A stretch of 64,000 nucleotides of DNA, taken from the NCBI GenBank assembly GCA_028714875.1, contig JAQTLN010000001.1:186001-250000 (forward strand), read 5' to 3'. The stretch's first letter is position 1, and each line of letters starts with the position of its first letter. The translations under genes were made by a program, and so were the position numbers. This DNA is from Gallionellaceae bacterium. Lineage in GTDB: Bacteria; Pseudomonadota; Gammaproteobacteria; Burkholderiales; Thiobacillaceae. Positions 1 through 64,000 of this stretch are shown one piece after another. The notes beneath the pieces were generated by a model. It saw only the letters and a list, made by a program, of their open reading frames with translations. It did no database searches and was not told the DNA's origin.

Positions 1-165
1 ACTTCCGCGCCACTGCCGACGAACTCGCCGGGACCAAGGGCGCCCGTTTCGAGCACCTGGCGGAAACGCCGGAATCCCTGGAACTCGCCCAGTTCCTGGC
101 GGACAACGCCGACCGGTCGGAACGCATCGCTGAACTCGGCCAACGCATCCAGGAGGAAGTGCACC
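1..165 (+). CDS. 3' part of a phage reading frame entering from outside the window
   Basis: The third reading frame is open from the window start with strongly GC-biased third codon positions. It reads as a charged helical segment (for example LAETPESLELAQFLADN, then RIAELGQRIQEEV). No stop follows in this frame before 3389, so it is either the N-terminal part of the LPD38 protein downstream or the end of a separate gene that leaves this frame near 160. I see no motif that gives a function. The coding signal appears to move to the first frame at about 166 and return to the third frame at 300. Confidence 0.4.
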
Positions 166-297
166 GTGAACAAACAACCCCCAGTACCAGGACAGCAGTA
201 CCCGGCGACCAGTTCGCTATTGGCGAAGGTAAACGGCAATCCGGCCCTGCGCCGCGCCATCAAGAGGGCGATCAAGGCCATGAAGCCGCCAAGCTGA
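166..297 (+). CDS. small 43-residue basic protein, or frameshifted tail of the upstream gene
   Basis: A GTG at 166 follows an AGGAGGA Shine-Dalgarno at 151-157 with good spacing and opens 43 codons ending in TGA at 295-297, two bases before the ATG at 300. The product is basic at its C-terminus (RRAIKRAIKAMK) and has no domain I recognise. Third-position GC is clearly higher in this frame than in the overlapping third frame, which supports translation here. It could be an independent small phage gene. It could also be the C-terminus of the upstream protein reached by a +1 shift. Position and strand place it in the prophage late-gene run. Confidence 0.45.
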   Translation: MNKQPPVPGQQYPATSSLLAKVNGNPALRRAIKRAIKAMKPPS

Positions 298-299
298 AC

Positions 300-3200
300 A
301 TGGCCCCTGGCATCAACTACGTGCCCTTCATCAACGATGCCAGCCTCCCCGCCAGCAAGGCCGCCACGGTGGCCGATCTGCCGACACCGATGCGCAGGGA
401 ACACATCATCACCAGCTTCGCCAAGGCCATCGGCGCCCACGTCTACGAGGGCCGCATCAAGGGCGGCAAGATCCTCGGCTTCTTCCGGCCCAGGAATGAG
501 GAAGTCCGAATCAAGCGCGCCAACGACATCGAGACCACCTCGCACGAACTGGCCCACATGATCGACAGACGCGTCCCGGCCATCTCCAACGCCTGGCGCA
601 CCGACAAGGCCCTGCGCACCGCTCTGGAATCCGTCAGCTACAACCGCAGCAGCGTGAAGGAGGGGTTCGCAGAAGGCGTGCGGTTGTGGATGACCCAACC
701 TGACGCCCTGGAAACCAAGGCGCCGATGGTGAAGGTGTGGCTCGACGGCTTCGTCGGCAGCAACAAGGAATATGGCCCCGCCATGAAGCAGGCCCAGGCA
801 GATATGGTGGCGTGGTTCAACCAGGATGCCCTGCAACGCGCCCGCTCCAAGATCGGCAGCGACACCCCATGGAGCGAAGCATTGGACGGTGTGTGGGACA
901 AGTTCCGGCAAGCCACCGTTGACGACCTGCACGGCGTCTATCGCATGGAGCGGGAATTGACCGGTGGCATTGGTCCCCGCGGCCCCTACGAATCCGCGCG
1001 CCTGTCCCGTGCTTCGGCCTCGATTGCCGATGGCGCAGTCCGCTACGGTGCCCCCAGGGTGAAGCCCGATGGTTCATTCGAGTTCACCGGCAAGGGACTG
1101 GAACAAGCCCTGGCGCCTGTCGCCGAGCGACTGGACGATGCCTTGCTCTACTTCGTCGGCAAGAGCGCCAACGAGTTGATGCAGCAGGGCCGGGAACACC
1201 TGTTCACCCAGGCCGAAGTCGACGCCATGCTGAAGCTCAAGACCCCCGAGCGCGAGCAGGCATTCCGCGACTACCAGGACTGGAACAAGGGTGTGCTGGA
1301 CTTCGCCGAATACCACGGCGTGCTGAATCCCGCGACCCGGAAGCTCTGGCAGCGGGCGCAGTACCTGCCCTTCCAGCGGGTGGGCCAGCCGGGCGCCTAC
1401 AAGGCCAAGCCTGGGGACTGGTCCGGCATCAAGGCCCTGACCGGCGGCACCGAGAACATCCGCGAGGTGTTGCCCAACATGATCGGCAACGCCGCCCAGT
1501 TGATCGATCTGGCGGTGAAGAACGACGCCCGCAACCGCATCGCGGCCCTGGCCGAGAACCGCAAGGGTGGCCGCTTCATGGTCAAGATTCCCGCCGAATC
1601 CCGGCCAGTGACGATCAGCAAGGACGCGATCATCGACGGCATCCTGAAGGCGATGGGCCTCTCCCGTCGAGATCCCCGTGCGCAGGCCATCATCGCCGAC
1701 CTGGAGAAGATGCCAGGCGTGCTGGAAATGATGCAGGGCAACCAGCCCCCGGCCGGCGGCAATGTGGTGGCCGTGCTGCGCGGTGGGAGGAAGGAATGGT
1801 ACGAAGTCGGCGACCCCATCCTGTACCGCGCCCTGGCGAGCATCGACCGTCCCTATCAGCACTGGCTCATCAACTGGCTTGGCCTACCCAAGCGGGTGGG
1901 GCAGGCATCCATCACCCTGACCCCGGATTTTTGGGTGGCCAACATCGCCCGCGACACCATCATGGGATCCGTCATGAGCCGCGCAGGCTTCCGCATCGGC
2001 CTGGACTCGCTCAACGGCATGCGGCTGCGCATGACCGGCGACCCGGTTTACAAGGACTACATCGCCAACGGTGGCGGCCTGTCCTCGATCTACCTGGACG
2101 AGCGGCAACTTCGCTCCAAGCTGGAAAAGTTCTATGGCCGCCAGGGCATCGATTACCGCACCGTCCTGGATACCCCGGAAAAGCTCCTGGGCTTCGTCGA
2201 GACCCTGGGCGACGCCTTCGAGATGTCCACTCGCCTGGGTGAGTACAAGCGCGCCCTGGTTCGTGGCGAGCATCCCCGGCATGCGGCCTACCTTGGGCGC
2301 GAGGTATCGACCGACTTCGCCATGCGGGGCGATTCCCCATCCCTGGGCGTGGCCTATGACACCGTGATGTTCTTGAAGCCTGCCGTGCTGTCCTGGGATC
2401 GTCTGGCACGCGGCCTGGCCCATGACACGAACCGCGGCGCGATCGCCATCAAGGCCGGCATGATTGCCCTGGCATCGGCCGCCCTGTACTTGCAGAACCG
2501 GGGCAACCCGCGTTACGACGACCTCGAAGACTGGAAGAAAGACACCTACTGGCACTTCTTCATCGGCGAACGGCACTTCATGTGGCCGAAGATTTGGGAG
2601 GTAGGCGCCCTGGCGTCCGGTGCCGAGCGTATGGTGGAGAAGACCATCAACGAGGATCCCGAGGGCCTGGGCAAGGACTTCGCGCGCATCTTGGCGCATA
2701 CCTTCTCCGTCAACGTGCTGCCGCAGATCGCTGCGCCCGTGGCCGAGCAGGTGGCGAACAAGAGCTTCTTCACCGGCGCCCCCATCGAGACCCAGGGCAT
2801 GGAGGACGTGCATCCCTGGATGCGAACCAAGCCGGGCACGTCGGAGACCATGCGCGCCCTGGGTGAGGCCACTTCCGGCATGCCCGAGGCCGTGCAAGTT
2901 TCCCCGGCACGTGCCGAGGCCCTGCTACGTGGCTACCTCAACACCTGGGCGCAGTACGGCCTGATGCTCTCCGACTTGGCCTTTTTCCAGAACCAAGCCC
3001 CGGAAAAGCGACTGGATGAACTGCCAGTGATCCGCCGCTTCTACGCCCAGGACCCGGCCAAGCACACCCGCTACGAAGCCCAGTTCTACGACCTGTTGGG
3101 CGAGGCCGTGAGGATGCGCGGCACCATCAAGGCCCTGGACGAGCAGGGCCGGCGGGAAGAAGCCGACAAGCTCATGGAGAACCCCATGGCCGGTGAAGCC

Positions 3201-3389
3201 GGCTACTTGGAGAAAACCGCACGGGTGGCTGGGCAGATCAGCAAAGAAATGGCTGCGGTTCGCCGCAACCACGGTTTCACCCCCCTGGAAAAACGCGAGC
3301 AACTGGACGCCCTGACCGGCGAACGAAATGTGTTGTTGAAACAGGCCGTGCAAGACGCACGCCAAACCAAAGGAGCACCGACGAAATGA
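300..3389 (+). CDS. phage large polyvalent protein (LPD38 domain, N-terminal zincin-like motif)
   Basis: About 1,029 residues if translation starts at ATG 300; the same frame is open upstream, so a longer protein is possible. An HELAH motif near residues 82-86 (TSHELAHMIDRR), followed about 40 residues later by KEGFAEGVR, looks like an HExxH zinc metallopeptidase core. From about residue 540 the segment around TPDFWVANIARDT matches the large polyvalent protein-associated domain LPD38, found in very large phage proteins thought to travel with the virion DNA. The C-terminal 150 residues are charged and helical. The stop overlaps the next gene's start (ATGA at 3386-3389). Domain calls are by eye; the peptidase activity is inferred from the motif only. 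Confidence 0.8.
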   Translation: MAPGINYVPFINDASLPASKAATVADLPTPMRREHIITSFAKAIGAHVYEGRIKGGKILGFFRPRNEEVRIKRANDIETTSHELAHMIDRRVPAISNAWRTDKALRTALESVSYNRSSVKEGFAEGVRLWMTQPDALETKAPMVKVWLDGFVGSNKEYGPAMKQAQADMVAWFNQDALQRARSKIGSDTPWSEALDGVWDKFRQATVDDLHGVYRMERELTGGIGPRGPYESARLSRASASIADGAVRYGAPRVKPDGSFEFTGKGLEQALAPVAERLDDALLYFVGKSANELMQQGREHLFTQAEVDAMLKLKTPEREQAFRDYQDWNKGVLDFAEYHGVLNPATRKLWQRAQYLPFQRVGQPGAYKAKPGDWSGIKALTGGTENIREVLPNMIGNAAQLIDLAVKNDARNRIAALAENRKGGRFMVKIPAESRPVTISKDAIIDGILKAMGLSRRDPRAQAIIADLEKMPGVLEMMQGNQPPAGGNVVAVLRGGRKEWYEVGDPILYRALASIDRPYQHWLINWLGLPKRVGQASITLTPDFWVANIARDTIMGSVMSRAGFRIGLDSLNGMRLRMTGDPVYKDYIANGGGLSSIYLDERQLRSKLEKFYGRQGIDYRTVLDTPEKLLGFVETLGDAFEMSTRLGEYKRALVRGEHPRHAAYLGREVSTDFAMRGDSPSLGVAYDTVMFLKPAVLSWDRLARGLAHDTNRGAIAIKAGMIALASAALYLQNRGNPRYDDLEDWKKDTYWHFFIGERHFMWPKIWEVGALASGAERMVEKTINEDPEGLGKDFARILAHTFSVNVLPQIAAPVAEQVANKSFFTGAPIETQGMEDVHPWMRTKPGTSETMRALGEATSGMPEAVQVSPARAEALLRGYLNTWAQYGLMLSDLAFFQNQAPEKRLDELPVIRRFYAQDPAKHTRYEAQFYDLLGEAVRMRGTIKALDEQGRREEADKLMENPMAGEAGYLEKTARVAGQISKEMAAVRRNHGFTPLEKREQLDALTGERNVLLKQAVQDARQTKGAPTK

Positions 3390-4132
3390 GCGCAGTAAAA
3401 GATTTCATCACCCAGCAACTTGCCGCCACCGGCTGGGCACCCTACCACTATGCCGCCGCGATGCGGTTGCGGCCGGACAAGTGGGCAATCGGGCTTGATT
3501 GCCGTTACGAATTCGCCCGTAGCAACGCCAAGCCGGAACTCCCTGGCGTCGAGTCCTACATGGTCAATGTGGAGAGCATCGGCCTGGTGGAAGTGTTGGC
3601 CCGCTGCCCCGACAACCTCGCCGAGCGCATGCACCTAGTGCTTGGGCTCAACGTGACGATGCACGAAGGTGCCAAGCCGGAAGAACCGGCCCGCATCGTG
3701 ACCATGGAACCCGAGCAGATCAGGTACGCGAAGGCCCGGATCGAGAAGCTGCGCGCCCTGGCGATGCAAGAACCGCCGGCGCATATATGCAGCCTTCGCA
3801 GCGACATCCTCGCCGCACGGGCGGAACTGGAGCGGATGCCAGCCGAAGATGCCAAGACAGAAGATAACGAAGCACCGGTAGCCAATACGGTGGTATCCAA
3901 TCCGGTATCCACCACTACCCAGGAACCCCACGAACCGGCCGGCACCCTGGAACGCGCGAAGTCCCTGCTTTCTGAAACGCTCAAGGTGGGTGCCCGGCCT
4001 GCCGGTGAAGTCCTGGACGCTGCCGCAGGTGCCGGGATCAGCGAGCGGACCATGCAGCGCGCGGCCGACGCCCTGGGCGTGGTGAAGACCAAGGGCGGAT
4101 TCGGTAGTGGCTGGATGTGGGCGATGCAGTGA
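3386..4132 (+). CDS. phage protein with C-terminal winged-helix-like domain
   Basis: 248 residues, translationally coupled to the LPD38 gene by a 4-base overlap. The N-terminal 120 residues have no family I recognise. A low-complexity linker (about 150-185, rich in Glu, Thr, Val and Pro) leads to a C-terminal module of about 60 residues. That module (AKSLLSETLKVGARPAGEV, then ISERTMQRAADALGV, ending in GGFGSGWMWAM) closely resembles the winged-helix tail common at the end of phage and plasmid AAA-ATPases and primases. Here the tail occurs without any ATPase domain, so DNA binding is plausible but the role is unknown. The stop TGA overlaps the next ATG by one base. Confidence 0.7.
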   Translation: MSAVKDFITQQLAATGWAPYHYAAAMRLRPDKWAIGLDCRYEFARSNAKPELPGVESYMVNVESIGLVEVLARCPDNLAERMHLVLGLNVTMHEGAKPEEPARIVTMEPEQIRYAKARIEKLRALAMQEPPAHICSLRSDILAARAELERMPAEDAKTEDNEAPVANTVVSNPVSTTTQEPHEPAGTLERAKSLLSETLKVGARPAGEVLDAAAGAGISERTMQRAADALGVVKTKGGFGSGWMWAMQ

Positions 4133-4644
4133 TGAACGACCGCCAAAGGATTTTCGTCGCCGAGTACGTGCGGGACCAGAACGCCACCCAAGCGGCGATC
4201 AGGGCCGGGTACTCGCCCAGGACGGCGTACTCAATCGGCGAGCGGTTGTTGAGGAATGCCCAAATACGCGCCGCCGTCGATGCCAGGCTCCAGGAAGCCG
4301 CTGAAAAGGCCGGGCTGTCGGTGGAATTGGTGCTGGCCAGCATCGTCCGGGAACTGAGCTTCGACCCCGCCGACATCTTCAATGTGGATGGCAGCATCAA
4401 GCCCCTCCATGAAATGTACCCGGATACCCGCAAGGCACTGAACTCGGTGGAGACTGTCCAGGTCGGCAGCCCGGATGCCCCGGTCTTCATCCGCAAAGTG
4501 AAGTGGAACCAGCCCAATGCAGCGCGCGAGCAGGCAATGAAGCACCTGGGCATGTTCCTGCAGGACAATCGTCAGAAGCCGGCCGAGGTCATCCGCGAAA
4601 TCCGGCTGGTGGCGCTCCAGCCGAAAGGCAAGGAAGCGGAATGA
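4132..4644 (+). CDS. terminase small subunit (first copy)
   Basis: 170 residues from ATG 4132, in a TGATG overlap with the preceding gene; an upstream in-frame start at 4117 would overlap that gene further. The N-terminus (RQRIFVAEYVRDQNATQAAI, then GYSPRTAY) is the classic start of Terminase_2-type small subunits, which recognise phage DNA at the packaging site and load it on the large subunit. The Asn-Ala-Thr-x-Ala-Ala-x-x-Ala-Gly-Tyr helix-turn-helix is intact. The C-terminal half (FDPADIFNVDG) is also family-like. No large-subunit gene is present downstream in this window, which is unusual. Confidence 0.85.
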   Translation: MNDRQRIFVAEYVRDQNATQAAIRAGYSPRTAYSIGERLLRNAQIRAAVDARLQEAAEKAGLSVELVLASIVRELSFDPADIFNVDGSIKPLHEMYPDTRKALNSVETVQVGSPDAPVFIRKVKWNQPNAAREQAMKHLGMFLQDNRQKPAEVIREIRLVALQPKGKEAE

Positions 4645-4750
4645 ACCCGAAACGGCACATTGGCTGGTTTTCCTGTGTAGACATAGGGCAGCCCCACCCG
4701 TGCAGGGAAAGCGCCGTGGCTGTATTCCTGGAATGCCGTAGGGGAATCGC

Positions 4751-5230
4751 ATGACTCCCAAGCGGTCCGCATTCATCGCGGAATACCTGATTTGCCATAA
4801 CGCCAGCGAGGCAGCACGGCGGGCTGGGTATTCGGTGAAGACGGCATACAGCCAGGGTGAACGGCTGTTGAGGAATGTTGAGGTTCGCTCCGCCATCGAC
4901 AAGGGCATGAAGAAGCTGGCGACGGGCCTGGAAATCACTGCGGAACGGGTACAAAAGGAACGTGCCCGGCTGGCCTTCTTCGACGTGTCCAAGCTGTTCG
5001 ATGCCGAAGGGAGGCCGCTGCCGATCAACCAGATCGATGCCGACACCCGCGCGGCCATCGTCGGCATCGACGTGGTGGACGGCGAGCTTTCGACCGTCAG
5101 GAAGTACCGCCTGGCGACCAAGGACGCGAGCCTTGCCGCCCTGGTGGAGAACCACCGACGCGCCCTGGAAACCTCCAGTCTGGAAACACGGCTGGAAGCC
5201 ATCGAGGAACAGTTGAGGACAAGGACGTGA
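4751..5230 (+). CDS. terminase small subunit (second copy)
   Basis: 159 residues. The N-terminus (KRSAFIAEYLICHNASEAAR, then GYSVKTAYSQGERLLRN) is a divergent paralogue of the upstream small terminase; both keep the GYS-x-x-TAY and GERLLRN segments and an FD-x-x-x-x-F/LFD motif further on. The C-terminal 40 residues form a predicted helix or coiled coil (ETSSLETRLEAIEEQL). A 106-base gap with no ORF separates the copies. Two tandem small terminases may act at different sites or as a hetero-oligomer, or one may be a leftover from recombination; sequence alone cannot separate these. The stop overlaps the next start (GTGA). Confidence 0.82.
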   Translation: MTPKRSAFIAEYLICHNASEAARRAGYSVKTAYSQGERLLRNVEVRSAIDKGMKKLATGLEITAERVQKERARLAFFDVSKLFDAEGRPLPINQIDADTRAAIVGIDVVDGELSTVRKYRLATKDASLAALVENHRRALETSSLETRLEAIEEQLRTRT

Positions 5231-5583
5231 GACCCATTGCGCGCCGAATCAGCACCATCGAGGCCAGCATGGCACCGCCAGCCCTGGCGCCCATCCTCTT
5301 GGACGCAGACTCACCGGACCTGGCTCGGCAACTGATTGAGGCGAAGGCAACCGGTTCCAGGGTGATCATTGCTCACCGGGATTGGGAGCGGCGCCGGGTG
5401 GTGGTCGACATGCGCGCCGACATTGCCGGCTTCACTCGTTTGGCTGCCCTACCATCGCGTGAGGGGCGGCGCAGCCTGTTTGAGGATGCCTTGCACGGCG
5501 CAACCCATGGCGGCGCCCGGATATTCGGCCCGGTTCCCGTGACCGCGCAGGTATTCGAGCCCTACGCCTACATGGATGAGTAG
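5227..5583 (+). CDS. small phage protein of unknown function
   Basis: 118 residues from a GTG coupled by a 4-base overlap to the second terminase small subunit; codon use matches its neighbours. It contains a mixed alpha/beta stretch (SRVIIAHRDWERRRVVVDMR) and ends in PYAYMDE. I recognise no family. The tight coupling suggests co-expression with the packaging gene. Confidence 0.6.
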   Translation: MRPIARRISTIEASMAPPALAPILLDADSPDLARQLIEAKATGSRVIIAHRDWERRRVVVDMRADIAGFTRLAALPSREGRRSLFEDALHGATHGGARIFGPVPVTAQVFEPYAYMDE

Positions 5584-5639
5584 GCGAATTGGCGCCGGGT
5601 ATAGTGGCGTTGTCACCGGCCACCACAACCGAGCGCACC

Positions 5640-6068
5640 ATGAGTGAAATCGAGCTACCCGACTCCGATCTGCTGCTGCTGATGTGCGTTTACGAGGAAG
5701 GCTTGACCAACCCCGGAGAGTTTGCCGCTCGCCTACGCGCCGCGATGAAACAGCGGGGCGAATCTCCTGCTGACGACAATGAAGGCGCCAAGTGGGCCGC
5801 TGAGTGGGAATGGCTGAGACAGGAAGCCGACACAGCGCAGGCGGCCCTTGTGCGGTTGCGTAGTGGTGGCATATCCCGCCTTGCGCGTACCGGCTCACTC
5901 TCTCAAGAGTGGTGGGACGAGACGATAGCAGAGCAAGAAAAGCAGATACAGCAAGCCAGGATGCCGGAGTCGCGGGAAGACGTGCAGACGTGGATGGAAA
6001 TGCTCAAGTACGAAAGGGCGCACCAAGAGGACTCCCCGTTGTTCACCCAGGAACCGGTGAGCGAATGA
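5640..6068 (+). CDS. small acidic phage protein of unknown function
   Basis: 142 residues from ATG 5640 (MSEIELPDSDLLLLMCVYEE); an in-frame upstream extension to 5589 lacks protein-like composition. The protein is Glu/Gln-rich, largely helical, with a likely coiled coil in the second half (WWDETIAEQEKQIQQARM). It is the last plus-strand gene of the prophage block and meets the minus-strand genes tail to tail across a hairpin. No family recognised. Confidence 0.6.
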   Translation: MSEIELPDSDLLLLMCVYEEGLTNPGEFAARLRAAMKQRGESPADDNEGAKWAAEWEWLRQEADTAQAALVRLRSGGISRLARTGSLSQEWWDETIAEQEKQIQQARMPESREDVQTWMEMLKYERAHQEDSPLFTQEPVSE

Positions 6069-6074
6069 CCAAAG

Positions 6075-6095
6075 AAAACCCGGCCGAAGCCGGGC
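6075..6095 (-). terminator. intrinsic terminator for the minus-strand prophage genes
   Basis: On the minus strand a hairpin with arms CCCGGC and GCCGGG around a TTCG tetraloop is followed by a T-rich run (TTTTCTTT). It lies 20 bases past the stop at 6115. On the plus strand it sits just after the stop at 6068, so it may serve both convergent units. Confidence 0.7.
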
Positions 6096-6114
6096 TTAAA
6101 TGCTGAGCATTGAC

Positions 6115-6378
6115 TCACTTTCGCTTCGTCGGTGCCACGACACTACGAATGGACATAACGCGGCGGTGCGCCTCGCTCAGCAGCCAGTCGAATGACATCC
6201 CAGCGTTCTCGGGTTTGGCGGCCAGGGCCTTGATGAAGCGATCCAGGTCTTCCTTCATGAAGTAGCCTTCTTCGTCGTAGTCGATGCCAGCCGCCTTCTG
6301 CATGGCGTAGAAGATGGCAAGCTGTTCGTCGTGACTGTCTGTCGTTTCCGCTTCTTCTCCTGCCTGGCCATCGCCCAC
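6115..6378 (-). CDS. small prophage protein of unknown function
   Basis: 87 residues if translation starts at GTG 6378. The segment HDEQLAIFYAMQKAAGIDYD through DLDRFIKALAAK is convincingly protein-like and ends just before a terminator. The first 20 residues overlap the AlpA-like frame and have weaker composition, so the true start is uncertain; the segment could even be the C-terminal part of the AlpA-like protein joined by a frameshift. No family recognised. Confidence 0.55.
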   Translation of the reverse strand: MGDGQAGEEAETTDSHDEQLAIFYAMQKAAGIDYDEEGYFMKEDLDRFIKALAAKPENAGMSFDWLLSEAHRRVMSIRSVVAPTKRK

Positions 6379-6497
6379 CCGATGACCTCTGCTGCCTTCC
6401 AGCGCCGCTGACCGCGCTTTGATTCGCCGGTCGGTGGAAGCGGGATGGCGCCTGGGAAGTCGGGCCGGCAGGCGCAGTGCTCAAGGACGTCGGTCAC
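6255..6497 (-). CDS. AlpA-like phage regulator or excisionase
   Basis: About 80 residues from GTG 6497, which has an AGGAG a few bases upstream; an ATG at 6524 in the same frame is the alternative. The stretch CRPDFPGAIPLPPTGESKRG followed by RRWKAAEVIGWAMARQ has the x-PDFP-x-P-I-x-L ... RW-x-x-x-E-V-x-x-W pattern of AlpA/MerR-type small DNA-binding proteins that control prophage integrase or excision. The C-terminal 30 residues overlap the next gene in another frame and look non-native, so the real protein probably ends near EKKRK or continues by frameshift. Its place beside the integrase fits an excisionase role. Confidence 0.55.
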   Translation of the reverse strand: MTDVLEHCACRPDFPGAIPLPPTGESKRGQRRWKAAEVIGWAMARQEKKRKRQTVTTNSLPSSTPCRRRLASTTTKKATS

Positions 6498-6510
6498 GGG
6501 GGCTCCTGGA

Positions 6511-6828
6511 TTACTGATCTCCATCGGTGCATTCCCGCTCGTTCAGTTTCTTGAGCGCCTCCAGGTGTACCGGAGAGAAAAGCCATTCTTGCGGGCCTCC
6601 CACTTGCACCGACGAGAATCCGCCAAGTTTCTCGGCAGCCATATCAGCCGAAAACCCCAGGACGCCGGCCAAGCTTGCGACGGCGCTTATCAGGAGGGCT
6701 TGCGTGTCGCCGTCACTATTGATGGCCTCAAAGCAGAGCTCCCTTATTTCCTGCGCTAGTGTTGCGTTGTTCTCGATTGTGCGGAGTGCATATTCGAGTT
6801 CAAGAATGCTACCGTTCGTTTCAGCCAT
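6511..6828 (-). CDS. small helical prophage protein of unknown function
   Basis: 105 residues. The start is well supported: AAGGAG lies seven bases before ATG 6828. The N-terminal half is acidic and helical (ILELEYALRTIENNATLAQE), followed by an alanine-rich segment (LLISAVASLAGVLGF) that could be a buried helix rather than a membrane span. It overlaps the start of the AlpA-like gene and is probably cotranscribed with it. No family recognised. Confidence 0.65.
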   Translation of the reverse strand: MAETNGSILELEYALRTIENNATLAQEIRELCFEAINSDGDTQALLISAVASLAGVLGFSADMAAEKLGGFSSVQVGGPQEWLFSPVHLEALKKLNERECTDGDQ

Positions 6829-6905
6829 GATGATCTCCTTCGTAGATCGTGGTGGTTAGGGGCGGCCGGTGTGCAATCACCGGCATCCCCGCTTGCCTGA
6901 GTCCG

Positions 6906-8150
6906 TCAGGCGGCGGTATTCATCCTGATCGGCACCACGTTGGCGCCTTCCCGCTGTGTCGTGGCGCAATACTTCGCCCACGCCTCCATGAACCTGATCC
7001 GCTTCTTGAGCCCGTCGCCACGGCGATACGCCTGCTCCGTGGAGTCGCCAACCCGGTGAGCCAGGGACAGTTCGGCCAATTCCCTCGGGAAGTTCGTTTC
7101 ATCGCCGGCCCAGTCCCTGAAGGTGGAGCGGAAGCCGTGGGCGGTCAGATCGCCGCGCCCCATGCGCCGGAGTACCGCGGTAAGGCTCATGTCCGACATT
7201 TGCCCCTTCCGCCCAGGGAACACCAAATCCGTGCCAGCGATGCGCGGCAAGGCTTTCAGCAGTTCCAGTGCCATCCCTGGCAGCGGCACCCGATGTTCGC
7301 GCTCCATCTTCATGCGCTCGGCGGGAATGATCCACATGCCGGAATCCAGGTCGATTTCGCTCCAGGTCGCGCCGCGAACCTCTCCAGAGCGGGCAGCGGT
7401 CAGGATGGCGAATTCCAGGGCGCGGGCACCCATGCCATCCATCGCTTGCAGGGAAGCCATGAAGGCGCCCATCTCGCGGTAGGGAAGTGCCGCATGGTGT
7501 TCAACCTTCTGGATCTTCGACGGTGCCGCCAGCAGGTTATCAAGGTGGTCTTTCCACCTGGCCGGGTTCTCGCCTTCCCGGTATCCGCGGGTCGTCGCCC
7601 AGGACAGGACTTTTTCAATCCGTCCACGTAGGCGGGTGGCGGTTTCGTTCTTCGTCTTCCAGATCGGTTCGAGAATCTTGAGGACCAGGCCGGTATCAAC
7701 CAGGGAAACGCTCATCCTGCCGACAACCGGGCCGGCGTAGGTGTCCAGGGTGTTGCGCCATTGCTGCCGATGCTTGGGGTTCTTCCACCCGTCCTCGTGG
7801 GCCTCCAGGTAGGCATCAACGCAGTCGGCGAAGGTGATGGCCTTGGCCTTGGCTACCAACCTTTCTTGGCGATCCCTGCGCTTGGTTTCCACAGGGTCAA
7901 CACCTGAGCGAACCTGCTTGCGCATTAGGGCGCATTTCTCGCGGGCTTCTTCCAGCGTGAAGTCGAGGTATGAGCCGAGGCCGAAATCACGGCGCTTGCC
8001 ATCGACCATGATCCGGAGAATCCAAGACGTGCCGCCGTTCTTGCATTGCAGGTAGAGACCACGGCAACCACCCACGGCGTGCATGCCCTCGACCTTGGAG
8101 GTCTTCTCCACTGCTTTGGCGCTCAACGCTTGTGAAAGTCTGCCCATCAT
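6906..8150 (-). CDS. prophage tyrosine integrase, P4/DUF4102 type
   Basis: 414 residues from ATG 8150; the in-frame extension to 8174 adds only a few unlikely residues. The N-terminal arm-binding domain has the family pattern (GGCRGLYLQ, then FGLGSYLDFTLEEAREK), followed by a core-binding segment and a catalytic domain with Arg in TAARSGEV, His-x-x-Arg in HGFRSTFRDWAG and the nucleophile Tyr in STEQAYRR. Such enzymes integrate prophages and islands at tRNA genes. It is transcribed toward the phage genes, with its upstream side facing the tRNA-Ser-like repeat at 8319, so it plausibly marks the right end of the prophage. Confidence 0.93.
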   Translation of the reverse strand: MMGRLSQALSAKAVEKTSKVEGMHAVGGCRGLYLQCKNGGTSWILRIMVDGKRRDFGLGSYLDFTLEEAREKCALMRKQVRSGVDPVETKRRDRQERLVAKAKAITFADCVDAYLEAHEDGWKNPKHRQQWRNTLDTYAGPVVGRMSVSLVDTGLVLKILEPIWKTKNETATRLRGRIEKVLSWATTRGYREGENPARWKDHLDNLLAAPSKIQKVEHHAALPYREMGAFMASLQAMDGMGARALEFAILTAARSGEVRGATWSEIDLDSGMWIIPAERMKMEREHRVPLPGMALELLKALPRIAGTDLVFPGRKGQMSDMSLTAVLRRMGRGDLTAHGFRSTFRDWAGDETNFPRELAELSLAHRVGDSTEQAYRRGDGLKKRIRFMEAWAKYCATTQREGANVVPIRMNTAA

Positions 8151-8318
8151 TGCTCCCAACACGGCACCCGTCAAGGCTACCCGTAAAATTACCCATCAAT
8201 ATGGATTGGATTTAATGATGGGTAAAGAAACGAAATGACACAAGCTATTTTTTCGTGTCCTGTGTAAACAGTGGCTTATTGGCACATATTGAAACGGTTT
8301 GGATGCGATATATGGCGG

Positions 8319-8333
8319 CCTGCGTCTCCGCCA
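8319..8333 (+). repeat. attL-like 15-bp direct repeat resembling a tRNA-Ser 3' end
   Basis: CCTGCGTCTCCGCCA occurs here and again at 21336-21350, the only two copies I noticed. It looks like the last bases of a tRNA-Ser gene (acceptor stem plus discriminator and CCA start), the usual core for tyrosine integrases. No complete tRNA is present around it. It lies about 130 bases upstream of the integrase gene at 8466. Confidence 0.6.
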
Positions 8334-8397
8334 GTAACACCGCTTAGCCCGCATGTGGCTAGGCAACTGGGCTTGTCGTAGGACAGCGTTTTCCCAG

Positions 8398-8420
8398 TGG
8401 TGTTACAACGTGGTGTATCA
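8398..8420 (+). promoter_or_regulatory. paired integrase arm-type sites (left end)
   Basis: TGGTGTTACA at 8398 and TGGTGTATCA at 8411 form a pair spaced 13 bases start to start. The same pair with the same spacing occurs at 21250 and 21263. In both places the pair lies on the element side of the 15-bp core, as expected for arm-type integrase binding sites. Function is inferred from position and repetition. Confidence 0.5.
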
Positions 8421-8465
8421 AGCACCGGCAGCATTTTTTTCAAACTTTTTTGAAGAGATGCTGAC

Positions 8466-9764
8466 ATGAGTTATTTGGTATTCCACCACGGTTCCTACTA
8501 CTTCCAGCTACGCGTTCCCGGCGACCTCAAGTCGCGTCATGGCGCTGTCGTCCGCGTCAACCTGCAAACCCAGGAGTCCGCGCTCGCCAAAGTGCTGGCC
8601 TTGCGTCTGGCCAGCGACTGGCTCACCCGTTTTGATGCCGACCGTGCCATAGGCGTGCAGTCCGTTCCCTTGCCCACGAGGGACACTCCGGCGCCCACAT
8701 CGCGGACGACTCCGCAGCCCCCTCCACCGCCGCCCGAACCCAGCATCGCCGCGATTGAAGTCGGTCGCTCCCCGCCGGCCTCTGACTCGCCTTCGATGGA
8801 TGACCTGTACCGCATGTGGCAGCGCCTCGACAACGACCGGGCGCCCTCAACGATCAAAGAGGTGCAGGCCGCCGTACGTAGTTTCCGACGTGCTTGCAAA
8901 ACCCCGCCGCTGGCCCTGACCCGCCTCGACCTCTCGCAGTTCCGCGACAGGCTGCTCAACACCGAGAAGCTCGCCCGCCAGACCGTGAGCAAGCAAGTCG
9001 GGATGGTTTCGACACTCCTTCAGGTGGGCTACGATGCCGGCCTGCTTCCGCAAAACGTCGCCCGTGGCTTGAAGATTCCCAAGTCTGATGTGCCGGTTTT
9101 GATACGTCGCGGCTTCACAGCGGAGGAACTGGAACGCCTCTTTGCCCTGCCGATCTACCGAACCGGACGGCGACCGGCGGGAGCGGGTGGCGAAGCCTGC
9201 ATCTGGATGCCGATGATTGCCCTCGTCACCGGTGCCCGCCTGGAAGAAATTGCTCAGATCCGGACCATTGACCTGACTATCCATGTCGAACACGGTCCGC
9301 TCCTGCGGGTGACCGACGAGGGCGAAGGCCAGCGCCTTAAGACTGACGGCTCGCGTCGCACCATCCCAGTGCACCACGATCTCATCGCTGCGGGATTTAT
9401 CGACTACGCAGAAGCCGTGCGCGATGCAGGACATGTCTGGCTGTTTCCCGCCCTCGAAGCCGACCATGACGGTCGCCGTGGGGCGAATTTTGGCAAATGG
9501 TTCCTGCGCCAGCTCCGTTCTCCGCAGGGGCTCGGCATTACGGATCCGCGTCTGGTTTTTCATTCCTTCCGCCACGGCTTCAAGACCATGTGCCGCGCCG
9601 CCGGAATATCCGAGGACGTCCATGACGCACTCACCGGGCATGTGTCCGGAGCAGTAAGCCGACGCTACGGCGAGATGCCCGTCGCCCCATTGGTCGAAGC
9701 GATTAACAAGATTCACCTTCCAGTGCGCTTGCCGCAAATCCGGGAAGGAGTTCGTCATGACTGA
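8466..9764 (+). CDS. tyrosine recombinase/integrase with DUF6538-type N-terminus
   Basis: 432 residues. The N-terminus (YLVFHHGSYYFQLRVPGDLK) matches the short DUF6538-type module seen at the start of many proteobacterial phage-family integrases. A Pro-rich linker (about 75-105) leads to a SAM-like core-binding segment and the catalytic domain: Arg in TGARLEEIAQI, His-x-x-Arg in HSFRHGFKTM, His in LTGHVSGAVSRRYG, with Tyr in the last motif. It follows the putative attL and arm sites closely and is the best candidate for mobilising the 8.3-21.4 kb element. Its last 8 bases overlap the next gene. Confidence 0.9.
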   Translation: MSYLVFHHGSYYFQLRVPGDLKSRHGAVVRVNLQTQESALAKVLALRLASDWLTRFDADRAIGVQSVPLPTRDTPAPTSRTTPQPPPPPPEPSIAAIEVGRSPPASDSPSMDDLYRMWQRLDNDRAPSTIKEVQAAVRSFRRACKTPPLALTRLDLSQFRDRLLNTEKLARQTVSKQVGMVSTLLQVGYDAGLLPQNVARGLKIPKSDVPVLIRRGFTAEELERLFALPIYRTGRRPAGAGGEACIWMPMIALVTGARLEEIAQIRTIDLTIHVEHGPLLRVTDEGEGQRLKTDGSRRTIPVHHDLIAAGFIDYAEAVRDAGHVWLFPALEADHDGRRGANFGKWFLRQLRSPQGLGITDPRLVFHSFRHGFKTMCRAAGISEDVHDALTGHVSGAVSRRYGEMPVAPLVEAINKIHLPVRLPQIREGVRHD

Positions 9765-10587
9765 GCAATACAGCAGTACCTGTGATGAGTTCGATCTGTA
9801 CTTCGAGACCGTCAATTTTCTGGAATCCAGCGGCTGCACGTCCTACTCACGGCTCGCTTTGATGAATCCGGAGCTTTGGTTGCGGCTGCGCTTGACACCG
9901 TCCGTGCGGATGCGTGTAGCTGTCAGACAAGGTTGGCCTCTCGGCGGGAGTGCCGGCTTGCATAAGCCGGATAGTCAAGAGGGGCTCTATGCCGCTATGA
10001 ATGCCGTGCTCAACCTAGGCAGCAATGATCCTCACCTCATCTGGTTCGAAATGCCGATGCAGTGTGTAACCCTGCATCGCGCAGGCTGGCTGGATACACT
10101 GCTGACCAGCCTCGGCATCAACTCACGGTTGCCGGAAACAAAGACATCGCATGGCCTCCATCCCAGCATCTTCGAGTATTTCCCGGGAGTACGAGAATTA
10201 CTGGATAACCGTCCGGCGGACGGGTGGGCTACCCGAGGCGGCAGGGTGATGCGCCTTGCAGAACTGATGCTGACTCGTTACCTCGAACTCCATGAGATGG
10301 TTTTCGAGGTCGTGCCCCGTGTCCCGGGACAGTGCAATTTCGTCTCGGTTCAGGGACAGGTGATCGGTTTCAAAAGCGATGTCGATTTCCAGGATTTGCT
10401 TCCCGCAGCTAAATGCGAAGCTGTGATATTGGATGACATGCTGCTCCGCATTCCAGGAGACATCTTTGCCTTCGCCTATCACATTCGCGCCACTCTCGTT
10501 GATGAGGGGATTGTCGCGAAGTCGCGGTTTGTCTCTTACGGTGATCTGCTGAGTCCCACGGTCTCGGGAAATCACCTGACCAGGTAG
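9757..10587 (+). CDS. unknown protein translationally coupled to the integrase
   Basis: 276 residues, starting inside the integrase stop region (8-base overlap), so the two are almost certainly cotranslated. I see no signal peptide, membrane span or known motif; composition is that of a soluble globular protein (for example HLIWFEMPMQCVTLHRAGWL, LHPSIFEYFPGVRELL). The C-terminal part alternates hydrophobic strands. Coupling to the integrase suggests an accessory factor such as a directionality factor, host-interaction protein or regulator, but this is inference. It ends two bases from the convergent recombinase gene. Confidence 0.7.
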   Translation: MTEQYSSTCDEFDLYFETVNFLESSGCTSYSRLALMNPELWLRLRLTPSVRMRVAVRQGWPLGGSAGLHKPDSQEGLYAAMNAVLNLGSNDPHLIWFEMPMQCVTLHRAGWLDTLLTSLGINSRLPETKTSHGLHPSIFEYFPGVRELLDNRPADGWATRGGRVMRLAELMLTRYLELHEMVFEVVPRVPGQCNFVSVQGQVIGFKSDVDFQDLLPAAKCEAVILDDMLLRIPGDIFAFAYHIRATLVDEGIVAKSRFVSYGDLLSPTVSGNHLTR

Positions 10588-10588
10588 C

Positions 10589-12178
10589 TCAACACATCCT
10601 GGCCCGCGCCTCGGCCAACACCCGGCCGGGGCGTGTGCTCAGTGCCAATTGATTCAGTACCGGCGCTACGGCCATGAGGTCGTCCGCTCCCAGCAACTCG
10701 GCAGGGTCGTAGTGTCTGTCATGAATATCCAAATCCACATGCCCCAGATAGCGCCGCCGCACACGCGGATCAACGTCCGCGCGCCGCAACGCACGCCCCA
10801 CCGTGTTGCGAGTGCTCTGAAGGACCACCCGGCGATTGGCAGTGACATTCTTGCGCAACGTTTTATTGAGGCGCTTGCTTTCCGCATTGCCAAAATGCCC
10901 ATGCCTATCAGCCCTGGCATCAGGGAACAACGGCCCCTGGGCTTCGAGTCGACCCTCCAACCAGTCTTTCAGCTCAGGCATGCCCTCAACTTGGATGGGA
11001 AGGTCACGCACCGACGCCAGCGTTTTCAATGCCGACTCCTCCCACAGAGAGACGACATAACCCTTGTCTGTGCGGCGAATATCAGATGCCGCCAACTGGA
11101 GCACTTCTCCGAGACGAGCACCAGTGAGCAGCATCAACTCCAGCAGGCGAGCATCGTTAGGATGCGTCTTATGGGTTTCCACATACTGCCGGAAGCTTGC
11201 CAACTGCTCGGGAGAAAGCGGATGCCTCCTGGCCCTGTTGAGGTTCGTCGCAGGACGCTCCTTCTTGCAAATAGCGGCGGCTGCCGGCGAGATCGGCTGC
11301 AACAGGCCCACAAGTATCGAAAGCTTGTCGACGATGGTCGTCGTCGCATTGCCATCCTTCCGCCAAAGTTCCAGCAGTTGCGACACATCCTGTGGCTTGA
11401 GACATTCGACGGGCCGCTCCCCGATGATCTCGTCAAGCTGGCTGGCGATTCGTACAAATTTTGCATGAGTTTTTGGCCGCACCAGTTTTCCGATAGACCC
11501 CAGGCGCATGACGCGGTGTTGTTCGAGCTCCCTCGCACGCGTGCCAAAAAAACGCACCAAGGGAAGCAGGGATTCTGGTGCAACCTGGATCGCGTTCAGA
11601 GGCATCTCACCCTCCAGAACCGCCATCCGTTCCCCGGAAAATCGTACGGATTCGGCGGCGAAGACTTCGGCCCATTCCGCTATTTCATGAACCTGTGCCT
11701 TGAACCGTACCCCAAAGCGTTCGGACAGCTCATCGAGTGCTTGCTCAGCGTCGCTACTCGAGCCACGACTACAGGCGCGTTTCGCCAGACCGAACGCATT
11801 TCTGGCGGCCAAGAGTTCGGCTTCCCATTCCGCCTCGCTCAATTGCCGAAGTTCGCCAATCCGCTCCTCCAGTTGGGAAATTCGCGCGGCACGCCAGGTG
11901 GCCGCAGCGCGTCCCTGCGTATCCGTATCGAGCTTGAGTGTGATGATCTCCAATTGCCTGACGGGGATACGGATGCCTCGTGCTTTCTGGAATTTCGCTT
12001 GCCATTCCTCCGCAAGTGCAGCGCCCTGGCGTTGTGCTTCTCCCGCAGAGACTCGGCCCAGCGCGATACGGATCAGGGTGCGGTTTCCGAACCGGCTTCG
12101 CACCTCGGCTGGAATGCGAATCTGAAAGACGTAGCGGGACCGCTTCTTCTCGTGAGTGATGTAACTGGTGTGACGCAT
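10589..12178 (-). CDS. second tyrosine recombinase, divergent
   Basis: 529 residues from ATG 12178 (MRHTSYITHEKKRSRYVFQI); upstream in-frame codons to 12295 are not protein-like. The N-terminus has a DUF6538-like strand pattern (YVFQIRIPAEVRSRFG), then a long helical insert (about 70-250) and a catalytic domain with Arg in TGARLGEVLQL and the terminal LGHVDLDIHDRHYD containing His and the presumed Tyr. The usual His-x-x-Arg box reads QSTRNTVG, so the first His appears replaced by Gln. It is convergent with the integrase/partner pair, ending 2 bases from it. It may be a second mobility enzyme or a partner recombinase of the same element. Confidence 0.8.
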   Translation of the reverse strand: MRHTSYITHEKKRSRYVFQIRIPAEVRSRFGNRTLIRIALGRVSAGEAQRQGAALAEEWQAKFQKARGIRIPVRQLEIITLKLDTDTQGRAAATWRAARISQLEERIGELRQLSEAEWEAELLAARNAFGLAKRACSRGSSSDAEQALDELSERFGVRFKAQVHEIAEWAEVFAAESVRFSGERMAVLEGEMPLNAIQVAPESLLPLVRFFGTRARELEQHRVMRLGSIGKLVRPKTHAKFVRIASQLDEIIGERPVECLKPQDVSQLLELWRKDGNATTTIVDKLSILVGLLQPISPAAAAICKKERPATNLNRARRHPLSPEQLASFRQYVETHKTHPNDARLLELMLLTGARLGEVLQLAASDIRRTDKGYVVSLWEESALKTLASVRDLPIQVEGMPELKDWLEGRLEAQGPLFPDARADRHGHFGNAESKRLNKTLRKNVTANRRVVLQSTRNTVGRALRRADVDPRVRRRYLGHVDLDIHDRHYDPAELLGADDLMAVAPVLNQLALSTRPGRVLAEARARMC

Positions 12179-12515
12179 GGCAAGCCTCGGCTCCCAGCCA
12201 CGCCAGCGGCAGAATGTGGTGGAAGCGCATCGGTGAGTTGACCACTGGCCATGTGTATAGCTACTTCTGCGTTTTGCCCGGGGGCTACTCCCCACGATTT
12301 GTGATGAAAGATGGAGTTGAACCGATGCCGTGTCCGAGTCGGAGCGCTTGTTTCCAGGAAAACGCTATACAGCTGGCAACCTGTGTACCGGATGGGGTCG
12401 AGCATGTGCCGCCCGGGTTGCCGCTACCTGTCGACCGGCTCCTTGATTTGCTGGTCGAGCGACTCCTACAAGAGACGGGTGCGACGTCCGGCGATACTCA
12501 GGGGAATACTCCACA
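12179..12515. other. divergent intergenic region
   Basis: 337 bases between the divergently transcribed recombinase genes. Overlapping frames here lack protein-like composition. It presumably holds the two promoters; I see no clear repeat or hairpin. Confidence 0.5.
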
Positions 12516-14216
12516 ATGACTTCGCTCCGCTGTGCTACGTATGCGCGCTATTCTTTCGATTCGCAGAGCCCAACCTCCATTGACGACCAACTGACCCGCT
12601 GCCGTGACACGGCGGCGAAGCAGGGGCTAACAGCCCATGAAGGCCTCGTCTTCAAGGACCAGGAGGTGTCCGGCTACAGCGCAAAACAGGCGCTGAACCG
12701 TCCGGGTTATCTCGCCCTGATTGCCGCCTGGGATGCCGGCCAGTTCGATGTCCTGATCGTCGATGAGCTCAGCCGCCTTGCTCGTAACCCCCGGCAACAG
12801 TTGGAGCTTTTTGAGCGCTTGGATACTGGCCGGGTGCGGCTCATTACGGCCAATGGCATCGACTCCAGCATGCCGCAATGGCGGCTCCTATTCGGCATCC
12901 AGGGGTTAATGGCCCAGGAAGAAAGCCGCAGCACCTCATTCCGCGTGAAGCGCGGCATGTTGGGCCAGTTGCAACGCGGTTTCATGATTGCGGCACCGGC
13001 CTTTGGCTATATCGGCGAGCGAGTCACCGAGGATGAACGCGAGCTTGGCACCCGGTGGGTCATCAATGAGATCCAAGCGGCTATCGTGCGAGAGATGTAT
13101 GAACGCCGTGGCCGAGGGGAGTCTTACGCTCAGGTTGCATCCTGGCTCAACAGTAGTGGCGTGCACCCGGGGCGCAGCGCACGGGTATGGCGGGCGACGG
13201 CAGTGCTGAGAGTGCTGGGTAATCCCATTTATCGCGGCGAGTTCCAGTGGAATGGCAGCAGCAATACCCGCCATAAATGCAAGAAAAAGGGGGTGACACC
13301 TCAGGTCGAGGCGTTTTCCCGCCCCGCACTGCGTATTGTGGACGACGAGGTCTGGGATGCCGCACAGCCTAAGCACGAAGGGCAGCGCAGCGGCTATGGT
13401 GGTGGCCGCAATGCGTTCTCGGGCTGGATCGCCTGTGGCTACTGCGGGCACATGTTATCGGCGTCTTCGCAGAACAAAGCGATGTCCTGTGGGACCTGTG
13501 CGATGCAGCGTTTATCCGGCGATCCGGACGCCCCAGCATCAGTGCCGACGATTTCGCTGACGGCGCTGAAGGCGGTCACCCGATTTGCGCTGGCGCGGGT
13601 ACTCGATGAACAACGGATGCAGGAACTGCGAAGACGACTGAAGGCCAGGCTCGAAGCTGGGCCTCAGGCGGGACTGAAGCGGTTGCGACAAGGCAGGGAT
13701 CAAGCGGCACGGGAAGTGCAGCAGATGTTGAAGCTCATACGCCATGCCGCCAACGATCAGGACGACCTCCTCATGCAGGAATATGGCGATGCGCGTGCCA
13801 ACTTGCGAAAGGCACAATCCGCGCTGACCTCAGCAGAACAGTCAGGTACATACGTCACCGCCAGCGAGGTTGAGGCGCAACTGGCGGTCGATGCCAGCAC
13901 GGTGACCGAAAAACTGCTCGACGACACACTGCCCCCCGAGCAGGTTCGAAGCGTACTGATGCGGCTCTTCCCAAGGTTTGTCTTCCTCGGCAGGGAAAGC
14001 AGCTACATCGCCAATTTCGAAATCGAGTTCGCGCCAGGCGCGGTGCTGGCTTGGCTGAGCAACACCGCTCAACTTGATGCAACGCAAAGCAGCCTCCGCA
14101 TTCGCATCGCAGGCAGCGCGAGGAGGCCGGTGGTCTGGCAGCTCACTGAACTTCCCTTGGCTGCGCCAGTGGTTGAGCCAATGACCATAACCGAGCCCTT
14201 GGAAGCCGTGGTGTAG
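12516..14216 (+). CDS. large serine recombinase
   Basis: 566 residues. The resolvase domain opens with CATYARYSFDSQSPTSIDDQ, with the nucleophile Ser in YARYS; LSRLARNPRQQ and QEESRSTSFRVKRG are further resolvase motifs. A Recombinase domain follows (about 155-270), then a zinc-ribbon region with CGYC and CGTC pairs (about 305-335), and a C-terminal coiled-coil segment (about 365-440). Large serine recombinases catalyse unidirectional integration or excision without supercoiling. It is followed by the remnant of an HTH gene that often accompanies such recombinases, suggesting a once separate module nested in this element. Confidence 0.9.
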   Translation: MTSLRCATYARYSFDSQSPTSIDDQLTRCRDTAAKQGLTAHEGLVFKDQEVSGYSAKQALNRPGYLALIAAWDAGQFDVLIVDELSRLARNPRQQLELFERLDTGRVRLITANGIDSSMPQWRLLFGIQGLMAQEESRSTSFRVKRGMLGQLQRGFMIAAPAFGYIGERVTEDERELGTRWVINEIQAAIVREMYERRGRGESYAQVASWLNSSGVHPGRSARVWRATAVLRVLGNPIYRGEFQWNGSSNTRHKCKKKGVTPQVEAFSRPALRIVDDEVWDAAQPKHEGQRSGYGGGRNAFSGWIACGYCGHMLSASSQNKAMSCGTCAMQRLSGDPDAPASVPTISLTALKAVTRFALARVLDEQRMQELRRRLKARLEAGPQAGLKRLRQGRDQAAREVQQMLKLIRHAANDQDDLLMQEYGDARANLRKAQSALTSAEQSGTYVTASEVEAQLAVDASTVTEKLLDDTLPPEQVRSVLMRLFPRFVFLGRESSYIANFEIEFAPGAVLAWLSNTAQLDATQSSLRIRIAGSARRPVVWQLTELPLAAPVVEPMTITEPLEAVV

Positions 14217-14683
14217 GGCACGCGAACCCACGCTAATCCCAAGCTCAACAGGGATGGCAGGTGCTTCGTAAGCAAGCACATATTCATCCTCTTCTGGGAA
14301 CAAAACAGGACAAATATGTACTTGATTCCGTGTGGGCTGGTGGCTCCACTGATGCCCATCTATCTCGACATCGAGAGGGTGCTTTTGACTCGCAAGAGCC
14401 GTTTGTCATGGATGGCAGGTTACAGAGGTTGAGCCTTCATTGACGCGAGGATTGTCGCCGCCGGCTTATCAGCCTGACCGGGTGTTTGGCCGAAATTTCA
14501 AGTATCAAGGCTGTGCGTTTGCCATTCGTTTCTGTGAACTGGCGCTATCGACCCGTTTCAGTCATTGCCGCCAGCGAAGAGCCGATGACTGCTCAGGGGT
14601 GCCTAGCCGACGGAGTTCGATTGTGGGGCGGCAGGACTGCCTAACACAGTCACCCTGCGTTCGCCGGAAATGGCGGCCCTGGT
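14217..14683. other. 467-base region without a convincing gene
   Basis: Short frames exist on both strands but none has a recognisable start signal or protein-like composition. The base composition is less GC-rich in the first half, suggesting decayed mobile-element DNA. Confidence 0.5.
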
Positions 14684-15081
14684 TTGGCAGGAGGTTCTGA
14701 AACTGGGCGAATCGCCCAGGTGGCGGTGGCCCTGAAGCGTTACAGCGGGCGACGTGAAGTGTTACTACCCCCTGGAGTGACCACCACAACCCTGCCGGAG
14801 CCGCAGGAACCCACGGTCTTGCAGGCTGCCTTGGCGAAAGGGCACGTCTGGCAGCGCATGTTGGATGACGGCAGGGTGAAATCCATCGGGCAAATCGCCA
14901 AAAAGGAAGGCGTGGCGACCGCTATGTTGCCCGGTTCCTGAACCTCACGACGCTGGCCCCGGAGATTGTCGCGGCGATTCTGGATGAGACGTTGCCGGAG
15001 GATGTGACGCTGGCGGATTTGAGCCTTAACCCGGCTGTGGTGTGGGAGGAGCAGCGGGGAGCGATGGGGGTGGCAGGATGA
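14684..15081 (+). pseudogene. frameshifted recombinase-associated HTH protein
   Basis: The first frame encodes ALKRYSGRREVLLPPG and AALAKGHVWQRMLDDGRVKS, matching a small protein commonly found beside serine recombinases (Lys/Arg-rich start, then a ParB/KorB-like helix-turn-helix). The frame stops at about 14940 after an abnormal tail. The missing part continues in another frame (RYVARFLNLTTLAPEIVAAI, then PEDVTLADLS) to a stop at 15079-15081. A one-base deletion near 14915-14925 explains this. The intact product would bind DNA; it is probably inactive here unless the shift is an assembly error. Confidence 0.7.
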
Positions 15082-15350
15082 TATAGGCGGGCAGGGAGCG
15101 CGAATCCCCCGATTGCAACGCACAAGCGACTTTCCAACCGAGCTTGCAAGTAGTATTCGGGGTTTACCAGCACCATTGCTGCCTGACAGCAATTGGCGAA
15201 GCTGGATAATGGTCAAGGCGCTGTTCGTGGAATTGCCCTTAAGTAAAACTTTGGACTGCCGATAAGGGCTTCTGGACCCAGAATCTTCGGAGGGAAACGC
15301 GAAATGCAAGCCCAGGTTTTTAGTATTCCCCCCCCGCCCCCCGCCCCCCG

Positions 15351-15381
15351 CATTTGGCATTTGGCATTTGGCATTTGGCAT
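15351..15381 (+). repeat. tandem heptamer CATTTGG, 4 copies plus CAT
   Basis: Four exact copies of CATTTGG and a partial fifth end six bases before the ATG at 15387, directly after a C-rich tract at 15328-15350. The array occupies the place of a ribosome binding site and promoter-proximal leader, so copy-number change could alter expression. Unit length equals that of the ATTTCGG arrays elsewhere in the window. Confidence 0.85.
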
Positions 15382-15386
15382 CTGAC

Positions 15387-16475
15387 ATGGCCTCGCCGGA
15401 AACTATCCTCATGGTTGACGACGACCCAGGCAACCTGGGCATTCTCGGCCGGCTGCTGAACCCGTATTACCACGTCCTGGCCGCCCCTTCCGGGGAGCGC
15501 GCTTTGCAGATCGCCGCCGGCACGCCGAAGCCGGACCTGATCCTGCTCGACGTGATGATGCCGGGCATGAGCGGTTACACGGTGCTCGACCATCTGCGCG
15601 AAAACCCGGCAACCCGCGAGATTCCGGTGATCTTCGTCACCGGCATGGATAGCGATGACGACGAGGCCGAAGGCCTACGCATCGGCGCTGCCGACTACAT
15701 CACCAAACCCTACAGCCCGGCCATCGTCCTGGCGCGGGTGCGGACCCAACTCGAACTCAAGTGCACCCGCGACTGGTTGCGCGACCAGAACGCCTGGCTG
15801 GAGGACGAGGTGGCACGACGCATGCGGGACGTCCTGCTGGTGCAGGACATCACCATCAACGCGCTGGCCGAACTCGCCGAAACGCGGGACAACGAAACCG
15901 GCAACCACATCCGCCGCACCCAGGAATACGTCCGCATCCTGGCGCAACGCCTGCAAACGCACCCCCGCTATTCCAGTTACCTGACCGACAAGACCATCGA
16001 ACTGCTGGCCAAATCCGCCCCGCTGCATGACATCGGCAAGGTCGGCATCCCCGACCATATCCTACTCAAGCCCGGCAAATTGACGGCGGCGGAGTGGGCC
16101 GTCATGCAGACTCATAGCCTGCTGGGCGCCCGCGCCATCGAACGGGCAGTGCGCAATGCCGACGCCCGCATCGACTTTCTCGACATGGCGAAGCAGATCG
16201 CCCATTTCCACCATGAAAAATGGGATGGCAGCGGCTATCCGGAGGGGCTGAAAGGGGAAGCTATCCCGATCCCGGCGCGTCTGATGGCCCTGGCCGACGT
16301 GTTCGATGCCCTGATCTCGCGGCGCGTTTACAAACCCCCGATGCCGATTGAAGAGGCGCGGGACATCATCATCGGCGAGCGAGGCAGCCATTTTGATCCC
16401 GATGTCGTGGCTGCCTTCCTCGCCGATTCCGATGCATTTCTGGTCGTGGCCGAACAATATCGTGAGCCGTCCTGA
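15387..16475 (+). CDS. response regulator with HD-GYP phosphodiesterase domain (RpfG-like)
   Basis: 362 residues from ATG 15387; an in-frame TTG at 15354 would translate the heptamer array. The receiver domain (ILMVDDDPGN; phospho-acceptor Asp in LILLDVMMPG; K in ITKPYSPA) spans about 1-125. The HD-GYP domain has ETGNHIRRTQEY, HDIGKVGIPDHILLKPG and HHEKWDGSGYPEGLKGE, so the metal-binding and GYP residues are present and c-di-GMP hydrolysis is expected. The hybrid kinase 38 bases downstream is the obvious partner, as in RpfG/RpfC pairs. The gene lies inside the putative integrative element. No ribosome binding site is visible apart from the repeat array. Confidence 0.93.
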   Translation: MASPETILMVDDDPGNLGILGRLLNPYYHVLAAPSGERALQIAAGTPKPDLILLDVMMPGMSGYTVLDHLRENPATREIPVIFVTGMDSDDDEAEGLRIGAADYITKPYSPAIVLARVRTQLELKCTRDWLRDQNAWLEDEVARRMRDVLLVQDITINALAELAETRDNETGNHIRRTQEYVRILAQRLQTHPRYSSYLTDKTIELLAKSAPLHDIGKVGIPDHILLKPGKLTAAEWAVMQTHSLLGARAIERAVRNADARIDFLDMAKQIAHFHHEKWDGSGYPEGLKGEAIPIPARLMALADVFDALISRRVYKPPMPIEEARDIIIGERGSHFDPDVVAAFLADSDAFLVVAEQYREPS

Positions 16476-16513
16476 TGCAAACAATCGGCTAAGCCTCTCT
16501 TTTCGATTTGCTG

Positions 16514-20368
<3,855 letters not shown>

Positions 20369-20741
20369 CCCCGAACGCTTTGCCTGTAGCGCCGTTATGT
20401 CCTGCAGGGACGGTATCCATTAGGGCTCGCCGGCTTCGTTGGCCTGATCGGAAAAATCAAGACGGGTTAACGGTTACTCAGAAGGTAACTGAGAAGCATG
20501 GATGGGGGGAACTTCATGGCCGTGAACTCACCTCACAGACTTCGGTTTATCTTTCCCCACCCAATGCTGAAAACAAAATAGCTTAAATATTGAGCATGTT
20601 AAGTATTTGAATATAAAGGAATGTGCCTTCCGGACTTCGTGACTTGATCGTCCGGAAGAAAGAGAGAAGAGAGCGAGATAAACCGCAAAAATGGGGAAAA
20701 ACAGGGTGCCGGCGGGGTGCCGAAGTCCGGAAGCAGAAACG

Positions 20742-20773
20742 AAAAACCCCGCCAACACTGGCGTGTGGCGGGG
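20742..20773 (-). terminator. intrinsic terminator on the minus strand
   Basis: CCCCGCCA (20747-20754) pairs with TGGCGGGG (20766-20773); on the minus strand this is followed by five T residues. It lies 8 bases past the stop of the minus-strand frame ending at 20781, which supports that frame having been a gene. Confidence 0.75.
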
Positions 20774-20780
20774 TCGGTCG

Positions 20781-21056
20781 TTATTGCAAGATACTGTTTT
20801 TACTACGTTTAATGGTGGAGCAGAGGCGAATCCAATCGTCGTCCGCGCGCACTCGTGCATCTTCTTTCAGCAAGTTCCAGTACAACCCATATGGTGGGAA
20901 GCCGACCAGAGGGCGTTCTACTTCCTGCTTGTCCCAACTTCGCCCGCCATCGGCAGGTAACTGATGAACACCGGCCGTCCAGAAATGCTTTCTTTCGGCG
21001 CAGCGAATGACCGCAACTGGCCGAAAGCGTGAGTTCAGACGCGTTCCACATTGCAG
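20781..21056 (-). pseudogene. C-terminal remnant of an unidentified minus-strand gene
   Basis: A minus-strand frame is open for 91 codons and ends in TAA at 20783-20781 just before a good terminator. Its translation looks protein-like (CGTRLNSRFRPVAVI, KHFWTAGVHQLPADGG, ERPLVGFPPYGLYWNLL, DDWIRLCSTIKRSKNSILQ) but has no ATG and is closed upstream by a stop at 21057-21059. A second frame just upstream is also protein-like (CIGPFRPGQKEPFAATVDLL, then ANDCNVERV) and ends near 21045, so the gene may be broken by a frameshift. I do not recognise the family. Confidence 0.4.
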
Positions 21057-21249
21057 TCATTCGCCAACAAGTCCACGGTGGCGGCGAACGGCTCTTTTTG
21101 GCCGGGACGGAACGGTCCGATGCACACGGTCCCCTAGGCCGCCTTAACATAATGCCGTATTTGTTCAGCACTTTCCTAGTTGGCCTGCTCCCGAAAGGGT
21201 ATCAGACCATTACCTACGCCGACAAAAAAGGGTAGAGTGGCGAAGCTGC

Positions 21250-21272
21250 TGGTGTTACAGGGTGGTGTTACA
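21250..21272 (+). promoter_or_regulatory. paired integrase arm-type sites (right end)
   Basis: Two exact TGGTGTTACA copies at 21250 and 21263 repeat the pair found at 8398/8411 with the same 13-base spacing. They sit to the left of the right-hand 15-bp core, that is, inside the element, as expected for the opposite attachment-site arm. Confidence 0.5.
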
Positions 21273-21335
21273 TCGTTTTGGTTTGTGCAAAATAACCGTT
21301 AAAAATCAATCGGTTATGATGCATCCTGACGAATC

Positions 21336-21350
21336 CCTGCGTCTCCGCCA
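21336..21350 (+). repeat. attR-like 15-bp direct repeat resembling a tRNA-Ser 3' end
   Basis: Second copy of CCTGCGTCTCCGCCA, here preceded by CGAATC as in the T-loop/acceptor junction of a tRNA-Ser. With the copy at 8319 it brackets about 13 kb carrying the recombinases and the HD-GYP/kinase pair. No tRNA body precedes it. Confidence 0.6.
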
Positions 21351-21439
21351 ATACACATTTTCCCCTTGATTTGATTGAATAATTGCTTGAGTCAAGGGGG
21401 CTATTGTTCTCGCTGGCACACACGAAGCATCCCGAGGGC

Positions 21440-21649
21440 ATGGCGCGGACGGGCCTCTTCAAGCGTGGCGGCGCCTATCGCTTCCACCTCCGCATTCCCG
21501 CCGACCTGGTTTCCCGCTACGGTAAACACGAATGCCTGGTTTGTCAGGACAACCTGCGCGCCAGTCGCCGATGCGCGTACCCGCCGCACCGTTTTTGCCT
21601 AGACCGCGTGTATGATCAAGCGCACTTCAGGGCGCTTCAATCGTCTTGA
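21440..21649 (+). pseudogene. truncated DUF6538-type integrase stub
   Basis: From ATG 21440 the first 34 codons read as an integrase N-terminus (MARTGLFKRGGAYRFHLRIP, then DLVSRYGKHECLV), the same module as in the integrase at 8466. After that the sequence is unrelated and ends at 21649 with no catalytic domain. It lies 90 bases beyond the right-hand attachment-like repeat, the same layout as at 8319/8466, so it is probably the relic of an earlier element at the same target. Confidence 0.7.
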
Positions 21650-21785
21650 TCGTTTCAGCGCTGTCCCGGGAATGGCCCCGGGCGTCCGGGTCATGCCACC
21701 CTGAGCACTCCGATCCAAGTCATCTTCACCCTGGCGTCCTGCCTCGTGTCGCAACTACCGCTCGCGGAGCGGTTGGGAGAACGGC

Positions 21786-24700
21786 GTGGGATCAGCGTGG
21801 AAAACCTGCATTACCAATTCCTTCAGTCTCGGGTGTCGGATTCGGACACTCCTGGCAAGGCTGTTTTCGGGCGGAAAAGGCATACCGGGCGTGGCGGGCA
21901 AATCGGGCGACGATGAGCCGCCGCTGCGGGCGGAGTTGTTCAGTACCGATCAGATGGCGCGGCACGGCGTGCGCCTCGCGTCCACCCACCGCTTGACACC
22001 GGGTCGCGTGCCGGACCAGTTGCTGTCACGGCTGGCCGCGAACGAGGGCGTGCTGATCGAGACCTGTGAACGGCTGAAGGGGGTGGTCGCGGCGAAGAAC
22101 CGCATCACGCCGGCCGGGGAATGGTTGCTCGACAATTTCTATCTCGTCGAGGAACAGATCCGCACCGCCAGGCGCCACCTGCCCAAGGGTTACAGCCGGG
22201 AACTGCCGGCCCTGGCCGGGGGGGCTTCCCGCGGACTGCCGCGTGTCTATGACATCGCCCTGGAGACTATCGCTCACGGAGACGGGCGAGTGGACCCGGA
22301 CAGCCTCGGCCGTTTCGTCGCGGCGTACCAGACGGTCACCCCGCTGCGCCTGGGCGAGTTGTGGGCCATCCCCATCATGCTGCGCCTGGCGCTGATCGAG
22401 AATCTGCGCCGCGTCGCGGTGCGCATTGCCGCCGGCAGGATCGAACGGGATGTGGCCGTCGTCTGGGCGGATGAATTGACCCGGACCGCGCACCAGGACC
22501 CGAAGAGTCTGATCCTGGTAATCGCGGACATGGCGCGCTCGAATCCGCCCATGACCGCGCCGTTCGTGTCGGAACTGGCGCGCCGCCTGCAAGGCCAGGG
22601 CCCCGCCCTGGCCTTGCCGCTGACCTGGATCGAGCAGCAACTGGCCGAGTCGGGTTTGAGCATCGCGCAGTTGGTGCGCTCGGGAAACCAGCAACAGGCC
22701 GCCGACCAGGTCAGCATCAGCAACAGCATCGGCAGTCTGCGCCTGCTCGGGACCCTGGACTGGCGCGAGTTCGTCGAGTCCCTGAGCGTGGTCGAACGGA
22801 CCCTGCGCGGCGATCCCGGCGCGGCTTACGCGGCGATGGACTTCGCCAGCCGCGACCGCTATCGCCATGTCATCGAGGCGGTCGCGAAGGCCAGTGGTCT
22901 CGGTGAGGGGACGGTGGCGAGCCAGGCCATCGAGATGGCGCGCAATAGCGCTGTCCAGGTGGGGGAGAGCGACAGAAGCGCCCATGTCGGCTACTACCTG
23001 ATCGACCATGGCCGCGACGAACTGGAACGGGTGGCCCAGGCGCGCCTGCCACTGGCCATGTCATTGCGCCGCGCGGCGAGCCACGCGCCCTTGTCGCTGT
23101 ATCTGGGCACGATCACGCTGCTCACGTTGCTCCTGGCGGTGGGGCTGTTGGCGTTGGCGCGGGCGGAGGGTTTGCCCGATTGGCTTTTGCCGCCGCTGGG
23201 CATCCTCGCGCTTCTGGCCGGCGGCCAGCTTGCGAGCGCGCTGGTGAACTGGCTGGCGACCTTGCTGGCAGCGCCGCATCCGCTGCCGCGCATGGACTTC
23301 TCCAGCGGCATTCCGCCGACCGCGCGCGCCCTGGTGGTGGTGCCGACACTGCTGACCAGCCCGCGCAACGTCGAAAGCCTGATCGAGGCGCTGGAAGTCC
23401 GCTTCCTGGCCAATCGCGACGGCAACCTCTTGTTCGGCCTGTTGACCGACTTCGGCGACGCGGCGACGGAGACGCTGGCCGGAGACGCGCCGCTGCTGGC
23501 GCTGGCGCGGGAACGAATCGAAGCCCTGAACGCGCAATACACGGCGCCTGGCAACCCCAACGGCAATGACCTCTTTTTCCTGTTTCATCGCCCGCGCCGC
23601 TGGAACCCTCACGACAAGCTCTGGATGGGTTACGAGCGCAAGCGCGGCAAGCTGGCGGACCTGAACGCCCTGCTACAAGAAAATGACATCACCGGCTTCT
23701 CCCTGGTGGTCGGCGCGACCGCGTCGCTCGCCGGGGTGAAATACGTCATCACCCTGGATACCGATACCCAACTGCCGCGCGACGCCGCGCGCCAGTTCGT
23801 CGGCACCATGGCGCACCCGCTCAACCGTCCGGTCTACGACGCGACTCTGGGCCGGGTGACCGCGGGCTACGGCATCCTGCAACCGCGCGTCAGCGTGAGC
23901 CTGTCCGGCACCAGCCAGTCGCGCTATGCGCGCTTGCATGGCGGCGAGCCGGGCATCGACCCGTATACCCGCGCCGTCTCCGACGTCTACCAGGATGCGT
24001 TCCAGGAAGGCTCCTTCATCGGCAAGGGCATCTACGAGGTCGCCGCCTTCGAGCAGTCGCTCAAGGGGCGCTTCCCCGAGAACCGCATCCTCAGTCACGA
24101 CCTGCTGGAAGGGTGTTACGCCCGCGCCGGACTCTTGAGCGACGTGCAGTTGTATGAGGAATACCCGGCCCGCTACGGCGCCGACGTCAACCGCCGCTAC
24201 CGCTGGATCCGCGGCGATTGGCAACTCGTGGCGTGGCTGTTGCCCTGGGTGCCCGGCCCCGATCGGCACTACCGCAAAAATCCCCTCTCCGCGCTGTCGC
24301 GCTGGAAGCTGTTTGATAACCTGCGCCGCAGCCTGGTGCCGGCGGCGTTGACCCTGCTGTTGCTGTTGGGCTGGACGCTGATTTCGGCGACGGCTGTCTG
24401 GACCCTGGCGGTGCTCGGCATCGTCCTGGTCCCACCGCTGCTGGCCACCCTGCTGGATGCCTTGCGCAAACCGGATGACATGCGCCCCGGCCAGCATCTC
24501 GCCGCCGCCACTCATGGCGCCGGCCAACGCTTCGTCCAGGCCGGCTTTGCCCTGGCGACGCTGCCGCACGAGGCTTTCTACAGCCTGGATGCCATCCTGC
24601 GCACGCTTTGGCGCCTGCTGGTCACAAAGCAGCGACTGCTGGAATGGAACCCCTCCGGCGACCAGGAAAGGCACAGCCGGAGCGACCTCGCCGCCTCGTT

Positions 24701-27700
24701 CCGCGCCATGGGTTTCGCCCCCGTGCTGGCCGTCGGCGGCGCCATTACCCTGGCGCTGGAGAATCCGGCCGCGCTGTGGGTGGCGAGTCCCATCCTGCTC
24801 CTGTGGCTGGTCTCCCCCGCCATCGCCTGGTGGAGCAGCCTGCCGCTGGCCCGCCGCGAGGCCAGGCTGACTAGCGAGCAGACCCGTTTTCTCGGCCGCA
24901 TCGCGCGCAAGACCTGGGTCTTCTTCGAGACCTTCGTCGGCCCCGAGGATCACTGGCTGCCGCCGGACAATTACCAGGAATACCGCGAGGCCACGCTGGC
25001 CCACCGCACCTCGCCCACCAACATTGGCCTGGCGCTGCTGGCGAACCTGTCCGCCCACGACTTCGGCTACATCCCCACTGGGCAGTTGCTCGAACGCACC
25101 AGCAACACCCTGGAAACGATGGCGGGCCTGGAGCGCCACCGTGGCCATTTCTACAACTGGTACGACACCCAGTCGTTACAGCCGCTGCATCCCGCATACA
25201 TCTCGACGGTGGACAGCGGCAATCTGGCGGGCCATCTGTTGACCCTGCGCCCGGGACTGCTGGCGCTGCTCGATCGTCCGATCCTTGCGCCGCGTTGGCT
25301 GGACGGCGTGGGTGACACCGTGGAAATACTGGCGGCGGCCACAGGCGAGGCCGCGTTGGCCAAATTACGGCGGGAACTGGAAACCGCGCACGCATCGCCG
25401 CCGGCCACGTTGTCGGCGACACGGCTCCAGCTCGACCGCCTGGTGCAAGCCGCGGCGGCGATCGCCGCCGACCTGGCCGATGCAACCGAGACCGAGGCGT
25501 TCTGGTGGGCCGGGGTGTTGGAGCGGCAATGCCGGGCCGCCCGTGACGAGCTGGTGTTCCTCGCGCCCTGGACCGACCTGCCGGAAGCGTCGGAAAGCTT
25601 CGGCGATCTCCCCGAGATCAACGCCATGCCGACCCTGCGCGCCCTGGCGGGGCTGGATCTGGCCCTGTCGTCGCGGCTCGCGGAGCGCCCGGAGGCCTCG
25701 CTGGCCGAACTGCGTCGGTACTTGGCGCTAGGCGGCGCGCGCGCCCAGGAGCGCATCGCCACCATCCAGCGCCTGGCTTTGCAAGCCGGCGAACTCGCGG
25801 ATATGGAATACGGCTTTCTGTATGACAAGGAATCTCGCCTGTTGAGCATCGGCTACAACGTCGATGAACGGCGGCGGGACGCGAGTTTCTACGATCTGCT
25901 GGCCTCGGAAGCCCGCTTGAGCGTATTCGTCGCCATTGCCCAGGGGCAGTTGCCGCAGGAGAGCTGGTTTGCCCTCGGGCGACTGCTCACCAGTGCCGGC
26001 GGCGAGCCGATTCTGCTGTCCTGGAGCGGCTCGATGTTCGAGTACCTGATGCCGCAACTGGTGATGCCGAGCTATGCGCACACCCTGCTCGATCAGACCG
26101 CACGGGCAGCGGTGGCGCGGCAGATCGAGTACGGCCAGCAGCGCGGCCTGCCCTGGGGTATTTCCGAATCCGGTTACAACATGGTGGACGTGCATCTCAA
26201 CTACCAGTACCGCGCCTTCGGCGTGCCCGGCCTGGGCCTGAAGCGCGGGCTTGGCGAAGACCTGGTGATCGCGCCCTATGCCACTGCGCTGGGGCTGATG
26301 GTGGCGCCGGAGGCGGCCTGCCAGAACCTGCAACGGCTCAGCACCGCCGGAGCGGAAGGGCGCTTCGGTTTTTACGAGGCCATCGACTACACCCCGGCGC
26401 GGCAACGGCGCGGCGAATCGCATGCCTTGCTGCACTCCTACATGGCGCATCACCAGGGCATGAGCCTGCTCTCCCTGGCCTATCTGCTGCTGGATCAGCC
26501 GATGCAGAAGCGCTTCGCCTCCGACCCGCTGTTCCAGGCCACCCTGTTGTTGTTGCAGGAGCGTATCCCCAGGGCCTCGGCGTTCTACGTCCACACCGCT
26601 GAACTCGCCGGCGAACAGGTCGGCACGGACATTCCGACGATGCCGGTCCGCGTGCTGAACAATCCCGATACGCCGGCTCCGGAAGTGCAGTTGCTGTCCA
26701 ACGGCCGCTATCACGTCATGCTCAGCAACGCCGGCGGCGGTTACAGCCGCTGGAAGGACCTGGCCGTCACCCGCTGGCGCGAAGATGGCACCCGCGATTC
26801 CTGGGGCACATTCTGTTACCTGCAAGACGTGGAGAGCGGTTCGACCTGGTCCACCGCGCACCAGCCGACGTTGCGGCGCGGGGAAAGCTACGAGGCGATT
26901 TTCTCGGAAGGGCGCGCGGAGTTCCGCCGCCGCCAAAAAGGAGACGACTTCGATTTCGACCTCCATACCGACATCGTTGTGTCGCCGGAAGACGACATCG
27001 AATTGCGCCGGGTGCGCATCACCAACCATTCCGCCACGCGCCGCGCGCTCGAGGTCACCAGCTATGCGGAAGTGGTGCTGGCATCCGCCGCCGCCGACGC
27101 CCTGCATCCGGCGTTCAGCAATCTCTTCGTGCAGACCGAGATCGTCGCGCCACGCCAGGCCATTCTCTGCACCCGCCGCCCGCGATCCCGCGACGAGCAA
27201 TCGCCCTGGATGTTCCACCTGATGGCGGTACATGACGCCGAGGGGGCCGAGCTGTCCTACGAGACCGACCGCGCGCGCTTCATCGGTCGCGGCCGCACGC
27301 TCGCGGCACCCCTGGCGATGGATGCCGGCGTGGCGCTGTCCGGCAGCCAGGGCTCCGTGCTGGACCCGGTGGTGGCCATCCGCTGCCGGATCACCCTGGA
27401 GCCGGGGCAGTCGGCCCTGGTCGACCTGGTCTACGGCATCAGCGACAACCGCGAGGTGGCGCTGAGCCTGGTCGAGAAATATCAGGATCGCCACATCGCC
27501 GACCGCGTCTTCGAGCTGGCCTGGACCCATGCCCAGGTGCTGCTGCGCCAGATCAACGCCATTGAAGCGGACGCGCAAATCTATGCGCGCCTGGCCAATT
27601 CCATCCTTTATACCTATGCCGCCTTGCGCGCCGACAGCAGCGTGCTCATAAAGAACCGGCGCGGACAATCCGGCCTCTGGGGCTATGCCATTTCCGGCGA

Positions 27701-30563
27701 CCTGCCCATCGTCCTGCTGCGCATCGGCGACCTCGCCAACATTGAACTGGTGCGCCAGCTCATCCAGGCCCACGCTTACTGGCGTCTGAAGGGATTAGCG
27801 GTGGACCTGGTGATCTGGAACGAGGACCGCGCCGGTTACCGGCAGGTGTTGCAGGAGCAGATCCTGGGCCTGGTGGCGGTAGGCCTGGAGACCCAGGTGA
27901 TGGAGCAGCCGGGCGGCATCTTCGTGCGCTCGGCGGAGCAGATATCGGAAGAGGACCGCATCCTGTTCCAGACCGTCGCCCGCATCATTCTCAGCGACAG
28001 CGGGGGAACCCTGACGGAACAGGTCAACCGCCCCATTGCCGCGCAAGGTCGCGTGCCGCGCCTGATACCGAGTCGTCCCGTTCAGGAAGAGACGCCCGCC
28101 TCGGAACCGCCTCGGCGCGAGCTGATCCTGGGCAACGGCATCGGCGGCTTCACCTCGGATGGGCGCGAGTACGTCATCACCACCACGCCCACCCAGACCA
28201 CGCCGGCGCCGTGGGTGAACGTGCTGGCCAATCCCCAGTTCGGTAGCGTCATTTCGGAGAGCGGCCAGGCTTACACCTGGGGCGAGAACGCCCACGAGTT
28301 CCGCCTCACGCCCTGGCATAACGACCCGGTTTCCGACCCCAGCGGCGAGGCCTTCTACCTGCGCGACGAGGAAAGCGGCCGGTTCTGGTCGCCGACGCCG
28401 CTGCCCCGGCGCGGTGCTTCGCCTTATGTCAGCCGCCACGGATTCGGCTACAGCGTGTTCGAGCACAGCGAGGGCGGCATCCACTCCGAATTGTGGGTCT
28501 ATGTGGCCCAGGACGCGGCGATCAAGTTCTCCGTGCTCAAGGTGCGCAATACCTCCGGCCGGCCGCGGCGGCTTTCCGCCACGGGCTATGTGGAATGGGT
28601 GCTGGGCGATCTGCGGCCGAAATCGGCCATGCACATGACCACCGAAGTCGAGCCCTACAGCGGCGCGCTCTATGCGCGCAATCCGTACAACACCGAGTTT
28701 CCCGACCGGGTCGCCTTCTTCGACGTGGACGACGCGAACCGGAGCGTGACCTGCGACCGCGCCGAATTCATCGGCCGCAACGGCAGCCTGGAGAACCCGG
28801 CGGCGCTGGCGCGCACCCACCTGTCCGGCAAGGCGGGCAGCGGCCTGGACCCCTGCGCCGCGATCCAAGTGGGCTTCGACCTGGCCGACGGCCAGGAACG
28901 CGAGGTCATCTTCCGCCTCGGTCTGGGCGGGATGCCGGGTGGCGATGATATAAGTCATCAGGTGCATCGCTTCCGTGGCGCCGACGCCGCGCGGCGAGCC
29001 CTGGACGCGGTCTGGCAATACTGGAACCACACTCTCGGCGCGGTCCAGGTGGAGACCCCCGACCAGTCGCTCAACGTGCTCTCCAACGGCTGGCTGCTCT
29101 ACCAGACCCTGGCCTGCCGGATGTGGGCGCGCAGCGGCTATTATCAGTCTGGCGGCGCCTTCGGCTTCCGCGACCAGTTGCAGGACGCGATGGCGCTGGT
29201 GCACGCCGAGCCCCGCTTGTTGCGCGCGCAACTACTGCTATGCGCCGGCCGCCAGTTTCGCGAAGGCGATGTCCAGCACTGGTGGCACCCGCCGGCCGGC
29301 CGCGGCGTGCGCACCCATTGTTCCGACGACTACCTGTGGCTGGCCCTGGCCACCTGCCGCTATGTACTGAGCAGCGGCGACACCGGCGTGCTGGATGAAC
29401 CTGTGGCGTTCCTGGAGGGCCGCCCGCTCAACCCGGAAGACGACTCCTACTACGACCTGCCCGGCCGTTCAGAGACCAGCGACGGCCTCTACCAGCACTG
29501 TGTGCGCGCCATCCGCCACGGCCTGCGCTACGGCGAGCACGGCCTGCCGCTGATCGGTACGGGCGACTGGAACGACGGCATGAACCGGGTCGGCATCGGC
29601 GGCAAGGGCGAAAGCGTGTGGCTGGGCTTCTTCCTCTACGAAGTGCTGCATCAGTTCAGCGCTTTGGCGCGCCGTCACGACGATCCCGACTTCGCCGAAT
29701 TCTGCGCGACCGAAGGACTGCGCCTGGGCGAGAACCTGGAACGGCACGGCTGGGACGGCGCCTGGTATCGCCGCGCCTGGTTCGACGACGGCACGCCGCT
29801 GGGTTCCGCTGCCAACGCCGAATGCCGGATCGATTCCATCTCGCAGAGTTGGGCGGTGTTGTCCGGGGCGGCCACCGGGGTTGGCAACCTCGACCGCGCG
29901 CTCCAGGCCATGCAGGCGCTGGATGAACATCTGGTGCGACGCGACGCGGGGCTCATCCAGCTCCTTGATCCCCCCTTCGACCAGAGTGATCTGGACCCCG
30001 GCTACATCAAGGGCTACGTGCCGGGCGTGCGCGAAAACGGCGGCCAGTACACCCACGCCGCCATCTGGGCGGCCATGGCCTTCGCGGCTCTGGGCGACAG
30101 CCGCCACGCCTGGGAGCTCACCACCCTGATCAACCCGGCCAACCACGCAAAATCACCGGAGACCATCGCCACCTACAAAGTGGAACCCTACGTCATGGCG
30201 GCCGACGTCTACGCGGTGGCGCCCCATACCGGCCGCGGCGGCTGGACCTGGTACACCGGCTCGGCCGGCTGGATGTATCGACTCATCCTCGAATCCTTGC
30301 TCGGGCTACGGCTGGAAGTGGACCGGCTGCACGTCGCGCCCTGTCTGCCCGCGCATTGGCGGGGGTTCAAGATCCACTACCGCTTCCGCGAGACGGTCTA
30401 CCACATCAACGTCACGCAACTCGGTGCCGACGCGGATGAAGACAGTGGTTTGACGGTCGATGGCGTCGAGCGGGACGCGATTCCTCTGGTGGATGACCAG
30501 CGGGAACATGCGGTGGAGGTGAGGGTGGTGGCACGGCTCGGCGCTAACGGCGAGGGGTCATAG
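21786..30563 (+). CDS. cyclic beta-1,2-glucan synthase (NdvB/ChvB family)
   Basis: Up to 2,925 residues. The start is uncertain: GTG 21786 gives the longest form, and clear family similarity begins about 45 residues later (PPLRAELFSTDQM). A membrane GT84-type transferase region follows, with about six hydrophobic spans between residues 435 and 1030 and TLDTDTQLPRDAARQF as the nucleotide-sugar-binding acidic motif. The middle glycoamylase-like part (GISESGYNMVDVHL, SYMAHHQGMSLLSLAYLLL) corresponds to the cyclising/transglycosylating region. The C-terminal third is GH94 phosphorylase-like, with the catalytic-Asp motif GTGDWNDGMNRVG. The enzyme makes periplasmic cyclic glucan for osmoadaptation and surface interactions. 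No exporter gene is adjacent. All three regions appear intact. Confidence 0.93.
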   Translation: MGSAWKTCITNSFSLGCRIRTLLARLFSGGKGIPGVAGKSGDDEPPLRAELFSTDQMARHGVRLASTHRLTPGRVPDQLLSRLAANEGVLIETCERLKGVVAAKNRITPAGEWLLDNFYLVEEQIRTARRHLPKGYSRELPALAGGASRGLPRVYDIALETIAHGDGRVDPDSLGRFVAAYQTVTPLRLGELWAIPIMLRLALIENLRRVAVRIAAGRIERDVAVVWADELTRTAHQDPKSLILVIADMARSNPPMTAPFVSELARRLQGQGPALALPLTWIEQQLAESGLSIAQLVRSGNQQQAADQVSISNSIGSLRLLGTLDWREFVESLSVVERTLRGDPGAAYAAMDFASRDRYRHVIEAVAKASGLGEGTVASQAIEMARNSAVQVGESDRSAHVGYYLIDHGRDELERVAQARLPLAMSLRRAASHAPLSLYLGTITLLTLLLAVGLLALARAEGLPDWLLPPLGILALLAGGQLASALVNWLATLLAAPHPLPRMDFSSGIPPTARALVVVPTLLTSPRNVESLIEALEVRFLANRDGNLLFGLLTDFGDAATETLAGDAPLLALARERIEALNAQYTAPGNPNGNDLFFLFHRPRRWNPHDKLWMGYERKRGKLADLNALLQENDITGFSLVVGATASLAGVKYVITLDTDTQLPRDAARQFVGTMAHPLNRPVYDATLGRVTAGYGILQPRVSVSLSGTSQSRYARLHGGEPGIDPYTRAVSDVYQDAFQEGSFIGKGIYEVAAFEQSLKGRFPENRILSHDLLEGCYARAGLLSDVQLYEEYPARYGADVNRRYRWIRGDWQLVAWLLPWVPGPDRHYRKNPLSALSRWKLFDNLRRSLVPAALTLLLLLGWTLISATAVWTLAVLGIVLVPPLLATLLDALRKPDDMRPGQHLAAATHGAGQRFVQAGFALATLPHEAFYSLDAILRTLWRLLVTKQRLLEWNPSGDQERHSRSDLAASFRAMGFAPVLAVGGAITLALENPAALWVASPILLLWLVSPAIAWWSSLPLARREARLTSEQTRFLGRIARKTWVFFETFVGPEDHWLPPDNYQEYREATLAHRTSPTNIGLALLANLSAHDFGYIPTGQLLERTSNTLETMAGLERHRGHFYNWYDTQSLQPLHPAYISTVDSGNLAGHLLTLRPGLLALLDRPILAPRWLDGVGDTVEILAAATGEAALAKLRRELETAHASPPATLSATRLQLDRLVQAAAAIAADLADATETEAFWWAGVLERQCRAARDELVFLAPWTDLPEASESFGDLPEINAMPTLRALAGLDLALSSRLAERPEASLAELRRYLALGGARAQERIATIQRLALQAGELADMEYGFLYDKESRLLSIGYNVDERRRDASFYDLLASEARLSVFVAIAQGQLPQESWFALGRLLTSAGGEPILLSWSGSMFEYLMPQLVMPSYAHTLLDQTARAAVARQIEYGQQRGLPWGISESGYNMVDVHLNYQYRAFGVPGLGLKRGLGEDLVIAPYATALGLMVAPEAACQNLQRLSTAGAEGRFGFYEAIDYTPARQRRGESHALLHSYMAHHQGMSLLSLAYLLLDQPMQKRFASDPLFQATLLLLQERIPRASAFYVHTAELAGEQVGTDIPTMPVRVLNNPDTPAPEVQLLSNGRYHVMLSNAGGGYSRWKDLAVTRWREDGTRDSWGTFCYLQDVESGSTWSTAHQPTLRRGESYEAIFSEGRAEFRRRQKGDDFDFDLHTDIVVSPEDDIELRRVRITNHSATRRALEVTSYAEVVLASAAADALHPAFSNLFVQTEIVAPRQAILCTRRPRSRDEQSPWMFHLMAVHDAEGAELSYETDRARFIGRGRTLAAPLAMDAGVALSGSQGSVLDPVVAIRCRITLEPGQSALVDLVYGISDNREVALSLVEKYQDRHIADRVFELAWTHAQVLLRQINAIEADAQIYARLANSILYTYAALRADSSVLIKNRRGQSGLWGYAISGDLPIVLLRIGDLANIELVRQLIQAHAYWRLKGLAVDLVIWNEDRAGYRQVLQEQILGLVAVGLETQVMEQPGGIFVRSAEQISEEDRILFQTVARIILSDSGGTLTEQVNRPIAAQGRVPRLIPSRPVQEETPASEPPRRELILGNGIGGFTSDGREYVITTTPTQTTPAPWVNVLANPQFGSVISESGQAYTWGENAHEFRLTPWHNDPVSDPSGEAFYLRDEESGRFWSPTPLPRRGASPYVSRHGFGYSVFEHSEGGIHSELWVYVAQDAAIKFSVLKVRNTSGRPRRLSATGYVEWVLGDLRPKSAMHMTTEVEPYSGALYARNPYNTEFPDRVAFFDVDDANRSVTCDRAEFIGRNGSLENPAALARTHLSGKAGSGLDPCAAIQVGFDLADGQEREVIFRLGLGGMPGGDDISHQVHRFRGADAARRALDAVWQYWNHTLGAVQVETPDQSLNVLSNGWLLYQTLACRMWARSGYYQSGGAFGFRDQLQDAMALVHAEPRLLRAQLLLCAGRQFREGDVQHWWHPPAGRGVRTHCSDDYLWLALATCRYVLSSGDTGVLDEPVAFLEGRPLNPEDDSYYDLPGRSETSDGLYQHCVRAIRHGLRYGEHGLPLIGTGDWNDGMNRVGIGGKGESVWLGFFLYEVLHQFSALARRHDDPDFAEFCATEGLRLGENLERHGWDGAWYRRAWFDDGTPLGSAANAECRIDSISQSWAVLSGAATGVGNLDRALQAMQALDEHLVRRDAGLIQLLDPPFDQSDLDPGYIKGYVPGVRENGGQYTHAAIWAAMAFAALGDSRHAWELTTLINPANHAKSPETIATYKVEPYVMAADVYAVAPHTGRGGWTWYTGSAGWMYRLILESLLGLRLEVDRLHVAPCLPAHWRGFKIHYRFRETVYHINVTQLGADADEDSGLTVDGVERDAIPLVDDQREHAVEVRVVARLGANGEGS

Positions 30564-30664
30564 AAAGGTGTTCTGAATATATAAACCTTGCTTATCTATG
30601 AGGTTGTGGGTACGGTGGGCCGGCAGTTATTTCAAGTTGTAGTTTCAGTTCCGCAGTCACAGCC

Positions 30665-30834
30665 CTAGCAGCCTGCCGGGCTTTGGTCGTCGATAGCGAA
30701 AAGCGACCCCAGCGAGGCCAGTTTTTGCCGGATTCGCAGCCGCATAGTCGAACTATGGGGCAAGAAGCTGGTGAAAAATGGGCCGCTGCGGTCGCTTTGC
30801 AGCCGACGATTCCAAAGCTCGACAGGCTGCTTAG
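30665..30834 (+). repeat. 170-bp palindromic element, copy 1
   Basis: Bounded by inverted ends CTAGCAGCCTGCCGGGCTTT and the complement of AAAGCTCGACAGGCTGCTTAG. Internal segments match the copy at 34368-34593, including a small hairpin CATAGT-CGA-ACTATG. No ORF of its own. It looks like a miniature inverted-repeat transposable element or a REP-like structure between the glucan synthase and the cold-shock gene. Confidence 0.85.
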
Positions 30835-30886
30835 TTGGCACCGTTACTTCAGTAGCTCCTACAGCCTTTGATGTCGCCGCACCCAA

Positions 30887-30909
30887 CCGGGTGAGAACCC
30901 GGATTTTTT
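30887..30909 (+). promoter_or_regulatory. terminator-like hairpin in the cold-shock gene leader
   Basis: CCGGGT-GAGA-ACCCGG followed by ATTTTTT forms a textbook intrinsic terminator only about 20 bases before the csp start codon. In this position it can act as an attenuator that cold-shock proteins melt, giving autoregulation, or simply end upstream transcripts. The first is inference from known antitermination by Csp proteins. Confidence 0.65.
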
Positions 30910-30928
30910 GTTTCAAAAAGGAATGTAG

Positions 30929-31132
30929 ATGGCTACCGGAATTGTTAAATGGTTCAACGACGCCAAAGGCTTTGGCTTTATCACCCCTGACGAAGGCGGC
31001 GAAGATCTGTTCGCTCATTTCTCCGAAATCCAGGACAGCGGTTTCAAGTCCCTGACTGAGGCGCAGCGCGTTTCCTACGAGGTCAAGACCGGACCCAAGG
31101 GCAAGCAGGCCGCTTCCATCAAGCCCGTGTAA
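30929..31132 (+). CDS. cold-shock protein, CspA family
   Basis: 67 residues, the usual length for the family. Both RNA-binding motifs are present: KGFGFI (RNP1) and DLFAHF (RNP2, the VFVHF equivalent). The start ATG has AAGGA about eight bases upstream. The protein binds single-stranded nucleic acid and melts RNA secondary structure. It is monocistronic, framed by a leader hairpin and a strong terminator. Confidence 0.96.
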
Positions 31133-31187
31133 CACCCTCCGCCCGTGGCAACCCGGATGTAACGGGTATGCCCTCCAGGCAAGGTAC

Positions 31188-31226
31188 AAAGGGGCCGGAT
31201 CATCGATCCGGCCCCTTTGCTTTTTT
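31188..31226 (+). terminator. intrinsic terminator of the cold-shock gene
   Basis: A long inverted repeat (AAAGGGGCCGGATC paired with GATCCGGCCCCTTT around a short loop) is followed by GCTTTTTT. It can also end the converging SulP transcript. Confidence 0.9.
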
Positions 31227-31322
31227 CGTGGTGTCATCCGCCCCGGGAAGGTCAGAGCCTTGTGAAATGCCAATCAATATGAAAAGAAAAAGGGTAGGGA
31301 GCACGGATCGTCATGCGCTCGC

Positions 31323-32957
31323 TTAACCCAACGCCTTCGCCACCGCATCGTCCACGCTCCAATTGGTCAGGGCCGAGGCCGGCAGGTTGGGAATCGCCGC
31401 GCGGGTAAGCACGGCCCGGGCCGGGTCATGCAGGCGCGCGAGGAGTAGCGCGATCCCGCGTTCATGGGCGAATCCGGCCAGTTCCATCAGGGACTCGATG
31501 CTGCTGCCGTCCAGGTCGGGTGAGTCTTCCAGGCTGAGGATCAGGGTCTTCACCGCGTCCGGCGCCTCAATCTGTCGCCGGACGATGGCCAGCATTTGCT
31601 CGACATTGGCGAAGAACAGCGGGGTCTCGGGCCGCATGATCAGCACGCCGGGAATTTGCGTCGCCTCGGGGTGCGCCGCGATGTCCACGAAATCATGGCC
31701 CTGCCCCAGGCGTCCGAGTAGCGACACCTTGTGCTGGGAAAGATCGCGCAGGGTCATCAGCAAGCTGGCGCCCACCGCCGCCAGCAGGCCATCCAGGATG
31801 CCGAGGAGCAACACGGCGGCGATCGCGAACAAGACGACCATGCGGTCACGTCGCCAGTGGAAATAGACCCGAAGCGCGGCGGGATTCAGGGTGTGGCTGA
31901 CGGCGTAGATGACGATAGCGGCCAGCACCGGCTCCGGGGTGAGCGCCACATAAGGCAGCAGGGTCAGCACCACCGCCAGGACCGCCAGCGCGGCAATCCA
32001 GGCCGCCAGCCGGGAGCGGGCGCCGGCGGCCTCGTTGGCGGAGGTGGCGGAGTAACCGGCGCCGACCGGCATACCGGCGAACAGGCCGGAAGCCAGGTTG
32101 CTCAGCCCCAGGGCAAGCAGTTCACGGTCGGCGGCAACGGGGTCGCCATGTTTCAGCGCGAAACCGCGCACGCTGCCGTAAGACTCCGCGTACAGCACGA
32201 ACAGCATGGCGAAGGCCAGTTCGCCCAGTCGCAGCCATTCGCCCCGCGTGAGGGTGGGCACGCTCGGCGCCTTGAACTGGAGATCGATGTTGCCCACCAG
32301 CGTGACCCCATGCTGATCCAGGCCCCAGAGCGTTTGCGCGGCGACGCCCAGAACGATGACCAGCAAGGAGGCCGGGATGCGTCGATACGGTTTCAGCAGA
32401 AACAGCAATGCCAGCGCGGCCAGCCCCATGCCGACGCCGGCCGGGTGCCAGAGGCTGAATTGCTCGAAGAGATCGAGGCCGTAGCGCAGGATGTCGTCGT
32501 GCCGCGCGTGCACACCCAGGATATGAGGCAGTTGCCTGACGATGATGACCAGGGCCAGGCCGAAGGTGAAGCCGCGCAGTACCGGCTTGGCGATGAACGC
32601 CGAGATGGCCCCCATGCGCGCAAACCCCGCCACCAGAAAGAACACCCCGGTGAGCAGAATCAGACCAGCGGCCAGAGCCAGTCTGAGCCCGGCATCGCCG
32701 CCCGCCAGGGAGGCGGTGGCGGCGGCCAGCACGGCGGCGGAGGAAGAGGTGGCCGAGACGACGGCGAAGCGGCTGCGGCCTACCAGGCCATAGCAGGTCA
32801 GCCCCGCCAGCAGGGCGATCACGCCATATTCCGGCGGCAGGGCCGCGATGCTCGAATAGGCGACCGCCTCGGGCACCAGCAATCCAGCCACGGCAAGCCC
32901 CGCCACCAGGTCGGGCAGCCAGGATGCGGCGGCGGGTTGAGGGTCGGTCGGGGACAT
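31323..32957 (-). CDS. SulP-family anion transporter with STAS domain
   Basis: 544 residues from ATG 32957; the open frame extends to 33191 but that part is Arg-rich and not family-like. The N-terminus (LPDLVAGLAVAGLLVPEAVA followed by YSSIAALPPEYG) is the SulP signature, with about 11-12 hydrophobic spans up to residue 420. The C-terminal cytoplasmic part is a STAS domain (GVLIMRPETPLFFANVEQML; LDGSSIESLMELA). SulP proteins transport sulfate, bicarbonate or other anions; the substrate cannot be read from sequence. The gene is divergent from the DUF2252 gene. Confidence 0.92.
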   Translation of the reverse strand: MSPTDPQPAAASWLPDLVAGLAVAGLLVPEAVAYSSIAALPPEYGVIALLAGLTCYGLVGRSRFAVVSATSSSAAVLAAATASLAGGDAGLRLALAAGLILLTGVFFLVAGFARMGAISAFIAKPVLRGFTFGLALVIIVRQLPHILGVHARHDDILRYGLDLFEQFSLWHPAGVGMGLAALALLFLLKPYRRIPASLLVIVLGVAAQTLWGLDQHGVTLVGNIDLQFKAPSVPTLTRGEWLRLGELAFAMLFVLYAESYGSVRGFALKHGDPVAADRELLALGLSNLASGLFAGMPVGAGYSATSANEAAGARSRLAAWIAALAVLAVVLTLLPYVALTPEPVLAAIVIYAVSHTLNPAALRVYFHWRRDRMVVLFAIAAVLLLGILDGLLAAVGASLLMTLRDLSQHKVSLLGRLGQGHDFVDIAAHPEATQIPGVLIMRPETPLFFANVEQMLAIVRRQIEAPDAVKTLILSLEDSPDLDGSSIESLMELAGFAHERGIALLLARLHDPARAVLTRAAIPNLPASALTNWSVDDAVAKALG

Positions 32958-33081
32958 CGTGGGGTGATCGCCGGATCGAGGTTCCAGAGTGAGGAGGCGC
33001 GGGTAGTATCCACTTCCCAAAGCGAAGCGCCATAGATCGGACCTGTCCCGGCGGTTGGCTGGAAAATGGCGAGGTGAACGA

Positions 33082-34284
33082 ATGGATGTGGCGCTGACAA
33101 TACGCAGGTTCAACCAGGGCCGGGATCCGGAACGGCTTGCCATGAAGTACACCAAGATGCGGGCGAGCCCCTTTGTCTTTCTGCGCGGCACTTGCCACTT
33201 GTTTCAGCAACGCCTGCCGGTTGAACGGGTGCTCGATGAGTCGCCCAAAGTCTGGGTCTGTGGCGATCTGCATCTGGAGAACTTCGGTAGCTACAAGGGC
33301 GACAACCGCCTTGCCTACTTCGACATGAACGATTTCGACGAGGCCGCCCTGGCACCCTGCGCCTGGGATGTGGCCCGCTTCATGGTCAGTGTTCGGCTCG
33401 GCATGGCGGAGTTGAAGGTGGACGCGTCCGCCATCGCCACCTTGTGCCAGGCGTTTCTCGACAGCTACGCGCGCGAGCTCGCGACCGGCAAGGCGCGCTG
33501 GGTCGAGCGGGAGACCAGCGAGGGTTTGATCAGGGAGCTGTTCGACACCATCCAGTCGCGATCCCGCCCCGAATTTCTCGATACCCGCACTCAGCGCAAA
33601 GGCAAGCGGCGCCTGCTGCGGATCGACGGTGAAAAGGCGTTGCCGGTCAGCGACGCGCAACGGCAACTGGTCACCGCCTTCATGGAGGACTTCGCCGCAG
33701 CCGAGGACAAACCAGATTTCTTTCGCGTTCTCGACGTGGCGCGCCGGATCGCCGGCACCGGCAGCCTGGGCGTGGAACGCTATGTGATCCTGGTACGTGG
33801 ACGGGGCTCGCCGGACGGCAATTTCCTGCTCGACCTCAAACAGGCTTTGCCTTCATCCCTGATGCCCACCCTGAAGGTCAAACAACCCGAGTGGAAGAGC
33901 GAGGCGCACCGGGTCGTGGCCGTCCAGCGCAGGGTCCAGGCGGTGTCCATGGCCTTCTTGCGGCCAGTCCGGATGGCCAAGCAAGCCTACATCCTGCGCG
34001 CCCTGCAACCGAGCGAGGATCGCGTCGCCTTGCGGCACTGGAATGGCAAACTCGCTCGCCTGGAAAACGTCATGGCCAGCATGGGCGCCACACTAGCCTG
34101 GGGCCATCTGCGAGCGGGCGGACGGGATGGTTCGGCGATCGCGGATGAACTGATCGAATTCGGCGCGAAATCCCGATGGAAGCGCCGAGTCACACACATC
34201 GCGGAACTTTGCGCGGAGCAGGCGCGGCGTGACTGGTTGGTTTATACGCAGGCGTATGACGATGGCTATTTTGCCGGGGTGTAG
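33082..34284 (+). CDS. DUF2252 family protein
   Basis: 400 residues from ATG 33082. Typical DUF2252 segments are present: KYTKMRASPFVFLRGTCHLF, then VWVCGDLHLENFGSY and AYFDMNDFDEAALAP. The CGDLHLENFG and DFDEA motifs resemble the catalytic and metal-binding loops of kinase-like phosphotransferases, but family function is unestablished. The C-terminus (AYDDGYFAG) is characteristic and the protein is complete. It starts 124 bases from the divergent SulP gene. Confidence 0.88.
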   Translation: MDVALTIRRFNQGRDPERLAMKYTKMRASPFVFLRGTCHLFQQRLPVERVLDESPKVWVCGDLHLENFGSYKGDNRLAYFDMNDFDEAALAPCAWDVARFMVSVRLGMAELKVDASAIATLCQAFLDSYARELATGKARWVERETSEGLIRELFDTIQSRSRPEFLDTRTQRKGKRRLLRIDGEKALPVSDAQRQLVTAFMEDFAAAEDKPDFFRVLDVARRIAGTGSLGVERYVILVRGRGSPDGNFLLDLKQALPSSLMPTLKVKQPEWKSEAHRVVAVQRRVQAVSMAFLRPVRMAKQAYILRALQPSEDRVALRHWNGKLARLENVMASMGATLAWGHLRAGGRDGSAIADELIEFGAKSRWKRRVTHIAELCAEQARRDWLVYTQAYDDGYFAGV

Positions 34285-34367
34285 TCTTTTTCCAATGCCC
34301 CATGAGTGCCCGCTTGATTGGCTGGCACTCTGGCGAATGGCGGCTCAACCTGGGAACCGTTGTCGCT

Positions 34368-34593
34368 CTAGCAGCCTGTCGGACTTTGGTCGTCGATAGC
34401 AAAAATAGGCCCCGACGAGCTCAGTTTTTGTCGGATTCGCAGCCGCATAGTCGAACTATGGGGCAGCGGAGTCGTTGTCGCTTCAGCGACATTACGAATC
34501 CGGCGTACCCCTTGCGGGTGCAAGAAGCTGGCGGGAAATGGGCCGTCGCGGCCGATTTGCAGCCGACGATTCCAAAGTCCGACAGGCTGCTAG
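34368..34593 (+). repeat. 226-bp palindromic element, copy 2, with 57-bp internal insertion
   Basis: Ends are perfect 22-bp inverted repeats (CTAGCAGCCTGTCGGACTTT plus GG, and the complement). It matches the copy at 30665-30834 along its length except for an additional 57 bases at about 34465-34521, which contain their own small hairpin (GTCG-TTGTCGCTTCAG-CGAC). No ORF. It lies 33 bases upstream of the DUF924 gene. Confidence 0.9.
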
Positions 34594-34626
34594 CGATCGA
34601 TCATCAACTTCGTGAGTACCTTGGCT

Positions 34627-35181
34627 ATGGCGCAAGCAAACGACTTTCATGAAATTCTGGATTTCTGGTTTTCGGCGCGGATCAGCAAGTACTGGTTTTC
34701 CTCCACTCCGGCGCTGGATGATGAAATCCGGGCGCGCTTCGAGGGACTCTGGAAGCGCGCCGTGTCCGGTGAGCTGGATGACTGGGCGGACACCCCGGAA
34801 GGCACTCTGGCGCTCGCCATCGTGCTGGATCAATTGCCCCTGAACATGTACCGGGGCAAACCGGCCGCTTTCTCCAGCGAGCGGCGGGCCGTCGCGCTCG
34901 CCAAACAGGCTGTGGCGCGCGGTTACGACAAACAGGTGCCGAGTGATCGGGTGTTGTTCCTCTACCTGCCGCTGATGCACAGCGAGAACCTGGATGACCA
35001 GGATCAATCGGTGAACCTTTTTCGTGAGTCCCAACTCGCGGCCAATCTCTATTTCGCCGAGCATCACCGCGGCATCGTTCGCCGTTTCGGCCGCTTTCCC
35101 CATCGCAACGCCATTCTCGGCCGGGAGAGCACGCCCGAGGAACTGGCCTATCTCGCATCAGACGGGGCTTTCAAAGGCTGA
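34627..35181 (+). CDS. DUF924 family protein
   Basis: 184 residues from ATG 34627; GTG 34612 is in frame but has no better ribosome site. Family segments include EILDFWFSARISKYWF, DQLPLNMYRGKPAAFSSE and FLYLPLMHSENLDDQ, ending with HRNAILGRESTPEELAYL. DUF924 proteins are small all-helical TPR-like proteins of unknown biochemical role. It is complete and apparently monocistronic. Confidence 0.9.
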   Translation: MAQANDFHEILDFWFSARISKYWFSSTPALDDEIRARFEGLWKRAVSGELDDWADTPEGTLALAIVLDQLPLNMYRGKPAAFSSERRAVALAKQAVARGYDKQVPSDRVLFLYLPLMHSENLDDQDQSVNLFRESQLAANLYFAEHHRGIVRRFGRFPHRNAILGRESTPEELAYLASDGAFKG

Positions 35182-35322
35182 CTACTCACGCGAAGACAGT
35201 CCGCCAGATCGGCCCGGCGTTGCAAGAACACCCCCTCCAGGCACAAAGGGGACTAGGATGGCGGACCCGTTGACACCGGGTCCGTTGTTTCGAGTACGCC
35301 CCACCCCTCACTGGAGTTCGCC

Positions 35323-36081
35323 ATGAATCGTATGCCCATCCTGTTCGCCGCCCTGGCCTTATCCGGACTTGCCCAAGCTGCCGATACACCCGCCGCCGCG
35401 CCCGCCGCCACCGCGCCTGCCGCGCCCGCCCTCTCCGCCACACCCACCACGCCCCAGGCCTGGGCGGGGAAGATGCTCGACCCAACCCAAAATGCCGCCG
35501 CCTTCAAGGACCCCGCCGCATTCGCGCAGTGGAGCAATGCCATGATGAATCCGGCCACCTCGATGGCCATGATGCAACAGGGCATGGACCCCAACACCAG
35601 CATCCGCATGCTCTCGGGCATGATGAATCCCGCCGCCATGCAGAACTACATGCAGTTCACCGACCCCTCCATCGCCATGAAATGGATGGCCGCCGGCCTG
35701 GACCCCCGCCTCCTCAACGCCTTGATCAGCCAGGGCATCAACCCCAGTAACTACCTGAACATGATGATGGCCCCCATGAGCCCGCAGATGATGAACATGG
35801 GAACCCAGATGTTGAACCCCGCCATGTACGGCAACTGGATGGCCGCGCCCACGAATCCCGCCGCGATGAACGCCATGATGGCGCCCATGAATCCCAATAT
35901 GTATGGCAACTGGATGGGCGCGGCCATGAACCCGAATACCTATGGCCCCATGGGCCAGATGATGGCGATGCCCAGCGGACCCGTCGGCGGCATGCCCACC
36001 CTGGACCCGGCCACCTTGATGAAGTTGCTGCAGATGATGCAATCGCAGATGCCGGCTCCCGCGCCGGCCGCGAGCAAGTAA
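35323..36081 (+). CDS. exported Met-rich low-complexity protein
   Basis: 252 residues with a clear signal peptide (MNRMPILFAALALSGLAQA, cleavage after AQA) and an Ala/Pro/Thr-rich spacer. By my count it has 42 Met residues. The mature part repeats a short unit around MNP-x-x-YGNWM and MMNPAAM or MMAPMNP, giving degenerate repeats of about 25-30 residues from about 65 to 215. It ends in a second Ala/Pro tail. No Cys pairs are evident. Periplasmic or surface location is expected. Met-rich periplasmic proteins often bind Cu(I) or scavenge oxidants, but nothing in the neighbourhood proves that. The gene has its own terminator at 36208. Confidence 0.75.
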   Translation: MNRMPILFAALALSGLAQAADTPAAAPAATAPAAPALSATPTTPQAWAGKMLDPTQNAAAFKDPAAFAQWSNAMMNPATSMAMMQQGMDPNTSIRMLSGMMNPAAMQNYMQFTDPSIAMKWMAAGLDPRLLNALISQGINPSNYLNMMMAPMSPQMMNMGTQMLNPAMYGNWMAAPTNPAAMNAMMAPMNPNMYGNWMGAAMNPNTYGPMGQMMAMPSGPVGGMPTLDPATLMKLLQMMQSQMPAPAPAASK

Positions 36082-36086
36082 TCCAT

Positions 36087-36153
36087 GTGGCGCGGGCTTC
36101 CAGCCTGCGTCACGGCGCCGGGTCGACAACGGGCAGGCTGGAAGCCTGCGCTA
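36087..36153 (+). repeat. 67-bp imperfect inverted repeat
   Basis: GTGGCGCGGGCTTCCAGCCT at 36087 pairs with AGGCTGGAAGCCTGCGCTAC ending at 36153 (about 20 of 22 positions). The GCAGGCTGGAAGCCTGCGCTAC-type end is a widespread intergenic repeat in bacteria. It lies just after the Met-rich gene. Confidence 0.8.
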
Positions 36154-36207
36154 CAAAAGACCAGCCGCAAGGCTAAGACTCGACCGTCCACACTCCGCTG
36201 TGGATAA

Positions 36208-36239
36208 ACCGACGGCCGCAAACGGCCGTCGGTTTTTTT
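36208..36239 (+). terminator. intrinsic terminator
   Basis: ACCGACGGCCG and CGGCCGTCGGT pair around a CAAA loop and are followed by seven T residues. It ends the Met-rich gene transcript before the ycaO gene. Confidence 0.9.
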
Positions 36240-36329
36240 GCCCTGAGCCAGTCTCAGGCACGCCCCACGAATCATGATGTTGGAAGGGCTTTGATCAGCT
36301 CAGCCCGTCCTTCTCGACCTGGAATTCCC

Positions 36330-38066
36330 ATGCAAATCGAAAGCTTCATCACCGGCAAGGACGCCTCGCTGGAATCCTCCATTCAGTCCATGCAGGCCAA
36401 ATTGGCGACATTGGGTTTTCATATCGAGGAACGCTCCTGGCTGAACCCGGTGGCCAATGCCTGGTCGGTGCATATACGCGATCGCGATTGCCCGCTGCTG
36501 TTCACCAACGGCAAGGGCGCCTCCGAAAAGGCCGCGCGGGCGAGCGCGCTGGGGGAGTTTTTCGAGCGTCTCGGCTGCAATTACTTCTGGTCGCATTACT
36601 ACCTGGGCGGCACGCTGGCAGAGCGCGCCTATGTCCACTACCCGCAAGAACAATGGTTTCCCATGCCGGATGGCGGCGCCTGGCCGGAAGGTTTGCTGGA
36701 CGCGGATCTGCGCGCTTTCTACAACCCGGAAGACGCCGTGCCCGCAGGCGCCTTGGTCGATCGCAATTCCGGCAACGCGGCGCGCGGCATCTGCGCCTTG
36801 CCCTACCAGCGCCAGCGCGACGGCGCCACGCTGTGGTTTCCGGTCAACCTGATCGGCAACCTGTATGTCAGCAACGGCATGTCGGCCGGCAATACGCCCG
36901 CCGAGGCGCGGGTTCAGGCGCTGTCGGAAATCTTCGAGCGGCACGTCAAATTCCGCATCATCGGCGAGGGCCTGTGCCTGCCCGACGTGCCGGAAGCGGT
37001 GATCGCCCGCTACCCGAAAATCGAAGCCGGCATCCGTGATTTGCGCGCCGCCGGCTTCGGCATCCTGGTCAAGGACGCCTCGCTCGGCGGCCAGTATCCG
37101 GTGATGAACGTGACCCTGCTGAATCCGCATGACCAGGGCTGCTTCGCCAGCTTCGGCGCGCACCCCGACTTCGAAGTCGCGCTGGAACGCGCCCTCACCG
37201 AACTCCTGCAAGGCCGCGCGCTGGATGCGCTGGGTGACTTCCCGGAGCCGGGCTTCGACCTCGACGAGATCGCCGACGCGCAGAACCTGGAGATTCATTT
37301 CGTCGATTCCAGCGGCATCATCAGTTGGGAATTCCTCCGAGCGACGCCGGATTTCGACTTCGCAGACTGGAATTTTGGAGGTAGCACGGAACAGGAATTC
37401 GCCTGGCTATGCGAGGCCATTCACGGCGACGAGCGCGATGTCTACATCGCCGATTTCGATCATCTCGGTGTCTACGCCTGCCGCATCCTGGTGCCGGGCA
37501 TGTCCGAGATCTACCCGCTCGATGACCTGGAATGGAACAACAACAGCGTCGGCAACCAATTGCACCCGGCCATCCTGCATCTGCCGCAACTGGAAGACGG
37601 AGAAATCCGTGACTTGCTCGATACGCTGAACGAGCTTGGCCTCGACGATCAGCGCCCGGTCGCCGCGCTGATCGGCCTGGCCGCCGACGCCGGCTCGCTT
37701 TGGCAAGACCTGCGCGTGGGCGAACTGAAAGCGCAGCTTGCCCTCGCCATTCGGGATGTCGATGCCGCGCGCGAAGGTTGCCAGTGGGTGCGTCATTTCG
37801 AACAACTCAATCCCGCGCGCAGGCTGATTTATCGCTGCATCGAAACACTGCTGGAGATGGCGCATGCTGATAGCTACAGCGACAGCCTGCTGAGTCTGTA
37901 CGGCGCCGATACCCTGGAAACGGCTCAGGCCATGCTGCGTGGCGAGCGGCGCTTCTTCGGCCTGCAAGCGCCCGGCCCGGACTTGGCCGGTTGCGAGATG
38001 CACCAGCGCCTGCTGGCGGCTTATCGCAAGTTGCGGTTCAACGAGGTACCGGCGGGGAAGCAATAA
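36330..38066 (+). CDS. ycaO: YcaO-type ATP-dependent cyclodehydratase (RimO accessory homologue)
   Basis: 578 residues from ATG 36330; upstream in-frame codons to 36291 are not family-like. It aligns end to end by eye with E. coli YcaO: FITGKDASLESSIQ, the ATP-binding FTNGKGASEKAARASALGEF segment, GNLYVSNGMSAGNTPAEARV, FASFGAHPDFEVALERALTE, and the C-terminal TPR-like region ending in YRKLRF. E. coli YcaO is linked to RimO-dependent beta-methylthiolation of ribosomal protein S12. No peptide precursor or transport gene is nearby, so a RiPP role is unlikely. Confidence 0.93.
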   Translation: MQIESFITGKDASLESSIQSMQAKLATLGFHIEERSWLNPVANAWSVHIRDRDCPLLFTNGKGASEKAARASALGEFFERLGCNYFWSHYYLGGTLAERAYVHYPQEQWFPMPDGGAWPEGLLDADLRAFYNPEDAVPAGALVDRNSGNAARGICALPYQRQRDGATLWFPVNLIGNLYVSNGMSAGNTPAEARVQALSEIFERHVKFRIIGEGLCLPDVPEAVIARYPKIEAGIRDLRAAGFGILVKDASLGGQYPVMNVTLLNPHDQGCFASFGAHPDFEVALERALTELLQGRALDALGDFPEPGFDLDEIADAQNLEIHFVDSSGIISWEFLRATPDFDFADWNFGGSTEQEFAWLCEAIHGDERDVYIADFDHLGVYACRILVPGMSEIYPLDDLEWNNNSVGNQLHPAILHLPQLEDGEIRDLLDTLNELGLDDQRPVAALIGLAADAGSLWQDLRVGELKAQLALAIRDVDAAREGCQWVRHFEQLNPARRLIYRCIETLLEMAHADSYSDSLLSLYGADTLETAQAMLRGERRFFGLQAPGPDLAGCEMHQRLLAAYRKLRFNEVPAGKQ

Positions 38067-38067
38067 C

Positions 38068-38191
38068 AAAGGCGCCGTTCACGTTAACGGGTGATGCGAC
38101 AGAAAACGCCTGAGGAGGTGGCCTCCCCCTTTGAAAAAGGGGGGGAGCCGCCGCGCCAACCGCATCACCCGTTAACGAGAAAAGCGCCTTT
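38068..38191 (+). repeat. 124-bp inverted-repeat element
   Basis: GTTAACGGGTGATGCG (38083-38098) is the exact reverse complement of CGCATCACCCGTTAAC (38161-38176), with outer AAAGGCGC/GCGCCTTT arms. The spacer holds a second hairpin (CCCCCTTT-GAA-AAAGGGGG). It lies between ycaO and the NERD-helicase gene and has no ORF. Confidence 0.85.
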
Positions 38192-38310
38192 GGAAAATGG
38201 GGAGGCCCCCTAGGTCTTTCCGTCGTATCGACGGGCACCGCGAACAGCGCCGAAATAAATCAGCGCTTCCGTTATTCTCGACCGTCACGAGCGATCTCAC
38301 TGGGGTAGGC

Positions 38311-39969
38311 ATGGCGAACATTCTTCCCGATGGTTGGCGGGCGCTGGAGGTCACCGGCGCGGCGGCGCGCGAGATCGAGACGCTGTCCACGCTGGCGGCG
38401 GCTTTGCCGGACGCTTACACCGTTTACCACGCGGTGCATTGGACGCATCTGGAACACGGTTTCTCGGTGTATGGCGAAATCGATTTCGTGGTGGTCAACC
38501 CGGCCGGCGATGTGCTGTTGATCGAGCAGAAGAGCGGTTTCCTGATCGAGACGCCGGAAGGTTTGGTCAAGCGCTACGCGGAAAAGGAAAAGCGCGTGGC
38601 CGTGCAGATGGCGCGTAGCGTTTCCGCCCTGCGCGCCAAGTTGCATGCGCGCCCCGGCTGCCAGGCGGCGCATGTGGACTATCTGCTGTATTGCCCGGAT
38701 TACACGGTGCGCCAGGTGGAGACGGCGGGCATCGCGCCGCAGCGCATCGTCGATGCGCGGCGCAAGGCACAACTGGCTGCACTCATCCAGAGCATCCTTC
38801 CCGATGGCGAACGCGCGCCCCAGGCCACGGAAGTGCACCGCTTCCTGCGCGGGGTGTTGCAACTGGAAACCGATGTCACCGCCCTGGTCGGCCGCGCGCG
38901 GGCTTTGGTCACCCGGGTATCCGGCGGCCTCGCGCACTGGGCGCGACAACTGGAGTTCACGCCGCACCGTTTGCGGGTGACCGGCACCGCCGGGTCCGGC
39001 AAGACCCAGTTGGCGCTGGCTGAATTCACCGCCGCCCTTGATCGTGGGCAGCGCCCGCTTTATGTCTGCTACAACCGGCCGCTGGCGGACCACTTCGCGC
39101 GCATCGTCGCGCCTCTCGGTGCGTCCGACGGTTGGGTGGGCACGTTTCATATGTTGTGCGACCAACGCCTGCGCGAGCAGGGCAGCGTCCCCGATTTCAC
39201 CCAGCCCGACGCTTTCGAGCGGTTGGTCGAGCAGGCGGCGGCCTTGCCGCTGGGCGTGGCCTGGCAGTTCGATTGCGTGATCATCGACGAAGGTCAGGAT
39301 TTCACGGAAGCCTGGCGCGACCAGGTGCTGCGTCATGCGCGCCCGGATGCGCGCCTGCTCTGGCTGGAAGACCCGTTGCAGAACCTCTACGGCCGCGCGC
39401 CGGTGCCGCTGCCGGGCTGGGTGACGCTGCACGCGCGTGGCAACTACCGCAGCCCACGCCCGGTGGTGCGCTTCCTGCAAGCGCTATTGCCGGAAGGAGC
39501 CGCGATAGACGCGGCGGGACCGCTCGGCGCGGGGGGGCTGGAGGTGCTGGTGTATCGCGACGCGGCGGAATTGAAGGAGCGGGTGAAGGAGGCGATCCGC
39601 CTGTGCTACGGCGCCGGCTACAAGCGCGACGATCTGGCGCTGCTGAGTTTTCGCGGACGCGAGCAATCGCTGCTGTTTCCCTATAGCCAATTGGGGCCGC
39701 ATACCTTGAGAACCTTCACCGGCCGTTATGACCTGTTCGGCCATCCGCTGTTTTCCGAGGGCGATGTGCTGTTGGAGACGGTCTACCGCTTCAAGGGCCA
39801 GTCGGCGGCCGCCGTGGTATTCGCGGAAATAGACTTCGAGACGCTGGACGAGAAAGCACTGCGCAAGCTGTTCGTCGGCGCCACCCGCGCCATGATGCTG
39901 CTGGTGCTGGTGGTGTCGGAACGGGCGGCGGAGCAATTTCGGATTGCGGATTGCGGATTTCGGATTTGA
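38311..39969 (+). CDS. NERD-domain superfamily I helicase-like protein
   Basis: 552 residues from ATG 38311. The N-terminal 150 residues form a NERD nuclease-related domain (EIDFVVVNPAGDVLLIEQKS, with the Asp, Glu and Lys of a restriction-like core). A UvrD-like ATPase follows: Walker A GTAGSGKTQLALAEF, VIIDEGQDF as motif II, and VYRFKGQSAAAVVF and LFVGATRAM near the end. Such fusions occur in DNA repair and in phage defence; no partner gene is adjacent, so the role is open. The last nine residues (RIADCGFRI) come from an intruding heptamer array, so the native C-terminus may have been altered. Confidence 0.88.
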   Translation: MANILPDGWRALEVTGAAAREIETLSTLAAALPDAYTVYHAVHWTHLEHGFSVYGEIDFVVVNPAGDVLLIEQKSGFLIETPEGLVKRYAEKEKRVAVQMARSVSALRAKLHARPGCQAAHVDYLLYCPDYTVRQVETAGIAPQRIVDARRKAQLAALIQSILPDGERAPQATEVHRFLRGVLQLETDVTALVGRARALVTRVSGGLAHWARQLEFTPHRLRVTGTAGSGKTQLALAEFTAALDRGQRPLYVCYNRPLADHFARIVAPLGASDGWVGTFHMLCDQRLREQGSVPDFTQPDAFERLVEQAAALPLGVAWQFDCVIIDEGQDFTEAWRDQVLRHARPDARLLWLEDPLQNLYGRAPVPLPGWVTLHARGNYRSPRPVVRFLQALLPEGAAIDAAGPLGAGGLEVLVYRDAAELKERVKEAIRLCYGAGYKRDDLALLSFRGREQSLLFPYSQLGPHTLRTFTGRYDLFGHPLFSEGDVLLETVYRFKGQSAAAVVFAEIDFETLDEKALRKLFVGATRAMMLLVLVVSERAAEQFRIADCGFRI

Positions 39970-40026
39970 TATATGCGCGCTTGCGCGCGTCCGAAATCCG
40001 AAATCCGAAATCCGAAATCCGAAATC
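39936..40026 (+). repeat. heptamer-array hairpin element (site A)
   Basis: Left arm of ATTTCGG-type heptamers (39936-39967), centre with GCGCGCTTGCGCGC, right arm of CCGAAAT heptamers (39991-40026). The arms are complementary, so the whole forms a long hairpin between two convergent genes, where it can act as a bidirectional terminator. Its left arm supplies the last codons and stop region of the helicase gene. Confidence 0.9.
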
Positions 40027-40029
40027 GAA

Positions 40030-40995
40030 TTACTCTTCCGATTCCGCGATGGCGATGCGTTGGCGCTCGGCAAATTCTTCGGAGGAGTGGACGCCACGCA
40101 GTTTCAGCGTGTGATTGCGCACGGCTACTTCGACCAGAACGGCCAGGTTGCGGCCGACCGCTACGGGAATCCGCACCTCGGCGATTTCGATGCCGAGAAT
40201 GTTGCGGCTGCTCGCGGCCATGTTGAGACGGTCGATTTCCTGCCATTTGTCGGCCGGACTGAGTTGGATGATCAGCTTGAGGTTCTTTTTGTGCTTGACG
40301 GCGGTTTCGCCGAACAGGCGGCGGATGTTGAGCACGCCCAGGCCGCGCACTTCCATGAAGTCCTGCAACAGCGTGGGGCAGCGGCCTTCCAGGGTGTCGG
40401 GCGAGACGGCGAATACTTCCAGGGCGTCGTCCGCCACCAGGCGATGGCCGCGGGTGATCAGTTCCAGCGCCAGTTCGCTTTTGCCCACGGCGGGGTCGCC
40501 GGTGATCAGCACGCCCAGGCCGGAGACTTCCAGAAATACGCCATGCAGCACCGTCGAGGAAGCCAGCGCCTGGGTCATGATGTGGGACAACAAGCGCATC
40601 AGGGCCGGGCTCTGTTCGGGTGAAGTGAACAGCGGTGTGGCGGTGCGGTCGGCGATGGCAATCATGCCGTCAGGCACCGGCTCGCCGTTGGCGACGACCA
40701 CGGCGGCTAGCTCGGTGGAGAACAGGTTGTCGATGGCGAGCGTCAGGTCGGAGGGGGAAAGGCCGCGCAGGTAGTCCATTTCCGCGCAGCCCATGACCTG
40801 TACCCGGTTGGGATGGACGTAATTCAGGTGCCCCACCAGCGCCAGCGTGGGTTTCTGCACGGTGTCCGAGTTGAGCATCTTGTCGCCGCCGCTGCGGCCG
40901 GCAAGCCAGGACAGTTGTAATCGCTCCCCGGCCTGGTGAAACAGTTCCGCGACCGTGACGTGGTGTGTGGTGATGTGTTTGTCTATGGCGTCCAT
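40030..40995 (-). CDS. hprK: HPr kinase/phosphorylase
   Basis: 321 residues. The N-terminal domain starts around HHVTVAELFHQAGERLQLSW. The kinase domain has the P-loop GDPAVGKSELALELI (usually GxSGxGKS; the Asp-Pro-Ala variant is mildly unusual) and the HprK signature LLQDFMEVRGLGVLNI. It phosphorylates and dephosphorylates HPr/NPr on Ser, linking carbon status to PTS-Ntr. Its start overlaps the end of ptsN by 13 bases. It is the last gene of the kdsD-to-hprK run and ends at a heptamer-array hairpin. Confidence 0.95.
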   Translation of the reverse strand: MDAIDKHITTHHVTVAELFHQAGERLQLSWLAGRSGGDKMLNSDTVQKPTLALVGHLNYVHPNRVQVMGCAEMDYLRGLSPSDLTLAIDNLFSTELAAVVVANGEPVPDGMIAIADRTATPLFTSPEQSPALMRLLSHIMTQALASSTVLHGVFLEVSGLGVLITGDPAVGKSELALELITRGHRLVADDALEVFAVSPDTLEGRCPTLLQDFMEVRGLGVLNIRRLFGETAVKHKKNLKLIIQLSPADKWQEIDRLNMAASSRNILGIEIAEVRIPVAVGRNLAVLVEVAVRNHTLKLRGVHSSEEFAERQRIAIAESEE

Positions 40996-41438
40996 TCGGT
41001 GATCAGCCGGTGCAGGGTGGCGGCATCCGGGGCGGCGCGCAGCTTGGCGCGGAACGTCTCGTCCGAGAACATGGCGGCCAGTTCGCCGAGGATTTGCAGG
41101 TGCACTTCGGTGGCGGTGGCGGGGGCCAGCAATATGAACACCAGATCAACCGGTTCGCCGTCCGGCGCGTCGAAATCGATAGGGGTTTTCAGTCGCAGGA
41201 AAGCACAAGCGGTTTCGTTCAGGTGCTTGATGCGGCCATGCGGTATGGCGATACCGTAGCCGAGGGCGGTGGAGCCGAGTTTCTCGCGTGAGAACAGGCT
41301 TTCGAATATCTCGCCGGCGGGGACGTTCTGGCTGGTTTGAACAAGTTGGGCGGCTTGCTCGAACAGCCGCTTCTTGCCGGTTGTTTCGCACTCGGCCTGC
41401 ACATTGGCAAGCGTGAGTAGGGGGGTTATCAGATTCAT
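40983..41438 (-). CDS. ptsN: PTS IIA-like nitrogen-regulatory protein PtsN
   Basis: 151 residues from ATG 41438; the open frame to 41543 upstream is not family-like. The phospho-acceptor His is in GYGIAIPHGRIKHLNE, and SREKLGSTALG is the preceding conserved segment. EIIA-Ntr acts in the PTS-Ntr phosphorelay that modulates potassium transport and sigma-54-related functions. It is flanked by hpf and hprK in the standard order. Confidence 0.95.
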   Translation of the reverse strand: MNLITPLLTLANVQAECETTGKKRLFEQAAQLVQTSQNVPAGEIFESLFSREKLGSTALGYGIAIPHGRIKHLNETACAFLRLKTPIDFDAPDGEPVDLVFILLAPATATEVHLQILGELAAMFSDETFRAKLRAAPDAATLHRLITEWTP

Positions 41439-41611
41439 ATCTGGGCCTTTAAAAGGCGCCGACGGATGAAAGCGGCGACTGTAAAACAACCAGATGGGCG
41501 GGGGTCGGTTTGCGGCGATTGCAACGTGTGCTCGAAGCGGCAACGTTGCAATCGTGAGCTAGTTCGCTCCTGACTTGTCTGGCCAAGATCGCCATCTTTC
41601 ACCCGGCGGGG

Positions 41612-41944
41612 TTATTCAGCTTCGATGCTCTGGCCTTTGACGCCACCGGATTCGCGATGCACGTTGCCGGATTTTTCCTTGTGCTTAAGGATCTGTCGGT
41701 CGAGCTTGTCGGCCAACGCATCGAGCGCGGCGTACATGTCGGCATCGATGGATTCCACATAGATATCCTTGCCGGGCACATGCACGTTGGCTTCCGCCTT
41801 CTGTTCGAGTTTGTCTACCGAAAGGATGACGGAGACGTCGATTACCTGGTCGAAATGCCGGGTGACACGGTCCATCTTCTCTTCCACATAGCCCCGGATG
41901 GCGGGGGTCACATCCAGGTGATGGCCAGTGATGGTGAGGTTCAT
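41612..41944 (-). CDS. hpf: ribosome hibernation-promoting factor
   Basis: 110 residues with a strong AAAGGAG site before ATG 41944. The N-terminus MNLTITGHHLDVTPAIRGYV, the segment VEEKMDRVTRHFDQ and the central EANVHVPGKDIYVES strand are typical of short HPF. It binds the 30S A/P-site region and promotes 100S dimer formation in stationary phase. It sits directly downstream of rpoN, as is usual. Confidence 0.95.
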   Translation of the reverse strand: MNLTITGHHLDVTPAIRGYVEEKMDRVTRHFDQVIDVSVILSVDKLEQKAEANVHVPGKDIYVESIDADMYAALDALADKLDRQILKHKEKSGNVHRESGGVKGQSIEAE

Positions 41945-42007
41945 GAAAAGCTCCTTTCTGGTTTGGTGTTGACTGCGGTGGTAAATGCGGTGGTGGCTAC
42001 ACGCGAA

Positions 42008-43399
42008 TCACATGGATTTGCGCTGGTTGGCGGGAGGAATGCTCAGTAACTCCCGATATTTGGCGACAGTGCGCCGGGCGACGACGAAGCCCTGCTTGCT
42101 CAGCAATTCGGATATGGCGCTGTCCGAAAGGGGTCTGGCGCGGTTCTCCGCGTCGATGAACTGCTTGATCAGCGCGCGCATGGCGGTGCTGGAGGCGGCG
42201 CCGCCTTCCTCGGTCGCCAGGGAGCTGCCGAAGAAGTACTTGAATTCATAGAGCCCGCGCGGGGTCATCATGAATTTCTGTGTGGTCACTCGCGAGATGG
42301 TGGACTCGTGCAGTTCCACTGTTTCGGCGATTTCCTTGAGGGTGAGCGGGCGCATGGCGACCTCGCCATGCTCGAAGAACATGCGTTGCCGATCGACGAT
42401 GGCCTGGGAGACTTTCAGTATGGTTTCGAAGCGCTGTTGCACGTTCTTGATCAACCAGCGCGCTTCCTGCAACTGGGTGGACAGCGAAGCGCCGCCCTCG
42501 CGGTTGTTGCGCAAGATGCCGGCATACATTTCATTGATGCGCAGCTTGGGCATCGCGCTTGCGTTGAGGCTGACCATCCATAGCCCCTTCACCTTTTTCA
42601 CGAATACGTCCGGCACCACATAGCGCGTGTCCACCGCGGCATAGGCGGCGGCCGGCCGCGGCTCCAGCGAGGTGATGAGCTGGCGCAGATGCATGAACTC
42701 CAGGTCGTCGAGACTGAGGAGCTTCTTCAGCTTGCCGTATTCGCGGTCGGCCAGCAGGGTCAGGTGCTCGCGTACCAGGGTTTTCGCTTGCTGGAGATGC
42801 GGTGTGTCTTTCGGGAAGGTGTTGAGTTGCAGCCACAGACATTCGCCCAGATCGCGCGCGCCGATGCCGATCGGTTCGAAGCTCTGCAACAACCGGAGCG
42901 CGGTGCTCAGTTCGAGTGGATCGATCTCCAGTTCTTCCGGCAGGAGTTCGGCCAGTTCTTCCAGCGAGGCGGTGAGGTAGCCGTCCTCGTCGAGCGCTTC
43001 GATGAGGAAGGCGATCAATTGACGGTCGCGCGTGGTCAGCGGTGTCAGGCCGAGTTGTTCGACCAGGTGCTGGCGCAGGCTGGTGGTTTCGGCCTGCTGA
43101 AAGCCGTGTTCGTCGTCGTCATCGTCCGGCGCCGGTCCTACCGCGCGGTCGCCCCAGGCCATTTCCTCGTAGACGTCGTCGCGTTCCTGGCGTGCCGCCT
43201 CGTCAGCGGGTGCGTCACCGGATGGGCCGTCGAAGCTGTCCTCGCCGTCCAGTCGTTCCAGCAGCGGGTTGTCTTGCAACATCTGCGAGATTTCCTGGCC
43301 CAGTTCCAGCGTCGAGAGCTGCAACAGCCGGATCGATTGCTGCAGTTGGGGGGTCAGGGTGAGCTGCTGGTGCAGCTTGAGCTGTAGGCTCTGCTTCAT
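42008..43399 (-). CDS. rpoN: RNA polymerase sigma-54 factor
   Basis: 463 residues, complete. Region I (QLTLTPQLQQSIRLLQLSTL) binds the activator. An acidic region II follows (about 45-100), then the core-binding domain and the DNA-binding part with the RpoN box ARRTVAKYRE near the C-terminus. It directs transcription from -24/-12 promoters with enhancer-binding proteins. The gene is separated from lptB by 158 bases with no ORF, which may hold its own promoter. Confidence 0.96.
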   Translation of the reverse strand: MKQSLQLKLHQQLTLTPQLQQSIRLLQLSTLELGQEISQMLQDNPLLERLDGEDSFDGPSGDAPADEAARQERDDVYEEMAWGDRAVGPAPDDDDDEHGFQQAETTSLRQHLVEQLGLTPLTTRDRQLIAFLIEALDEDGYLTASLEELAELLPEELEIDPLELSTALRLLQSFEPIGIGARDLGECLWLQLNTFPKDTPHLQQAKTLVREHLTLLADREYGKLKKLLSLDDLEFMHLRQLITSLEPRPAAAYAAVDTRYVVPDVFVKKVKGLWMVSLNASAMPKLRINEMYAGILRNNREGGASLSTQLQEARWLIKNVQQRFETILKVSQAIVDRQRMFFEHGEVAMRPLTLKEIAETVELHESTISRVTTQKFMMTPRGLYEFKYFFGSSLATEEGGAASSTAMRALIKQFIDAENRARPLSDSAISELLSKQGFVVARRTVAKYRELLSIPPANQRKSM

Positions 43400-43557
43400 G
43401 GGTGAAGCGGGAGTTGTGGTAAGTGAAGGGGAGCGTGGATGGGGAAAGGGCCGAGTGGAATGGGGGCGCGACGGAATGCCCGAGCGGCCGCCCAGGCCGC
43501 GATCTGGCCTACAGCGGGATTGTCATGCGGGGAGGTATGCCGAAGGATCATGGTCGA

Positions 43558-44304
43558 TTAGAGCCGGAAGTGCTCTCCCAGGTAAACCTGGCGGACGTTT
43601 TCATTGTAAATGATTTCATCGGGTGTCCCGGCCGCCAGGACTTCGCCCTGGTTGAGGATGTAGGCGCGGTCGCAGATGCCCAGGGTTTCGCGCACGTTGT
43701 GATCGGTGATCAGCACGCCGATATCGCGACTGGTGAGGAAACGCACGATCTTTTGAATATCTATCACGGAAATCGGATCGATGCCGGCGAAGGGTTCATC
43801 GAGCAGAACGAAGCGTGGCGAGGTGGCCAGCGCGCGGGCGATTTCCAGGCGCCGCCGCTCGCCGCCGGACAGGCTGGCGGCGTTGGCGTCGCGCAGATGG
43901 GTCAGGTGCAGATCCTCCAGCAGGCTTTCCAGTTGGGTGCCGGCCTCCGCGCTGTCCAGGCCCTTGAGTTCCAGCATGGCGGCGATGTTTTCGGCCACGC
44001 TCATGCGGCGAAAAACGGAAGGCTCCTGCGGCAGATAGGACAGCCCGAGACGCGCGCGGCGATAGACCGGAAGACGGGTCAGGTCGGCGCCATCCAGGCT
44101 GATGCGTCCGGAATCCGTGCTGATCAGACCGACCAGCATGTAGAAACAGGTGGTTTTGCCGGCGCCGTTGGGACCCAGCAGTCCGACCACCTCGCCGCTT
44201 TCCACCTGGATCGAGGCGTCGTTTACCACCAGGCGCGATTTGTAGCGCTTGGTCAGGTTTTCCGCCTTGAGCACCGATTTTGACGCTGATGGAGTCACAC
44301 TCAC
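43558..44304 (-). CDS. lptB: LPS export ABC transporter ATP-binding protein
   Basis: 248 residues. Walker [10 protein letters not shown], signature [15 protein letters not shown] and Walker [14 protein letters not shown] are intact; the [19 protein letters not shown] start is LptB-like. With LptF/G it powers LPS extraction from the inner membrane. It lies 7 bases downstream of lptA. Confidence 0.96.
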
Positions 44305-44311
44305 TGCCGGC

Positions 44312-44839
44312 TCAGGGTTTAACAGTGGGAGCGGTATTGCCGCTCTTCGGGCGAATCACCGCGCGTACCCGCCCCGGGCTGCCGGTGATGCTGCCCTGGG
44401 CCTGGAAGGATTCGGTCTTGCCATCGTAGTTGATGAGGTTGCCGCGCAAGTCGTCCTCGCCGCGCTTCAAACGCGCCTGGCCGGTCAGTCTCAGTTTCTC
44501 TGAACGCCCGTCATATTCCAGACGGTTGGCCCAACCTTCGGCATATTCGTCTTTGCCTTCCATTTTCTGGCGGAAATACACGGGTTTTCCCGTGGCGTCG
44601 CCGCTGGAAAAGCCCTGTTCGTCCTGGCGCACGTCGATGCGCTCGGCGGTGATCATCAGCGTGCCCTGGGTCAGCACGACATGACCTTCGTAAATGGCCA
44701 GTTTCTGGACGTCGTCCATGCGTACGCTGTCCGATTCCAGGTTGGCCGGCTTGCTCTTGTCGGCCTTCTCCGCCCAAGTGGGCAGGCTGGCCGCGAGCAG
44801 CAGGGAGAAGAGTAAACAGGTCTTAGTGTGTCTTTTCAT
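44312..44839 (-). CDS. lptA: LPS transport periplasmic bridge protein
   Basis: 175 residues from ATG 44839; the start at 44887 would precede the signal peptide with unrelated codons. Signal peptide: [20 protein letters not shown], cleaved after TWA. The OstA/LptA beta-jellyroll pattern is visible ([39 protein letters not shown]). It bridges LptC and LptD across the periplasm. It overlaps lptC by 17 bases. Confidence 0.93.
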
Positions 44840-45398
44840 AAAGGCCTCGAACGCCGCCGGTGAGTTCCAGCTGCTTATTGTGGTCATTCAGGTACAGCCC
44901 TCCCGCATGAATGACCGATTTCCCCTGGCGCAGGGTAACGGGTTTGTCGCTGCTCAGCAGACCCGCATCCGGCACCACGCGAAGATGTTCGCCGGTCAGG
45001 ATGAAGGCGCTTTGATCGCGCGTGGCGCTTCGCGTGGCGCGCACATCGCCGAGAAAATGCACGCTTTCGCGGTCGCCGAACATCAGGCCGCGGCGCGAGC
45101 TGACATCCACCGGTGCCTGGCCGGCGGTGGTCAAGCGGAAGCGCGGCTGATCCAGTTCGGTGGTGTCGTCGTCCATGTAATGGATCATGCGCTGAGCGAT
45201 GAGGCGATGACGTGGCCTGCCGCTGATATCGAACGCCTGTACCTTGAAATGCTCGACGATGTAGTCCGGGTCATGGGTGAAGCCAGCGTTGTCCAGCACC
45301 TGAGGATGTTCCGCCACCTGGTTCAGCCAGGCGCTCATCAGCGTGAGCAACGCCGCGAAGCCGATCGGCAGCCAGTGCACATGTTGTCCGCCGGTCAT
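44823..45398 (-). CDS. lptC: LPS transport protein LptC
   Basis: 191 residues from ATG 45398. One N-terminal membrane anchor (WLPIGFAALLTLMSAWLNQV) is followed by the periplasmic jellyroll typical of the family (DPDYIVEHFKVQAFDISGRP; LNDHNKQLELTGGVRG). It links the LptBFG transporter to LptA. The start codon lies at the inner edge of a 121-bp inverted-repeat insertion that separates it from kdsC, where these genes usually nearly touch. Confidence 0.9.
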   Translation of the reverse strand: MTGGQHVHWLPIGFAALLTLMSAWLNQVAEHPQVLDNAGFTHDPDYIVEHFKVQAFDISGRPRHRLIAQRMIHYMDDDTTELDQPRFRLTTAGQAPVDVSSRRGLMFGDRESVHFLGDVRATRSATRDQSAFILTGEHLRVVPDAGLLSSDKPVTLRQGKSVIHAGGLYLNDHNKQLELTGGVRGLYEKTH

Positions 45399-45517
45399 CC
45401 TGGATTCCTTGGTTGAACGCGGGCGCAACCAATCTGAGTGCGTGACCGAAGGCGCGCCGGCCAGCAAACATGCGGGCACACAAGGGCTAAGGAGTGGTCA
45501 ACCGAGGAATCCAGGAT
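45397..45517 (+). repeat. 121-bp element with 20-bp inverted ends between lptC and kdsC
   Basis: ATCCTGGATTCCTTGGTTGA at 45397-45416 matches the reverse complement of 45498-45517 at 19 of 20 positions. The 81-base interior has no ORF. The right end forms the kdsC stop and the left end the lptC start codon region, so a small element seems to have inserted in the operon without breaking either gene. Confidence 0.8.
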
Positions 45518-46062
45518 CATCGGTCGTAGAGCGCCAGTTGCGCGGCCCAGGTGCCCTGGGCGCGCATGATCAGTTCGCAGGCTTCGCGCGCGGCGCCACG
45601 CCCGGCGCCGGCCCGGGTGATGTAATGGCTGCGCGCTTTCACCGCGTCCGGCGCGTCCGGCACGCTGATCGCCAGGCCGCAACGGCGCAGCACCGGCAGA
45701 TCGACCACGTCATCGCCCATGTAGGCAATCTGTTCCGGCGTCAGATTGACGCTGGCGAGCAACTTGCCGAAGGCCTCCAACTTGTCGTCGGCGCCTTGAA
45801 ACAGATGCACGATACCCAGATTGCGCGCCCGGAACAGCACCACCTGGGACGTGCGCCCGGTGATGATGCCGGTCTCCACGCCGCTGGCGCGCAGCATCTT
45901 GATGCCGTGGCCGTCGCGCGAGTTGAAGGCTTTGTATTCCTGGCCGTCGTCACCGAAGAACAGGCTGCCATCGGTGAGCACCCCGTCCACATCGAACACG
46001 ATCATGCGTACGGCACGCGCTTTTTCCAGGACATCCCGTTCTTCCATTTCTTGCCGGCTCAT
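45517..46062 (-). CDS. kdsC: 3-deoxy-D-manno-octulosonate 8-phosphate phosphatase
   Basis: 181 residues. HAD-family motifs: MIVFDVDGVLTDGSLFF (two catalytic Asp), IITGRTS and YMGDDVVDLPVL. It removes phosphate from Kdo-8-P in the Kdo pathway for lipid A core. The start ATG overlaps the kdsD stop by 4 bases, so the two are translationally coupled. Confidence 0.95.
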   Translation of the reverse strand: MSRQEMEERDVLEKARAVRMIVFDVDGVLTDGSLFFGDDGQEYKAFNSRDGHGIKMLRASGVETGIITGRTSQVVLFRARNLGIVHLFQGADDKLEAFGKLLASVNLTPEQIAYMGDDVVDLPVLRRCGLAISVPDAPDAVKARSHYITRAGAGRGAAREACELIMRAQGTWAAQLALYDR

Positions 46063-47045
46063 ACCACTCCCGCTCGGAGAAGGTCATGCATGTTGAGCGC
46101 GCCTTTCAGCTGTCCCGCCGCGTTGATGGCAAACAGGCCGTTGACCTTGAACTGTTCCATGATCCGTACCGCTTCCACCGCCAGGGCGTCCTCGGCAATG
46201 GTGCGTGGGTCGTGTTTCATCACATCGGCGATCATCGCGCTACGCACGTCGACATCGTTGTCCAGCAGGCGGCGCAGGTCGCCGTCGGTGAAGATGCCGA
46301 GCAGGCGGCCATCGTGGTCGGTGATCGCGGTCATGCCGAGGCCCTTGCGGGTCATTTCCAGCAGCGCTTGTTTCAGGCTGGCGTCCGATTCGACCACCGG
46401 CAGGCCCGCGCCGCCGTGCATGAGGTCGCGCACATGGACCAGCAGGCGCCGGCCCAGCGCGCCACCCGGATGCGTGCGGGCGAAGTCTTCCGCCGTGAAG
46501 CCGCGCGCGAACAACACCGCCACCGCCAGCGCGTCGCCCAGCGCCAGCGCCGCCGTGGTGCTGGCGGTGGGGGCCAGGTTGTGCGGACAGGCTTCCTGCG
46601 CGACGCTGGCGTCGAGGTGGATGTCCGCCTCGCGCGCCAGGGTGGAAGCGGGGTTGCCGGTCATGCCGATCAATTTGGCGCCGCGACGCTTGATCAGCGG
46701 CACGATCGCGGCGATTTCCGTGCTCTCTCCGGAATTGGAGAGCGCGATGACCACATCCTGCCCGGTGATCATACCCAGGTCGCCATGACTGGCCTCGCCC
46801 GGATGCATGAAGAAAGAGGGGCTGCCGGTGCTGGCCAGGGTGGCGGCGATCTTGCCGCCGATATGGCCGGATTTGCCCATGCCCGACACCACCACGCGGC
46901 CACTGCATTGCAGGATCATGGCGACCGCGTCCAGGAAGGATTGGCCCAGGTGATCCTGGAGTCGGCTGACGGCGCTGGCCTCGATTTCCAGCGTGCGGCG
47001 AGCAAGCTGGAGGATGTCGGCGGGGGTGGCGGTTGAGGATGTCAT
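46059..47045 (-). CDS. kdsD: D-arabinose 5-phosphate isomerase
   Basis: 328 residues from ATG 47045; the open frame continues far upstream through the divergent gene, but only this part is family-like. A SIS domain (VVVSGMGKSGHIGGKIAATL, VIALSNSGESTEIAA, HPGGALGRRL) is followed by two CBS domains (from about 200). It converts ribulose-5-P to arabinose-5-P for Kdo synthesis. It heads the kds-lpt-rpoN run and is divergent from the antiporter gene 40 bases away. Confidence 0.95.
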   Translation of the reverse strand: MTSSTATPADILQLARRTLEIEASAVSRLQDHLGQSFLDAVAMILQCSGRVVVSGMGKSGHIGGKIAATLASTGSPSFFMHPGEASHGDLGMITGQDVVIALSNSGESTEIAAIVPLIKRRGAKLIGMTGNPASTLAREADIHLDASVAQEACPHNLAPTASTTAALALGDALAVAVLFARGFTAEDFARTHPGGALGRRLLVHVRDLMHGGAGLPVVESDASLKQALLEMTRKGLGMTAITDHDGRLLGIFTDGDLRRLLDNDVDVRSAMIADVMKHDPRTIAEDALAVEAVRIMEQFKVNGLFAINAAGQLKGALNMHDLLRAGVV

Positions 47046-47085
47046 AATCGGCCGGGAGTATAGCCTCCTACCCCTAGCACACTCC

Positions 47086-49044
47086 ATGCCCAGTACCCTT
47101 GAACTGACTCTGATTCTGCTCGCCAGCGGCGTTTTCGCCGTCGCCTGGCTGAAAGCGATCGGTATGCCGGCGCTGGTCGGGTATGTGCTGATCGGCGCCG
47201 CCATGGCGCCTTTTCTGCCCCGCCTCAGCCATGATTCGCCGGCCAGCCACCTGGCGGAGTTCGGGGTGGTGTTCCTGATGTTCTCGATCGGCCTGGAGTT
47301 CTCCCTCTCACGCCTGAACACCATGCGCCAGGCCGTGTTCGGGCTGGGCGGGCTGCAAGTCATCATGACCATGTTCATCGTCATGGCCCTGGGACTGTTG
47401 TTCGACCTGCCCTGGGAGCAGGGGCTGGCCCTGGGCGGCGTGCTCTCCATGTCGTCCACCGCCATCGTCAGCAAACTGCTTTCGGAGCGAGACGAACTGG
47501 GCAGCGAACACGGGCGCCTGATCCTCGGCGTGCTGCTGTTCCAGGATCTCGCCGTGGCGCCACTCATCATCTTCGTGCCCGCCCTGGCGCAAAGCGCCGG
47601 CCTCGGCGAGGCGCTGCTGTTCGCCAGCCTGAAGGCCGCCCTGGTGCTGGCCGTGATCCTGGTCATCGGGCAGCGGCTGATGCGCCCCTGGTTCCATTGG
47701 GTTGCCGAGGCCAAGTCGGCCGAGTTGTTCATGCTCAACGTGTTGCTGGTCACCCTGGGGCTGGCCTATATCACCGACCGGGCCGGCCTCTCCCTGGCCC
47801 TGGGCGCCTTCCTCGCTGGTGTGCTGATCGCGGAAACCGAATACCGCTACCAGGTGGAGGCCGACATCCGCCCGTTCCGCGATGTGCTCATGGGGCTGTT
47901 TTTCGTATCCATCGGCTTGATGCTCGACCTCGGCGTGGTCGCGCGGCATTGGGGTGAAGTGCTGAGCATCATGCTGGCGCTGGTGGTCGGCAAGTTGCTC
48001 CTGGTGGCCCTGTTGGCCGGTCTTTATGCCCGTTCCTGGCCGATCCTGCTGCGGGTCGGCCTGGGCCTCGCGCAAGCCGGCGAATTCGGTTTCGTCCTGC
48101 TGGCGCTGACCCTGAACAGTGGCCTGATCGGCATTGAACTGCATCAGACCCTGCTCGCCGCGATGGTGCTCTCCATGCTCACCGCGCCGCTCCTGGTGCT
48201 GTACGGCAATCGTCTGGCGAAACGCCTGGAGGGTGGTTCCTGGGTGGAACAGGCGCGCGGCGTGCATGAAATCGCCGCGCGCGCCTTCGGCATCCAAAAG
48301 CACGTCATTCTGTGCGGTTACGGGCGCAGTGGGCAGAGCCTCGCGCGCCTGCTGGAATCGGAAAAAGTGCCCTTCATCGCCCTCGACGACGACCCGCGCC
48401 GGGTGCATGCCGCCGCCCAGGCCGGCGATCGCGTGGTGTTCGGCGACGCCTCGCGCGCCGAAGTGCTGATGGCGGCCGGCGTGCATCGCGCCCGCGCCGT
48501 GGTAATCAGCTTCGCCAACACCCCCTCCGCCTACAAGGTGCTTTCCGCCGTGCAGCGCCTGAAGCCGGATGCGCCGGTCATCGTGCGCACCGTCGACGAC
48601 AGCGACCTCGACGCCTTGCGCGCCGCCGGCGCCGCCGAAGTGGTGCCGGAAGTCATGGAAGGCGCCCTCATGCTCGGCTCGCAAACCCTGCTCATGGCCG
48701 GCGTGCCCCTCGCGCGCGTGCTCAAACGCATCCGCCAGACGCGCGAGGCGCGCTATGGCTCCATGCGCGGCTATTTTCGCGGTCTCACCGACGATCTGGA
48801 CGATGAAAGCGGCGGCGAGCGCCTGACCTCCATCATGGTCGCCGCCCGTCTCGGCGAGAAAGGCAAGACCCTGGCCGAACTTGATCTGGACAGCCTCGGC
48901 GCGGCCGTCGTCAACCTCCGCCGACGCGGCACCCACGGCTTCGAATTCAGCCCGGACACCCGCCTGGAAACCGGTGACATCCTCATCCTGCGCGGCGAAG
49001 CCGAAGCCCTGGCCGCCGCGGAAATGCGCCTGGCGGAAGGGTAG
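47086..49044 (+). CDS. KefB/KefC-type monovalent cation:proton antiporter with RCK domain
   Basis: 652 residues from ATG 47086 (MPSTLELTLILLASG); the frame is open to 46993 but that part overlaps kdsD. About 12-13 membrane spans carry CPA2 motifs (FGVVFLMFSIGLEFSLSRL, GVLSMSSTAIVSKLL, QDLAVAPLI, AGEFGFVLLAL). A TrkA-N/RCK nucleotide-binding domain follows (HVILCGYGRSGQSLARLLES), then a TrkA-C domain to the end. It probably exports K+ or Na+ in exchange for H+. This gene pair (divergent with kdsD) is common in betaproteobacteria. Confidence 0.92.
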   Translation: MPSTLELTLILLASGVFAVAWLKAIGMPALVGYVLIGAAMAPFLPRLSHDSPASHLAEFGVVFLMFSIGLEFSLSRLNTMRQAVFGLGGLQVIMTMFIVMALGLLFDLPWEQGLALGGVLSMSSTAIVSKLLSERDELGSEHGRLILGVLLFQDLAVAPLIIFVPALAQSAGLGEALLFASLKAALVLAVILVIGQRLMRPWFHWVAEAKSAELFMLNVLLVTLGLAYITDRAGLSLALGAFLAGVLIAETEYRYQVEADIRPFRDVLMGLFFVSIGLMLDLGVVARHWGEVLSIMLALVVGKLLLVALLAGLYARSWPILLRVGLGLAQAGEFGFVLLALTLNSGLIGIELHQTLLAAMVLSMLTAPLLVLYGNRLAKRLEGGSWVEQARGVHEIAARAFGIQKHVILCGYGRSGQSLARLLESEKVPFIALDDDPRRVHAAAQAGDRVVFGDASRAEVLMAAGVHRARAVVISFANTPSAYKVLSAVQRLKPDAPVIVRTVDDSDLDALRAAGAAEVVPEVMEGALMLGSQTLLMAGVPLARVLKRIRQTREARYGSMRGYFRGLTDDLDDESGGERLTSIMVAARLGEKGKTLAELDLDSLGAAVVNLRRRGTHGFEFSPDTRLETGDILILRGEAEALAAAEMRLAEG

Positions 49045-49079
49045 GCCGGGGAGTAAGCCCCCCTCTTTTGAAAAGCAAG

Positions 49080-49179
49080 TAGGTCAGGTTGCGGCTTTAT
49101 CGCTACCTGACGTTTGTCCCACCAATTCGGATGTTTGATTGTGGATCGTCAGGTAGCGATAAAGCCGCAACCTGACCTA
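49080..49179 (+). repeat. perfect 33-bp inverted repeat with 34-bp spacer
   Basis: TAGGTCAGGTTGCGGCTTTA and the rest of the 33-base arm (49080-49112) is exactly complementary to 49147-49179. The 34-base spacer has lower GC. No mismatches in 33 bases is unusual for decayed intergenic DNA, suggesting a recent insertion or a maintained structure. It follows the antiporter gene. Confidence 0.95.
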
Positions 49180-49200
49180 GGGCGGGCGCGCCATAGCAAA

Positions 49201-49230
49201 CGCAAACGCCCCGAATTCGGGGCGTTTGCG
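49201..49230 (+). terminator. 30-bp perfect palindrome, probable bidirectional terminator
   Basis: CGCAAACGCCCCGAATTCGG and its completion form a perfect 30-base palindrome between the convergent antiporter and comEA genes. The AAACG/CGTTT outer bases give weak T-runs on both strands. Confidence 0.7.
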
Positions 49231-49246
49231 TGGGTGCTGAAAGCGA

Positions 49247-49525
49247 TTATTTTTTGCCGGCCTCGGGCTTGGCTGTGCCCGCGGTCAATTCACCTTTCAA
49301 CTTCGCCACGCTGGCTTTGCCGAAACCCTTCACATCGGTCAGCGCATCGATATTCTTGAACGGCCCGTTTTTCTGGCGATATTCCATGATCGCCTTGGCC
49401 TTGGCCGGGCCGATCCCCTTCACCGCTTCGAGTTCGGATTGCGTCGCGCTATTGATATCCACCGCCGCCCAGGCTGAAACCGACAGCAACAAGCCGACAA
49501 GCAAGCTCCCGAGAAACTTCTTCAT
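49247..49525 (-). CDS. ComEA-like helix-hairpin-helix DNA-binding protein
   Basis: 92 residues from ATG 49525, with GGAGG upstream. A signal peptide (MKKFLGSLLVGLLLSVSAWA) precedes a single ComEA-type HhH2 domain: VDINSATQSELEAVKGIGPA and AIMEYRQKNGPFKNIDAL, then DVKGFGKASVAKLKG. Periplasmic location and DNA uptake or retention during natural transformation is the known role of such short proteins. No other com gene is adjacent. Confidence 0.92.
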   Translation of the reverse strand: MKKFLGSLLVGLLLSVSAWAAVDINSATQSELEAVKGIGPAKAKAIMEYRQKNGPFKNIDALTDVKGFGKASVAKLKGELTAGTAKPEAGKK

Positions 49526-49763
49526 GATGCCTCCGTTAATGTTTAATACGCCGGGAATGGCGCGGTAGAAATCTACTATGGAGACGCACAAAAAGAAATG
49601 GGGAGGACATAAGTCGCGCCCGCGAGGGGCGTTACCCGCCGCGCACCAACCTGGCGGTCCACGATCCTGGGGAATTGTGGATCTGCGGATGCGGCAATGG
49701 CGGCGACGCAAGGCTGTCGGAGACCTGGAAAAGCGCTTCTTCGCGTCACGACCTCTAAGGCGG

Positions 49764-49827
49764 GAGCCGTATGCGGTAATGCCTCATGTACGGATCTGTG
49801 CGGGGGGCGACAGGTAACTGTCGCCCC
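49764..49827 (+). other. group II intron 3' end (domain V and VI) remnant
   Basis: 49764-49797 is exactly 34 nt, the canonical domain V length, starting GAGCCGT and ending GTACGGATCT with a TAAT-type terminal loop, as in bacterial group II introns. Three bases later 49804-49827 forms a strong hairpin, GGGGCGACAG-GTAA-CTGTCGCCCC, in the position of domain VI. The preceding 200 bases contain an open frame (49578-49817) with no reverse-transcriptase motif. No intact maturase is in the window, so this is a fossil or truncated copy. Confidence 0.65.
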
Positions 49828-49856
49828 TGCCGCAACCGCGGTAGGGGCAGAAAATC

Positions 49857-49877
49857 TTCCCCTTTGGCAAAGGGGGA
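49857..49877 (-). terminator. probable terminator of the chemosensory operon
   Basis: CCCCTTT (49859-49865) pairs with AAAGGGG (49869-49875). On the minus strand the hairpin is followed by AAGATTTTC. It lies 11 bases past the stop of the last operon gene. The T-run is short. Confidence 0.5.
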
Positions 49878-49887
49878 TGCCACTCCC

Positions 49888-50802
49888 TCAGCCGCTGGTT
49901 ACGACCCGGTCGCGCCCGGCCTGTTTGGCGAGATAAAGGCGGCGGTCGGCGAGGTTGAGCAAGTCGGCGGGGGGCAGGGGGGTGTCGTTTTCGAACAGGG
50001 CGACGCCGATGCTGCACGTGATCGCGCCGATGGGCAGGCTGCCCAGGCAGCTCTGGCGGGTCTGACGCACGATGCGTTCGGCCACCTCGTGGCTCAAGGC
50101 CTGGTCGCAGCAGGGCAGCAGAATCAGGAATTCCTCGCCGCCGAAGCGCACCACGATGTCCGATTCGCGCACCCAGGTGGACAGTTGCCGCGCGAGATCC
50201 TGCAATACGCGGTCGCCGACGGGATGGCCGTGGCGGTCGTTGATGGCCTTGAAATGGTCCACATCCAGCATCATGGCGGCGATCGGATAATGGTGCCGCT
50301 GCGCTTGGCGCTGCTGATGGTCCAGCCAGTCCCACATGAAGCGGCGGTTGAACAGGCCGGTCAGCGGGTCGCGGTTGACGTCGTGTTCCAGGCGCTGTGC
50401 CACATCGGTGAGTGCTTCGGTGCGCAGCACGCTGCCGGTCACGTCGATCACGCTGATCAAGGCCAGGCGTTCGCTGTCCCGCTCGTAGGCCTCGATATGC
50501 ACATGCTGGCGCATCAGGCCGAAACCGTGCCGCGCCAAGTGCGGCAAGTCGATGGGAATCAAATAGCGATGCAGGGCCTGCGAGAGAATCTGCGGCCCGC
50601 CGTTGCGCAGAACCTGTTCCACAGCCATGTGGAAGCGTGGATTGCGGAAGCCGGGAAACAGGTCTTCCAGCCGCTGTGAAATGGCGCGGGTGTCGGGAAT
50701 GCCGGTGTGCTCGACCAGCCAGCGGTTCCAGTCGCGAATGCGCATCTGGCCGTCCAGCACCAGAACGCCGATGGGCAGGGGATCGTAGGGTTTGCCGTGC
50801 AT
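49888..50802 (-). CDS. PAS-GGDEF diguanylate cyclase
   Basis: 304 residues from ATG 50802; the longer open frame to 51276 is not protein-like. An N-terminal PAS-like sensor (IGVLVLDGQMRIRDWNRWLV) spans about 1-120. The GGDEF domain starts at DPLTGLFNRRFM and has the active-site RFGGEEFLILLP, so c-di-GMP synthesis is expected. The last Asn/Asp and ADRRLYLAKQAGRD motifs are intact; an RxxD inhibitory site is not evident. It is the final gene of the chemosensory operon and its most likely output, comparable in role to WspR, though it lacks a receiver domain. Confidence 0.92.
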   Translation of the reverse strand: MHGKPYDPLPIGVLVLDGQMRIRDWNRWLVEHTGIPDTRAISQRLEDLFPGFRNPRFHMAVEQVLRNGGPQILSQALHRYLIPIDLPHLARHGFGLMRQHVHIEAYERDSERLALISVIDVTGSVLRTEALTDVAQRLEHDVNRDPLTGLFNRRFMWDWLDHQQRQAQRHHYPIAAMMLDVDHFKAINDRHGHPVGDRVLQDLARQLSTWVRESDIVVRFGGEEFLILLPCCDQALSHEVAERIVRQTRQSCLGSLPIGAITCSIGVALFENDTPLPPADLLNLADRRLYLAKQAGRDRVVTSG

Positions 50803-50813
50803 GGTTGTCGGCG

Positions 50814-51431
50814 TCAATCCGCCGCCAGGATCAGGGCCTGCACCGCGAACATCACCTTTTCCGCCGCCGCCGCCGACAGTAGCAGCACGATCGATCCTTC
50901 CAGATCGCGTCGCGCGGCGGTCAGGCGGGTGTGGATCAGCAGCGCCGGTTGCTCCTCGCGATCCGGCGCCGTGTCGTTGAATAGATCCTGGGCGGTGGCC
51001 TCGGCGAAGCGCGGCATGGAGACGTCGATGCGCAGTTCCAGCATGTCGGCCATGGCGCTGACGCAGGAGGAAATGAGGATGTTGCCGATCTCGGTCATCG
51101 CCTCGTGTTCGAAGGCGCGCAGGTCCAGGGCATGCAGCGGGGCGGCGTGCCCGAGCAGCTCCTGGAACAGGAGATGGCTGCCGCTGGAAGGCAGCAACAG
51201 GGCGATGCGGCCGGTTAATTCGCCGGACATGCGCTGGTAGACACAGGACATTTCGCCGCTCTTGCCGTCGAGACACTTGCCGCTGGCCTCGCTCGCGCTA
51301 CAGAGCTCCACGCGCGGCACCTCGATACGGATCGGTTCGTTCAGCAGGATAGATAGCTGGCGCGCGGCCCGACTGATGCCGATGTTGCCCAACTCGGTGA
51401 GCACGTCGCGTTGCGCGTCCGATAAATGCAT
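50814..51431 (-). CDS. cheC: CheC-type CheY-P phosphatase
   Basis: 205 residues from ATG 51431. Two CheC/FliY-type active-site helices are present: DVLTELGNIGISRAA and HEAMTEIGNILISSCV, each with the Glu-x-x-Asn pair. The family dephosphorylates CheY-like receivers. It lies 11 bases after the Hpt/REC gene, suggesting that protein or CheA's receiver as substrate. CheC is uncommon in Wsp-type operons. Confidence 0.9.
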   Translation of the reverse strand: MHLSDAQRDVLTELGNIGISRAARQLSILLNEPIRIEVPRVELCSASEASGKCLDGKSGEMSCVYQRMSGELTGRIALLLPSSGSHLLFQELLGHAAPLHALDLRAFEHEAMTEIGNILISSCVSAMADMLELRIDVSMPRFAEATAQDLFNDTAPDREEQPALLIHTRLTAARRDLEGSIVLLLSAAAAEKVMFAVQALILAAD

Positions 51432-51442
51432 CGTTCTCTGCC

Positions 51443-52252
51443 CTACGTGGCGGTCCGCAGCACGGTGGCTATCTTGTCGCGGCTCACCGGCTTTTCCAGC
51501 ACCCCGGCGAAGCCCGCCGCGCGCGCCTCGTCGAGAATCGCCTGCTGCACATTGGCGGTGAGCAGGATGCAACACGGGTCGAGGCCGACCGCGCGCAGCT
51601 TGCGGGCGATCTCCACGCCATTGCAGTCGGGCATGTTGTAGTCGAGGAAAACCACATCCGGCCGGACTTCCCGCGCCACCCGCAACGCGCTTTCGGCATC
51701 CTCAGCCTCGTGCACGACGTGCCCGCTGTCCGCCGGCATATGGATGCGGAACAGCAGGCGCGAGGTGGAGGAATCATCCACCACCAGCAGGACCAGCGGC
51801 CGTTCGCCGAGCGCGCAGGGAGAGAGCTCGTCCAGGCTGGCGCGCTGCATCAGGGTCTGCATGCTGTTGAGCATCTCGCGCATCGGCATCTCCGGTTGGT
51901 CTCCGGCGAGGAGTTCGATCAACGGTGTCTTGCGGCACTGCTCCACCAGCGCGGTGACCGCCTGGGTGAGCAGCGCGTGGGTTTCCTCGTGCTGGCCGCC
52001 GCGCTTCAGGTGGCGCAGCAGCCGCGCGTAGCCCGCCACCACCCGGCTATAGTGTTCCAGCCAGGGCAGATCTACCGCGCGCGCGCCGCCGTGCAGGCTG
52101 TCGAATTCCTGATGCACCTGATCGTAGTCGCAGCCTTCCGGCCCCTGTTCCAGGCTGGCGAGCGCCCGCGCCAGGCGTTCTCGCGTCTCCTTGCAGAAGA
52201 CGTCCAGGAGCGCTTCACGCGACAGCGGGGGGTCTTGGGGTTGCGGCATCAT
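51443..52252 (-). CDS. Hpt-like/receiver response regulator
   Basis: 269 residues from ATG 52252, one base overlapping the cheB stop (TGATG) with AGGAG upstream. The N-terminal 135 residues are helical (LARALASLEQGPEGCDYDQV, FDSLHGGARAVDLPWLEHYS) and resemble an Hpt fold; the expected phosphate-accepting His would be in DSLHGGARAV. The C-terminal receiver has VVDDSSTSRLLF, Asp in VVFLDYNMPD and Lys in LEKPVSRDK. It may act as a phosphate sink or connector between CheA and the GGDEF and HD-GYP outputs. Confidence 0.85.
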   Translation of the reverse strand: MMPQPQDPPLSREALLDVFCKETRERLARALASLEQGPEGCDYDQVHQEFDSLHGGARAVDLPWLEHYSRVVAGYARLLRHLKRGGQHEETHALLTQAVTALVEQCRKTPLIELLAGDQPEMPMREMLNSMQTLMQRASLDELSPCALGERPLVLLVVDDSSTSRLLFRIHMPADSGHVVHEAEDAESALRVAREVRPDVVFLDYNMPDCNGVEIARKLRAVGLDPCCILLTANVQQAILDEARAAGFAGVLEKPVSRDKIATVLRTAT

Positions 52253-53295
52253 CAACTCCTTGCCAGTTCGATGAGATGGGTGGGAATACGCGCCAAAGGT
52301 ACCACCTGATCCACGCAGCCGGCGGCGCGCGCCGCGCCGGGCATGCCGTAGACCACGGAACTTTCCTCGTCCTGCGCGAAGACATGGCCGCCGGCCCGAT
52401 GCAGGGCGACCAGGCCGTCGCTGCCGTCCGAGCCCATGCCGGTGAAGATGCCGCCGATCGCGGTCGCGCCACAGCAGCGCGCCAGGGAATGGAATAGGGC
52501 GGTGGCGGAGGGCCGGAAACGTTCGACCGCCGGCTCCGAGGACAAGCGCGTATGCAGGCGGCCATCGTGGCGCGAGACTTCCAGATGGTGGGCATCCGGC
52601 GCGATATACACGGTGCCCGCCCGCAAGGGTTGGTTCGGCTTGGCCAGACACACCTCCAGCAGGGTTTGGCCGCGCAGCCAGTTCACCAGGCCGCCGACGA
52701 AACCGGGCGAGATGTGCTGCACCACCAGGAGCGGCAGCGGATAGCCGACGGGCATTCCCGCCAGCAGGGTGGAGAGCGCCTGTGGTCCGCCGGTGGACAG
52801 CGCCAATCCGACCACCTCATGGCGGGCGCCGGCGCGGCGTGGCGTCGGTGCCTGGAAGATCGCCGCGCTCGGCCGCGGAGGGCGCCGGCGCACCACTTTC
52901 ACCTCGGCCATCGCCCGCACCGTCTCCACCAGTTCGCGCCGTATCCGTTCGAAATCGGGGTGGCTCAGGCCGCGCGGCTTCTCGATCACCGCCAGCGCGC
53001 CTTCCTCGATGGCGCGGAAAGTGATGCGCAATTCCTCGTCGTCCACGCTGGAACTGATCACCACGATGGGCAGCGGCTGCGTCGCCATGATCATGCGCGT
53101 GGCTTCGAAGCCATCCATCACTGGCATGCGGATATCCATGGTCACCAGGTCCGGCTTCAACTCATGCGCCAGGGTCACCGCCTCGCGGCCATCGCGCGCG
53201 CGCCCGACCACCCGCATGTCCGGCTCGGCCTGGAAGATTCCCTTGAGCAGGGCGGCGACGACGTCGGAATCTTCGGTAATGAGGATGTTGATCAT
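52252..53295 (-). CDS. cheB: CheB-type methylesterase response regulator
   Basis: 347 residues. Receiver (NILITEDSDVVAALLKGIF; Asp in DLVTMDIRMPVMDG) about 1-120, linker to 165, then CheB methylesterase with the catalytic triad Ser in ALSTGGPQAL, His in VVQHISPGF and Asp in TGMGSDGSDGL. It demethylates MCP glutamates and so resets receptors, opposing the CheR encoded upstream. Its start overlaps the four-helix-bundle gene by 4 bases. Confidence 0.95.
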   Translation of the reverse strand: MINILITEDSDVVAALLKGIFQAEPDMRVVGRARDGREAVTLAHELKPDLVTMDIRMPVMDGFEATRMIMATQPLPIVVISSSVDDEELRITFRAIEEGALAVIEKPRGLSHPDFERIRRELVETVRAMAEVKVVRRRPPRPSAAIFQAPTPRRAGARHEVVGLALSTGGPQALSTLLAGMPVGYPLPLLVVQHISPGFVGGLVNWLRGQTLLEVCLAKPNQPLRAGTVYIAPDAHHLEVSRHDGRLHTRLSSEPAVERFRPSATALFHSLARCCGATAIGGIFTGMGSDGSDGLVALHRAGGHVFAQDEESSVVYGMPGAARAAGCVDQVVPLARIPTHLIELARS

Positions 53296-53684
53296 GCTGG
53301 CGATTTCGGATTTCGGATTTCGGATTTCGGATTTGCCTTTGATCGTGTGCTGCGGATGGTGGCGATGATGATCGCCAGCAGTTCATTGGCCTCCGCTTTC
53401 AAGGGGGCGATGGTGGCCAGAGGCAGGAGATTTGCCTCTTCCATCAACTCGAGCCAGTAAATACATTCATCCGCCTCTTCTTCCACGATACCCAGTTTGG
53501 CAAGGAACTCCGCCCGCGACCTGGCCCGGCAAGCCGCACGGTAATTCGCTCCCACCGCTGTCCCCGCCCGCATCACCTGACGCCCAATTACCGTGGAAGA
53601 CATGGATTTCGGCATCCCCTCCACCAACCGAATCACCGCCAAGGCAAACCGGCGTGTACGCAACTTCAACGTCTCTTTATCCAT
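53292..53684 (-). CDS. S23/IVS-type four-helix-bundle protein inside the chemosensory operon
   Basis: 130 residues. RRFALAVIRLVEGMPKS, VIGRQVMRAGTAVGANYR and LGIVEEEADECIYWLELMEE match the 23S rRNA intervening-sequence four-helix-bundle family (S23/TIGR02436), whose fold is shared with the Avd accessory protein of diversity-generating retroelements. The last 14 residues (ANPKSEIRNPKSPA) are encoded by the heptamer array at 53303-53334, and an oppositely oriented array lies 13 bases before its start. It interrupts the usual cheA-cheB junction and is coupled to cheB by a 4-base overlap. It is probably a late arrival with the repeats; a role in chemosensing is not expected from the family. Confidence 0.88.
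   Translation of the reverse strand: MDKETLKLRTRRFALAVIRLVEGMPKSMSSTVIGRQVMRAGTAVGANYRAACRARSRAEFLAKLGIVEEEADECIYWLELMEEANLLPLATIAPLKAEANELLAIIIATIRSTRSKANPKSEIRNPKSPA
53303..53334 (+). repeat. ATTTCGG heptamer array (site B, left of S23 gene)
   Basis: Four uninterrupted ATTTCGG units plus ATTT. It lies inside the 3' end of the four-helix-bundle gene. Oriented opposite to the array at 53697, so the two form inverted terminal arrays around the gene. Confidence 0.95.
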
Positions 53685-53696
53685 TCACCCTCCACT

Positions 53697-53746
53697 CCGA
53701 AATCCGAAATCCGAAATCCGAAATCCGAAATCCGAAATCCGAAATC
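53697..53746 (+). repeat. CCGAAAT heptamer array (site C, right of S23 gene)
   Basis: Seven CCGAAAT units end in C at 53746; the last bases also form part of the cheA stop codon (53745-53747). Inverted relative to site B. Confidence 0.95.
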
Positions 53747-55967
53747 ATAAGAGTTGCTCCACCACTTCCAGCAGTTCCCGTGTTTCGAAGCTGCTTTTCA
53801 CGACATAGGCGTCGGCGCGGACTTCCAGGCCGCGGCGACGGTGTTCCTCGCTGCCCAGCGAGGTGACGATGACGACCGGGAGATCGGCCAGGCGGGCGTC
53901 GCCGCGAATGCGGCGGGTGAGCTCGAAGCCATCCAGTTCGGGCATTTCCACATCCGTGATGAGTAGATCGAAGCTGCCGTTGTGCAGCGCTTCCCAGGCT
54001 TGCTCACCGTCGGCGGCGACTTGTACGCGGTAGCCGGCGTTTTCCAGGATGCTCTGTTCCAGAGTGCGGGTGGTGATGGAGTCGTCGGCGACCAGGATGC
54101 GCGGCGCCGGACGTGCTTCGGCATGAGTATGTGATACCACGCGGCCGCTGGCGCCCAGGGCGCTGGCGAGCAGGTCGGCCACCGCCAGCACCAGCAGGAT
54201 GTCGCCGTCGCGCCCGAGGGTGCCGCCGGCGATGTGGCGCACCGCGACCAGGGGCGGCGCCAGCGGTTTGACCACCATTTCGCGCTCGCCCAGGACGTGG
54301 TCGACGCGCAGCGCCACGCGCTGCCAGCCGCGCTGGATCACCACCACGCTGATGAGTTCGGCATAGTCGTCCAACGTGCCGCGTTGCCCGAGCAGGCTGG
54401 CCAGATCGCGCAGCGGCACCGGCGTGTCGTCCACCGTCACCGCCTGGCTGCCCGCTACCTCCAGAATCTGCGCCGGCGTCAGTTCCAGAATGCGTTGCAC
54501 ATACAGGCTGGGCAGGGCGAATACCTGGCCGGCCGCGCGCACCAGCAGGCCGTGGTCGCTGGCCAGGGTGAGCGGCAGGCAGAGGCGGAAGCGGGTGCCG
54601 CCGTTCAGTTCGGTATCCACCGCGATGCGACCGCCCAGGGCTTGCAGGTTCACCTGCACCACGTCCAGCCCGACGCCGCGCCCGGAGATCTCACTGACCT
54701 GGTCGCGGGTGCTGAAGCCGGGGCGGAACAGATAGTCGAGCAGGGCGCGCGAGGATAGGGCGGAGATTTCTTCCTCGCTGGCCAGGCCAAGCTCGCGAAT
54801 GCGGCCGCGCACCCGGGTGCTATCGACACCGGCGCCGTCGTCGGACACCGTGATCACCACCGACTGTCCTTCCCGCTCCAGACGCAGGGTGATCAGGCCG
54901 GTCTCCGCCTTGCCCATGAGGCGGCGCTGCGTCGGCGCCTCGATGCCATGGTCCACGGCATTGCGCAGCAGGTGGATGAGGGGGTCGCGCAAGGCATCCA
55001 GGATGGCGCGATCCATTTCCAGGCGTTCGCCCTCCAGCACCAGTTCCACACGCTTGCCCAGGTCGCGCGCCAGTTCTCGCACGGTCAGAACGAAGGGTTT
55101 GAGCACGCTCTCCGCCGGCACCATGCGCAGGTCGCGCACGTCCTCGCGCAGGCCGCTGGCCAGAGGGCGCAACTGCGCCACGGTGGCGCGCAGGCCGCGC
55201 TGCATGGAATCCGCCAGTCGCTCGATTTCCAGGATCAGATCGCTGGCCTCGACTAGCAGGTGGCGGTCCAGGGAAATATCGGATTTCGGATTTTGGCGAT
55301 TTCGGATTTCGGATTGCGGATTGCGGATGTGCTCTTGCGAGTTCAGTTGTTCCCAAAGCTGTTTCAGGCGTTGCGCCAGATCATGCTGGTGGCGGCTCGC
55401 CTGGTAATGGTCGTCGACGCGGATGTTGCTGGCCTGCAACTCTTCCGCCAGATCGGCGATGCGATCCAGACGCGCCACCGGCAGACGGATGGTGTCCGAC
55501 AGCGGCCGCGCCGACGTAGCCGCCGGGGTGGCCGCGCTCGCGGGGGGAGGCGCGGCGCCGGCGGCCACCGCGCGCACGCGTTGCAGGAGATCGGCGCTGG
55601 CCTGGCCGACGGGGGTGTCCGTCGCATCCGCCTCGGCCAGACCGCGCATCCCTTCCACCGCGGAGAGGCACAGCTCCACCAAACCCGGCTGGCTTGCCAC
55701 GGTCTCGCGCTTGAGCGCGGAGAACAGGTCTTCCAGGGCATGCGCCAGTTCCGCCACCCGTTCCAAGCCGACGCCGCGCGCCGCGCCCTTGATGTTGTGG
55801 GCGGCGCGAAAAATCGCGTCGAGGAGCTTCGCGCGCGCCTCGCCCGTGGCCCCCTGTTCCAGCGCCAGCAAACCATCGACGATGGCCTGCAGGCGTTCTT
55901 CGAGTTGGGCGCTGAAGGTTTGCAGCAGTTGCCGCATCAGGCGCGGGTCGATGTCGGAGCGGGGCAT
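53745..55967 (-). CDS. cheA: CheA histidine kinase with fused C-terminal receiver (WspE-like)
   Basis: 740 residues. Hpt domain with phospho-His 57 in IFRAAHNIKGAARGVG; dimerisation and HATPase (HLLRNAVDHGIEAP, VSDDGAGVD, SGRGVGLDVV); CheW-like domain (about 475-600); C-terminal receiver (ILVADDSITTRTLEQSILEN; Asp in LLITDVEMPELDG). No separate P2 domain is evident. At about residue 215-232 a short stretch IRNPQSEIRNRQNPKSD is encoded by a heptamer array in frame, inserted just before the dimerisation region. CheA is the core kinase of this pathway. Downstream it is followed by the four-helix-bundle gene rather than directly by cheB. Confidence 0.95.
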   Translation of the reverse strand: MPRSDIDPRLMRQLLQTFSAQLEERLQAIVDGLLALEQGATGEARAKLLDAIFRAAHNIKGAARGVGLERVAELAHALEDLFSALKRETVASQPGLVELCLSAVEGMRGLAEADATDTPVGQASADLLQRVRAVAAGAAPPPASAATPAATSARPLSDTIRLPVARLDRIADLAEELQASNIRVDDHYQASRHQHDLAQRLKQLWEQLNSQEHIRNPQSEIRNRQNPKSDISLDRHLLVEASDLILEIERLADSMQRGLRATVAQLRPLASGLREDVRDLRMVPAESVLKPFVLTVRELARDLGKRVELVLEGERLEMDRAILDALRDPLIHLLRNAVDHGIEAPTQRRLMGKAETGLITLRLEREGQSVVITVSDDGAGVDSTRVRGRIRELGLASEEEISALSSRALLDYLFRPGFSTRDQVSEISGRGVGLDVVQVNLQALGGRIAVDTELNGGTRFRLCLPLTLASDHGLLVRAAGQVFALPSLYVQRILELTPAQILEVAGSQAVTVDDTPVPLRDLASLLGQRGTLDDYAELISVVVIQRGWQRVALRVDHVLGEREMVVKPLAPPLVAVRHIAGGTLGRDGDILLVLAVADLLASALGASGRVVSHTHAEARPAPRILVADDSITTRTLEQSILENAGYRVQVAADGEQAWEALHNGSFDLLITDVEMPELDGFELTRRIRGDARLADLPVVIVTSLGSEEHRRRGLEVRADAYVVKSSFETRELLEVVEQLL
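55275..55328 (+). repeat. heptamer array inside cheA (site D)
   Basis: Degenerate ATTTCGG/ATTGCGG units lie wholly inside the cheA frame. Three heptamers equal seven codons, so the array stays open and encodes IRNPxSE-type repeats on the minus strand. It adds roughly 18 residues between Hpt linker and dimerisation domain. Confidence 0.85.
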
Positions 55968-55970
55968 TAG

Positions 55971-56067
55971 ATTTCGGATTTCGGATTGCGGATTTCGGAT
56001 GTGGGGTGCGCGCTTGCGCGCGCCCTGCGGGTTTCAAATCCGAAATCCGAAATCCGAAATCCGAAAT
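55971..56067 (+). repeat. heptamer-array hairpin element (site E)
   Basis: ATTTCGG-type arm (55971-56000), centre with GCGCGCTTGCGCGCGC, CCGAAAT arm (about 56036-56067). Same architecture as sites A and F. It separates the NIT-domain MCP gene from cheA on the same strand, where a strong hairpin could lower cheA expression. Confidence 0.9.
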
Positions 56068-56085
56068 TGAGCAAATCCGACATCG

Positions 56086-58251
56086 CTAGACCTTGTACAA
56101 GCTCGCCACGGCCGACAGCCGCTGCGCGAGGTGGGAGAGTTCGTCGGTGGCGGCGCGGGTCTGTTCGCTCGCGGCGACGAAGCGGGTGGTGACGGCGTGT
56201 ATGTCGCCCATGGCGGTGGCGATCTGTTCGATGCCGGCACTTTCCTGGCGCACGGCGGCGACGATCTGGCGGCTGCCCAGGCTGGTGTCGCGCACCACGC
56301 TTTCCAGGCCGCGGATCGCCTCACCCGCGCGCTGTACCAGAGCGAGGCCATGCACCACACCCTTGGCGCCGTCCTCGGTGGCCATGACCGCGCGGTCGGT
56401 GGCATGGCGGATTTCTTCCAGGATGTGCTGCACCTGTTCGGTGGAGGCCTGCGATTGTTCCGCGAGCTGTTTTACCTCGGAGGCAACCACCGCGAAGCCC
56501 TGGCCGGCCTCGCCGGCGCGGGTCGCCTCGATCGCCGCGTTGAGCGAGAGCAGGCGTAGTTGCCGGGCGATGCCGCCCACCACCGAGGTGATCTCGCCGA
56601 TGCGCTGGGTCTGTTCGTTGAGGGACAGGATGGTGCGGGCGATGGCGTCCACCTTGAGGTTGACATCGGTGATGCCGACGATGCTTTCCTCCACCACCAA
56701 GCGCCCATGCTCACCTTCGCTGCGCGCCCGCTCCGCCATTTCACCGAGACGTTGCGCCTTCTCCAGCGTTTGCCCGGAGGTGGCGCGGATCTGTTCCAGG
56801 CTGGTCATGGTCTGGCTGACCGAGGCGGCTTGTTCGCTGGCGCCCGAGGATTGCTCTGTCACCGCGCTCTGCATCTGTCTGACCGTCACCAGCAGGCTGG
56901 AGCCGGTCTCGCGCACCCTGCCGGCGAGGCCGGCGAGGCCGGCGGCCATATGGTTGAGGCTGCCGGCGAGGTGGCCCAGGGTGTCGTCGCCTTCCGCCAG
57001 TCGCCCGGCCAGGTCGCCGGCGGCGACACGTTGAGCGAAATGCTGGATTTCCAGGCTGTGCCGTTCCAGTTCCGCGCTCGTTTCTCGTTCGCGCTTCAGT
57101 TGCCGCGCCTGATCGGAAACCATGTGGGCGAGCTGGCCACGCAGGGTTTCCAGGCCGCTGGCCAGTTCGCCCAGTTCATCGCGGTTTTTCGGGGGCAGGG
57201 AGACATTAAAGTTGCCCCCGGCGATGCCATGCATGGCGGTGAGCAGCCAGCGCGAGTTGCCGCTGACGTTGCGCGCCACCCGCACGATCAGCCACAGGCT
57301 GAGCGGAAGCGGCAGCAGCGCGAGCAGCACGATCATGAGCAGGCGCTGGCGGCTGCCGGCTTCCAGTTCGCGGGTCATGTCCGCGAGATAGCGCGCATAG
57401 GCGGTTTCCACGTCGTGCAGGCGCTCCATGCGGCAACTGGTGCCGTCGAACCAAACTTCCTGGCTCGGCCGCGACCCGGCCCGGCTGTCGCGCAGGCCGG
57501 CGCGCAACACGGACAGATCGCGCACGCAGTCGGCCTGTTTGGTGTCGCGCCAGGCGAGGCGCAGGGGTTCCGGCGCCTGCGCCTGGAACTGGTCGAGCAG
57601 CAGCGACTGGTTGGCGGCCAGCTCGATCAGGCGGCGCTCCCGGTTCGGATCGGTGTCCCCCGCCAACCAGCGGCTACCTTCGGCGCGTTCCTGGCCGGCG
57701 GTTTCCTTGGCCTGGATCAGCCAGCGGTAGGCGGTGAACTGGCGCGAGACTTCGACATCGGTCGAGTAGGCGGCGAGGCCCTCCAGGGTGCCCAGCAGGG
57801 CGCGGATCGCCAGAGTGTAGGTTTCCACTGCGCGCGTGACGGGCAGTGCGCGCTGATCGACCTCGCCGCGTAGGCGGGTGAGTTCGCCGCGCCGTACCCT
57901 GAGTTGGTCGGCCGGTAGTCCCAGATCGTGTTTCGCGACGGGCACCTTGAGCGATTCCAGCGCCTGCCAGGCTTGATCGGTCGCCGCGCGCTGGCGCCCC
58001 AGTTCCGCTTCGAAGCGGCCGCCCTGGTTGGATAGGAGCAGGCTGGTGCGGCCGCGTTCCGCTTGCAGTTCATGCACCAGATCGCCGATCGCGATGGACA
58101 GGGTGCCGGCACGCGCCAGCTCCGCCATCCCAGCCTGCTGCCGCGCCTCCTGCCAGAGTGCGTGCCCGGCGAACAGGGCGAGGGCGAGCAGGGGCAGGAC
58201 CAGTACGGCGACCAGCTTGCCGCGCATGGTAAGGTTTTCCACGTGGATCAT
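56086..58251 (-). CDS. methyl-accepting chemotaxis protein with NIT (nitrate/nitrite sensing) domain
   Basis: 721 residues from ATG 58251, which has GAGGAGA upstream; the frame is open to 58284. A first membrane span ([20 protein letters not shown]) precedes a periplasmic NIT domain whose signature [18 protein letters not shown] and [10 protein letters not shown] is clear; a second span is [20 protein letters not shown] near 325. HAMP regions follow (about 345-460), then the signalling domain with hairpin-tip [35 protein letters not shown] domains sense nitrate or nitrite in characterised proteins; the ligand here is inferred. No C-terminal CheR-tether pentapeptide is seen. Confidence 0.92.
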
Positions 58252-58270
58252 GTTCGTCTCCTCGGGTTTG

Positions 58271-58377
58271 CTCCCCTCTCCCATCGGGAGAGGGGCTGGG
58301 GGTGAGGGAACGGCGGTTGCGATGACGGGGACGTTGCTCCCTCTCCCCCAGCCCCTCCCCCGGTGGGGGAGGGGAGA
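58271..58377 (+). repeat. C/G-rich imperfect inverted repeat between the MCP genes
   Basis: CTCCCCTCTCCCATCGGGAG and following GGGGCTGGGGGTGAGGG (left) mirror CTCCCTCTCCCCCAGCCCCT and following bases (right). This is the common bacterial ctcccctctccc/gggagaggggctggggg intergenic repeat. Each arm can also fold on itself. It lies upstream of the NIT-domain MCP start. Confidence 0.8.
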
Positions 58378-58387
58378 AAGGCGGGCT

Positions 58388-60325
58388 TCATTCCGTCCGC
58401 CCCCGGTTGCTATCCAGCGCGCGCGACTTGGCTTCGATCACGTCGAGCAGTTCGATGATGCGGGCCGACAGGGCGCGTACCCGTGCCATGACCTGAGCGG
58501 CATTGGGGTGGCGGCCGTGGTTCTGCTGTTGCACCACGTCATGGATCAGTTCATGCAGTTCCCGGTGCGGCGCGTCCAGGGCGAGCATTTCCGGGATGTG
58601 GCCGTAGCGTTGCAGTCCTTCACCGTCGTACCAGCGGCCCAACTGGCAGTGGTGGTGGGAAACGGCTTCTTCCTCGGCGAGCGTCTCGCGTCCGGCCAGG
58701 AAGGCTTCCAGCCGGGCCACCCAGGTGTGATGCAGGGTGCGCGCGCGGTCGAAGTCGAAGCGGGCGCCGCCCACCTGGAACAGTTTCACCATGTTCTGCA
58801 ACAGGGCGGCGTAGTCGGTGAGCTGGTCGGTGGCGGCCTCGGTCTGGTGGGTGGCGGCGACGAACTGGCTGGTGACCTGGCTGATGTCACCCATGGCGAT
58901 GCGGATCTGGTCGATGCCGGCGGCTTCCTGGCGCACGGCGGCGACGATCTGCTGGCTGGCCATCGCGGTGTCGTGAATCACCCGGTTGAGGCTGTGCAGG
59001 GTTTCGCCGGCGCGGTCGGCCAGATTGGCGCCGCGGTCGGCGCCCTCGTTGCCTTCCTCCACGGCGCGCACCGCGCGCGCGGCGGCGTTGCGGATCTCCA
59101 CCAGGATGCCCTGCACCTGAGTGGTGGCCTGGCGCGACTGTTCGGCCAGGTCGCGCACCTCTTCCGCCACCACGGCGAAACCACGCCCGGCGTCGCCGGC
59201 CTTGGCCGCTTCTATCGAGGCGTTGAGGGCCAGCATTTTCGATTGCGAGGCGAGTTCACCGACGGCGTTGGTGATGTCGCCGATCTGTTGCAGGCGTTCG
59301 TTGAGCACGCCGATGTGGCCGGCGATGGCTTCCACCTGGCCGCGCGTGTGGCGCATGGCGTTCACCGCCGCTTCCACGGCGGTCAGGCCCTGGTCGCCCT
59401 CGCTGCGGGCGCGGTCGGCCACTTCCTTGAGGGCGCTGGCCTTTTCCAGAGTCTGTTGCGAGGTGGCTTTGATCTGTTCCAGGGTCGCGGTGGTTTCGTT
59501 GACCGAGGCGGCCTGCTGCGCGGCGCCACTGGACTGGGCGGTGATGGAGGCGCGTACCTGTTCCACGCTGACCAGCATGGCATTGCTTGATTCGGCGACT
59601 TCGCTGGTCATTTCCGCGAGGCGGTCGGTCATCTTGTTCAGGTTGCCGCCCAGGCGTGCGAGGTCGTCATCCCCGGTCGCTTCCACATGCGCGGTCAGGT
59701 CGCCCTGGGTGACCCGGTCGATGAGACCGTTGTAGGCGGCCAGGCGTTGTTCCAGCTCCTCCTTGGACAGGCTGACCACATTGAGTTCGGCGGTGAGGCT
59801 GTGGATATAGGTGTCGATGGCGAGCTGGGCGTCCAGCGACAGCATCTTGTTCAGCGCCAGCACGGCTTGCAGGGCGCGTCCGTGTTGCCAGCGCCAGTGC
59901 TTGAAGATGATGGGGGCGAGCAGCTGCATGTAGACGGAATAACTGCCCAGGTACCAGCGCGGGGTGAGGCCGATCTTGTGATGAATCACGCCCACGCGCA
60001 GGCGCCGCTCGAAGTAGTCCGGCCCCACGTCGCCCTTGAACAGTTCCAGCAGATAGGCGCGCTGCGTGCGTTTCAGACGCTCCATATTGGAGCCGACGCC
60101 GTGGATCAGTTGTTCCAGTTCCGGGTAGTGCTGGACGTTGACATAGAAGCCATCCACGACGGCATCGGCATGGCGCTCGATCACCGGCGCCAGTTCCACC
60201 AGCAAGGCGAGATCCGCCTCGGTCAGCCCGATGAAGGCCTTGTAGCGCGCCTGTTGCGCCGCATCCAGGCCCATGAGTTCGCATAGATTGGCGCTGGCGG
60301 CATCGGTCAAAAGTTTGTCGATCAT
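58388..60325 (-). CDS. soluble globin-coupled MCP with C-terminal CZB domain
   Basis: 645 residues; ATG 60325 has GGAG upstream. Residues 1-175 are a globin-coupled sensor domain ([20 protein letters not shown], with candidate proximal His at 115 or 116), expected to bind heme and oxygen or NO. There is no membrane span. A HAMP-like region ([20 protein letters not shown]) leads to the MCP signalling domain ([20 protein letters not shown], then [15 protein letters not shown]). From about 540 a CZB zinc-binding domain follows: [39 protein letters not shown], with the His and Cys ligands. CZB domains sense zinc and oxidants in other systems. The globin-MCP-CZB combination is the likely gas/redox input of this pathway. 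Confidence 0.93.
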
Positions 60326-60339
60326 GAAAAGCTCCGTTT

Positions 60340-60436
60340 ATTTCGGATTTCGGATTTCGGATGTCGGATGTGGAAGGTTTGGCGCGGCGCAGCCGCGCGA
60401 GGAAAAATCCGAATTTCGAAATCCGACATCCGAAAT
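60340..60436 (+). repeat. heptamer-array hairpin element (site F)
   Basis: ATTTCGG arm (60340-60371, with GATGTCGG variants), centre with GCGCGGCGCAGCCGCGC, and a complementary arm with GACATCC variants (about 60407-60436). The variant units occur in matching positions in both arms, so the two arms diverged together. It lies between the HD-GYP and globin-MCP genes. Confidence 0.88.
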
Positions 60437-60440
60437 TGCT

Positions 60441-61520
60441 TCACCGTCTGTCCCGCCACTCCATCGCATCGCCGCTGATGTTGTGGAACAGGTCGGCGTC
60501 GCGGCCGCGCACGGCGTTGGCGGGGATGTCCAGGCGGGCGGGATCGTGTTCCAAGATGTCCAGGAAGACGGCAATGATTTCCGGGTCCCAGAAGCCACGC
60601 GCGGTTTCCTCGCGCAGGATGCGGATGACGTCCTCGCGCGGCAGGGCGGGCTTGTAGGGGCGTTCGCTGGAGAGGGCGTCGTACACATCCACCACCTGAA
60701 AGATGCGCGCCAGCAACGGGATGTCGTTGCCGGCCAGGCCGGAGGGGTAGCCGCCGCCGTTCCACTTTTCATGGTGGTAGCGAATGATGTCCACGGTGCG
60801 CCGCATGGTGCGCAGGGCGCTGCACAGATAGGCGCCGGTGGTCGGATGTTGGCGCATGACCGCCCATTCCGCCTCGTCCAGTTTGCCCTTCTTGAGCAGC
60901 ACGGCGTCGGGGATGGCGACCTTGCCGATGTCGTGCAGGATGCCGCCGCGGCGCAGCGCTTCCAGGTCGTCATAGGGCAGGCCGAGGGCCTCGCCCAGCA
61001 CCACGGAGAGATGCGAGAGGCGGTCGCAATGGTCGCCGGTGGTGCCGTCCTTGGCCTCGACCACGCGCGCCAGCGCGAACAGCACCGACTCGGTGTCGTC
61101 GAGGCGATCGGTCAGGCGCTTTTTGTCCACCGCCGCGCGGACCCGCGCGGTCAGTTCCACCGCGTTGAACGGTTTGGTGATGTAGTCGGAAGCGCCTACT
61201 TCCATGCCATGCACCACATCGTCCGGACTGCCCAGGGAGGTAAGCATGATGATGGGCAGGAGGCGGAATTCCTCCTGTTCGCGCAGTCGCCGGCAGACTT
61301 CGATGCCGTCGAGGTCGGGCATCATCACGTCGAGCAGCACCACATCGGGACGCAGGGCGGCGATGCGCGTCAGGGCGGCCTCGCCGCAATCCGCCTCCAG
61401 CACCTCGAACTCTTGCGCGCCGAGCACCGCGCGTATCAGAGCGCGATTGGTGGCCATGTCGTCCACCACCAGAATGCGGGCCTGGCCGCCGCTTGCGTGA
61501 TTGCTTTGCATTGCGTTCAT
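60441..61520 (-). CDS. response regulator with HD-GYP phosphodiesterase domain
   Basis: 359 residues. Receiver (ILVVDDMATNRALIRAVLGA; Asp in DVVLLDVMMPDLDG; Lys in ITKPFNA) about 15-135, then HD-GYP with GDHCDRLSHLSV, GILHDIGKVAIPDAVLLKKG and HHEKWNGGGYPSGLAGND. The metal ligands and GYP loop are intact, so c-di-GMP hydrolysis is expected. Its start overlaps the cheW stop by 4 bases, placing it in the chemosensory operon as a second, opposing c-di-GMP output under CheA. It is a distant paralogue of the regulator at 15387. Confidence 0.94.
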   Translation of the reverse strand: MNAMQSNHASGGQARILVVDDMATNRALIRAVLGAQEFEVLEADCGEAALTRIAALRPDVVLLDVMMPDLDGIEVCRRLREQEEFRLLPIIMLTSLGSPDDVVHGMEVGASDYITKPFNAVELTARVRAAVDKKRLTDRLDDTESVLFALARVVEAKDGTTGDHCDRLSHLSVVLGEALGLPYDDLEALRRGGILHDIGKVAIPDAVLLKKGKLDEAEWAVMRQHPTTGAYLCSALRTMRRTVDIIRYHHEKWNGGGYPSGLAGNDIPLLARIFQVVDVYDALSSERPYKPALPREDVIRILREETARGFWDPEIIAVFLDILEHDPARLDIPANAVRGRDADLFHNISGDAMEWRDRR

Positions 61521-62152
61521 GAGTGTTCCTCGATCCTGATTCGCGGGTGGCCCAGCAGGGCTTCCAGATCCAGCATGGCCAATCGGCCGGCATGAATGCC
61601 GGTAATCCAGTTTTCTTCACCGGCGGCGGCGCCGGGTAGGGTGGGGCCGAGCGACTCGGGCCGATAGCGGTCGTTGCCCAGCACCTCGGCCACGCGCAGG
61701 CCGACGCTATAGCCGGCGGCGCTGACCATCACCAGCCGGGTTTCTTCGCAGTTCTCGCCACTTTCCGCGTTTCCCGCCTCATTTCCCACCTCATTTCCCA
61801 CCACGCGCAGGAGGCGCGCCAGGTCGAGCACGGCAAGCAGTTGGCCGCGCCGCGGCATCACGCCGGCGACGAAAGAGGGCGTGCCGGGTACCGGGGTAAG
61901 GCCGCGCGGCCGCACGATTTCATCCAGCCAGCGATAGGGAATGCCGTAGTGTTCCCGCGCGCCCAGCCGCACCGCGAGAAACAGGTCACCGCGCGGTGTC
62001 TTCCTGGCCTGGTCGGTTTCGCTCGCCAGGCGTACCGCGCGGCGATGCAGGACGGCGCGAGCGTGGGGGGAGTCTGGAATTTCGGATTTCGGATTTCGGA
62101 TTTCGGATGTGCCGATTTCGGATTTCGGATTTCGGATTTCGGACGTGGTCAT
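61517..62152 (-). CDS. cheW: CheW-like coupling protein with repeat-encoded N-terminus
   Basis: 211 residues from ATG 62152, overlapping the cheR stop by 4 bases; the open frame runs on upstream but is not protein-like there. The first 26 residues (MTTSEIRNPKSEIGTSEIRN and on) are encoded by the heptamer array at 62079-62141. The rest is a CheW fold: FLAVRLGAREHYGIPYRWLD, FVAGVMPRRGQLLAVLDLAR, ITGIHAGRLAMLDLEALL. CheW couples MCPs to CheA. With two CheW genes in the cluster the layout resembles WspB/WspD. The extended N-terminus is unusual and may be disordered. Confidence 0.88.
   Translation of the reverse strand: MTTSEIRNPKSEIGTSEIRNPKSEIPDSPHARAVLHRRAVRLASETDQARKTPRGDLFLAVRLGAREHYGIPYRWLDEIVRPRGLTPVPGTPSFVAGVMPRRGQLLAVLDLARLLRVVGNEVGNEAGNAESGENCEETRLVMVSAAGYSVGLRVAEVLGNDRYRPESLGPTLPGAAAGEENWITGIHAGRLAMLDLEALLGHPRIRIEEHS
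62079..62141 (+). repeat. heptamer array at the start of cheW (site G)
   Basis: ATTTCGG units in two runs split by GTGCCG, all in one orientation, with no complementary arm. The array begins about 11 bases inside the cheW start and stays in frame. Confidence 0.93.
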
Positions 62153-63621
62153 TTGCGGTAGCCGGTATCGGATTCGTACATGCGCAGTTCGTGACGCAGG
62201 ATGGCGGCCATCCGCTCGTGGTCGCGACCGGCGGCATCGTGCAGGCGGCGGTCCGGCCGCGCCCGTTCGGCGATGGCGAGGGCGTTTTTCATCGACTTGA
62301 TCCCGCTCTCGCGCGCCCCGCGCCGCATCTGCAACAGCGCGAGCTGGTAGTGCGCTTCCACGAAGTTGCGGTCCAGGAACAGGGTACGGCGCAGGGATTC
62401 CTCGGCGGCGGGCTGGCGGTGCAGTTCCAGGAGGATGAGCGCGCGCAGGAAATGGCCATGTTTGTCGTCGGCCGCGAGCGCCAGGCTGGCGTCGCAGGCT
62501 TCCAGCGCTTCGCGGGCGCGCCCCAGGTTGGCCAGCGCCTTGGCGCGAAATTGTCGCGGCAGCGCGCTGTCGTCGCCCCGCGCCTGGCACTCGGATATCG
62601 CCTCCAGCGCTTCGCGCCAGGCTTCACGTCCAAGCAGGCCGATGATGTTCTCGTAGCTGGACGCGGGCGCGGGCGCGGCGGTTGGGGTGGCATGGGAGAC
62701 CGGTTGGGGAACAGGCTGGGGCGGTATTCGCGGCCACGCCGCTTCGCTGATCCGCGCCGGCTCGACCACCTGGCTTTGCAGATAGAAGGCGTTGTCCAGG
62801 CTGTGCAGGGCAAACCCCGCCAGCGTGCCGCTGTCGATCAGGTCGGAGGCCCCCAACAGCAGATGGCCGCCGGGCACCAGGCAGGCGTGGAACTTGCGCA
62901 TCACCTCGGCAACGATGGCCGGGTCGAAATAGATGAAGACGTTGCGGCAGAGGATCAGATCCAGCGCGTTGGTTTCGCTCAGCATCGACGGAAAACTGTC
63001 TTCGCGCAGGTTCAGGTAGGCGAAGTGGACATGGTCGCGCAAGGTCGCCGAGATCGACCACACGCGGTCCTTTTCCTGGCGGAAATGGCGCTTGCGGGCG
63101 GCTTCCGGGGTGGCGCGCAACGACCATTCGCTATAGCGCCCACGCAGGGCGCGCGCCAGCGCCTCGGAGTTGATGTCGGTGCCGAGCAGGTGCAAGTTCC
63201 ACTGTTCCCGGTCGGGCAACTGTTCCGCCAGCAGCATGGCCAGGCTGTACAACTCCTGGCCGTCGGAACTGCCCGCGCTCCAGATGCGCAGGGAGAGGCT
63301 GTTTTCCGCGCGCCGCCGCGCGATCAATTCTGGCAGCCATTGCTCGCGCAGCCAGGCCATCTGTGCCTGGTCGCGAAAGAAATAGCTCTCGCCCACGGTG
63401 ATGCCGGCAATCAGGTGTTCATGTTCCGGCGAGCTTGCCCGCGCGGCGCGCAACGCGGCCAGATAGTCCGCCGCGTCGCCATGGCCGAAGCGGGAAAGGG
63501 CATCGGCCACGGTGCGACGCAGGGTGTCCAGCTGGTGGTCGAGAATGCGGATGCCGGTACGCTCACGCACCAGCTGGCAGAGCTGCTCTTCGATGGCGGG
63601 AGGCAGGGCGGTGGCCGGCAT
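62149..63621 (-). CDS. cheR: CheR methyltransferase with TPR domain (WspC-like)
   Basis: 490 residues from ATG 63621, in a TGATG overlap with the upstream cheW; GTG 63639 is an alternative. CheR N-terminal helices, then the SAM-binding methyltransferase: ITVGESYFFRDQAQMAWL, RIWSAGSSDGQELYSLAM, HLLGTDINSEALARA, DLILCRNVFIYFD. After a Pro/Ala linker (about 300-330) three or more TPR-like repeats occupy 335-460. It methylates MCP glutamates. A TPR extension is typical of WspC/FrzF-type CheR proteins in non-flagellar pathways. Confidence 0.94.
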   Translation of the reverse strand: MPATALPPAIEEQLCQLVRERTGIRILDHQLDTLRRTVADALSRFGHGDAADYLAALRAARASSPEHEHLIAGITVGESYFFRDQAQMAWLREQWLPELIARRRAENSLSLRIWSAGSSDGQELYSLAMLLAEQLPDREQWNLHLLGTDINSEALARALRGRYSEWSLRATPEAARKRHFRQEKDRVWSISATLRDHVHFAYLNLREDSFPSMLSETNALDLILCRNVFIYFDPAIVAEVMRKFHACLVPGGHLLLGASDLIDSGTLAGFALHSLDNAFYLQSQVVEPARISEAAWPRIPPQPVPQPVSHATPTAAPAPASSYENIIGLLGREAWREALEAISECQARGDDSALPRQFRAKALANLGRAREALEACDASLALAADDKHGHFLRALILLELHRQPAAEESLRRTLFLDRNFVEAHYQLALLQMRRGARESGIKSMKNALAIAERARPDRRLHDAAGRDHERMAAILRHELRMYESDTGYRK

Positions 63622-64000
63622 CAACCTGGATTCCGACACAGGGAGAGCAACTCATCGTCGAGGGCGAGCGGCTGCGACAGGCCGGACAGGTCGATGTCGA
63701 GAATGCGCAGCGCATCGAGCAGAAGGGCGGTGCCGTCGCGACTGGTGACCGCCGAGAGCACCGGCGGCAGGCCATCGCGAAACAAGGCGTCGCCACGCAG
63801 GGCCGAGCGCGGCACCGCCCGCACCCCCCGCACTTCATCCACCACCAGGCCGGCGCGCAGGCTGCCGACGGCCGCCAGCACCACCGGCGTATCCAGCGCG
63901 TAGTGCGCGGCGGAGGGGAGATTGAGACGGCACGCCAGATCGAGAATCGGCACCGCCTCGCCGCGCAGGTTCATCACGCCGAGGAGATAGTCCGGCCCTT
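63621..64000 (-). CDS. cheW: CheW-like coupling protein, cut by the window edge
   Basis: The C-terminal 125 or so residues are present; the frame is open at 64000. PDYLLGVMNLRGEAVPILDL is the hallmark CheW segment, followed by GLVVDEVRGVRAVPRSAL and a final ALRILDIDLSGL strand. It is the most upstream operon gene visible and overlaps the cheR start. Its own start and the operon promoter lie outside. Confidence 0.93.
   Translation of the reverse strand, partial: GPDYLLGVMNLRGEAVPILDLACRLNLPSAAHYALDTPVVLAAVGSLRAGLVVDEVRGVRAVPRSALRGDALFRDGLPPVLSAVTSRDGTALLLDALRILDIDLSGLSQPLALDDELLSLCRNPG

Follow-up and report, generated by a model that had tools for sequence, protein, structure and literature searches.

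S23-family genes within bacterial operons often lie between inverted arrays of heptamer repeats

Small genes of the S23 family have long been known as parts of inserts in rRNA genes. In many kinds of bacteria they often sit within operons, inside mirror-image arrays of a 7-base repeat. The 7-base step is mostly constant, while the sequence of the repeat differs between hosts. The unit found at the cheA-cheB junction of a Gallionellaceae bacterium, in the 64,000-nucleotide stretch of DNA analysed here (the window), is one case of this general pattern. The unit and the genes on either side of it are:

52252..53295, minus strand: cheB, with receiver and methylesterase domains (ORF list, profiles)
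53292..53684, minus strand: S23/IVS-family four-helix-bundle gene of 130 amino acids (ORF list, profile matches, structure model)
53302..53334, plus strand: arm 1, (ATTTCGG)n, 4.7 units, G-rich strand directed at the S23 gene (array scan)
53696..53746, plus strand: arm 2, (CCGAAAT)n, 7.3 units, reverse complement of arm 1, overlapping the cheA stop codon (array scan)
53745..55967, minus strand: cheA-type kinase with Hpt, HATPase, CheW and receiver domains (ORF list, profiles)

The first-pass annotation had described an S23-type gene at the cheA-cheB junction, enclosed by facing arrays of (ATTTCGG)n and (CCGAAAT)n, and coordinates and profile searches confirm this. The S23 gene, which is the only gene of the unit and lies outside any 23S rRNA gene, has the same direction as cheA and cheB. 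The sequence ATGA contains both its stop, TGA, and the cheB start, ATG, in overlap, and the C-terminal tail of the encoded protein is a translation through the arm 1 array. The protein belongs to the S23 / TIGR02436 / PF05635 (23S-IVS) proteins, with scores above the curated cut-off for both profiles (81 bits, E 6.5e-23, cut-off 24 for TIGR02436; 60.1 bits, cut-off 33.8 for PF05635). A structure model of residues 1-123 (pLDDT 94.8) has the four-helix-bundle fold, and its top structural matches in Foldseek are 2rld and 2gsc (E 6e-7 to 3e-3), solved entries with 5 chains each; the S23 protein of X. campestris is a homopentamer, as cited in PMC4990558. A two-unit heptamer probe allowing at most one mismatch matched the window 35 times, compared with 0.05 times on average in shuffled sequence. 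RNA folding predicts for the operon-sense transcript of the unit an uninterrupted 33-bp stem, formed near the ends by the two arms, that closes a loop holding the S23 ORF (-194.4 kcal/mol, z -3.6).

The sample for the general pattern consisted of 153 S23 loci, 27 from a search of relatives, 46 from a phylum search and 80 named GTDB loci. The relatives search gave 36 matches, 30 of them with loci, from which the partial L047, L048 and L059 were left out. The phylum set comprises 26 of 29 new loci plus 20 that were fetched; L109 and L117, which have arrays, and L114, which has none, were left out. The named loci are the top 80 from the relatives of one subfamily, A2, which number at least 591. 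Since L140 equals L036 and L184 equals L053, the 153 loci represent 151 distinct places. At a threshold score of 14 or more, 95 period-7 arrays were located within 100 bp of the S23 gene and 34 further out, corresponding to 2.08 versus 0.074 arrays per kb, a 28-fold difference (45.6 kb near the genes, taken over 150 bp per side, and 460 kb further out). Periods 14, 8 and 9 were also enriched (near/distant counts 28/6, 9/2 and 5/2); each remaining period gave at most one array near the gene, with period 12 at 0 near and 6 distant.

A proximal period-7 or period-14 array was present at 85 of the 153 S23 loci (46 of them among the 80 named loci), as compared to none of 30 ParE toxin loci drawn from the phylum sample, the one control family used (Fisher 8e-10), and to 6 of 85 other ORFs of the S23 loci (Fisher 6e-15); these P-values treat the loci as more independent than they are, because many are related and kin were not collapsed. 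S23 genes thus have arrays beside them far more often than the controls, a comparison that the first-pass annotation had suggested, and the low counts of both controls indicate that S23 flanks are not merely intergenic DNA like any other. The other 68 loci fell below the threshold, with degenerate arrays in some and no arrays in others. When both flanks were combined and the best period was determined for 180 loci (the sample plus 17 chosen loci of the order of G286 and 10 plasmid loci), period 7 was found in 87, 14 in 23, 8 in 7 and 9 in 2; the remaining 61 were under the threshold, no other period occurred, and shuffled sequences gave 0. The array rule was passed by 11 of the 17 extra loci. 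Arrays beside S23 genes occur in named records titled Planctomycetales, Clostridiales, Chloroflexia, Acidobacteria, Elusimicrobia, Peregrinibacteria and Omnitrophica.

The arms are inverted and have a constant polarity. Period-7 arrays flank the gene on either side at 23 loci, and at 20 of these the two units were reverse complements within one mismatch, versus a mean of 1.9 and a maximum of 7 in 2000 shuffles. A test that makes no use of periodicity, covering 150 chromosomal loci with sufficiently long flanks and 10 plasmid loci, found an inverted repeat between the upstream and downstream flanks above the 95th percentile of mis-paired flanks at 119 of 160 loci; direct repeats reached it at 15 of 160. 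The upstream unit was G-rich in 33 of 36 cases and the downstream unit C-rich in 51 of 56. Octamer arrays were observed in the S23 group of L104, L121 and L129, with traces at L112; as this group spans several genomes, the array period seems to be a trait of the S23 clade.

S23 genes are mostly co-directional with the operon genes between which they lie. Neighbours were assigned by mechanical ORF calling, which was possible on both sides at 110 of the 153 loci. Both neighbours pointed along the S23 gene at 82 of these, both against it at 6, and the remaining 22 were mixed (binomial 4e-18 for 82 versus 6, again with related loci counted separately). Junctions identified by profile include guaB|guaA, cysD|cysN, sdhA|sdhB, ahcY|metF, glyA|nrdR, carA|carB, dnaK|dnaJ, nuoC|nuoD and yebC|ruvC. 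Further S23 genes lie between a GDP-mannose dehydratase gene and an epimerase-family gene, and between an epimerase-family and an RmlD-type gene. At L334 accC was recognised downstream by profile, while the accB side was read by eye, with no family at that threshold. The arrays vary among these junctions: L033 (guaB|guaA) has the inverted repeat and no period-7 arrays, at L110 (cysD|cysN) only one of the two flanks has an array, and L155 (sdhA|sdhB) has neither an inverted repeat nor a period-7 or -14 array. A second cheA|cheB junction, L045 (G047:C26), belongs to a different family and carries an S23 protein of 21% identity with another heptamer.

With the protein of L041 as query, S23 matches were found in none of 50,697 phage records and in 24 of 72,556 plasmid records, mostly cyanobacterial. 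Two examples from cyanobacterial plasmids are S23 genes flanked by nrdB and nrdA, and by cas6 and cas4. Loci were fetched from 10 of the 24 records, and 7 of the 10 passed the array rule; the exceptions have arrays further out (L245), only a weak one (L247) or no period 7 (L241). At L246 two arrays are both in one direction. Seven of the ten genes run along both neighbours and three are opposed to both (L240, L241, L247). An rRNA gene as the usual place of S23 genes was also considered and rejected: 20 of the 80 named loci were scanned and none had an Rfam match at gathering scores. Of these 20 loci, 19 have no proximal array and L147 has one of period 9.

The closest known system is the intervening sequence (IVS) in helix 45 of the 23S rRNA of Coxiella burnetii. 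Upstream of an S23 ORF it carries tandem GACAGAT heptamers, three copies or, in some strains, two; its ends form a 28-bp terminal stem, and RNase III, whose excision of the IVS was shown in vitro, cleaves at the first repeat. Production of the S23 protein in vivo was considered unlikely (PMC4990558). The window unit shares with it an S23 ORF within terminal inverted repeats and tandem heptamers of variable copy number just upstream of that ORF. Unlike the Coxiella element as described there, the units reported here lie between protein-coding genes, have many heptamer sequences, often on both sides, and occur along with dispersed gene-less pairs. Because of the common anatomy we read the window unit as an IVS-type element of operon junctions, and consider it probable that arrays and S23 gene together form one stem-forming element of this type. 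By analogy to Coxiella, RNase III may cut the arm stem, which would allow the host to accommodate the insert at a cistron boundary or within an rRNA helix. With its heptamers before the S23 ORF and its terminal stem, the rRNA IVS in turn looks like a special case of a larger class.

Four S23-flanking heptamers were used as three-unit probes, counting matches beside the S23 gene as well. The window heptamer, (CCGAAAT)3, gave 132 matches in the window's own genome (4.08 Mb; overlapping registers counted separately), versus 0 for the reversed control, 123 in G011, 96 in G017, 67 in G012 and 0 in the other 16 genomes. (GGGGAGT)3 gave 44 in G031, 1 in each of two genomes and 0 in the other 17; it is the least clean probe, because its read-backwards control gave 1-11 matches in seven genomes. 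(GTAGGCA)3 gave 65 in G216, 43 in G115, 27 in G131, 17 in G111, 11 in G033, 1 in each of two genomes and 0 in the other 13; G033 is exceptional in that its S23 gene is flanked by GAAGGGG. (GCGAATA)3 gave 31 in G230, 23 in G228, 4-10 in five others and 0 in eight. In agreement with the earlier suggestion of a repeat family, the heptamer varies with lineage and paralog, and the four that were probed are dispersed through host genomes.

Paralogs within one genome may have different repeats. The three full-length S23 matches of G111 each come with an array of another type, AGTGAGT, the octamer GTAGGGCA or GTAGGCA, above threshold on one side, and the octamer was found again in orthologs from other genomes. 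The six S23 matches of G404, all of which were read, also have differing repeats, with a clear array on one side only at L305 and only weak arrays at L340 and L341. Orthologs at nuoC|nuoD, read by eye, have arms of AGTGAGT type (L099, L101, L108), GCGAATA type (L107) or GGCAGTC type (L217), alike on both sides at every locus; only L217 exceeds the array threshold on both sides, and the inverted-repeat scores are 28-64 (cut 23). At yebC|ruvC the arms are GAGGNGT variants. As orthologs at these two junctions differ in heptamer, both arms apparently change jointly while the gene is kept.

The own genome has a single TIGR02436 gene (profile search). The window contains these further arrays:

39936..40026, no strand: gene-less inverted pair enclosing a GC-rich hairpin (array scan, sequence reading)
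55276..55328, minus strand: single array, in frame within cheA (probe, array scan, ORF list)
55970..56067, no strand: gene-less inverted pair enclosing a GC-rich hairpin, at the cheA start (array scan, sequence reading)
60340..60436, no strand: gene-less inverted pair enclosing a GC-rich hairpin (array scan, sequence reading)
62079..62147, no strand: two same-direction ATTTCGG arrays forming a 36-bp direct repeat (array scan)

The three gene-less inverted units that had been proposed are real, and the arrays at 55276-55328 and 62079-62147 are not inverted pairs. The in-frame cheA array differs in length and sequence among the relatives G006, G011, G013 and G017. A second heptamer type, (GCATTTG)n beside (CCCCCCG)3, is located at 15330-15388 and overlaps the start of a response-regulator-like ORF. 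We inspected six array places in the window and a further 17 in 16 stretches retrieved from the same genome; of these 23, 16 are convergent pairs and 7 are not inverted pairs. In all 16 pairs the G-rich strand points inward; one is the S23 unit and 15 are gene-less, with a GC-rich hairpin in several of the gene-less spacers and none in others. Gene-less facing pairs of the same polarity were also present in all four stretches of genus g133, which were chosen because the match listing showed facing probe matches, and their spacers are unrelated to those of the window.

The first-pass annotation had regarded the array-gene-array unit as a possible autonomous parent and the gene-less units as its derivatives. 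The descent of gene-less from gene-bearing units is not borne out, given the one S23 gene of the own genome, the many arrays in G011 and G017, which have no S23 match (profile search), and the unrelated spacers of g133. Nor did a comparison of the cheA-cheB site show movement of the unit. G012 has the whole unit there, with an S23 protein 92% identical and 86% DNA identity over unit and flanks. G017 and G011 have a left-arm remnant of about two units plus another palindrome; G022 and G006 have another palindrome and a right-side remnant, short enough to be host sequence in both, and G006 was read on the right side only, its left side being on another contig. G013 has another palindrome, and G010 lacks both the S23 gene and a clear array. 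In a partial-cheA tree, in which no branch reaches the strong-support mark, the own genome (G000) is not grouped with G012; because the two stand apart and species between them have array remnants, ancestral presence followed by losses is favoured, and the cheA-cheB copy looks vertically inherited within the genus and lost in several species. As to whether the gene might persist at this junction without arrays, none of the seven relatives read shows such a state, and only G012 has the gene at all. The cheA-cheB and cheA-MCP gaps of G006, G011, G012, G013, G017 and G022 hold other palindromes (CGTAGGTTGGGC..., GTGGGAGCGGGCTTGCCCGC..., GTAGCCCGGATGG... and a CCCCC-rich one), as if unrelated hairpin families were exchanged there.

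These observations bear on the possibility of a mobile element acting at the DNA level, much as the annotation had suggested. The arrays would then be terminal inverted repeats, the unit would be mobilised by S23 or by a host enzyme that it recruits, and the gene-less pairs would be non-autonomous copies of it. It would account for probed heptamers that are lineage-specific and dispersed, and for a cheA-cheB junction without S23 gene or clear array in G010. It is also consistent with L039/L043 (glyA|nrdR) and L210 (dnaK|dnaJ), which have different neighbours while their S23 DNA is about 72% identical over -58 to +46 and the downstream heptamer is shared. A wider comparison of similar S23 proteins in differing contexts looked for flank homology in short stretches only and so overcounts changed neighbours; this case alone is drawn from it. 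We nevertheless think it unlikely: S23 matches no nuclease family in profile searches, no target-site duplication was seen by eye at the genus junctions in occupied, remnant and array-free states, no recent jump was found among the loci compared, and many S23 copies keep the same junction within genera. The strong co-orientation with neighbouring genes is moreover unexpected for neutral DNA insertion without selection. A candidate recent move, L091/L094, was rejected since both have the same two neighbours. In the one-contig genome G024 the S23 gene occurs twice (L137 and L346, G024:C1), each time in the same sequence context, identical over at least 3.3 kb; as both copies belong to one duplication, they are uninformative on transposition.

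Dispersed heptamers have been described before, and heptamers are over-represented SSRs in bacteria (PMC4692102). The GGGAATC repeats of Xanthomonas and the GGGGA(C/T)T repeats of Nostoc are dispersed, G-rich and mostly intergenic, and 70 and 75 convergent pairs were counted in two Xanthomonas genomes (PMC4692102); the arrays described here share the dispersal, the G-rich heptamers and the convergent pairs, whereas the main text of that paper mentions neither S23 nor 'four helix'. Loci L334-L337 appear to be like Xanthomonas, since S23 lies beside accC and the CGGGATT-type repeats fit the published GGGANTN pattern. The TAACTGA repeats of Beggiatoaceae are likewise dispersed and mostly intergenic, but unlike the arrays here their sets are almost all direct (169 direct and one indirect in the genome described), and S23 and 'four helix' are absent from the text of PMC4679880. 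Such repeats may suggest ordinary intergenic tandem repeats, expanded by slippage in gaps where S23 genes are passengers, and the mostly intergenic position, the variable copy number and the general excess of heptamers agree with this. We regard it as very improbable in view of the ParE flanks and other ORFs, of paralogs within one genome that carry different repeats, and of the reverse-complement arms with constant polarity, as matched inverted arms are not made by slippage alone.

The S23 fold resembles Avd of diversity-generating retroelements (DGRs), as had been noted earlier: the model matches 4dwl and 8ub7 with probability 1.00, E 0.02-0.07 and TM 0.71-0.73 (Foldseek), although some unrelated four-helix bundles of plant inhibitors have E-values as good, with lower TM (0.55-0.64). 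Copying via a reverse transcriptase with S23 acting like Avd, for which this predicted likeness speaks, appears highly improbable: unlike Avd in DGRs, the window S23 has no reverse transcriptase beside it, its neighbours being cheA and cheB, RVT_1 occurs in 12 of 39 S23-bearing versus 8 of 20 S23-free genomes (the latter all from the window's order, the former mostly not, so that taxonomy differs), and the one-contig genome G131 with its 27 GTAGGCA matches has no RVT_1. The only RVT_1 match of the own genome is on contig C4, the window being on C1. A reverse transcriptase as a general need was rejected, since 27 of the 39 S23-bearing genomes have no RVT_1 match, RVT_1 not covering every reverse transcriptase.

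REP/REPIN and MITE elements are many small palindromic intergenic units per genome, which is similar to the present units; unlike these, the S23 units have arms of tandem heptamers of changing sequence and carry a four-helix-bundle gene. The cyanobacterial STRR repeats are dispersed G-rich heptamer arrays, mostly intergenic. Full-text searches of a PMC subset, outside which most subscription papers lie, gave no paper linking S23 genes with heptamer arrays. The annotation had named, as a finding against it, arrays throughout the genome with no association with S23 genes. Such a state half applies to the own genome and does not hold across genomes.

Returning to the IVS-type reading, the following mechanism may be envisaged. 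The S23 pentamer would recognise its own repeat by putative binding, and the protein would set the fixed step of 7, sometimes 8 or 9 bases. The gene-less pairs may then be stems that are recognised, copied or homogenised in trans. We tentatively suggest, as a possibility rather than an expectation, that stem elements form a widespread class whose sequences are recognised by S23 proteins, with the clade fixing the step and the repeat sequence turning over. S23 and its own repeat would spread and homogenise inverted arrays through the genome and make inserts tolerable in operon junctions and rRNA helices, and the heptamer excess of bacteria, including the cyanobacterial and Xanthomonas repeats, could largely be their footprint. 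To our knowledge S23 proteins have no known function, although their structures have been solved for years, and we know of no settled cause for the over-representation of heptamer repeats in bacteria. The link between S23 genes and arrays ties these two unexplained features of bacterial genomes together. For each S23 protein it predicts the sequence that would be recognised, namely the repeat at the gene's own flanks, and the rRNA IVS would find its place within a larger class of elements living in core operons.
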